From the NCBI GenBank assembly GCA_002708385.1, contig PANM01000038.1, positions 1 through 39,520 on the forward strand: DNA of 39,520 nt. Reading direction: 5' to 3'. The notes beneath the pieces are model-generated. The model searched no databases, was not told where the DNA came from, and saw nothing but the letters and a program-made list of their open reading frames with translations. Both the position numbers and the translations under genes were made by a program. Shown here one piece after another: positions 1 through 39,520 of this stretch (the first letter of the stretch is position 1; the number at the start of each line of letters is the position of its first letter). Source of the DNA: Methanobacteriota archaeon. GTDB lineage: Archaea > Thermoplasmatota > Poseidoniia > Poseidoniales > Thalassarchaeaceae.

Positions 1-25
1 ACACTTCATGCAATTAATCGGAGGC

Positions 26-3000
26 TCACTGTTCGTAAGGTTCCCAAGCACCCGTCAAGACGTTGTGCTTGAGTAGACTTCCATCTGGGTTCTGTACCCA
101 AACATCCCCATTGTCATCACGCCATACTTTCTGACCGTGTTCATTGATTTGTGCATCTGGAGGTGCTTCAATTTTCGGAACTGGTGGTGGAGTATCTGCG
201 AGAAGACTGTCAAGGTCTAATTCATCGACTACTTCAGTTGATTGTATATCAGATTGAGGTTCTGTGAATACTTCTTCATTGACCTCGGACTCTAGAGTTA
301 GATCTACACCAAATTGTTCAGAAGTCAGTGATTCATCCACTGATTCTGTAACTATCTGTTCTGCTGCTTGTAAGTCCAACATAGTAGCGGGGGAGGGTTC
401 TTCTGTTTCAGGTATAGGCTCACTTTCGACTTGGGCTTGGGTATTTTCAAAAAACATACGGTCTTCAGCCGATACTCTAACTTCTACTCCGCCTATCTGT
501 CGAAGCTCATGAGTGCTATCATCAGCCTCAGATTTCTTCTGGCGGCTACCAACACCCATTCGTACGCTAAATCCGATTACTCCAAGAATAATTAAACCGA
601 TAAACAGGTGAACTGCTGCTTGCCCATACGTTTGGTAAAACTTCAGCGTTGGGAAATCATCTGAATTGTCACCAGTTCCATCTCCGTCAGAATCCTGCCA
701 TTCATCGGGATTCTTGGGGAAGGCATCGGGGCCAGCGGTACAAACTCCAGTGACATTGTTAGGGCCATCACAGGTCCCATCTCCGTCGAAATCAGGGATA
801 AGTGGATCTAGTCCAATCTCAGTTTCCTGAAGGTCAGTAATTCCATCACCATCATCATCTTCATCTGTATTATCTCCAATTCCATCTCCATCTGAATCTA
901 GCCACTCTGTTCGATCTAAAGGAAGGTCATCAGTGACATCTGGGAAGCCATCGTTATCATCATCATCATCTTCTTGTGTATCTTCACAACCATCCTGATC
1001 CCAATCATTTCCTTCAACACTAATCCAATTCAACAGTCCATAATCGCATAAATCAGTATAGTCAAGTACCCCATCATTATCATCATCGTCATCCAAGAAA
1101 TTCGGTATATTGTCTCCATCATAATCCTCTCGACAATCTTCAACATTGTCCGAACCCTCGACCAATGTTATTGTTCCTTGAGGGCAAGGTAGTGGTTCTG
1201 TTGCACCTTCGACGTCTACATAGAAATTAATCTCCGCAGGTATCTGTGATTTCGCCCCAGTAGAATTTACGTAGTATCCTAGACTTGCGGGTTTACATTC
1301 AGTCTGTTTAATGATATTTTGGTAACTTCCAACATCACATTCAATTTGATTAGCCGACCCAGATTCAGGAACGTGATAACCTAATTCTGAATCTAAACAA
1401 GAGAGTTTACTATATGACCCAGAATCTGGATTGAATGTTCCTGGCTCACAAGCATTTTGAGTAGAGGAGGCTTGTGTATCAACGTAATGTCCAGGGTCTG
1501 CAATTAAACAAATTGAGCTACCTTCATTCGGCTGGTAATGACCAATGTCACAAGCTTCTTGTAAGCCTGAACCCTCATTTGCAACGAAATAACCTGGACT
1601 TGTATTCATACAATCGTTTGAGGAGGTGGAACCACTTGATGGAAGGAAAGTACCCGCCAAACAAGCAGTTTGAGATGAGGCAAAGTGAGAGTCGACATAG
1701 TAACCAGGTTCAGCTAGAACACAATCAGTGCCTCCTAGATTTTCCTGAAAGGAACCCATCGAACAGCCAATTTGTCCCGTAGCTCCTTCGCTAGGCACAT
1801 GATATCCAGAATCTGCATCTATGCAGCTAGATTGCCCTGGTGCTGGTTGATAGGTTCCTGCAGAACACAAAATTTGTTCTGATGAGCCCGAATTAGGGAC
1901 ATAGTTTCCTGGTTCTGCTGCAAGGCAGTCTGCAGAATTGATCGAACCACTATCTTGGTTGTACGTTCCAGCATTGCAGGCTGTTTGCATTGAAGCCGCT
2001 GGAATATCTACGTAATATCCGGGTGAAGAAGTATCACAACTTGTGGATCCGTAACTGTCTTGCCATGTTCCTACCGAACATGGTAATTGAGCATCCGCAC
2101 CCGGGGTTGGCACGTAATAACCTGGTGCGGCTGAGTCGCAAGCAATTTGCCCCTGATTTGCAGAATAATTACCTGGATTACATTCGATTTGTCCTATTGA
2201 CCCCTGTAAAGGAACAAAATGACCAAAATCTGCAAGTAAACAATCGGTAGCTTGAGTTGCAAGTGCAAATGGATTGTATGAACCAGCAGGGCATGCTAAC
2301 TGAGAAATTGACGCCGGAGTATCAACATAAAAGCCAGGTTCTGCCCCATTACAATCTGATTGACCAGGTAGTGGTTGATAATAACCTGGAACACATGGTT
2401 GTTGGTTTGCTGATCCGGGATCGCCTGTATAATATCCCGAGGAGGTTTGAAGACAACTAATCTGACCACTTGATGGTTGATACTCTCCTGGTGAACATGC
2501 AGTCTGTGAAATTGAAGCATTTGTAGCTACAAAATGTCCTGGCTCAGCGTCCGTACAGGACAATTGTCCACCGTAGGGCTGGAAGGTTCCTAGATGACAT
2601 TGCGTTTGATTCGTTGCACCCTGAATTGGAACATAATGTCCGGCATCAGCTTCCAAACAAACTCTCTGACCTGAAGCAGGCTGATAGGTCCCTACGTTAC
2701 AGATTGTTTGATTCGCCTGGCCAGTAGCTGGAACGTAATACCCAGGACTTGCCGCAAAACATGTAGTTTGAGCTGATGATGGTTGATAAGTTCCTATAGA
2801 ACAGGATGTTTGTGCTGATGATCCTGTTGAATTGACAAAATGCCCTACACCAGCAGCAATTTGATTTGCAGAGCCTGCTTGAGCTACGTAGTAACCTAGA
2901 GCGGAAATTGTGCAATCAGTTTGCCCAGGATAAGTTTGGTAGTAACCTGCAGGACATTGGTTCTGAGAAGTCGCTCCGGAACCGTATACATAATGACCTG

Positions 3001-5116
3001 GAGAGGCCTGATTACAGGAAGAGGAGGCGTCCTGATCTTGCCAGGAACCTGGTGAACAGAGTGTCGAATAAAGAGCCTGCTCGGCGTTTACATGGATCGA
3101 GGTGGATCCTATTGTTACTGCGTTTTCGCCTGTAGATTTTACTTCAATAACTAGATTGTAGTCGTCTGAACCGTTGAAACCTGAGGTGAATGTTACTCGA
3201 ATAAAGTATATCCCTGTAGAATTATTTGCTGAAATTGTCGAGACCTCATCATGAGTATTACTGGTATTGGAAAAATCAATCACATCGAATGATGAATTTA
3301 ACAATTCGATATCGAAGTTTTTTCCAGCCGGAGACGTTAGATTTGCTATGAACCAGGTATTCCTTGATAGATTCAGGAAGAATACGTCGGTGTTGTCTGA
3401 ACTACCTTCGAAAGAACCCGTGTAGTTTGCACTCATTAGAGACAAAGGTACTGCTGTACTGTTTGTAGAACCCGCATCACCCATATCTAGGCTAACAAAG
3501 GAACCTGGGGCAGAGACAATACATGATGATTGACCAATTTCCATGTTGTAATATCCGGTTTCACAAGGGGTTTGTGAAATTGAGGCAGATAAATCAACGT
3601 AATGACCGGCGGATGCGTCCAAACAATCAGATTGACCACTGAACGGTTGAAATGTGCCAGGGTCACAGGAATATTGTATCAAGCCACCTGATGCGTAATG
3701 CCCCTCTTCTGCATCTAAACATGATAGTCTTCCATATTGACCTTCGTCACAATCTAACCATCTGACAGGGTTATTTGGATAATTTTCGTCTGAATCTATA
3801 ACTCCATCGCCATCAAGATCCCCAGTTTGGTGAGTATCGAAAATATTACGAATTCCATCGCCATCAAAGTCTTGATCTGAATATGCAACTTGCCCCCCAT
3901 CATTGAATGTCAATTCAAACGGAATGAGTTTTGAGTCTGTAGTATTGTCAAACTCTCCAGATTGGGCTCCCCAACATTTCAATGAATAGTCCGACAAAAT
4001 TGCACAAGTGGAATAATATCCCGCAGCTGCTGATATTACTGTCAAACCTGGCCCTAGATTTACATTAGCAATAGGATCACCCTCAGCTGGGAAGATATTT
4101 TCGGAATTACAATTTGGATTGGTTGTTGAGGCGCAGGTTCCGTCTCCTAATTGTCCGTTTGAATTTATACCCCAACATTGCATAGAACCATTGTTGGTAA
4201 CCACACATGCGTGACTACCAATACCATCCAGCATAATAGCAGTGGCATTATCTCCCAAGTCTATGAGATACAAGTTTGAAGATACTGGCCCATTATCGGA
4301 AAATACAGTGAATTTGCTACCCCAACAACCAACTGAACCATTTTCAAAAATTACGCAGGTTGATCTCGCCGAGGTGATTATTGATACGGCCCGAAGACCT
4401 GTGGAATGATTCGATAAGATTGGAATGAGGGAATCATTTGTTGTGCCATCCCCGAGTTGCCCTCTAATATTTAGCCCCCAACACATAACATCGCCGTTAT
4501 GGGTAATCACACAGGTATAATCATCTCCTGCCGAAACTGCAACCGCGTCAACTCCAATGCCAAGATTTATCTCGACTGGAGCAGCCCTGTTCGTAGTGGT
4601 ATTATCTCCAATTTGGCCATGGTGGTTACGACCCCAACACCATAGACTTGCGTCAATTAAAATTGCACATGTATGTTCTTTACCCGAATCGACTAATACA
4701 GGGTGCTGATTAAAATTAACGTAACCTTCCGTTAAGTCATTATTTGCCAGACCTAATTGACCATAACCATTCGAACCCGAACAATACATTGAGTAATTGA
4801 ATAAAATTGAGCATCTACCTGAAGTTGAAATCAACGAACCCTCAGTGTAGATTGGATTTCCTTCTGACCATTTGACTGAAGTTCCATTATTGAGAATAAC
4901 CAATGGGCCGCTATTTGTCACATCCAATACTGAATTTGAGAAAATTGTACTAGATTCTGAACCATTGATATTAATTGATGAAGTATCGTTAGTCGTGAAT
5001 GATTGAACCCTAGGTTCGCCCAGTTCTAAATTTTCCTTATCCGGATCAGAAAGAAAACCCAATATTGGTACGGCGAGAAATAAAAGGCAAATCCCTAGAG
5101 CAACGATTCTCTTCAT
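26..5116 (-). CDS. Giant secreted/membrane-anchored surface protein: RCC1-like repeats, ephrin-receptor-like (GCC2/GCC3) Cys-rich repeats, PPC-like domain, thrombospondin-type-3-like Asp repeats, C-terminal TM and cytoplasmic tail
   Basis: ORF 26..5191; ATG at 5116 (MKRIVALGICLLFLAVPILGF) gives a signal peptide. Repeats TCAILIDASLWCWGRNHHGQIGD; many CxxGxYQPxxGQxxCxxAxPGYYV units; DxDGDGxxD repeats; TM VHLFIGLIILGVIGFSV. Confidence 0.9.
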   Translation of the reverse strand: MKRIVALGICLLFLAVPILGFLSDPDKENLELGEPRVQSFTTNDTSSININGSESSTIFSNSVLDVTNSGPLVILNNGTSVKWSEGNPIYTEGSLISTSGRCSILFNYSMYCSGSNGYGQLGLANNDLTEGYVNFNQHPVLVDSGKEHTCAILIDASLWCWGRNHHGQIGDNTTTNRAAPVEINLGIGVDAVAVSAGDDYTCVITHNGDVMCWGLNIRGQLGDGTTNDSLIPILSNHSTGLRAVSIITSARSTCVIFENGSVGCWGSKFTVFSDNGPVSSNLYLIDLGDNATAIMLDGIGSHACVVTNNGSMQCWGINSNGQLGDGTCASTTNPNCNSENIFPAEGDPIANVNLGPGLTVISAAAGYYSTCAILSDYSLKCWGAQSGEFDNTTDSKLIPFELTFNDGGQVAYSDQDFDGDGIRNIFDTHQTGDLDGDGVIDSDENYPNNPVRWLDCDEGQYGRLSCLDAEEGHYASGGLIQYSCDPGTFQPFSGQSDCLDASAGHYVDLSASISQTPCETGYYNMEIGQSSCIVSAPGSFVSLDMGDAGSTNSTAVPLSLMSANYTGSFEGSSDNTDVFFLNLSRNTWFIANLTSPAGKNFDIELLNSSFDVIDFSNTSNTHDEVSTISANNSTGIYFIRVTFTSGFNGSDDYNLVIEVKSTGENAVTIGSTSIHVNAEQALYSTLCSPGSWQDQDASSSCNQASPGHYVYGSGATSQNQCPAGYYQTYPGQTDCTISALGYYVAQAGSANQIAAGVGHFVNSTGSSAQTSCSIGTYQPSSAQTTCFAASPGYYVPATGQANQTICNVGTYQPASGQRVCLEADAGHYVPIQGATNQTQCHLGTFQPYGGQLSCTDAEPGHFVATNASISQTACSPGEYQPSSGQISCLQTSSGYYTGDPGSANQQPCVPGYYQPLPGQSDCNGAEPGFYVDTPASISQLACPAGSYNPFALATQATDCLLADFGHFVPLQGSIGQIECNPGNYSANQGQIACDSAAPGYYVPTPGADAQLPCSVGTWQDSYGSTSCDTSSPGYYVDIPAASMQTACNAGTYNQDSGSINSADCLAAEPGNYVPNSGSSEQILCSAGTYQPAPGQSSCIDADSGYHVPSEGATGQIGCSMGSFQENLGGTDCVLAEPGYYVDSHFASSQTACLAGTFLPSSGSTSSNDCMNTSPGYFVANEGSGLQEACDIGHYQPNEGSSICLIADPGHYVDTQASSTQNACEPGTFNPDSGSYSKLSCLDSELGYHVPESGSANQIECDVGSYQNIIKQTECKPASLGYYVNSTGAKSQIPAEINFYVDVEGATEPLPCPQGTITLVEGSDNVEDCREDYDGDNIPNFLDDDDDNDGVLDYTDLCDYGLLNWISVEGNDWDQDGCEDTQEDDDDDNDGFPDVTDDLPLDRTEWLDSDGDGIGDNTDEDDDGDGITDLQETEIGLDPLIPDFDGDGTCDGPNNVTGVCTAGPDAFPKNPDEWQDSDGDGTGDNSDDFPTLKFYQTYGQAAVHLFIGLIILGVIGFSVRMGVGSRQKKSEADDSTHELRQIGGVEVRVSAEDRMFFENTQAQVESEPIPETEEPSPATMLDLQAAEQIVTESVDESLTSEQFGVDLTLESEVNEEVFTEPQSDIQSTEVVDELDLDSLLADTPPPVPKIEAPPDAQINEHGQKVWRDDNGDVWVQNPDGSLLKHNVLTGAWEPYEQ
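1133..3067 (-). repeat. Coding tandem repeat block: about 24-25-aa half-repeats of GCC2/GCC3 / ephrin-receptor-like Cys-rich type
   Basis: Recurrent C-x-x-G-[TY]-[YFW]-[QN]-P-x-x-G-Q-x-x-C-x-x-A-x-P-G-Y-Y-V-x(8)-Q pattern in the translated 26..5116 CDS; boundaries approximate. Confidence 0.8.
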
Positions 5117-5187
5117 TTCAGCATTCTCCATATGGCTTGGCGCACTTACAGAGATTATGACTATTACCTTTAACTGAACAAGTTGCA

Positions 5188-6969
5188 TCATACCTTAAGC
5201 ACCTTTAATGCTAGTCCGTAAGACTGTACTCCCACCTCCGTTAATACCTCCTCTACGTCTGAAAAGGCAGGTTCAAGGGAATTTCTAGAGGCCTTTGCCC
5301 GATTTGAAACTATACGCCAGGCTGCTTTGCTACCGATTCCAGGAATTGCTTCAAGCTGAGATTGAGTCGCGGTGTTAATCGATAATCTAGATTCAACTCC
5401 ACTTATGCTTCTCATTCCATGCCCAGTTACTATGATGTCAGATTTTGTTTCTAGGGGAATTTGATATGGCGTACCTACCAATATTGGATAGGCACCAATC
5501 TGTCTCCCAAAAGTAATTCCAGAACTGCCATAAATCGAAACATCTCTGTGAATTTTTTGCAACACTTGTTCAGGTCTTCTGATTCGATCATCATGAGCTT
5601 CCCACCAAACTCCTTTGAGTTCAGTACCAATTGGAAACATTTCTTTTAGAAGTGGTTTATCGATTTCCTCTCGCACTCTTTTCTTGAATTCTTGAAATAT
5701 ATCTTGAGGGATTTCTTGGAAGCCCAATCCTTCGACCTGTCTAATGTTGATTCGTCGCAGCCATAGACCCTCTGATCTGAGGCTATCAAGTAATTGCATA
5801 TTGATTCCATAGGACCTCTTTGTTTCCCCGTTTAGGCCAGCGATGAAATTGAGTCCCGGCAATAATTTCGGCAGCCCTCGTTGTCCCGATTCTCTTCCAA
5901 ATTCATTGATATGGCGAATAGCAACCTTGAGCTGTTCCGTATTGCAATTTAGCCAATTTTCATGATGAACTAGGGGGTCAGCCGATTCGAGCCCAAATGA
6001 GAGTACTGCTCCATCAGATAAAGTAGAAATCAGAGTTCTAGTTATTTCAGATGCGGGTTCTAAATTCTCGGCAATAATAGAAGGATTGGCATTATCGACA
6101 TGCAGTATATCCAATCTTTCATCTTCTCTTAATCCATGTAACACTTGGGCAATCGGTTCTGGGTCAGGGATAGGATATTCTAATTCTACAACACCTTCGG
6201 CTTTGTAGGTATAGATATCAGTAGCGCCTCCTATTCTAACATGATTTACTCCATTATCCAGAGCCGTGGTGATTTCAGTAATTACTTCATTTTCGTCCCT
6301 AAAAATTGGAACTCCTTTCTTTGGCTCAATACAGAATTTGCAACCCCTTTTGTACCTCACACAGCCTTGATACAGTTCAACCTCATAGGTTAGAGGACCA
6401 GGACGACCATCTTCGGTGATTAAATCTGGATGACTTGTGACGCATTTCCCTTCAGCACCTGCTTTCGCCCAAGTATTCCACTGGTCAGCTGTTCTTCGCT
6501 TGTGGGACCACTCCCCTGTGCTTAGGAAATAGGCCAAGGTGGCATCTGTATCCTGAACTGCACAAAATAATTCAGTTCGCAGAGGCATCCAGCCATCATA
6601 GCGCCAATGACGAATTGCCCAGCCACCTGTGAGAACTGGTTGTTCCCTTGGGAATATCGAAAGGAATTCGTCTAATTCTCTACGTGAAATAGGAGTTCCG
6701 CGAACGTACTTACCAGGCACTATTGCACCTGCTAAAACTACTGCACCGTCAAGTTCGGAAAGTTGTTTTTTCAGTATTTCTCTATCCGATGAATTTGACA
6801 GCTTTTTTTTATGTTGCAGCCTCCAGTCATCAATTGTCATATATGTGTATTCTAACCCTCTGGATTCAAGCACTCCACAGATATATCTGACGTGGAATCC
6901 AAGATAATTTGGCACCCCAAAAGCAGCGGGTTCATCCTCATATCCATCAAGGACCAACCAGCCTTCCAT
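5188..6969 (-). CDS. Radical SAM protein with C-terminal helix-hairpin-helix (COG1031-like)
   Basis: YQGCVRYKRGCKFCIEPKKG cluster motif; C-terminal INTATQSQLEAIPGIGSKAAWRIVSNRAKA (HhH). Confidence 0.85.
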   Translation of the reverse strand: MEGWLVLDGYEDEPAAFGVPNYLGFHVRYICGVLESRGLEYTYMTIDDWRLQHKKKLSNSSDREILKKQLSELDGAVVLAGAIVPGKYVRGTPISRRELDEFLSIFPREQPVLTGGWAIRHWRYDGWMPLRTELFCAVQDTDATLAYFLSTGEWSHKRRTADQWNTWAKAGAEGKCVTSHPDLITEDGRPGPLTYEVELYQGCVRYKRGCKFCIEPKKGVPIFRDENEVITEITTALDNGVNHVRIGGATDIYTYKAEGVVELEYPIPDPEPIAQVLHGLREDERLDILHVDNANPSIIAENLEPASEITRTLISTLSDGAVLSFGLESADPLVHHENWLNCNTEQLKVAIRHINEFGRESGQRGLPKLLPGLNFIAGLNGETKRSYGINMQLLDSLRSEGLWLRRINIRQVEGLGFQEIPQDIFQEFKKRVREEIDKPLLKEMFPIGTELKGVWWEAHDDRIRRPEQVLQKIHRDVSIYGSSGITFGRQIGAYPILVGTPYQIPLETKSDIIVTGHGMRSISGVESRLSINTATQSQLEAIPGIGSKAAWRIVSNRAKASRNSLEPAFSDVEEVLTEVGVQSYGLALKVLKV

Positions 6970-7049
6970 CCAAACCCTCGAGTGTTCGAATTACTGATTG
7001 GTCTTCACGACTTCGCTATTCAAGAGTAGATATCTTGAGAAATTATCCT

Positions 7050-8324
7050 CTATCGACGATTGCGATTGCGATTTCGATTTCCTTTTCCACGGCCTCTACC
7101 GCCGCCATCATTAGATTCTTGAACACTAATTTTTCTTCCACGAATTTCGGTACCATCGAGTTCCTTAATCGCCTTTTCACCGGCTATTCGGCTAGCAAAT
7201 TTCACGAAAGCAAATCCTCGAGATTTTCCTGTATCTCTGTCCTTTGCAATGCTGCATTCTGTTATTTCCCCGTGTGTTGAAAATAGATTCTTGAGGTCTT
7301 CTTCACTCGCCTCAAAGGAAAGCCTTGCGACAAAGAGTTTGATTCCCGCTGCCTCTGCTGCCTGTGAACGAGCTTTGGTAAGAACTTCTCTTTCTGCTGC
7401 GAGTTCTTCCTTTGTTGCCTTTCCGTCATTCACCTTATCCATGCAATCCTTGCATCGGACTGGCTTACCTGGTGTGGGCTCAAATGGAACTGTAGTATCG
7501 GTTCCACAAAGTGTACACTTGCACTCATGCTTGATGCGTTGACGGCCACCTGAGCCTCCTTTTCCGGTAATTGCAGAACGAATCCTCACTGCTGCGGGTG
7601 GAGCCTTGTGATTAGGCCCACGACGATGGTCAGCCATGGGGGAAAGATACGGTCTAGCTCCTTCATGACCAAGATTGCCCTCAGCTTCCGGAGACCATCT
7701 TTCCCCTGCCCTATTCAATTCCTGTATATCCTTACCAAGAGTATGACCGTGGCCAAAACCATTTGATAATGCCCTGTATCCAGAATAATCGCATCTATTA
7801 CATACCACATTGAAGTCTTGGTTCTTGTCAGATGTTGTCAATTCATTCCCACATGCTGGACAAATTGCCCATAAGACTCCTAATTCAGGAGAGCCTCGTG
7901 TACTCGCTTTCAGGTTAGGTTCCAATTGTGTTATTCTAGCGCGAATCAAATCCCTAGTTCGCATTGCATCCCCTGGTGAAGGTAGGAATCTATCGACAAT
8001 TTCAGTTACGAAGATATCCGCGAATAAATTGTCAGCAATCAAATCTCTGTGTCCACCTTCTTTTTCGGTGTGTAGAATACGAATCATTACCACTTTAGGC
8101 ATTAATTTGACAACTTCCGCAATAACCTCATCTCCGATTTCTGGAGAATTCGTATTGGGACGATTCGATTTAATCGAGATTATCTCTCCATCCGAAATTA
8201 TCGTCCCACTGACCAATGCAATTGCACCAACATCAGACTCTGAAAGTCCGGGACCAATAGCGGTGCCTGATGGCACTTCTACTTGATTTCCTGGTGTGAC
8301 AAAGTCCCCAGTTGCAGCACTCAT
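7050..8324 (-). CDS. Exosome RNA-binding subunit Csl4 fused to a second CxxC zinc ribbon, an RRM domain and an Arg/Gly/Asn-rich tail
   Basis: N-term Csl4-like (GDEVIAEVVKL..., LGVLWAICPACGNELT...CNRCDYSGYRALSNGFG); CKCTLCGTDTTVPFEPTPGKPVRCKDC; RRM RNP2 LFVARL and RNP1 KSRGFAFVKF; tail GGGRGRGKGNRNRNRNRR. Confidence 0.88.
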   Translation of the reverse strand: MSAATGDFVTPGNQVEVPSGTAIGPGLSESDVGAIALVSGTIISDGEIISIKSNRPNTNSPEIGDEVIAEVVKLMPKVVMIRILHTEKEGGHRDLIADNLFADIFVTEIVDRFLPSPGDAMRTRDLIRARITQLEPNLKASTRGSPELGVLWAICPACGNELTTSDKNQDFNVVCNRCDYSGYRALSNGFGHGHTLGKDIQELNRAGERWSPEAEGNLGHEGARPYLSPMADHRRGPNHKAPPAAVRIRSAITGKGGSGGRQRIKHECKCTLCGTDTTVPFEPTPGKPVRCKDCMDKVNDGKATKEELAAEREVLTKARSQAAEAAGIKLFVARLSFEASEEDLKNLFSTHGEITECSIAKDRDTGKSRGFAFVKFASRIAGEKAIKELDGTEIRGRKISVQESNDGGGRGRGKGNRNRNRNRR

Positions 8325-8399
8325 TGTGACCGGCGACCGAACTACTCCCTATGAACGGTCCGGCCGTGCGTAGCACGGTTAATTGGAGAATAAAATCAA

Positions 8400-9014
8400 T
8401 TACTCAGGGGGCTTTAATCTCCAAAATGCAACCTTTGTTTTTCCTCGACTACTTGAGTGGTGAGTATAGACAGCTGGGAGAGGAAATTCAGTTTCCCAAT
8501 ATCGGTTAACTGTCCATCCTTTCGATTCGAAATAGGGTTCAACATGAGTTGCTTTAGCGCTGTGCATAAGGTGACAAATGGAATTAGAACGAATGATCAC
8601 ATCAAAAAAAGTGCGATCTGATTTAGCGACTTGAGTACCCCAAGGCGGGTTAGAAATTATCAAATCTACGCCGGATAAATCTAAGTTTTCATCGACATTT
8701 TGCATCATAAGCTCGACATTTTCTGAAACACCCACCTGTTCAATCGATTGGAAGGCGCTATTGCAGGCATCTTCATCCAATTCAATCAATAGCACTTGTT
8801 CTATTCCCATCAGAGCAGCACCTATTCCCAGAACCCCGTTTCCAGCACCTAGGTCTACAATTTTTGAATCAGAAGTCATATCACCAAATGTTGCTATTTG
8901 GCTTAACCAAGATGCTGCTATATCTCCCGGTGTAGAATATTGTTCTAACTCAAGCCTTCCACAGGGATGAGGAGGTAGAGAGGAGAGAAGCATGGCTAGT
9001 TGCCGTTGTCGCAC
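8400..9014 (-). CDS. METTL5-like / COG2263 rRNA N6-adenine methyltransferase
   Basis: LEQYSTPGDIAASWL, VDLGAGNGVLGIGA SAM motif, catalytic NPPWGTQ. Confidence 0.85.
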   Translation of the reverse strand: MRQRQLAMLLSSLPPHPCGRLELEQYSTPGDIAASWLSQIATFGDMTSDSKIVDLGAGNGVLGIGAALMGIEQVLLIELDEDACNSAFQSIEQVGVSENVELMMQNVDENLDLSGVDLIISNPPWGTQVAKSDRTFFDVIIRSNSICHLMHSAKATHVEPYFESKGWTVNRYWETEFPLPAVYTHHSSSRGKTKVAFWRLKPPE

Positions 9015-9050
9015 GAACTCGGATGGAGGTCAGCCTATTGGCGTGTGCGG

Positions 9051-10151
9051 TCAGAAATCCCCTGCTAGAATGGTGTTGTTGTCGTGAAGAAGCCCGTCCG
9101 CTAACAACTGTTCCACAAGTAAAACTGAGTAACCAGCTGCACCACGAATTGTGTTATCCGCCATTGTTGAATATCTCAGACTTGAGCCTTCCACCTCTAC
9201 CTCACCTACTGCTACTGACATTGCCGCCTTCAGATCTTGCCCGGGGTGATCGGCGACCTCTACACCAATCCAACGATGATCATCATGCAATTCTCCATCA
9301 ACGAAGACAATCGGCCTACTGGGTGCCGATGGAAGGTTCAATTCCTGACCGCGTGCAGTAGACTTTTGCCAAGAATGAATAACTTGGTGTGCACTGATTG
9401 AATCTTCGAACTCAACTTCTATTCTAGCATAATGCCCATGGTCTCGAGTTACTCTTTTACATTTTGCGTCAATGTGGAAGTCCGAGGATAGAATCTTGGT
9501 TAATTCGTTTATGACAGATTCGGCCTCTCCAGGAATTTCACTGCTAATTACTTCCCCAGAATGGGCCTTCGCAAGTAATTTTCTTCCACCACCTGAAAGT
9601 GCTTGTTCAGTGGATATTCTGACTGAGGAAATACTAGAAATTTTCATCAGTGGAGCTAGTGTAATTGCTATGGGAGCAACTGTACAATTACTGCATGAAA
9701 TGAGTCTGCCATCAGCAGTATCAAATTGCTTTTCTAGTAATTTTAAATCCCTAAAATTTACTTCAGGAACAATCAAGGGAATATCTGGTGATAATCTATG
9801 GATCTGGGCGTGAGACACTACCAGAAAACCTGCAGCAGCCAAATTTCGCTCTACCCTTTCGGCCGGTTCATCGGGAAGTGCTGAGAAAATAATTCTAACA
9901 CCTAAACTTCTAAAATCCTCTATCAATAAAGGAAGTTCCTCCAATCCACCAATTGTTAGCCCTGATAGGGGAGGTCTTGCTTCGTCTAGGCTCCATAAGC
10001 AATCATCGTGAGAGGTTCCCGCGGTTTCTGGAGAGCCGACTACTGCCACCGGCTCGAGCCAAGGATGAAGCTGAAGCCTCTGAAAGAACCGTTGGGCAAC
10101 TATTCCTGTTGCGCCGAGAATAGCGCAGCGAACCTTCCCGTAGGAATCCAT
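9051..10151 (-). CDS. asd: Aspartate-semialdehyde dehydrogenase
   Basis: ILGATGIVAQRF nucleotide-binding motif, catalytic SCSNCTVAPIAITLAPL. Confidence 0.88.
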   Translation of the reverse strand: MDSYGKVRCAILGATGIVAQRFFQRLQLHPWLEPVAVVGSPETAGTSHDDCLWSLDEARPPLSGLTIGGLEELPLLIEDFRSLGVRIIFSALPDEPAERVERNLAAAGFLVVSHAQIHRLSPDIPLIVPEVNFRDLKLLEKQFDTADGRLISCSNCTVAPIAITLAPLMKISSISSVRISTEQALSGGGRKLLAKAHSGEVISSEIPGEAESVINELTKILSSDFHIDAKCKRVTRDHGHYARIEVEFEDSISAHQVIHSWQKSTARGQELNLPSAPSRPIVFVDGELHDDHRWIGVEVADHPGQDLKAAMSVAVGEVEVEGSSLRYSTMADNTIRGAAGYSVLLVEQLLADGLLHDNNTILAGDF

Positions 10152-10234
10152 TAGTCACGCCTATCGAACAGGCCCCCCTAAATAGTACTGTTTCGAATTC
10201 TTAGAGGAATAAATTAGGATATTTGCAATGATTG

Positions 10235-10242
10235 TTTAAATA
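10235..10242 (+). promoter_or_regulatory. Putative archaeal TATA box for the rmuC-like gene
   Basis: TTTAAATA centred about 27 nt upstream of the ATG at 10266, consistent with a leaderless or near-leaderless transcript. Confidence 0.5.
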
Positions 10243-10265
10243 CCCTCGAGTTTTAGTTATATGAC

Positions 10266-11528
10266 ATGCTATTGGAAATCACGTATCTTGTCGGCGGACT
10301 TGTTTTGGGAGTCGTCATTGGATGGTTGTTATCCAAACAGAAAATGAATGCTGAATTTTTTGGAATGAAATCCGCTCTAGCACAGGCTGAAGCCTCTGTA
10401 AACGTGATGTCTGAAGAACATACTAAATCGATGGAATTACTTAGAGCCGAGATGAGGAATTTTGCCACCGAGGCAAATGAAAAAGCATCCGTAAATCTTC
10501 TACAACTTGCCGGTGAAAGGTTTGATGCGCAAAAAATTGAGACCGAAAAGGAGCATGATGCTCGGCGAAAGGAGGTTTCAGACTTAGTGACTCCAATCAA
10601 GGAAAGCCTAGAGAAACTGCAAGTATCAACAGATAAGATGGAGAAAGAACGCGAGGGTGCTTATCAGGGATTGAAGCGGACCGTAGAAGGACTAAGCAGA
10701 CAAACTACTGATTTGCGAGATACCAACGTCAAACTCTCAACTGCACTAAGAGGCTCTAGCAAATCTAGAGGAGACTGGGGGCAAATTTCACTCAGAAATG
10801 TTGCAGAGTCGGCTGGAATGACTGAACATTGTGATTTTGATGTTGAGGTCACTTTAGCTTCTGGCGCAGGCGGTGGTCGAGTTGATATGGTCGCTAAAAT
10901 TCCAGATGGCGGAAACATTCCGATTGACGCTAAGGTGCCTTTAGCAGCATATTGGGATGGCCTCGACCTCGAAGACCCCGATGCAAGGAAAAAGAAAATG
11001 CAGGAGCATGCAAAATCTCTGAAAGTTCACATCGACGCTCTTGTAAAGAGAGATTACCCTAGTTTAATGGGTGGTTCTGATTTCACAGTCATGTACATTC
11101 CCGCACCCCCAATACTAGCAGCAGCATTCGAAATCGACCCTACTCTGCAAGAATATGCTTTCAGGAAAAATATCCTAATTACAACTCCTGTAGAATTACT
11201 CGGATTGTTACGAACAGTTAGCGTATATTGGCAACAACAATCGATGGCTGAGAATGCGCAAGAAATTCAGCAGGCTGCTCGAGAATTATACGAGCGCTCG
11301 GCGAAATTCGGGGAAGACTTAGCAAAGATTGGACGCGGGCTAAATACCGCAACCAATGCCTACAATTCAGCCGTTGGCTCATACGATCGACGAGTTATTC
11401 CTGCCGGCCGTCGACTTGAAACTCTCCGAGTTGCCGACAACACTGCAAGAAAACTGGAGGCTATTGAGACAGTTGATGGGGCTGCTCGAATTCCAGAGAA
11501 CACAGGTGGCATAGAAGAGGAGGAATGA
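10266..11528 (+). CDS. rmuC: RmuC family protein
   Basis: N-terminal TM plus coiled coil, then GQISLRNVAESAGM...RVDMVAKIPDGGNIPIDAKVPLAAY typical of the RmuC domain. Confidence 0.85.
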   Translation: MLLEITYLVGGLVLGVVIGWLLSKQKMNAEFFGMKSALAQAEASVNVMSEEHTKSMELLRAEMRNFATEANEKASVNLLQLAGERFDAQKIETEKEHDARRKEVSDLVTPIKESLEKLQVSTDKMEKEREGAYQGLKRTVEGLSRQTTDLRDTNVKLSTALRGSSKSRGDWGQISLRNVAESAGMTEHCDFDVEVTLASGAGGGRVDMVAKIPDGGNIPIDAKVPLAAYWDGLDLEDPDARKKKMQEHAKSLKVHIDALVKRDYPSLMGGSDFTVMYIPAPPILAAAFEIDPTLQEYAFRKNILITTPVELLGLLRTVSVYWQQQSMAENAQEIQQAARELYERSAKFGEDLAKIGRGLNTATNAYNSAVGSYDRRVIPAGRRLETLRVADNTARKLEAIETVDGAARIPENTGGIEEEE

Positions 11529-11553
11529 TGTCCTAGGTCTGCACCGGCAGACC

Positions 11554-12135
11554 ATGATTGACTGGGGCTCTCACGATTTCCATCCAGTTGTCGAAATGCC
11601 AGAAGATTACACTGTCCTCGATTTATCGGGAGGAACTTGGACCCCTCCTAAAACCGATTATAGTGTTGGGAAGTACGATGAATTGAGGCCTGGATTATAT
11701 TCGACTGAACTATTTTCAGGAGAACGCTTTCTACACATTGGGATAGATATTGGAGCACCAGCCGGAACTCCTTGTATGGCATTCGCAGAGGGTGAGATTT
11801 CTCATTTTGGATACAATGCAGCCGACGGAGACTATGGTCACGTCGTGGTTACTAAACATATTCTAGACGGAATTCCAATCTGGGCTCTTTACGGCCACCT
11901 TGATTCTGCTTCAATAGAAGGAAAATCAGTAGGCCAGAAAGTGAATGCTGGTGATGTAATTTGCTGGATGGGAGCCCCTCATGAAAATGGTGGTTGGGAG
12001 CCTCACCTACACTTTCAATTGTCATATCAAGAGCCAGAAACCCATGATATGCCAGGAGTTGTAGCGCCTGGTGATCGAGAAGAGGCTTTGCAAATTTACC
12101 CCGACCCCAGATTGATTCTAGGTGACCTCTACTAA
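11554..12135 (+). CDS. M23-type metallopeptidase domain protein, no signal peptide
   Basis: HIGIDIGAPAGTPCMAFAEGEI, YGHLDSASI, NGGWEPHLHFQLS: Zn ligands HxxxD and HxH present. Confidence 0.85.
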   Translation: MIDWGSHDFHPVVEMPEDYTVLDLSGGTWTPPKTDYSVGKYDELRPGLYSTELFSGERFLHIGIDIGAPAGTPCMAFAEGEISHFGYNAADGDYGHVVVTKHILDGIPIWALYGHLDSASIEGKSVGQKVNAGDVICWMGAPHENGGWEPHLHFQLSYQEPETHDMPGVVAPGDREEALQIYPDPRLILGDLY

Positions 12136-13169
12136 ACTGTGGAAAGATATGTTTTGAGGCCATCAATTGCAGTCATTTCAGATGGGTCAATACCATTCAT
12201 AACTGCCAATGCGATACTTACCCAATCAGTTATGTGTGCTGCAAAAAGAAGACTCTCAAGCAGGCTTTCACCCTCGCAATCAAGTAACCAAGAATCACCT
12301 GGTTGCAGATTTTCCATCATCCATTTCAGTCGCGCGCGTACGCGTGCGTGAGTATGTGGGCTTGCGAGGTATAGCAAGGCTTGAGATGATGAGTTTCTAT
12401 TCCAAGCCACTATCTCATTGTGATTCATTTCAGGTAATTCGACAGGACGGGAAAACATCTCCGAATTCTCATTAATCTGATTGGTAAATCGAATACCAAC
12501 TGAAGACATTTCACTCGCCGAAACGATCGCGATTTCTTTGTCTGAGAATTTTGATGCCATACTAGATACTCTACCATCGCCACCGAGTAAATCTGCAGAT
12601 TCAGAAATTTTCGCAAGGCGGCCAATCATTTGGTTAATTCGTTCATCGGAAGGTCTCGGAAGAATACCTAGAGCCCAACAAATCGATAGTTGGCTGCCAA
12701 AAATATGTCCGAATGCTGATCTTGGCATTTGCCCACTTGGAACCGTTATACAAATCGATTCTTCACTTTCAGAAAGCATCTCTTCTAGATTACCACCTGA
12801 GCAAATGCCTATCACAACCCCTCCTTCTTCCAGAGCTTTACTGACACCATCCAAAGTCTCCTCTGTATTGCCTGAGTATGAGGTCGCTAAAACTAGCCAA
12901 TCGGGTCCCCACCAAGACGGTAGACCGTAGTTATTCCAAACTACAAATGGCAGACCTCCTGAATCATCGGCTAAGGCGGACAGAAACATGCCTCCTGCCC
13001 CAGAGCCGCCCATTCCTAGGCAGACGACTCCACTCCAATCCATGTCTGCTTCGATTTCTATCTCGGCAGATATTGCTGCATTTAGGTCATCGACAAATTT
13101 TCTGGTAAATCCGGCCATATCCGATTTATCGTATTCGGCAAGAAGTGATTCAAAATCCAAGATACTCAC
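12132..13169 (-). CDS. Bifunctional phosphoglucose/phosphomannose isomerase-like SIS protein
   Basis: VCLGMGGSGAGGMFLSAL, ATSYSGNTEETL, NQINENSEMFSRPVELPEMNHNEIVAW. Confidence 0.85.
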   Translation of the reverse strand: MSILDFESLLAEYDKSDMAGFTRKFVDDLNAAISAEIEIEADMDWSGVVCLGMGGSGAGGMFLSALADDSGGLPFVVWNNYGLPSWWGPDWLVLATSYSGNTEETLDGVSKALEEGGVVIGICSGGNLEEMLSESEESICITVPSGQMPRSAFGHIFGSQLSICWALGILPRPSDERINQMIGRLAKISESADLLGGDGRVSSMASKFSDKEIAIVSASEMSSVGIRFTNQINENSEMFSRPVELPEMNHNEIVAWNRNSSSQALLYLASPHTHARVRARLKWMMENLQPGDSWLLDCEGESLLESLLFAAHITDWVSIALAVMNGIDPSEMTAIDGLKTYLSTV

Positions 13170-14218
13170 CCCTCTCCCCTATGTCCTGGTAAAGCCAACC
13201 ATGAGTCGTCTATGAAAGCAATTCGTAGATTTGACAAGGACGAATCATAATCGTACGGTAAAGCGACTGTCACAACTCGGTAGTCATTGGGGTCCATGAC
13301 TTCAGCTCCTGAACTATCTCTGTTCAGAATATCGACGATGAATTGGTCGTCGGATATGCTAACTACAGTAGCCTTCTCCATATCTCTCCAAGTCACCCCT
13401 GTTCGTTCATTTCGATCCAATCTTCTGATTTTTGGACCATCCTTCTGCCAAGCTGAAACTAACCAGTATTCCCTTTTTAGACGGATTACATCTCCGAGTC
13501 CATAAGCCGGTTTTCTGTAGGAAAGAGTCAGTCTTGTCACTTCAGAACCCTCTCTCATACCAACCAAAGTTGAGGTCTCTTTTGTCGTCCCTCCAAACCT
13601 TCGAACAAGCTTTCGAGCCCAAGTTCTTGCAAGGGCTTTCGACCCGAGTTGCAGATCCCAACCTCCTGTGACTGGACCTTCTTTAGTTACGAAAAACATT
13701 GGGTCTGATTCTAATTCATCGAGTAACTCGTCCAAGGTTCCTCTAAGATCCTTTAATTCCTCCTCAGATAATCTACGCCCTGCACTCCTTAGTTGCATTG
13801 TTGCCTCAAAATACGCACCTGCTTTTCTCGTGCATGAAGGACAAACTGCGTTACTTGTTTGCAATAGTACTTCATGCTGATCTTCAAATTTGTATCCTTC
13901 TAATTCACCTTGAACATTAACGTGAAGCCTTGCAGCCCTCTCATCTATCGGCTGATATGCCATATCAACTGTTACTGCTGTGGCTCCTTCTGTAACTCCA
14001 AGGTTTTCTCGGAGCCGTAATTCACCCAATTCTTCGTCTTCAATTCTTACCCATCGCTTCTCTACTTCGTGCATTCCACACTTTGCACAGCGATGTTGTT
14101 GAATTCGCTCCGATACCTGAGAAAAAACAGTTCTTGCCCTAAGACAATTTTCGCAAAGCCGTTCAGATGTTAGAGGCGGGGGGGAGCCACAAGCGATGCA
14201 AAACGCTGCGCCATCCAT
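13166..14218 (-). CDS. NMD3 family protein
   Basis: N-terminal Cys pairs CIACGSPPP..CENC..CAKCG, archaeal NMD3-like body; ATGA overlap with the downstream SIS gene. Confidence 0.8.
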   Translation of the reverse strand: MDGAAFCIACGSPPPLTSERLCENCLRARTVFSQVSERIQQHRCAKCGMHEVEKRWVRIEDEELGELRLRENLGVTEGATAVTVDMAYQPIDERAARLHVNVQGELEGYKFEDQHEVLLQTSNAVCPSCTRKAGAYFEATMQLRSAGRRLSEEELKDLRGTLDELLDELESDPMFFVTKEGPVTGGWDLQLGSKALARTWARKLVRRFGGTTKETSTLVGMREGSEVTRLTLSYRKPAYGLGDVIRLKREYWLVSAWQKDGPKIRRLDRNERTGVTWRDMEKATVVSISDDQFIVDILNRDSSGAEVMDPNDYRVVTVALPYDYDSSLSNLRIAFIDDSWLALPGHRGEG

Positions 14219-14289
14219 GTTGTTCCCTCTTTATCCGGCAAGCCCACCCCGTTTGAATGGTTGGTGAGCCAGTCGAAGGCTAATTTCGA

Positions 14290-14442
14290 TTATTCTTCCT
14301 CATTCGTCTTTGATTGCTTATCGGAAAGAGAATCTAATTCTGTCTCTAAATTAGAAATTGATGTGAACAACTCGCGACTAAACCAAATTACTAGGCCAAG
14401 CATAATTGCATAGGCTATGTAGGCTTCAGCGATTCCGCTCAA
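14290..14442 (-). CDS. ccmD: CcmD-like small single-TM protein (50 aa, TTG start overlapping the ccmC stop)
   Basis: Manual translation (M)SGIAEAYIAYAIMLGLVIWFSRELFTSISNLETELDSLSDKQSKTNEEE*; TTGA 4-nt overlap with ccmC; absent from ORF track, consistent with its short length. Confidence 0.65.
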   Translation of the reverse strand: MSGIAEAYIAYAIMLGLVIWFSRELFTSISNLETELDSLSDKQSKTNEEE

Positions 14443-15179
14443 GATATCGCCTCCTGGTCTAGCTCATTCTTTCTATCAGAAACCTCAGCAGCAAGGCGAT
14501 ATCGCTTGTTAGAAAGCAATAGTAAACCCGCAAATAAAATACACATCAGTCCAAAACTGATCAATAAGAATGAGCGTACATCTGGGCTCATACCTACTGA
14601 TTCAGTTGACTCGATAACTAAAACCTCAGGATGTGTTGTTTCCCACCAAGTGGTTGCACCAGCAGTAATCGGAACCAAGGCGAACCCGAATAATCCGATT
14701 GCTGAAAGAGTGTCTCGATTTTGTTGTGTATCGGGTTGGGATTGACGAGAATATAGTAGGAACAGGGCAACCGCAGTTAGTAAGGCAAAGGAATTCAACC
14801 TCATATCACCCCAATCCCAAGGCCGATTCCATTCTGCAGAAGCCCAAATTGGGCCTGATGTAATTACTCCCAATCCGAATATTACACCAAGGTCTGACCC
14901 ACTCTGAAAGTAAACCCAAGCATCCTCACTGCGCTTGAGATACCACATCAATGAGCCATAAAAAAGAACACTGAAAGATAAGAATGAACACCAAGCGAAT
15001 GGCACGTGAAGATAGAGAATTCTGTATGCTTCTGGAGCCCCCCAACAGCCACCTTCAGTACATGGTTTCAAGCCCGGAGCAAACTCTAATCCAAGTACTG
15101 AAACAAATACAATACCTGCAAGCCCCACATATGTCAAAGCATAACCGGAATCACGAAAATTCATTTTCTCACCATTCAA
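14439..15179 (-). CDS. ccmC: Cytochrome c biogenesis / heme exporter protein CcmC
   Basis: YLHVPFAW, SGPIWASAEWNRPWDWGDMRLNSF (WWD-type motif), six hydrophobic segments. Confidence 0.85.
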   Translation of the reverse strand: MNGEKMNFRDSGYALTYVGLAGIVFVSVLGLEFAPGLKPCTEGGCWGAPEAYRILYLHVPFAWCSFLSFSVLFYGSLMWYLKRSEDAWVYFQSGSDLGVIFGLGVITSGPIWASAEWNRPWDWGDMRLNSFALLTAVALFLLYSRQSQPDTQQNRDTLSAIGLFGFALVPITAGATTWWETTHPEVLVIESTESVGMSPDVRSFLLISFGLMCILFAGLLLLSNKRYRLAAEVSDRKNELDQEAIS

Positions 15180-16579
15180 TCTTCAGGGATTATGACTGCC
15201 ATTGCCCACAAAAATAACACTGTTAACCATGCTATGGCTATGTCTGCAAATGGTTCACCTAGAGCCAATTTAAAACTCATACCATTACTCATTATCGAAG
15301 TCAGAGCACTAGTCATTTGCAGGAACGGCCAGATTAAGACTAGTTGCAATAAACTTCCCGCTACCGCGCCAGATCTAGTAAGATCGGATACCATCAGATG
15401 CAAAGCCGAAGCGGCCACACTCAAGTCGATGAGTACGAATGCGAATAGCCACAGCCAGAGTAAAACATCAGAATTCATCGTTGAATTGATATCGCCCGCA
15501 ATAACATACCAAGAAATATAAATTATCGGTAATGGTAGAACCAGAGAGACACCCATTATGGAAAACCAACCTCTTGAGCGGGCACCGGTCATAGCCCGCC
15601 ACCAATCGCCCGCTCTCTCTTCAGAGAGTCGTTTGACAATGGCGGGAGTTACGATAGCTGTGATGAAGGCTGGAGTCAGAGTTAGGGCGGCCAATAAATC
15701 GTAATTTTCAGTACTTCGGATGATATCAGTAGACAGTGTATAGGCTAGCAATAAGGCGACCAGTGCTGGAACTCCACGTCCAATAGTATCAATTGGATTA
15801 CGTCTCTCTAGCCTCGAAGCCCAAGCAGCTAATTCTGTGTGCGATTCAGCGGAGCAGGGCTCTGGGAGATTGGCATGTTCTAAGTTCGATTGCTGTATTT
15901 TGCTTGTCAATTCTGATGACTCACCTATAGTGACAATTCTGTCGCAAGCGGTAATGACTTCAGGGTCGTGAGTCGCAACTAGAATTCCATGACCACGCTC
16001 TGCTAGTGCTCTTAACCACCCTAACAACAATTCTCTGGATGATTGGTCGAGCCCCTCCGATGGCTCATCGAGAATGACGACTGATGGTTCAGAATTCAGA
16101 GCAACTGGAACAAGGGCGGATAGAACCGTAACTCTTCTCCGCAGACCCCCGGAGAGTTTGCAAATTCTATCCTCTGCTCGATGCACAAGACCCCATTCTG
16201 AGAGGATTTGGCGCAATGCTTGTGAATTATCTGCTCGTCCTGCGACGCGACAAGCACCACGAATTCTTTCGAACACTGTTTCGTCACCAGACATTCCTTC
16301 AGTTTGCAAACATAGTCCGAAACCAGAGATATCTCCTCTCTGACCTTCAGAGTCTCTGATGGTAGTTTCGATGCCCCTGTCATTTCTGAGTACTTGGCCC
16401 TGAGACATAGGGTGCAATCCTGCAAGAGATTCTAACAAAGTGGACTTACCTGATCCGTTTACTCCTAGCAAACCAACGACTTCCCCCCCTGAGAGTGAAA
16501 AGTCAACACCTCGAAGCACCTTACGGGTGCCTCTGTCCACAACCAACCCACGGGCTGAGAGCAAAGTTCGCGTACTCAC
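15176..16579 (-). CDS. Fused heme exporter CcmA (ABC ATPase)-CcmB (permease)
   Basis: Walker A GVNGSGKST, signature KLSGGLRRRV, Walker B VVILDEPSEGLD, then a CcmB-like membrane domain (EERAGDWWRAMTGARSRGWF). ORF reaches 16618; GTG at 16579 is a plausible start. Confidence 0.82.
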   Translation of the reverse strand: MSTRTLLSARGLVVDRGTRKVLRGVDFSLSGGEVVGLLGVNGSGKSTLLESLAGLHPMSQGQVLRNDRGIETTIRDSEGQRGDISGFGLCLQTEGMSGDETVFERIRGACRVAGRADNSQALRQILSEWGLVHRAEDRICKLSGGLRRRVTVLSALVPVALNSEPSVVILDEPSEGLDQSSRELLLGWLRALAERGHGILVATHDPEVITACDRIVTIGESSELTSKIQQSNLEHANLPEPCSAESHTELAAWASRLERRNPIDTIGRGVPALVALLLAYTLSTDIIRSTENYDLLAALTLTPAFITAIVTPAIVKRLSEERAGDWWRAMTGARSRGWFSIMGVSLVLPLPIIYISWYVIAGDINSTMNSDVLLWLWLFAFVLIDLSVAASALHLMVSDLTRSGAVAGSLLQLVLIWPFLQMTSALTSIMSNGMSFKLALGEPFADIAIAWLTVLFLWAMAVIIPED

Positions 16580-16726
16580 GATATCCCCCACTAGCAGCCT
16601 GCGTTTGAGTAGTTCCATCGAAGTCCCTATGCATATAGAGCCTCTGTCGAGGCCTGAGGGAGAGGACTGGCTACTGCTGACTATGAGCTTGTTTGGTCTG
16701 ATCTAACCGGTTCTGATTGGGCCGCA

Positions 16727-17704
16727 TTGGGGCTGTTTCTAGTAATCGCCATAACTCCATATATCGTGGCTTGGAAACAAGAAACCAGTATAGCCCTAGC
16801 CACAGTTTTATCATTATTATCAGTAACCTTCTATCAAATGATTATCGACATGGGTTTCCTTGATTTCACACCTATTGCCTTCCTTTCAATTATCCCGAAG
16901 ATTGCAGATCATCCCGACCAAATCCATCGCTTCATTACATCCGCTTGGCTTCATGCAAATTGGATACACGTTCTTGGAAATATATTGGTGATTGCTTTAG
17001 CAGGTGTTCCTCTGGAGCAAAGAATGGGGAAACTACGCTGGATATTGGTGTACTTCCTTGGCCTAATTGGGGGCAACCTAGCATGGGTGTTAACCCATCC
17101 TGATTCAATAAGCCCTGCACTTGGTGCGAGTGGGGCCGCTTTCGGCATTCTTGGTGCTTACATGGCATGCTGGCCAAACGATAGAATCGAATTCCCACTA
17201 CTGTTTTTCATTCGTGCCTGGCCGGTTTGGGGAATTGTAGCTTTCAGACTAGGTATTGAAGTCTGGAATATGTATCAAATCGAAGCGGGTCAATCAGTAA
17301 CAAATGTAGCGCACATGGCCCATCTCGGAGGCTTCATGCTAGCTTGGATTTTAGCAAGGCCAATCGCAAGAGGTGCTCCATCCGAATTGGATGATTCTAG
17401 TGATATTTCCATTGCTGGTTCGGCTGCCTCCAAGGCGGCAAGAGATGCGGCCACTGCGAAGATGGGGAGTCTCGAATCGGACCCTTGGTCGGAAGCGAGG
17501 GTTGGCTTGAAAGAGGAGGCCGCTAGAATACTAAAGAGACTTAGAGATGAGGGAGACGAACTTGAAACTCGAAGAGCATGGTTAGAGGAACTTGCAGAAC
17601 AGGTAATCTGCCCTGTTTGTGATGGAGAGGTTCATGCTGTAATTTCCGGACAGAATTGTACCCTAAAATGCTCCCATTCGAAAAATCACATTAACTGGCC
17701 ATGA
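16727..17704 (+). CDS. Rhomboid family intramembrane serine protease with C-terminal coiled region and Cys motif
   Basis: HANWIHVLGN, GASGAAFGILGAY, HMAHLGGF; C-terminal CPVCDGEV. Start uncertain: frame open upstream to 16658. Confidence 0.85.
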   Translation: MGLFLVIAITPYIVAWKQETSIALATVLSLLSVTFYQMIIDMGFLDFTPIAFLSIIPKIADHPDQIHRFITSAWLHANWIHVLGNILVIALAGVPLEQRMGKLRWILVYFLGLIGGNLAWVLTHPDSISPALGASGAAFGILGAYMACWPNDRIEFPLLFFIRAWPVWGIVAFRLGIEVWNMYQIEAGQSVTNVAHMAHLGGFMLAWILARPIARGAPSELDDSSDISIAGSAASKAARDAATAKMGSLESDPWSEARVGLKEEAARILKRLRDEGDELETRRAWLEELAEQVICPVCDGEVHAVISGQNCTLKCSHSKNHINWP

Positions 17705-17754
17705 GGGCGCATAAGTTGCACCTTTACGGGTTCGTCTTATACCCCGAGTATTGC

Positions 17755-17774
17755 TGGCTCTACTTGTAGAGCCA
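17755..17774 (+). promoter_or_regulatory. Perfect palindrome abutting the S8 protease start codon
   Basis: TGGCTCTAC-TT-GTAGAGCCA: 9-bp arms, 2-nt spacer; final A is the A of ATG. Confidence 0.6.
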
Positions 17775-20700
17775 TGGCAGAGAAGCCACTAGACCTCAGG
17801 CCACTAGTCTTAGTGGTGATGATTCTAATCATGGATATGGGGATTGGAGTATCCGCATCTCCAATCATTCAAAATGAAGAATTAATTAGTCAAGAAAGAC
17901 CCGAAAATTGGCCTCCTGCCCTAATTTGTGGGGATACAGAATGTGAACCAATCGATCGTTCAACTCGAGAACCCCCTTTCGATGCAGGATTCCCGGTGGA
18001 GGAAGAGGGTTGGTGGTTTGGCTATTGGTATGATTTGGACTCAAATGGAATGGATGATAGATTACAAAGAATCATCGCGGGCCAGCGTCAATCTGTCTCC
18101 CCCACAGCAATTATTGGATTGGATGGAAAACCCACAGTCGCAATAGTCGTAGATTATGCTTGGCATCCCGGTGATAGCGATAAATCTGCCCTAAAGGATG
18201 TTCTGGAGTCTCATGGCTGGGATCAAGATGGATCTTGGTTCTTCGAGATGGATATTCTAGACAGTATAGTTCTGGACCATGTGCCAGTTAGTGCTTTAAT
18301 CGAGATCTGGCAATTAGACGGGGTTGTCATGGTTGAGGAACAAAATGTAATTGTTCCATTTCTTGATACTGCCACTAGAGGCTCAAAGGTAAGAGATTCA
18401 GAACGTTATGATGAAACCATGCGAGATTTCGGTTACGATGGCTCAGGAGTTGTTATCGCAATTCTAGACACAGGAGTTGATAATGAGCATTTCTCACTAG
18501 ATGACTTCTCTGACCAAAATGACGACAATGAGAATGATCCAGAAGATTTGCCAGATCCCAAATGGGTTGCTGGTTGTGATGCTACATCCCTCAATCAAAA
18601 CGAGTGCAGCAATGAAGGGACGTATGACCCAGATGACGGAGATGGTCATGGAACCCATGTTGCTGGGATTGCCCTAGGGACGGGTGATTCTAGGCGAATA
18701 AATCAGGGATATGCACCAGGGTCCTATCTAGTTGATGTCAAAGTAATGACCGATACAGGTGGAACAAATTCTGCTGCTACTTTGAAAGGTATCAATTGGG
18801 TAGTCGCGAACGTCGAAACCGACTGGGGGAACAATGATTCAAGCGAAGGAATACAAGTTATGTCCATGTCATTTGGAAGTCTTGGGGACCCAAATGGAGA
18901 CGACCCCGGAGATAACGGATCGGCTGCTGATGCTAGGGCGGTCAATCAAGCAGCAGAGGCTGGAATTGTACCAGTTGCTGCCATCGGGAATGATGGGCGA
19001 AGAAGAGTAACATCAGTTGGTGCTGCAGATCAGGCAATTACAGTCGGAGCGATTGATGACAAGGACACCATAGACAGAGGGGATGATTCTATTGCTTCTT
19101 ATTCTAATTCAGGGCCAAGAGAAAGTGACGGAGATAGCGATGAAGATGAGGAATTGAAACCTGATGTAGTAGCACCGGGTTCTGACATGATGTCTGCAAG
19201 ACACGCAGAATCCTCAAGTCAAATTCCAGGAACGCCAAAGCCCTTGGCAGAGGATAGCTACCATGAATTGAGTGGGACAAGTATGGCTTGTCCCGCGGTT
19301 GCTGGCTTGGTCGCGGTGATACTACAGATAAGTCAGGAAGAAGGACTTGATCTTGATCCTGCTGAAGTTAAGGAGATACTAAGAGAAAATTCCGAGCCAA
19401 GGGGTGAGGCCTCAGAACCGGATATTTCGGACACTTGGAATGACAGGTATGGATTTGGAATAATTGATGGAAATAGAATTGTTTCTGCATTACTTGGGGA
19501 TGGTGGAGGCGGAGACCCGGGTGATAATACAACTGAGCCTCCTCCGCCTGGCGAAGGCGATTGGTTAGTTTTTGAACGCCCTCTTGAAGATTCTTGGCTG
19601 GTTGAAGGAGAGACCTATTCGGTGAGAGGACATGTTGATGATGAAGCCAAAACAAATGGTACCATCGAGGAGATTCAGGTCAAGATTGCTTATACTTACA
19701 AACCAGAAGGTTCACCCACTCAAGAAGAGATACTCGTAGATTGGCATACAGCTCAAGGAACTGTAAATTGGACTACAGAATTTACCATTCCAGATTTCGA
19801 AGAGGATGAGATTAATGCCTTGGAAATCAAAATCTCAGTACAGGCACGTAACGAATGGGATCAATGGAGCGACATACAAAAAAGAACTCACGAAATTGGC
19901 AGGGTCACATTGACTTTAGACAGCCCGAGTGGACAAAATTCAGTTGTAGGCGATGTGCAATTCGAAGGAGAATATGAAACTGTAAATGGCGGTACTATCC
20001 AATGGAGAATTGGGAAAGAAGATTGGGTTGATGCCCGAACCTATTTTGGTTCAGGAGGAACTACTGATATGTTCAGTTTTTCTTGGGACTCGACTGAACA
20101 TCCGGATGGCTCTCAACGTATTTCATTACGCTTTGTTAGCGGAACCGGAGTGCGCTCAGAAGAAGTCAGAGTCACATTAGAAATCGACAATCAACCGCCA
20201 GCTCCTGACTTGATGTTCAGAAGCGGACTAACTGTTTCCGAATGGGGAATTCCTATGTCTGAAACATTCGTTAATTCCTTTGTTGAAGTTAGTACGGAAA
20301 TCAGAAATGATGGCGACCAATCCGCCACCAATGTTGTGGTTTTTCTCCTTGAAGAAGGAACTAGAAAACACGAACTAACTATTCCTTCTATAGACTCCGG
20401 AGATATTGTTCAATTGACTCATTACTGGAACCCACTTGTAGTTGGTAAACGCCAACTAACGGTCGCTCTGGACCCCGGTGATGCGATTTTTGAAATCGAT
20501 GAAACAAATAACGATCAGAGTATAGAATTTGATGTTATTCAGAGACCCGAAGGGGTTGACTTATCTTTCCCCAACGGAGCATTCACAACAACTCCAATAA
20601 TTCCAAGACCAGGTGAACAATTCCAAATTAATGCTCGAATTACAAATTTAGGTTCATTCAGGGCGGAGGAAATTGAAGCGCAACTTCATCTGTACACAAA

Positions 20701-22576
20701 CAGGGGATGGGAGTTAACCTCCTCGACTACAATTCCTTCCATGGAAGGTGCTGAAGCAAAAACTGTATCCTTCGCACAAACATATGAAGAAGGTGGTGCA
20801 TTCAAATTTAGAGTTAGCCTTAGTGGCCCAGTACTTTCAGATATAGATTGGTCTAACAATCAGGCAGAATGGACCGTTGTTGTAGAAAAAAGTACTACCT
20901 CAGGGGGTAGGGCATTAAATTTCCAGACAGGAGAAACCCCAGTTGAAGTGATTGATTTGAATGATGAGGGGCTAGTAGTAACATCCAAAGATGGCGGACT
21001 AGGACTTTACAGATTGAACTCAAACAAAGGTATGACAGCATGCTCGAATATGTTGGAAGAAAAATGGTCGGGTGATTTTGCAGCAGCTACTACTTCAGAT
21101 GGTTTCGCGCACATCGTTTGGACTCGTAGATTCCTCGACACTAATGGTTACTTGAAGCAGACTGTTTCCTATTCAACAATTGATTCTTCTTGTGAGATGA
21201 CGCCAATTCAAGACCTTATGGACCCAATTGTATTATCTGATGGCAAATATTGGGGTTTAGACATTGATGTTGATGGAACCAAATTACTCGTAGCCGGCTA
21301 TCACCGTGACCTCTGGACCGGCGGTACATTGCAAGACTTGACTAGCATCTTTGTCCTAGAAGCTAATCCACCGACCTCCTCAAAGAGTTGGAGCCTAACT
21401 CCAAATGTCATATCTGATATTGATGTAGTTGCAGGATATACAGATCCAGTGCAAATTGAATATGGAGATGAAGATGGGCATATTCTATACCAGTCAATGC
21501 GCAATGATACAACAGGTAAAGAAAGGCTAGGATTATGGTATGCTCACGGAGACATAAAACAATCATCCTGGACTTACAAAAAAGCTGTTGGAGACTATGC
21601 ATCATTAGCACAGATGAAAGTTCAAACGATCGATGGAGATGATAGGCTTGTAGTTGCTTGGAAAGAAGGCACTGGCATAGATAGTATACTAATTACTAAA
21701 ATCGTTGATGATTCATTTAGTGTAATTGAAAACAGTTCAATTGAAATTGCTGCAACTGGGATTTCCCAGGTTGTCTTCATAGAAACCGAACGCGGTATCC
21801 AGCTAATACACGATATGGTTGGCCATAGTGGCCCACAGGTCCACTACGGAATTATCTACCCCGAGGATTTATCGATAGCAATCTCAAATCGAATATCAGA
21901 TGGATGGCTGCATTCCGGAAGTCGCTCACCGATTAGTGGAGAATTAGTTATTGTTCATACTTCAACACAAGGTTGGGTTATACGAGCGGTTATAGATGAT
22001 AGTAAACCAAATTCCGGCCCTGTTGATATCCTAGAAGAACTACGATTTCAACTAGGATTAGATGAAAGTAGTTTCAACATTTTAGTTGGTGGAGTTGCAA
22101 TCGCGGTTTTACTACTTTGTACCATTGTTCTTGGGGTTATGTCAGGTCGTGCAATCCGTTGGATGGGAGGTCGAAGACGCAAACAAGCAGAAGGCATTGT
22201 TATGCTGGAAGATGATGTTGTAGACGTCATAGATGAGGATGATATTACCGTAAAGACGATTGATACATCCTCTATTGTTGAAGTCGTAGAGATGGACGGA
22301 AAAAAGACATCGCCACGTCAAGATAGACGGCAAATGCGTGCCATAAACGCTGAGAGAGCAGAAATCCCTACACCTACACCAAGTATGATTCAACCAACAA
22401 CAAACCAAGGGACGGTTGCTGAACCCTTACCTCCAATAGGTGAAGCACCAGCACCTCCAGAACTTCCTCCGATGAATAAGCCTGTTATTTGTCCAGAGTG
22501 TGAAAGTCGATTTGACGTCGCATTTGAGCTGAAAATGACTCGTTGTCCGATTTGTGCAGTGCGTATCGATCTGTGA
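17774..22576 (+). CDS. Giant subtilisin-like (S8) protease with CARDB-like repeats, C-terminal TM and cytoplasmic zinc ribbon
   Basis: AILDTGVDNEH, DGHGTHVAGIALG, SGTSMACPAVAGL; TM ILVGGVAIAVLLLCTIVLGVM; terminal CPECESRFDVAFELKMTRCPICAVRIDL. Confidence 0.92.
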   Translation: MAEKPLDLRPLVLVVMILIMDMGIGVSASPIIQNEELISQERPENWPPALICGDTECEPIDRSTREPPFDAGFPVEEEGWWFGYWYDLDSNGMDDRLQRIIAGQRQSVSPTAIIGLDGKPTVAIVVDYAWHPGDSDKSALKDVLESHGWDQDGSWFFEMDILDSIVLDHVPVSALIEIWQLDGVVMVEEQNVIVPFLDTATRGSKVRDSERYDETMRDFGYDGSGVVIAILDTGVDNEHFSLDDFSDQNDDNENDPEDLPDPKWVAGCDATSLNQNECSNEGTYDPDDGDGHGTHVAGIALGTGDSRRINQGYAPGSYLVDVKVMTDTGGTNSAATLKGINWVVANVETDWGNNDSSEGIQVMSMSFGSLGDPNGDDPGDNGSAADARAVNQAAEAGIVPVAAIGNDGRRRVTSVGAADQAITVGAIDDKDTIDRGDDSIASYSNSGPRESDGDSDEDEELKPDVVAPGSDMMSARHAESSSQIPGTPKPLAEDSYHELSGTSMACPAVAGLVAVILQISQEEGLDLDPAEVKEILRENSEPRGEASEPDISDTWNDRYGFGIIDGNRIVSALLGDGGGGDPGDNTTEPPPPGEGDWLVFERPLEDSWLVEGETYSVRGHVDDEAKTNGTIEEIQVKIAYTYKPEGSPTQEEILVDWHTAQGTVNWTTEFTIPDFEEDEINALEIKISVQARNEWDQWSDIQKRTHEIGRVTLTLDSPSGQNSVVGDVQFEGEYETVNGGTIQWRIGKEDWVDARTYFGSGGTTDMFSFSWDSTEHPDGSQRISLRFVSGTGVRSEEVRVTLEIDNQPPAPDLMFRSGLTVSEWGIPMSETFVNSFVEVSTEIRNDGDQSATNVVVFLLEEGTRKHELTIPSIDSGDIVQLTHYWNPLVVGKRQLTVALDPGDAIFEIDETNNDQSIEFDVIQRPEGVDLSFPNGAFTTTPIIPRPGEQFQINARITNLGSFRAEEIEAQLHLYTNRGWELTSSTTIPSMEGAEAKTVSFAQTYEEGGAFKFRVSLSGPVLSDIDWSNNQAEWTVVVEKSTTSGGRALNFQTGETPVEVIDLNDEGLVVTSKDGGLGLYRLNSNKGMTACSNMLEEKWSGDFAAATTSDGFAHIVWTRRFLDTNGYLKQTVSYSTIDSSCEMTPIQDLMDPIVLSDGKYWGLDIDVDGTKLLVAGYHRDLWTGGTLQDLTSIFVLEANPPTSSKSWSLTPNVISDIDVVAGYTDPVQIEYGDEDGHILYQSMRNDTTGKERLGLWYAHGDIKQSSWTYKKAVGDYASLAQMKVQTIDGDDRLVVAWKEGTGIDSILITKIVDDSFSVIENSSIEIAATGISQVVFIETERGIQLIHDMVGHSGPQVHYGIIYPEDLSIAISNRISDGWLHSGSRSPISGELVIVHTSTQGWVIRAVIDDSKPNSGPVDILEELRFQLGLDESSFNILVGGVAIAVLLLCTIVLGVMSGRAIRWMGGRRRKQAEGIVMLEDDVVDVIDEDDITVKTIDTSSIVEVVEMDGKKTSPRQDRRQMRAINAERAEIPTPTPSMIQPTTNQGTVAEPLPPIGEAPAPPELPPMNKPVICPECESRFDVAFELKMTRCPICAVRIDL

Positions 22577-22585
22577 GGTCGAAGA

Positions 22586-23218
22586 ATGCGTAGGTTACAT
22601 CTAGCATCTGCTTCCCAAAGGCGACTAACTTGGATAAAACAAAAATTTGAGAACTTCGAAATCACCTCTGCGGCATTACTCTTTGAAGAACCTAAACCAA
22701 AATGGGGGGCACCAGTAAAGGAACAAGTCGAATTTTCTTGTCTGAAGAAAGCACAAGCGGCAGCAAGAGAAGGTATTGTCAGCCAACAAGCAGGACATGA
22801 ACATCCTGAATTTGTAATGGTATCTGATACAATAGTCTCAGACCCAGATGACCCTTTAATGCCAATGGGAAAACCTGACGATGGTCAGCATGCTATGGCG
22901 ATGTTACTGAGACTCTCAGGAAATAGACACAGAGTATGGTCTTCAACGGCACTGATTTACCCCTTGAGTGACTTTGGAGAACATCAGTTGCATGGAGGGT
23001 GGACAGCAGACTTTTGGACGGAATCGGCGGTTGTGGAATTTGATGAGTTAAGCGAAGACAGATTATTGCAATTAGTGAGTAGTGAGTCCTGGAAAGGAAA
23101 AGCCGGAGCATATGATTTGGCAGGGGATGTATCAGAGGATACTAGACTTCTAGATGGAGAAGAGGTTACTGTGCTAGGATTTGCCCCTTCTGCAATAAAA
23201 AAATTGGAATCACTTTAG
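22586..23218 (+). CDS. Maf family nucleotide pyrophosphatase
   Basis: LHLASASQRRLTW (canonical LASASPRR), VSDTIV, KAGAYDLAGD. Confidence 0.85.
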   Translation: MRRLHLASASQRRLTWIKQKFENFEITSAALLFEEPKPKWGAPVKEQVEFSCLKKAQAAAREGIVSQQAGHEHPEFVMVSDTIVSDPDDPLMPMGKPDDGQHAMAMLLRLSGNRHRVWSSTALIYPLSDFGEHQLHGGWTADFWTESAVVEFDELSEDRLLQLVSSESWKGKAGAYDLAGDVSEDTRLLDGEEVTVLGFAPSAIKKLESL

Positions 23219-23221
23219 GCA

Positions 23222-23692
23222 TTATTTATTCCGAGAATTCCACCAAATTGGATCGGACTCTGCCTTTTCGACTAAAATTCTCAAAGCCTTAAGTGTGCTC
23301 TCGTCAAAATGATGCTCGATTCCTTCAGTATCAATATGGGCTGTTTCTTCGTCAACCTCGAGACTACGTAGAAACCTGACAAGTAAACTATGTCTATCTC
23401 TGAGATTTATTGCCGCATTTCTGCCAGTTTCAGTTAGATTTGCTCCTTGATATCTCTCGTATTCAACTAAGCCTTCTTCGTAGAGCCTTTGCAGCATTTT
23501 TGTGACTGAAGGCCTGGCCACTGCCAATAAATCCGCTATTCTGGCAGGTTTTGCTTGACCTTCTACCAACTCTAATTCATGAATTACTTCTAGGTAGTCT
23601 TCAACTCTAACAGAATGGCGTTTCGATCTTCTAACACCATCTGCCTCATGTGCGGAACGGAGTGCTTCGAGTCTTTCACCGTCCATATTCAC
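23222..23692 (-). CDS. DtxR/MntR family transcriptional regulator
   Basis: VEDYLEVIHEL...ARIADLLAVARPSVTKMLQRLYEEGLVEYERYQGANLTETG...RHSLLVRFL. Confidence 0.9.
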   Translation of the reverse strand: MNMDGERLEALRSAHEADGVRRSKRHSVRVEDYLEVIHELELVEGQAKPARIADLLAVARPSVTKMLQRLYEEGLVEYERYQGANLTETGRNAAINLRDRHSLLVRFLRSLEVDEETAHIDTEGIEHHFDESTLKALRILVEKAESDPIWWNSRNK

Positions 23693-24168
23693 ACCTCGAC
23701 AAAAGTTACCCCGCCATGTTTCAAAACAAACTCTCGTTGTAATTCATCGAACCACTGCAACATCTGCGAATCAAATCGTACAGACACCACTTCATCGTCC
23801 ATCAACAAGTCATCCTGAATTCCCTTCAACGTACCCGGAGCAGCGCCACATGAAACACAAGCCCCATCTAAATCAATAACAAGCGAAAGTGCAGATTTAC
23901 CCGAATGCTTTTGTTCAATATTTGATTGCGCAATCAACAGTCCTCCTCCGTGTCCATCAAGAGCAGCCCTTACCGGCCCTAATCTTGCCATAAGAGCAGG
24001 AATTAGATCAGGATGATTATCACTAACCAAATCAATTAGTGAAAGAGAACGAAGTCTGTCTAATTCTTGAGGATCATGGGCTTCCAATACTCTCTTTTCG
24101 GCCTCTTTTGCCATAATCGCCTCAACTTGGAGACGGTATATTTCGGCTAGTTCGTCTCCCTCTTCCAC
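23689..24168 (-). CDS. NifU C-terminal-like (Nfu) Fe-S scaffold protein
   Basis: VRAALDGHGGGLLIA...LDGACVSCGAAPGTLKGIQDDLL with CxxC; ATGA overlap with the DtxR-like gene. Confidence 0.85.
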   Translation of the reverse strand: MEEGDELAEIYRLQVEAIMAKEAEKRVLEAHDPQELDRLRSLSLIDLVSDNHPDLIPALMARLGPVRAALDGHGGGLLIAQSNIEQKHSGKSALSLVIDLDGACVSCGAAPGTLKGIQDDLLMDDEVVSVRFDSQMLQWFDELQREFVLKHGGVTFVEV

Positions 24169-24225
24169 GATAGGTCGGCTACGCCACCCCTACTTCTGAT
24201 TGACCATCATTCCGGCTTGATGCAA

Positions 24226-24244
24226 CGACCGTCTCTGACGGTCG
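24226..24244. promoter_or_regulatory. Palindrome in the divergent nfu/sufC intergenic region
   Basis: CGACCGTC-TCT-GACGGTCG: perfect 8-bp arms, 3-nt spacer. Confidence 0.55.
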
Positions 24245-24286
24245 CATTCAAAAGGGATGATTCTTACCAAGAATTGAGATTCTCCT

Positions 24287-25057
24287 ATGGCATCTAGCAC
24301 ACCCGTCCTCGATATCAACGATTTACATGCTGGAATCGATGATACTCCAATTCTACGTGGAATAAATCTCACCATTCCGTCCGGAGAAATTCATGCTATA
24401 ATGGGACGTAATGGAAGTGGTAAGACCACAACAGCGAATATCATCATGGGTCATCCTGACTTTGAGATATCGAAAGGAACTGTGGAACTTGATGGAAACG
24501 ATGTCCTTGAGATGGAACCATGGGAAAGAGCCCGAGCAGGAGTTTTTCTATCATTTCAATACCCTCAAGCAGTTCCTGGTTTGCAAGTTGGTAACTTCCT
24601 AAGAAAGTCCGTTGCTGCAATCAGAGGTGAAGATGCTGCCAAAGGCCCTGAATTCAGAAGTAAATTGAAGCAAGCAATGAACGAACTCGACATCGATAGA
24701 TCGTTCCTAGCTAGATACGTAAACGATGGTTTCAGTGGTGGAGAGAAAAAGCGCTTTGAAATATTACAGTTGATGCTTTTGGAGCCAAAGCTATCAATTC
24801 TAGATGAAACAGATTCAGGTTTGGATATTGATGGAATTAGAACGGTTGCGAAGGGAATTAATGCCGCTGTTAGAAATTCGGATTCAGGGGCTTTGATTAT
24901 CACTCATTATTCTAGAATTCTAGAACATATCCAACCCGACAAGGTACACGTGCTAATCAAAGGTAGAATCGTCAAGTCAGGAGGCCCGGAATTAGCCCTC
25001 GAGTTAGAAGACAGAGGCTATGATTGGCTTGAAAATGACCCGGAGCAATCTGCTTGA
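24287..25057 (+). CDS. sufC: Fe-S cluster assembly ATPase SufC
   Basis: [38 protein letters not shown]. Confidence 0.93.
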
Positions 25058-25077
25058 AAACGAATGGAGAGACAATT

Positions 25078-26487
25078 ATGGCATCAACAGAAGCAAGGGA
25101 AGCTGTAGGTGAGTATAGTGCAGGATGGCATGATCCAGAAAATGCTACTATACGCTTTGACTCTGGATTATCGGAGCAGGTTGTAAGAGATATTTCCGCA
25201 CTGAAAAATGAACCCGATTGGATGACGGAATTACGGGTCAAAGCTTTCCACAATTTCGAAAGTAAACCAATGCCCACTTGGGGTAACATGTCGATGCTGA
25301 AAGAAATTGATTTCGACGCAGTATGCTACTATCTTCGATCATCCAATGCAACCGAAAAAGACTGGGATGATGTCCCCGAAGATATACGAAATACTTTCGA
25401 TAAATTGGGTATTCCAGAAGCGGAACAGAAGTGGCTATCCGGAGTTACCGCACAGTATGAATCCGAGGCTGTTTATCACTCAATAAGAGAAGACTTAGAG
25501 CAACAAGGAGTGATTTTTCTCGATATGGACTCAGGATTGAGAGAATATCCTGAACTTGTCAAAAAGTGGTTTTGTTCTGTTGTTCCATATCAAGACAATA
25601 AATTCAGTGCTCTAAACACCGCGGTTTGGTCCGGCGGCTCTTTCATCTACGTACCAAAAGGTGTTCACGTAGAAATGCCGGTTCAGGCATACTTTAGAAT
25701 CAACGCCAAAAATATGGGCCAGTTTGAAAGAACATTAATTATCGCTGATGAAGGTAGCAGTATCCATTATGTTGAAGGTTGTACCGCACCAACATATTCA
25801 ACGGATTCGTTGCATTCTGCAGTAGTTGAATTAATTGCATTACCCGGCGCCCATATTCGGTACAGTACAGTTCAAAATTGGAGCACAAATGTCTACAACC
25901 TAGTAACAAAGAGAGGAATTGCTCACGAAAATGCAAAAATCGAATGGGTAGATGGGAACATCGGCAGTAAATTGACTATGAAGTATCCTGCTGTAATTTT
26001 GAAGGGAGAAGGAAGTCACGCGGAAGTAATTTCGGTAGCTTATTCAGGAAAGGGGCAGCATCAAGATGCTGGGGCAAAAATTCACCACCTTGCAAGTAAT
26101 ACAACCTCAAAGATTCTCTCCAAGTCGATTTCAAAGGATGGAGGTAGAGGCTCTTATCGAGGTATGGTTACAGTTTCGCCGAAGGCAGAAAACTGCAAAT
26201 TGAACGTTGTCTGTGACGCATTAATCTTAGACGATGGTTCACGTTCAGACACCTACCCCACGATGGAAGTTGCCAATCCAACAGCTCGTTGTGAGCACGA
26301 GGCCAGTGTCTCGAAAGTCAGCGACGACCAGGTATTCTACCTAATGAGTCGGGGGCATTCAGAGGAGGAAGCTCTCGCGATGATTGTAAACGGGTTCTTT
26401 GAACCATTTACTCGCGAATTACCTATGGAATATGCAGTTGAACTCAACAAATTGATGGCCCTTGAAATGGAAGGAAGCATCGGTTGA
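25078..26487 (+). CDS. sufB: Fe-S cluster assembly protein SufB
   Basis: [58 protein letters not shown] open from 25054, ATG at 25078. Confidence 0.93.
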
Positions 26488-27603
26488 ATGGGTGAAATTA
26501 TGGATTCCGCAAGTCTGTATAAGTCACTGGAGGAGCCCGATAGGGCAGACCATCTTTGGAGATATACACCTTGGAGAAGAGTACATCCAACTGGTGATCT
26601 AACTGATATTCCGGATGCATCAGCACCTAAAGTTGGTCTGACTTGTTTGGATGAAAATGTAGCACTGGTAGGGATATCAATTGAAGAGGGAGGTGTGGGT
26701 GGAGAAATCCTAACAGAATCTGATAAGGTTACGGCTTCTTTCATCAAAGCCGTAGCTCGAGATTCGGCATTCACTCTAAGAGTTGAAAAAAATTTCATCG
26801 CAAGTTCACCAATTATCCTGGACATTGACACAGGTGACTCCGATTGTGCGCTTCACCTTACTCTAGACATTGGAAGAAACTGTGAATTCGAATTAATAAC
26901 TCAAATTAGCGGCTCCGCACCATGGACAGGATTTCTTCGAACTGGACGAGTTGGAAATGGAAGTATACTCAACGATGTTGTAATTGGCCACACTGACTGT
27001 GGAACCCTATTACGAGTCGATAGTGTATCGATTGGTAGAGATGCACAAGTAAAGACTGGTACTGTGAGTTCAGGAAGTGACAATACAAAGTCGGATTTAA
27101 GGTATAAAATGGCAGATACGGGTGGACATTTGAATGTACTTGGGTCGGTCCTTTCAGCACATGAAATGCACCTTGATCATCACATTGAGATACATCATGA
27201 CGCACCTGAAACATTCAGTCGGTTAAACTGGCATTCGGCCTGTGGAGGTAATTCTCGAACTGTAGGCACTGGTATGCTAAGGGTTTCCAAAGGAGCAAGA
27301 GGGGCAGATGCAGGTCAACTATTCCACAACCTATTATTGTCAGATAAGGCGAAAGCAGATTCGATTCCTGAATTAGAAGTTAGTGAACACGATGTGGTAG
27401 GATGTGGCCATGGCACTGCTAATGGACCTGTAGATGAAGAACAAATGTTTTACCTCGAATCAAGAGGATTCGACACTGAGGAAGCTAAAGATGCTCTTAT
27501 CGCGGCTTTCCTAAATACAACCCTTGTTGAGATGGGAAGTGAAACCCTTCACCATTGGTTAGCCGAACACTTACAAGACGAACTGGATGACCTCAAATCT
27601 TGA
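26488..27603 (+). CDS. sufD: Fe-S cluster assembly protein SufD
   Basis: SufBD-like fold; AHEMHLDHHIEIHHDAPETFSRLNWHSACGG...GCGHGTANGPVDEEQMFYLESRG. Confidence 0.88.
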   Translation: MGEIMDSASLYKSLEEPDRADHLWRYTPWRRVHPTGDLTDIPDASAPKVGLTCLDENVALVGISIEEGGVGGEILTESDKVTASFIKAVARDSAFTLRVEKNFIASSPIILDIDTGDSDCALHLTLDIGRNCEFELITQISGSAPWTGFLRTGRVGNGSILNDVVIGHTDCGTLLRVDSVSIGRDAQVKTGTVSSGSDNTKSDLRYKMADTGGHLNVLGSVLSAHEMHLDHHIEIHHDAPETFSRLNWHSACGGNSRTVGTGMLRVSKGARGADAGQLFHNLLLSDKAKADSIPELEVSEHDVVGCGHGTANGPVDEEQMFYLESRGFDTEEAKDALIAAFLNTTLVEMGSETLHHWLAEHLQDELDDLKS

Positions 27604-27639
27604 GTAACCAATTTGGGCTTAATCCTCACCAGACCCATT

Positions 27640-27786
27640 ATGGATCACGATCATTGCGCTTCCATTCTATGTGAATGTGGATTTCAAGGTGCGGCAATTC
27701 CTATGAGGCAACACATGGAATGTCCACGATGTAGAAGAGTCGTAGAAGCATGTTGTGAGGGTGTTCCAGATTACTCTGGACACTAG
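27640..27786 (+). CDS. 48-aa Cys-rich microprotein downstream of sufD
   Basis: Manual translation MDHDHCASILCECGFQGAAIPMRQHMECPRCRRVVEACCEGVPDYSGH*; seven Cys including CxC, CxxC and CC; absent from ORF track. Confidence 0.65.
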   Translation: MDHDHCASILCECGFQGAAIPMRQHMECPRCRRVVEACCEGVPDYSGH

Positions 27787-28553
27787 CCTGAGCGGTCTCT
27801 ATAACTAGATAGTAAAGCGGTTAATAGAAGTCCAGAACCAATTCCAAATGCTAAGCCTTGTTCTTCCAAAGTAGAACCGGCTAAGTCCCTAAATGTGAAC
27901 CCCATAATGGTACACATAGGTATCACGAAAAAAACGAATCTGCGGACTCTCTGAATTTTTGTTGGTGCTGTCCCCATGGGCCTTAGAGTAATAGAGCCTG
28001 CTTTTTCCAAAACCTGCCAGTCGACCGCCTCTGCGCCAATTCTCAATCGTTGTAAAACCGCAGGTCTAATACCGGGGTCTGCAGAATTTTCGTGTAATAT
28101 TTCTCCACGACCTGTTACTACTCTAACCCTTTTCAAATTCTGACGAATAGCAAGTAATCTCTCAGTCGCACCGGCTGCCATTGGAGCATTCAGCCCGTGC
28201 ATGTCGAAAGTTAACACCCCTCTTTCACGGCGAATTCTTTCTTCTACATTCCAAGCGCCATCTGTTTCACTTGAGAGATATGCCATTTCTATGCGTAAAG
28301 CTTCAACTTCTGCTGCGCGAGACTCCTCTCTAGCCTGACCTTTTTCAGCATGGTCTCTAACTCTAGCTAAAGAGAACAGTAGAACTACTGAACCAACCCC
28401 AATACCAAGTACAAGACCGGTTCTTAATGCCGGTTGAATTGCTTCTTCTGTCATACCGGTTGCGAAGAAAGCCATCATCGAAGACATTACCAATACCATC
28501 AAGGAAATAACTAACGAGATGACGAATGCATCCCGCATCCTAACCTCGACCAT
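27783..28553 (-). CDS. Membrane protein with a cytoplasmic Smr-like domain between TM pairs
   Basis: Two N-terminal TMs, coiled linker, VLTFDMHGLNAPMAAGATERLL...VRVVTGRGEILHENS...ITLRPMG, two C-terminal TMs. ATG at 28553 preferred over the 28622 ORF start. Confidence 0.7.
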   Translation of the reverse strand: MVEVRMRDAFVISLVISLMVLVMSSMMAFFATGMTEEAIQPALRTGLVLGIGVGSVVLLFSLARVRDHAEKGQAREESRAAEVEALRIEMAYLSSETDGAWNVEERIRRERGVLTFDMHGLNAPMAAGATERLLAIRQNLKRVRVVTGRGEILHENSADPGIRPAVLQRLRIGAEAVDWQVLEKAGSITLRPMGTAPTKIQRVRRFVFFVIPMCTIMGFTFRDLAGSTLEEQGLAFGIGSGLLLTALLSSYRDRSG

Positions 28554-28567
28554 GGTAGGGGGATAGG

Positions 28568-29368
28568 TTGATGACGATAGAACCCATCGATTGGACAATG
28601 CCTCAAGCCGAAGGGTCTTCACTGAAAAATGGCCGTGGGGATAGAATTAGAGAATCCAAGGTCGGGCGTAATTTAGCAGCAATAGCAGGCACCTATCTTA
28701 TTCTCTTATTTCTGACACCTTTAACCATGCCTGCAGATTCAATCCCTGATCTTTCAGGGCGTGCTAATCGAATTGATTATGCTACAATTGACGGGTACTG
28801 GGGATGGGGAAATAATGACAATAGCGATTACGAACATGCAGGTCATGACCAAGAGGCAAATGGTGGCTCATTTGCTTGGACTGATCTAAATCCAATTGCA
28901 GCAACTGTTTACGCTATAGGAGACTTGAATTGTCATCAAAAACACTACAGATCTTGGGAGATTAATGGTAATCAATTAGCAGTCTGTGTTCGAGATATCG
29001 GTATTCTATTTGGATTCGTAGCATGTTGTTTAATTTGGCAGCAAAGAGGGCTTAATCGGTGGACTTTAAGAGATACTTTCCTTTCTATGCTTCCTGATGA
29101 ATCAATCGAGAAGTTCTACTACAAAGACCAAAGGATGATGTTGATGATTGTAATAATGGGGATTGGCTTAGTGCCAATGGGAATTGATGGTTTTACTCAG
29201 TTACTTACCTCCTATGAATCAACAAATACTATGAGAATAATTACCGGTGTACCAGCAGGGTTCGTTGGAGGATGGCTATTTTCTGCAATGTTCTCAGCTA
29301 GACCTCATGAATTCGATAGTTCCGAAGATGTACGTCTTCCTGCAGACGCTAAACTACGGATGGTTTGA
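28568..29368 (+). CDS. DUF2085-like membrane protein
   Basis: CHQKHYRSWEINGNQLAVCVRDIGILFGF matches the CHQ..RS...G.Q..VC.R..G pattern; several TMs. Confidence 0.7.
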   Translation: MMTIEPIDWTMPQAEGSSLKNGRGDRIRESKVGRNLAAIAGTYLILLFLTPLTMPADSIPDLSGRANRIDYATIDGYWGWGNNDNSDYEHAGHDQEANGGSFAWTDLNPIAATVYAIGDLNCHQKHYRSWEINGNQLAVCVRDIGILFGFVACCLIWQQRGLNRWTLRDTFLSMLPDESIEKFYYKDQRMMLMIVIMGIGLVPMGIDGFTQLLTSYESTNTMRIITGVPAGFVGGWLFSAMFSARPHEFDSSEDVRLPADAKLRMV

Positions 29369-29371
29369 AAT

Positions 29372-30712
29372 TTAATTTCCTTGCCACCAATTCACAAGGC
29401 CGCTATTACCAGATGGAAGAGAATTATTGGAATTACCGTTTCCTAAAATTGCAAGTCTTTCGATAGTGTCTCGAACTGCCCGGGGGTGTTCACCAGAACG
29501 GACAATTTGTCCCATTGCAAATCTAATGTGGGTGTCTGGATTATTTGATATCCATTTAGACAATACTTTCCTTAATGGCCAAAGAACTAAACAAAGAATT
29601 CCAAAAGAATGAGATTCATCTCTTAATTGGTTTCTAGCAGCATCACTTCCTAGTAGTGACTTATGCTGATTAACCCAGTTGCTTCTGTCAGCGAGGAAAC
29701 GTAACACTTTGTGAGTGTGAGAATCCGATACTGCCCTGACTGGACCTTGCGCCTCCCTCAACTCATTTACATCGGCAGATGGAATCAAAGCCAAAGTCCC
29801 ACATATTGAAGAAATCGAGTGGGCTAAAACTGATTTTGGAACGTAAATTCTTTGATCTTCAGAAATCAATTCCAAAGCTCCACTATGGTCTTGCTGGGCT
29901 TCTCTGAGTACCTTCCATGGTGCCTTACCATCTAACCAGTCATTTAGTGTCCTAGCAGGTTCAACACCCAAGCCATCCAAAACCGTTTGACCCTTTGTTG
30001 ATTTAATCAATCGCTTTAGCATGAAACGTTCAACCGCTTCGGAATCTACGTTCAAAGGAGGAGGATGAGAATGAATGAATTTCCTGATGTGACGAGTTAA
30101 TTTTTTGCGAAACTCTCTTTCTGTTGTCTCGTTAGAAACTGGTCCAATTATTGCACCCATATCAAATGGTGTTGGCATTTCAATTTCTCCAGATAGCAAA
30201 GAAGAGTAACCCGATCGAATGGCTTTTTGTAATTCTGTTGTTTCAAAGTATTCGGCTTTATCTGACATCATTCGAAGAGTGCCTGATTGAATTCTCTTCA
30301 TTGCAACTTCTGGGTCACAATCTACCCAAATACATAGGTCTGGAACTAAAGCTGCAGAGTTGATTTGTGCTATACGATTTACACCTAACGAGCCTACAAT
30401 CCCTTGGTAAACTAGGGAGGAATGAACGTTTCTTTCACTGACTACAATCCTACCTTCTTCCAAACGAGGGAGTATCCAACCATGGGAATGATCAACTCGA
30501 TCTGCGGCAAAAAATCCAGCTTCTTCCTCAGGGGTGTGGATTTTTTGCCTTACTGAATCGATGGCTAATCTACCGAGAGGATGATCGCGACGTGGCTCAC
30601 CAGTAACCTCTACAGATGTGAAACAAAACTCCCTTTCGAGTACCTCTGCAACCACCTTTGTTGCAAGGCCTTTACCGTAGCCATCACCTCCTTCTATGGT
30701 GATAAGATACAC
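29372..30712 (-). CDS. Thymidylate kinase-like protein with atypical P-loop and about 230-aa C-terminal extension
   Basis: LITIEGGDGYGKGLATKV, FFAADRVDH, VVSERNVHSSLVYQG; GTG start at 30712. Confidence 0.8.
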   Translation of the reverse strand: MYLITIEGGDGYGKGLATKVVAEVLEREFCFTSVEVTGEPRRDHPLGRLAIDSVRQKIHTPEEEAGFFAADRVDHSHGWILPRLEEGRIVVSERNVHSSLVYQGIVGSLGVNRIAQINSAALVPDLCIWVDCDPEVAMKRIQSGTLRMMSDKAEYFETTELQKAIRSGYSSLLSGEIEMPTPFDMGAIIGPVSNETTEREFRKKLTRHIRKFIHSHPPPLNVDSEAVERFMLKRLIKSTKGQTVLDGLGVEPARTLNDWLDGKAPWKVLREAQQDHSGALELISEDQRIYVPKSVLAHSISSICGTLALIPSADVNELREAQGPVRAVSDSHTHKVLRFLADRSNWVNQHKSLLGSDAARNQLRDESHSFGILCLVLWPLRKVLSKWISNNPDTHIRFAMGQIVRSGEHPRAVRDTIERLAILGNGNSNNSLPSGNSGLVNWWQGN

Positions 30713-30713
30713 A

Positions 30714-31472
30714 TCAAACCTCCAATATGCCGAACTGTTTGCGGCTGAGGTAGGTAAGGCCCATACCTAACAAAATGAATAATGGTCCAATAAACATCAA
30801 ACCCTGACTCCAAAGTCCGAGGTATGCAAGAAATTGTGTTCGGAAATGATTTCTGCCATTGTACGCCTCAATACCACCTAAGATTCCGAAAATTCCTGCA
30901 AATAATGTGAAGGCACCGATTATCGAAGTGATTAGGACTGATTCGGCAAGATAACTCTCTCCACGCATATCCAAATCTTCAATGCCTTCACCCTCGGTTA
31001 ATGTAATAATAATCTGAGTATGATCTCCTGGAACCAACATAACACGTTGAGTAATGTGACTAGGATATTCAACCACCAACATCGATGAACTTCGTTGTAC
31101 ATCTTGTATTGAAAATCTACCGCTTGAGTCAGTAATGTCCCGACCTATCTCAAGTTCTTCATCGTTGTAGAGAATTATCGTCACCTCATCCATACCTTCT
31201 CCACCGGATGAATTGTTTACTAAAGCGGCATAAACTGCTCCATTCACATCTGCTTTACTTCCTGAGTCATCAAGCTGGCCATTGAGTACATCTCCGATAT
31301 CTGCAGTGATGTGAAGGCTACCTGTCAAAACTCCAAGCATACTTCCAAAGATGATTAACAAAGCACCAGCTATCCTAGTGGCAGGATCTATGGAGAGGTC
31401 TTCCAGCCACCATTCAAAGCGAGTTCTTCGAGATTCTTCACCCTCGGCCATGCTGTCCGCCCTCCTACTCAT
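30714..31472 (-). CDS. Membrane protein with extracellular Ig-like / carboxypeptidase-regulatory-like domain
   Basis: TM IAGALLIIFGSMLGVLTG, beta-rich VTIILYNDEELEIGRDITDSSGRFSIQDV, two C-terminal TMs; ATG at 31472 preferred. Confidence 0.6.
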   Translation of the reverse strand: MSRRADSMAEGEESRRTRFEWWLEDLSIDPATRIAGALLIIFGSMLGVLTGSLHITADIGDVLNGQLDDSGSKADVNGAVYAALVNNSSGGEGMDEVTIILYNDEELEIGRDITDSSGRFSIQDVQRSSSMLVVEYPSHITQRVMLVPGDHTQIIITLTEGEGIEDLDMRGESYLAESVLITSIIGAFTLFAGIFGILGGIEAYNGRNHFRTQFLAYLGLWSQGLMFIGPLFILLGMGLTYLSRKQFGILEV

Positions 31473-32508
31473 CCTCTGAGACAATAGACGGCTTCTGAGT
31501 TTGCCGCTTTGAGATTGACGCGTAAATGACCAATATCATTATTGATAAAACAAGGAAATGAATCAGACCTATCCCCTCGTTATTCTCACAATTCATACAA
31601 TCAGTTGGAGTTTCACCAGATGGTTCAACCTGGCAACTGGGTGATAAGTCTACAAACTCAATTTTCACCTCATAATAATTTGACCAGTTCTTTCCAGTAA
31701 TCCAATAATTTCCTGTTTCGGAGTCCCAAGCAATTCCATTCAAGACTCCTGATGAATCAGTCTCGTACTGATCTCGTATGGAACTGAAATCTACCTTCTG
31801 GCAAACATGACCATTTGAAGTGTGAATCAGATAAATCGAGTCGTCGAACCATTTGTTGGCGAGAATGTCGCCATTGCTTCCAATACATTCCAATTCATTC
31901 CAGCTCTGACTTGGCCCACCACCTAGCAAAACTTCTATTGATTTATTAAATGAAATTGATGAAGAATTGGAATTCTTTAGTTGACCTGTTCCATCGGAAA
32001 TCCACAACCCTGTTGTTTGAGAATTGCAGATTCCCCATCCCTCTCCTTCATAGGAAAAATTGCCTACTTCCTCAAGTGAATCGATGTCATAAATCAAAGC
32101 AATATTTTCCTTCCAAGTAAGTTGAATTATAGTATTATTCAAAATTGTTAAACCCTCGCCGAAAAAAGAATCAGAAAGGTTGTACTGAGCCTCTATTTGG
32201 CCACTTTCCATATTCACTATTCTTACGCTAGAATGACCATATAATCCTGTACTTTCGTATAATTTACCGTTGTGAATTTCTAACCCTTGCGTGAAAGCGG
32301 ATTCGTCATGAGGAACAACATTGATAATTTCAGGTTGTATTTCCACAACTTCCCAAACTTCAGGGGTCTCTGCATTAAAATTTGAAACGGGAAAAATCAA
32401 CGATGAAAGAATGCATATTACGATTGTAACATAAGGCCTGATGGCAATTAGTGAACAACGAGTGGAGAATCGGCCCTTCGGGCCGGGTACGTCCGAACGA
32501 TGCTCCAT
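31465..32508 (-). CDS. Secreted/anchored glutaminyl-peptide cyclotransferase (plant/bacterial beta-propeller type)
   Basis: PHDESAFTQGLEIHNGKLYESTGLYGHSSVRIVNMESG, FFGEGLTILNNTIIQLTWKE, GEGWGICN..GLWISDGTG; C-terminal TM. Confidence 0.85.
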   Translation of the reverse strand: MEHRSDVPGPKGRFSTRCSLIAIRPYVTIVICILSSLIFPVSNFNAETPEVWEVVEIQPEIINVVPHDESAFTQGLEIHNGKLYESTGLYGHSSVRIVNMESGQIEAQYNLSDSFFGEGLTILNNTIIQLTWKENIALIYDIDSLEEVGNFSYEGEGWGICNSQTTGLWISDGTGQLKNSNSSSISFNKSIEVLLGGGPSQSWNELECIGSNGDILANKWFDDSIYLIHTSNGHVCQKVDFSSIRDQYETDSSGVLNGIAWDSETGNYWITGKNWSNYYEVKIEFVDLSPSCQVEPSGETPTDCMNCENNEGIGLIHFLVLSIMILVIYASISKRQTQKPSIVSEDE

Positions 32509-32564
32509 CGATGTTATAGCGGGTTGAAGCGGGGCTTGAACCTGTCCTATTGCTGAGGTGCGTC

Positions 32565-35500
32565 ATGTTGAGTTACTTGAAGCCACATTCAAAGCCAACA
32601 ACTTCGTTGTTGTTGATATGGTTGATGCTGGGTTCTCTGATGTTACCAATGGTCGGAGCGAGTAGCGAATCCGGTAACGAAGAAATTCCCTCTCAATTCG
32701 GTGATCTAAGCGGTTTCACTCCCGAACAGGATGGTCATGCATATATTTTCAATGATGAACAAAATCCAGTTTATTCGGCATTTGGCTATCTAAAAAAGCA
32801 GTGGATTGAAAATGGATATCCGAATTTAATCGACCCTTTTGCGGCTTCTTCCCAGAACTCACGGTCTAGCAATGGCACTTGTTCAAATGCATGGCAAGTC
32901 GATGACACGGACACCTTTTCCACATCTAGTGGGTTAGTTTCAGCCACAGTAAAGAAAATATCTGCAAGCTCGGCTATTTTTGTAGAGGATGGAGTAGTGA
33001 TTCCCTCAACAACACTCAATGACATAACATCGACTTGGGAATCGACAATTTACCCAACAGATACTACCTACTTTGGTACCGCTCCTGATGTGGACAATAA
33101 TTGTCAGATTGAAATCCTAATTTTCCAAATCGATGGCGGAGGTGGCATTGGAGGTTATTTCGACCCCAACGTTGCCAATCAAAGAGAAATTATGTTTGTT
33201 GATTCGGGTGATTTAAGTTGGAGAAATACGATTATTGCTCATGAGTTTCAACATCTTCTTCACAACGCAAGAGATCCATTCGAGTACATTTGGTTAGATG
33301 AAGGGGCTGCTGATATGGCAGCCTACCTCTGCTTTGGCGTGACCAACACCATCTCAGGGCATGCAAATGAATGGTCGCAAAATGCCAATATGAGTGTTCG
33401 TTGGTGGAATCAAAGAATAGCAGATTATGGTGGAAGTTTCATGTTTGTGATGTATTTAGCCGACAAACTTGGAGGAGGTATAGCGATATCTAGACTGGTT
33501 GCCGACACTGCTACTGGCGGAGTTGGAGTTGAGAATTTAGCAAGAAACCCTGAACCCGGTTCAACTGCAATTGGAACCACCATGTCGGATATTTTCGCTA
33601 ATTTCACTGCCGCAGTCAGCCTCGATAGTGCCCAAGGTGCATTTGGATTTTCAAATATCGCAATGACCGCGGGATGTGTTACAGGATTTATTTGCAAAGT
33701 ACAAATGAGTGGCTATCAAGATCAATGGCAATCGACCTGGGTTAGTCCTTCACAAGAACTTGAGGGATGGGGAATGAGGGCTTACAAGTTTGCGGGAGGA
33801 ACTGGAGCTCCTCTTAATTTAATGGTTCAACCAACCAATTTTGGAGTCACTGGAACTGTAATGATCAAAGATTCTGCAACCGGAAGCTGGACGATGGATA
33901 GATTGAGAATTGATTCTGCAACCGGAGCGGGTACGGCCTTAGTTCACGGATTTGGCAACACATCGAGTGAAGTTTGGGTAATTGTTTGGTATGAGTCTCA
34001 AGTTACCGACTGTGATTACAACTTCGCTAGTTGTGGTATTACAACCGGCTCTTATCCAACTACAGATATCGTAGTCCAAGCGGGGCTGATTACAAGTCCA
34101 GCAGAAGTAGATATAATCAAAGTTACAACTTTCGATAGAGATGAAAATAATCTAGACGATAGTGTCCAAATCGATTTACAGGTCACCTCAGATGCATTCT
34201 TTGAGATTATTGAGGTTACATTTGAGGCCTTTGTCAATAATACATTACGTGATTCAATAACATTCTCGATGACTGCAGGTAATAGTGTCCCGAACCCAGA
34301 ATCAATTTGGTTTACTCCGCCTGAAAGTGGGGATTGGACTTTTGGAGTGGACATTAGAGATGTAAGTGGAGAGATTACAGATACTGCATTCACTCTTCCA
34401 ATTGCACTTGGGAATATGGAACCAGTAGCAAGTGGGTCCACATCAACTGGAACTACTCAAACATGGCTACCAGTAAACTTCTTTGGTGGTGGATACGATG
34501 TCTGGGGATTTGGTCAGATTAACGGTTCTTATGGACATAATCAAACACCAATGGCCTACAACTGGGATTTAGGAGACAACACCACTTCAAGCCTAAAGAA
34601 TCCAATTCATTACTACAATGAGACTGGCACCTACAATATTCAACTAAACGTAGTAGACATTGGTGGATTCTATTCTCAAACTCAAACATGGATAGTAAAT
34701 GTAACAGATACAACAGAGCCAATTCCAGAGATTCAGGTCGACGGAGTCCCGATAAGCGATGAAATTGTAATTTTCACAGACCAAAGGGTACTTTTCTCTG
34801 CTAGAGGCACATTAGATAACGTACCCCATGATGAAATTGAGTTCACATGGAATTGGGGAGATGGAAATGACGAATCAGGTGTTGGACTAGTTGAAGCCAG
34901 CCATGCTTATGTCGATGGTAGCGCTGAAGGAACAGTTTACACTTTGACTTTGATAATTAATGACGGGACTTTTGTGGTGGAAGAGCAAATATATGTTAGA
35001 ATCTTGAATCGTATACCTCGACAAATTTTCGATGAGGAGTTACAAACATACACCCTAACTCCTCTCCAAATGCCAGATGTTTTCACAGATGATGACGGAA
35101 TAATTGTAGAATACCGATGGGATTTTGATACAGGAGTTAATTTCTCCACAGGAGGTATGACGCCCACTTCTGACTTCTCCCAGACTATTTCTGTTGACCA
35201 AAATCCAACTGTTGGATGGAATACACCTGGTATGAAAACGATAACTCTTGAAGTTACAGATGACGATGGCAATACATCCTCGACCACAATAATGGTTCGT
35301 GTATTGAATCAGAGGCCAGTTGCAGTATTCGATCGCCCTTCTGATGGAACAGTTGAAACTGAATACTTCTTCGAGAGCTTATCCTTCGATCCCGATGGAG
35401 ATACCTCTCTCCTAGAGACTCGATGGGAGATTTCAAATTTGGAAGAAGAAATTGTCAATTCATCATCGATTTACTATACATTCACAGAACCAGGATTGTA

Positions 35501-36674
35501 CACGGTTTCCTTGACGGTTGTCGATGAACTTGGAGCAGAATCTGCTACCAAATCCTATCAAATTAGAATTGCAAACCCTCTTCCAGTTCCAATGATTGAA
35601 TTCTCTCAACCCAGTGAGAATGGTAGCGCCTTAATCAATATCCCCACTAATGAGGAAGAAGTTACTTGGTGGGTTCCATTCGTATCTAGTGGAGGGGCGT
35701 TTATTGCACCAAACTGTCCATTGAAGTTGGATGGTTCAGGAAGTTTTGATTCTGACCCTATTTTTGCAGGTAAATCATCAACAGATCCAAGCAATTCAGA
35801 TTGGAATGGTATAACTCGCTGGATTTGGGATTTTGGAGATGCAACACCTCAATTAGAGGGGCCAATAGTTTGGCACTCATGGGATCGTCCTGGAACCTAT
35901 ATTGTGACTTTGACAGTGGTGGATGGATTTGAGACGGGAGACACAAATACAACTTCATTTACAGTCTATGTATCAAGTGCCCCAGAAATTGAATCGACGG
36001 ATCCAATTGACTCTGATTACGTAACAGAGGGAGATTTAGTAATTTTGAATCACAGCGCATACGACCTAGACCTAGACGCAGGAATCGATGCTTGGTTAGA
36101 TTCTGATGCTAATTTCGATAGCGATGGAGATGGAATAACAACCAACGACAAAGATATCAGTTTGACAGGAGAGTTGTCAGTTGATTGGGATCTCAACTCA
36201 ATAATCGATTCTGACCAAGACGGAAATCCAGAAAATGATTTTCTTTGGGCTAATATGACTTGGGACCAAACTGGAGAAGTACGCCTAATATTGCAAGTAT
36301 GCGACGGTGTTGGAGTTTGTAGTTCTGAGGACTATATCATAAGTGTACTTTCTGCAGATAAGGAAACTCAGCAAAAGTCGTGGGATGAATTAACTTGGAT
36401 AGATTTCGTTCCAAATAAAGAGAGCGTGGGACTTCTAGCACTTGTTGCCATGGTCCTTGTCCTCGGCTGGTTAGTAATGAGGCAGAAAGATGAAGAGGAG
36501 ATCGATGCCGAGGAAATGCTTGAGACCTACGATATCCAGGAAGTAGAAGCAGAAGGCGGTCTACCAGGCATGGATCAGCATACTCCTCCTCCACAACCGA
36601 AGTATCTTACGGTTGACGAAAGAAGGAACAAAGAGTCTGGATACATCCGCCCAATCAGGACTCGGAGGCGCTGA
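32565..36674 (+). CDS. Giant secreted metallopeptidase-like surface protein with PKD domains, C-terminal TM and cytoplasmic tail
   Basis: Signal SLLLIWLMLGSLMLPMVGAS; IIAHEFQHLLHNARDPFEYIWLDEGAAD (HExxH with downstream Glu); PKD YNWDLGDNTTSSLKNPIHYYNETGTYNIQLNV; TM VGLLALVAMVLVLGWLVM. Confidence 0.88.
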   Translation: MLSYLKPHSKPTTSLLLIWLMLGSLMLPMVGASSESGNEEIPSQFGDLSGFTPEQDGHAYIFNDEQNPVYSAFGYLKKQWIENGYPNLIDPFAASSQNSRSSNGTCSNAWQVDDTDTFSTSSGLVSATVKKISASSAIFVEDGVVIPSTTLNDITSTWESTIYPTDTTYFGTAPDVDNNCQIEILIFQIDGGGGIGGYFDPNVANQREIMFVDSGDLSWRNTIIAHEFQHLLHNARDPFEYIWLDEGAADMAAYLCFGVTNTISGHANEWSQNANMSVRWWNQRIADYGGSFMFVMYLADKLGGGIAISRLVADTATGGVGVENLARNPEPGSTAIGTTMSDIFANFTAAVSLDSAQGAFGFSNIAMTAGCVTGFICKVQMSGYQDQWQSTWVSPSQELEGWGMRAYKFAGGTGAPLNLMVQPTNFGVTGTVMIKDSATGSWTMDRLRIDSATGAGTALVHGFGNTSSEVWVIVWYESQVTDCDYNFASCGITTGSYPTTDIVVQAGLITSPAEVDIIKVTTFDRDENNLDDSVQIDLQVTSDAFFEIIEVTFEAFVNNTLRDSITFSMTAGNSVPNPESIWFTPPESGDWTFGVDIRDVSGEITDTAFTLPIALGNMEPVASGSTSTGTTQTWLPVNFFGGGYDVWGFGQINGSYGHNQTPMAYNWDLGDNTTSSLKNPIHYYNETGTYNIQLNVVDIGGFYSQTQTWIVNVTDTTEPIPEIQVDGVPISDEIVIFTDQRVLFSARGTLDNVPHDEIEFTWNWGDGNDESGVGLVEASHAYVDGSAEGTVYTLTLIINDGTFVVEEQIYVRILNRIPRQIFDEELQTYTLTPLQMPDVFTDDDGIIVEYRWDFDTGVNFSTGGMTPTSDFSQTISVDQNPTVGWNTPGMKTITLEVTDDDGNTSSTTIMVRVLNQRPVAVFDRPSDGTVETEYFFESLSFDPDGDTSLLETRWEISNLEEEIVNSSSIYYTFTEPGLYTVSLTVVDELGAESATKSYQIRIANPLPVPMIEFSQPSENGSALINIPTNEEEVTWWVPFVSSGGAFIAPNCPLKLDGSGSFDSDPIFAGKSSTDPSNSDWNGITRWIWDFGDATPQLEGPIVWHSWDRPGTYIVTLTVVDGFETGDTNTTSFTVYVSSAPEIESTDPIDSDYVTEGDLVILNHSAYDLDLDAGIDAWLDSDANFDSDGDGITTNDKDISLTGELSVDWDLNSIIDSDQDGNPENDFLWANMTWDQTGEVRLILQVCDGVGVCSSEDYIISVLSADKETQQKSWDELTWIDFVPNKESVGLLALVAMVLVLGWLVMRQKDEEEIDAEEMLETYDIQEVEAEGGLPGMDQHTPPPQPKYLTVDERRNKESGYIRPIRTRRR

Positions 36675-36675
36675 A

Positions 36676-37554
36676 TTGAAGAATTCCGCTCAGAAAATTT
36701 TTGCAGGGGGATTTAGCCTTGGGCTGATTACCCCATTGCTTGCTATACTTCTTTTCTCGGCAAACCCAGTTGTTGCATCCGGAAACGATTGTACTGTATC
36801 TCCCGATGTTGGATTTGACTCAACTCTCGCCGAGGTTGTGGAAGTTGATGATGACCCTTGGAATTGGTGGGGCAACCCAAATCCAGAAATAGAACTCGAA
36901 CCACTTAGTGAGGATTTGTATGTTGAAATTGATCTTAAATCAATGCACTCCCAAGCTTTGCGTCTTGAGTTAATTACAGGTTACTCTTACACATTTTGTG
37001 TGGAGTTTCATTTAGACCCAGATAACCCTCCAACAGATGACCCAAGAGGTGATGTATATCTTTTTGATTCCGCAAATTGGTTCAGATACAAGCAAGATTA
37101 TGACATGGTGAATAGTGAGTTCGAAACCCCTGATGAGGTTATGGATTTCATCCCAGTTGAATGGCGTGATATGATAGTTTTCCTACCATTTAGAGACACC
37201 CATGCCTACGAAAATAAACGAGCTACTAGCTTCTCCACTGCACTAGATAATGACAAAAAATCGTTTATCTCCTTTTTTGGAAGTGATGATGATTCGGAAT
37301 ACTTTCTTGCATTAGATAGTTGGAATAATACCAGACCTAATGATGCTGCAGCGGTAGATGGAGATATGATTGTTCAAGTTTGGATAGATGTTGAAGAACG
37401 ATTCACTCTGCCTAAGTTTACTGCTTACATATTGGTTGGATTACTACCATTAAGTTGTGTAATTGTCCCAATAATCCTTCATTCTAGGTATCACTCAAGC
37501 GGAGATGAGGCCATTGAGGAACAGAAAGAGTTAGTTCCTTTACTGGAACAGTAA
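36676..37554 (+). CDS. Signal-peptide-containing C-terminally anchored membrane protein, unknown function (probable TTG start)
   Basis: TTG at 36676 one nt after the preceding stop; hydrophobic N-term GFSLGLITPLLAILLFSANPVVA and C-term TM FTAYILVGLLPLSCVIVPIIL. Confidence 0.7.
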   Translation: MKNSAQKIFAGGFSLGLITPLLAILLFSANPVVASGNDCTVSPDVGFDSTLAEVVEVDDDPWNWWGNPNPEIELEPLSEDLYVEIDLKSMHSQALRLELITGYSYTFCVEFHLDPDNPPTDDPRGDVYLFDSANWFRYKQDYDMVNSEFETPDEVMDFIPVEWRDMIVFLPFRDTHAYENKRATSFSTALDNDKKSFISFFGSDDDSEYFLALDSWNNTRPNDAAAVDGDMIVQVWIDVEERFTLPKFTAYILVGLLPLSCVIVPIILHSRYHSSGDEAIEEQKELVPLLEQ

Positions 37555-38397
37555 TCAATCGTAATTGAGCATCTCCCAAGCGATAAGTAGGTCAGATGCG
37601 TTTATTCTTCCTTGGGATGAAAGATGAGATCCTGTCTCCATGGTGGAATAGACTAGTTCTTGATTCAGTAACGGAGCGTGAATTCTTGTCCAATCTCCTC
37701 CTGCACCTATTCCCATGATGGCTGTTTTGTTTCCTGAATCTTTAATCATCCATGCAGCCTCAAAAAGCTTCAATGCAGAATTTTTCCCATTAGTAGTGTA
37801 GCATACTTTGATGATATCGCCAGAATCTGACATTTCCTCTATGTCAGAAATAATTTCTGATGCGTTACTGGGCTCATCTTGGAAATGAGTTGAAGAAATG
37901 ACATTGGTTTTACTACTGGCAATTTTTATTAGTTCAGTTCGAATTTTTGAATCAATATCTGACTCAAGATCAATCCAACTCACTCCACTATCGATAGCGG
38001 CCCTCAGGACCGAAATTCTTTCTTCTTCTGTTCCCGGGAAATGACCTCCTTGCCGTTCAGGACGACAAGTTAGAACAACAGGTAAATCGATACCTCCTTT
38101 GAAAGCATCTAACGCCTGAGATAAATCAACAGAATCGAACGGTTTTGGGATATATTCTGGTGGCGAATAAGTAGCCCTTCTCTGATTTTTTTCTTCATTT
38201 GAGTCGCTATCAGATTGAGGTTCAGAGAATTTTTCTTCGACCCAAAGTTTGTCTAGGCGAACTTCGCAAAGGTCTGCGCCTACAGCAGTAGCCCTGGCTG
38301 CATCTGCGAGCATTTCATCCGCTGTGCAGCCGGATAGGGTTACACAGATGGTCGGTCTTCGCATCGATTCGGGGACCGGAGAGGTCTGTTTAACCAT
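37555..38397 (-). CDS. aroD: 3-dehydroquinate dehydratase type I
   Basis: TICVTLSGCTADEM...GADLCEVRLDKL, LPVVLTCRPERQGGHFPGTEEER, VISSTHFQDEP, KVCYTTNGKNSALKL. Confidence 0.87.
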   Translation of the reverse strand: MVKQTSPVPESMRRPTICVTLSGCTADEMLADAARATAVGADLCEVRLDKLWVEEKFSEPQSDSDSNEEKNQRRATYSPPEYIPKPFDSVDLSQALDAFKGGIDLPVVLTCRPERQGGHFPGTEEERISVLRAAIDSGVSWIDLESDIDSKIRTELIKIASSKTNVISSTHFQDEPSNASEIISDIEEMSDSGDIIKVCYTTNGKNSALKLFEAAWMIKDSGNKTAIMGIGAGGDWTRIHAPLLNQELVYSTMETGSHLSSQGRINASDLLIAWEMLNYD

Positions 38398-38411
38398 ATT
38401 TGTTAGGCTAT

Positions 38412-38430
38412 ACCCCTCCCTTGGAGGGGT
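38412..38430. promoter_or_regulatory. Palindrome in aroD/gyrB divergent intergenic region
   Basis: ACCCCTCC-CTT-GGAGGGGT: perfect 8-bp arms, 3-nt spacer; a related G/C-tract element lies at about 38469-38483. Confidence 0.55.
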
Positions 38431-38523
38431 GAATCAATTAATTTACCCGTATTTTAGGGAATTTTAGCCCCCTCCCAAGGGAGTATTGATTAACCTCCCC
38501 TTGTTAGTAAATTAAGTGGAAGA

Positions 38524-38548
38524 CTGAGGGTTCCATAGGAACCCTCAG
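38524..38548. promoter_or_regulatory. Perfect 11-bp-arm palindrome upstream of gyrB
   Basis: CTGAGGGTTCC-ATA-GGAACCCTCAG, ending 18 nt before the gyrB ATG. Confidence 0.65.
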
Positions 38549-38566
38549 ACGATTGGGGTCGAAAAA

Positions 38567-39520
38567 ATGGCTGATGAGTATGGCGCAGATAGCATTCAGG
38601 TCCTTGAAGGCCTAGAAGCGGTACGAAAAAGGCCTGGAATGTACCTAGGTGATCCTCATGACGGTTCGGCGCTGCACCACTGCATCTGGGAAGTGGTAGA
38701 CAACTCTGTTGATGAACACCTGGCGGGGCACACGGATTCAATTGAAATAACACTCAACCCGGACAACTCGCTCTCGGTCAGAGATTACGGGAGGGGGATT
38801 CCCGTGGGGATCCACGAAGAATTCGGAATCTCTGCAGCTGAAGTGATAATGACCAAATTGCATGCAGGCGGGAAATTTGACAACAGTTCGTACAAAGTTT
38901 CTGGGGGTCTGCACGGAGTGGGAGTGTCTGCAGTTAACGCCGTTTCAGAATGGATGGAGATGACGATTCACCGAGATGGAGTGATCTATTTCCAACGGTA
39001 TGAAGCCGGTGTACCAGTAGAGGCATTGAAGGAGATTGGGAAGTGCGAAGACACAGGGACTTTGATAGCGTTCAAGCCTGATTTATCTATATTTACAGAT
39101 ATTGTCGAGTTTGATTTTGAAGAGGTCGATACCAGAGTGGGGGAAACTGCATTTCTAAATGCGGGACTGAAAATCGCAATAGTTGATCTTAGGAGTTCTG
39201 AGGCGCATACTTCAGAACACCTGTACGAAGGTGGGCTTTCCGAATATGTGAGTCAACTCAATGAGAGGAGAGAGGTTTTGCATGAAGAAGTCATCACTAT
39301 CAAAGGCGAAAAAGAGATTGAGAAGGGTGAGGTCGAAGTCGAGTTAGCACTGCAATGGTCTGATGCTTTCAGCGAATCGATTCGTTGCTATACCAATATC
39401 ATAAGAAACAAAGACGGGGGGACTCATATGTCTGGTTTACGAACGGCTCTGACCAGTTCTGTTAACTTGTATGCAAAGAAGAAGAAGCTCCTCAAAGGGG
39501 ATGCTTTGTCGGGTGATGAC
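38567..39520 (+). CDS. gyrB: DNA gyrase subunit B (partial, continues past window end)
   Basis: Manual translation MADEYGADSIQVLEGLEAVRKRPGMYLGDPHDGSALHHCIWEVVDNSVDEHLAGH...; open to the window end (318 codons), absent from ORF track. Confidence 0.95.
   Translation, partial: MADEYGADSIQVLEGLEAVRKRPGMYLGDPHDGSALHHCIWEVVDNSVDEHLAGHTDSIEITLNPDNSLSVRDYGRGIPVGIHEEFGISAAEVIMTKLHAGGKFDNSSYKVSGGLHGVGVSAVNAVSEWMEMTIHRDGVIYFQRYEAGVPVEALKEIGKCEDTGTLIAFKPDLSIFTDIVEFDFEEVDTRVGETAFLNAGLKIAIVDLRSSEAHTSEHLYEGGLSEYVSQLNERREVLHEEVITIKGEKEIEKGEVEVELALQWSDAFSESIRCYTNIIRNKDGGTHMSGLRTALTSSVNLYAKKKKLLKGDALSGDD

Follow-up and report, generated by a model that had tools for sequence, protein, structure and literature searches.

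Knowledge of archaeal RNA decay comes from a small number of models, and the basis of substrate choice by the exosome is an open question. Among the closest described systems is Csl4 of the A. fulgidus exosome (PDB 2BA1), the chain of which stops after the zinc ribbon, at 179 aa. In Sulfolobus, DnaG docks on Csl4 and binds RNA, and an engineered protein, Csl4-NT, in which the N-terminal RNA-binding domain of DnaG is placed on the Csl4 C-terminus, binds poly(A) and leads to faster degradation of A-rich RNA (PMC4227792); among the systems found, it is only with this engineered fusion that an effect of an integral RNA-recognition arm on the exosome had previously been shown. In humans, RNAs are brought to the exosome by an RRM protein of the NEXT complex, which is formed by RBM7 (RRM), ZCCHC8 (zinc knuckle) and MTR4 (PMC5146272). 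The RRM family of the protein described here is also that of the small stand-alone Rbp proteins (NF058537), which are not fused to an exosome subunit.

The window, i.e. the whole stretch of DNA that was analysed (39,520 nucleotides, contig PANM01000038.1, from a member of the Thalassarchaeaceae, order Poseidoniales, the ocean archaea of Marine Group II), had been read in a first-pass annotation as encoding, in one uninterrupted ORF, an exosome Csl4 fused to a second zinc ribbon, an RRM and an RGG/RN-like tail. The analysis confirmed that the ORF at 7050-8324 contains a complete archaeal Csl4 followed by a conserved linker, a zinc finger, a canonical RRM and a basic tail:

7050-8324, minus strand: csl4-RRM fusion gene, 424 aa, one ORF with an ATG start and no internal stop
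7755-8306, minus strand: complete archaeal Csl4 (N-terminal anchor domain, S1 domain and C-terminal zinc ribbon), residues 7-190
7782-7871, minus strand: Csl4 zinc ribbon, residues 152-181, with Cys155, Cys158, Cys175 and Cys178
7539-7754, minus strand: order-specific linker, residues 191-262, with a conserved motif in approximately the first 50 residues and then a Gly/Arg-rich spacer
7434-7535, minus strand: CxxC-x17-CxxC treble-clef zinc finger, residues 264-297, above the cut-offs of TIGR04272 and PF23477
7347-7418, minus strand: long helix between finger and RRM, residues 303-326 (helix 305-326 in the AlphaFold2 model)
7110-7343, minus strand: canonical RRM, residues 328-405, with the RNP aromatics F331, F371 and F373
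7053-7109, minus strand: basic disordered tail, residues 406-424, terminus GRGRGKGNRNRNRNRR, pLDDT about 37

All three Csl4 parts of 2BA1, including the ribbon cysteines, are common to residues 7-190, to which the window protein adds about 230 residues with the finger and the RRM. As in Csl4-NT, the added RNA-binding domain stands on the Csl4 C-terminus; however, Csl4-NT is man-made and carries another RNA-binding domain, whereas the present fusion is natural, order-wide and built with an RRM. As in NEXT, RRM and zinc-binding modules are proposed to direct RNA to the exosome, but NEXT consists of separate recruited proteins with no shared architecture, whereas here the modules are part of the cap subunit, without a helicase. 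The open-access papers searched contain no description of a Csl4-RRM fusion. In the fused architecture, an RRM is hard-wired into the exosome cap subunit of a widespread marine order, in two family-specific versions. The preferred reading, with a probability of roughly 0.7, is that the protein is a Csl4 cap subunit with an RRM arm that captures single-stranded RNA for the exosome, raising affinity and biasing the choice of substrates.

Domain organization of the Csl4-RRM protein

The assignment of the N-terminal part (residues 1-190) to Csl4, zinc ribbon included, was clearly borne out by both profile and fold comparisons. The NCBIfam model of archaeal Csl4, NF034126, aligns with residues 7-190 over positions 1-178 of its 180 (E 4e-23), with a score of 82 bits that is just below the curated cut-off of 90, while orthologues of both families of the order score 105-118 bits. 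A profile of the N-terminal part matches A. fulgidus Csl4 (2BA1) with E 1.9e-37, and the same structure (2BA1_A) was the top Foldseek match in the PDB over the Csl4 part of the AlphaFold2 model (probability 1.00, E 1.4e-14, TMt 0.74). The mean pLDDT of the model of the 424-aa protein is 76, with a pTM of 0.44, so that the relative placement of cap and arm is not fixed by it.

The second zinc module (residues 263-297) scores 41 bits with TIGR04272 (cut-off 36) and 39.6 bits with Pfam zf_Tbcl_2 (PF23477; cut-off 27). The RRM is recognized by RRM_1 (PF00076) at residues 330-399 (E 4e-21, 75 bits against a cut-off of 20.7), with the RNP2 (LFVARL) and RNP1 (KSRGFAFVKF) motifs as originally described, and this part of the model matches many RRM structures (TMt about 0.9, rmsd near 1 Å). 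Linker residues 191-262 are mostly coil of low confidence in the model.

Conservation across the order

A match to the window protein was found in 189 of 195 genomes and in all 21 genera of the order, with the fusion present in close and distant relatives alike; the gene is missing or broken in a small number of genomes, in several cases at contig ends. The same single ORF recurs in many independent assemblies, which refutes the joining of two genes by an assembly or annotation artefact, for which nothing was found in favour and the probability of which is practically nil. All 74 same-family orthologues that could be read through to the stop codon retain the cysteines of the Csl4 ribbon, the second finger and RNP1. 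In an alignment of 24 proteins from both families of the order, C155, C158, C175 and C178 of the Csl4 ribbon are invariant, and finger residues C270, C273, C291 and C294 are kept in the window's family only, being absent from the sister family. All folded modules show purifying selection. For Csl4, ribbon, linker and RRM, dN/dS is 0.08-0.18 with respect to the nearest relative and, in comparisons without saturation of synonymous sites, 0.03-0.12 with respect to more distant relatives. The short regions make individual values noisy, and for the folded modules a range of about 0.03-0.18 holds in most measurable comparisons. Spacer and tail are under looser constraint than the folded modules.

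The first part of the linker (7599-7754, minus strand; residues 191-242) contains the order-specific motif LNRxGxRWS..AE..LGH.G.RPYLSP.ADHRRG, highly conserved and without a confident predicted fold; its N204, R209 and W210 do not vary in either family and are missing from the Csl4 of the sister order. RRMs may also serve as protein-binding modules. The arm might be mainly a protein-docking device, in which linker, finger and RRM would recruit the exosome to a partner such as DnaG, a helicase, RNA polymerase or the ribosome, and RNA binding would be secondary. That the linker motif is conserved as strongly as the domains, yet has no confident fold, is what is expected of a binding motif, and the RRM of RBM7 in human NEXT does bind a proline-rich segment of ZCCHC8 (PMC5146272). 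However, the three RNA-contacting positions (F331, F371 and F373) are aromatic in all 24 aligned proteins of both families, which a purely protein-binding RRM need not retain, and a mainly protein-docking role is regarded as unlikely. Conservation of these residues points instead to an RRM that binds RNA, as in the preferred reading of an RNA-capturing arm.

Origin of the fusion and its two versions

The survey for Csl4 and RRM covered the phylum Thermoplasmatota and four archaeal controls, and agreed with the initial remark that RRMs are uncommon in archaea: RRM_1 was absent from the four control genomes, and of the 182 genomes of the phylum that lie outside the order 24 have it, in each case in an ORF of 81-158 aa. 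Csl4 is unfused in the rest of the phylum. Within the order nearly all RRMs are inside the Csl4 ORF, with the exceptions of genome G066 and of fragments in G029. The sister order of the same class has a stand-alone csl4 (open frame of 185-214 aa) and a single RRM gene (about 85-105 aa) located elsewhere in the genome. The fusion itself exists in two versions. In the window's family Csl4 is followed by finger and RRM, and in the sister family, presumably the Poseidoniaceae, by a homologous linker and two RRMs, again in one frame. The second zinc ribbon of the first-pass annotation is thus real in the window protein but lineage-specific, an RRM standing in its place in the sister family.

In the RRM tree all Csl4-fused RRMs form one clade (support 97/96), in which the window-family RRM groups with the first RRM of the sister family (87/87), bearing in mind that the tree was built on few columns and that its deep forks are uncertain. 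Because the fused RRMs form one clade and the folded modules are under purifying selection, the fusion most likely arose once, in the ancestor of Poseidoniales, from a formerly stand-alone RRM protein; on the simplest reading, a finger would then have been gained in one family and a second RRM in the other.

Of the long Csl4 frames found elsewhere in the phylum, which reach 511 aa, six were inspected and none proved to be a further fusion: they have no RRM, most of the excess lies upstream of Csl4 within the open frame and no C-terminal extension is longer than 54 aa. In the sister order, cysteines of the Csl4 zinc ribbon have been lost in genus g23 (loci L182, L183 and L184; e.g. CNVTHDVL...SEEL) and are retained in genus g22 (L181), where they are all in place.

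The exosome complement and DnaG

Rrp4, Rrp41 and Rrp42 genes were identified in the genome to which the window belongs, on contig C16, in one run or operon together with SBDS, proteasome-alpha-like and L37Ae-like genes, the last two labels being assigned by eye from the sequence; the Rrp4, Rrp41 and Rrp42 scores are below the curated cut-offs, yet each of these families is the best for its gene. A second Csl4 was not found in this genome.

The latter result bears on the proposal that the protein is a partly off-exosome mRNA-binding regulator, like bacterial and cyanobacterial Rbp, with the fusion merely coupling its abundance to that of the exosome. The stand-alone RRM of the sister order does pass the cut-off of the 'RNA-binding regulator' equivalog, 100 bits, with a score of 116 bits, and one sister-family fusion passes it with 140 bits. 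However, no separate Csl4 is left to serve the exosome, and Csl4 and RRM as two intact genes were seen in no genome of the order, which makes such a role quite improbable.

No DnaG was detected in the genome to which the window belongs, the completeness of which is 75%; this would favour an RRM that has taken the place of DnaG in binding RNA for the exosome. DnaG does occur, however, in almost every other genome of the order that was sampled, and its three parts (N-terminal, TOPRIM and C-terminal) show parallel divergence, with no special loss of the exosome-binding C-terminal domain. The replacement of DnaG is thus largely refuted, and very improbable; since DnaG is retained across the order, the RRM is seen as an addition to it.

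The same genome also encodes a bacterial-type RNase PH besides Rrp41 and Rrp42 (locus L186, 710-1537, minus strand, contig C45; TIGR01966, 246 bits versus a cut-off of 141.5). Most of the genomes of the order that were sampled also gave a match to a third RNase PH homologue of this kind, which is unexpected beside a phosphorolytic exosome.

Proposed function of the RRM arm

By orthology, the fusion protein is expected to sit in the exosome, anchored on the hexameric Rrp41/Rrp42 ring by its N-terminal domain and forming the normal cap with its S1 domain and zinc ribbon. The linker would bear the finger and the RRM, or the two RRMs of the sister family, as an RNA-gripping arm over the pore, with the RRM holding single-stranded RNA through its RNP aromatics. 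RNA held near the pore may in turn give a higher affinity for substrates and a bias in which RNAs enter the core. Capture of RNA by the arm is considered the most likely role, as with the engineered fusion of Csl4 with the DnaG N-terminal domain in vitro. The retained DnaG speaks against such an arm, as it already provides RNA binding on Csl4 and leaves the need for a second arm unexplained.

Selection of substrates by the arm, with a sequence preference, may follow. It is more tentatively suggested, as a possibility that we consider somewhat doubtful, that the Poseidoniales exosome is sequence-selective by way of an integral RRM arm, either doubled or paired with a finger, without a separate adaptor complex and in convergence with eukaryotic RRM-containing adaptors such as NEXT. 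The fusion protein, being compact and expressible, offers a means to test if an integral RNA-recognition arm alters exosome specificity.

The C-terminal tail and the neighbouring genes

The RGG/RN-like tail is present in the window protein but variable among orthologues: of 71 tails from the same family, 32 contain RGG, the RN repeat is particular to close relatives and the sister-family tails are mostly of a different charged type (KSSRE...KKD). Conserved RGG repeats, taken as the mark of a condensate-forming tail, were not found across the 71 same-family tails and the sister family, and the condensate-like interactions initially suggested for the tail thus find little support. A Csl4 of another family in the phylum (locus L196, 1238-2317, minus strand), which has no RRM, carries at its end 54 residues rich in Arg and Gly that seem to form an independent basic tail.

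Two genes flank csl4-RRM in the window:

8400-9014, minus strand: methyltransferase gene, upstream of csl4, conserved in this place in both families and also next to the stand-alone csl4 of the sister order
5188-6969, minus strand: radical-SAM-like gene, downstream, a neighbour conserved within the order

What looks like a giant surface protein, of 1721 aa, is also encoded in the window, at 26-5191 (minus strand). Its N-terminal repeats are RCC1-like, and it has long arrays of repeats that contain cysteine (PGYYVP...C..GTYQP..GQ..C), an apparent transmembrane segment and a tail at the C-terminus.
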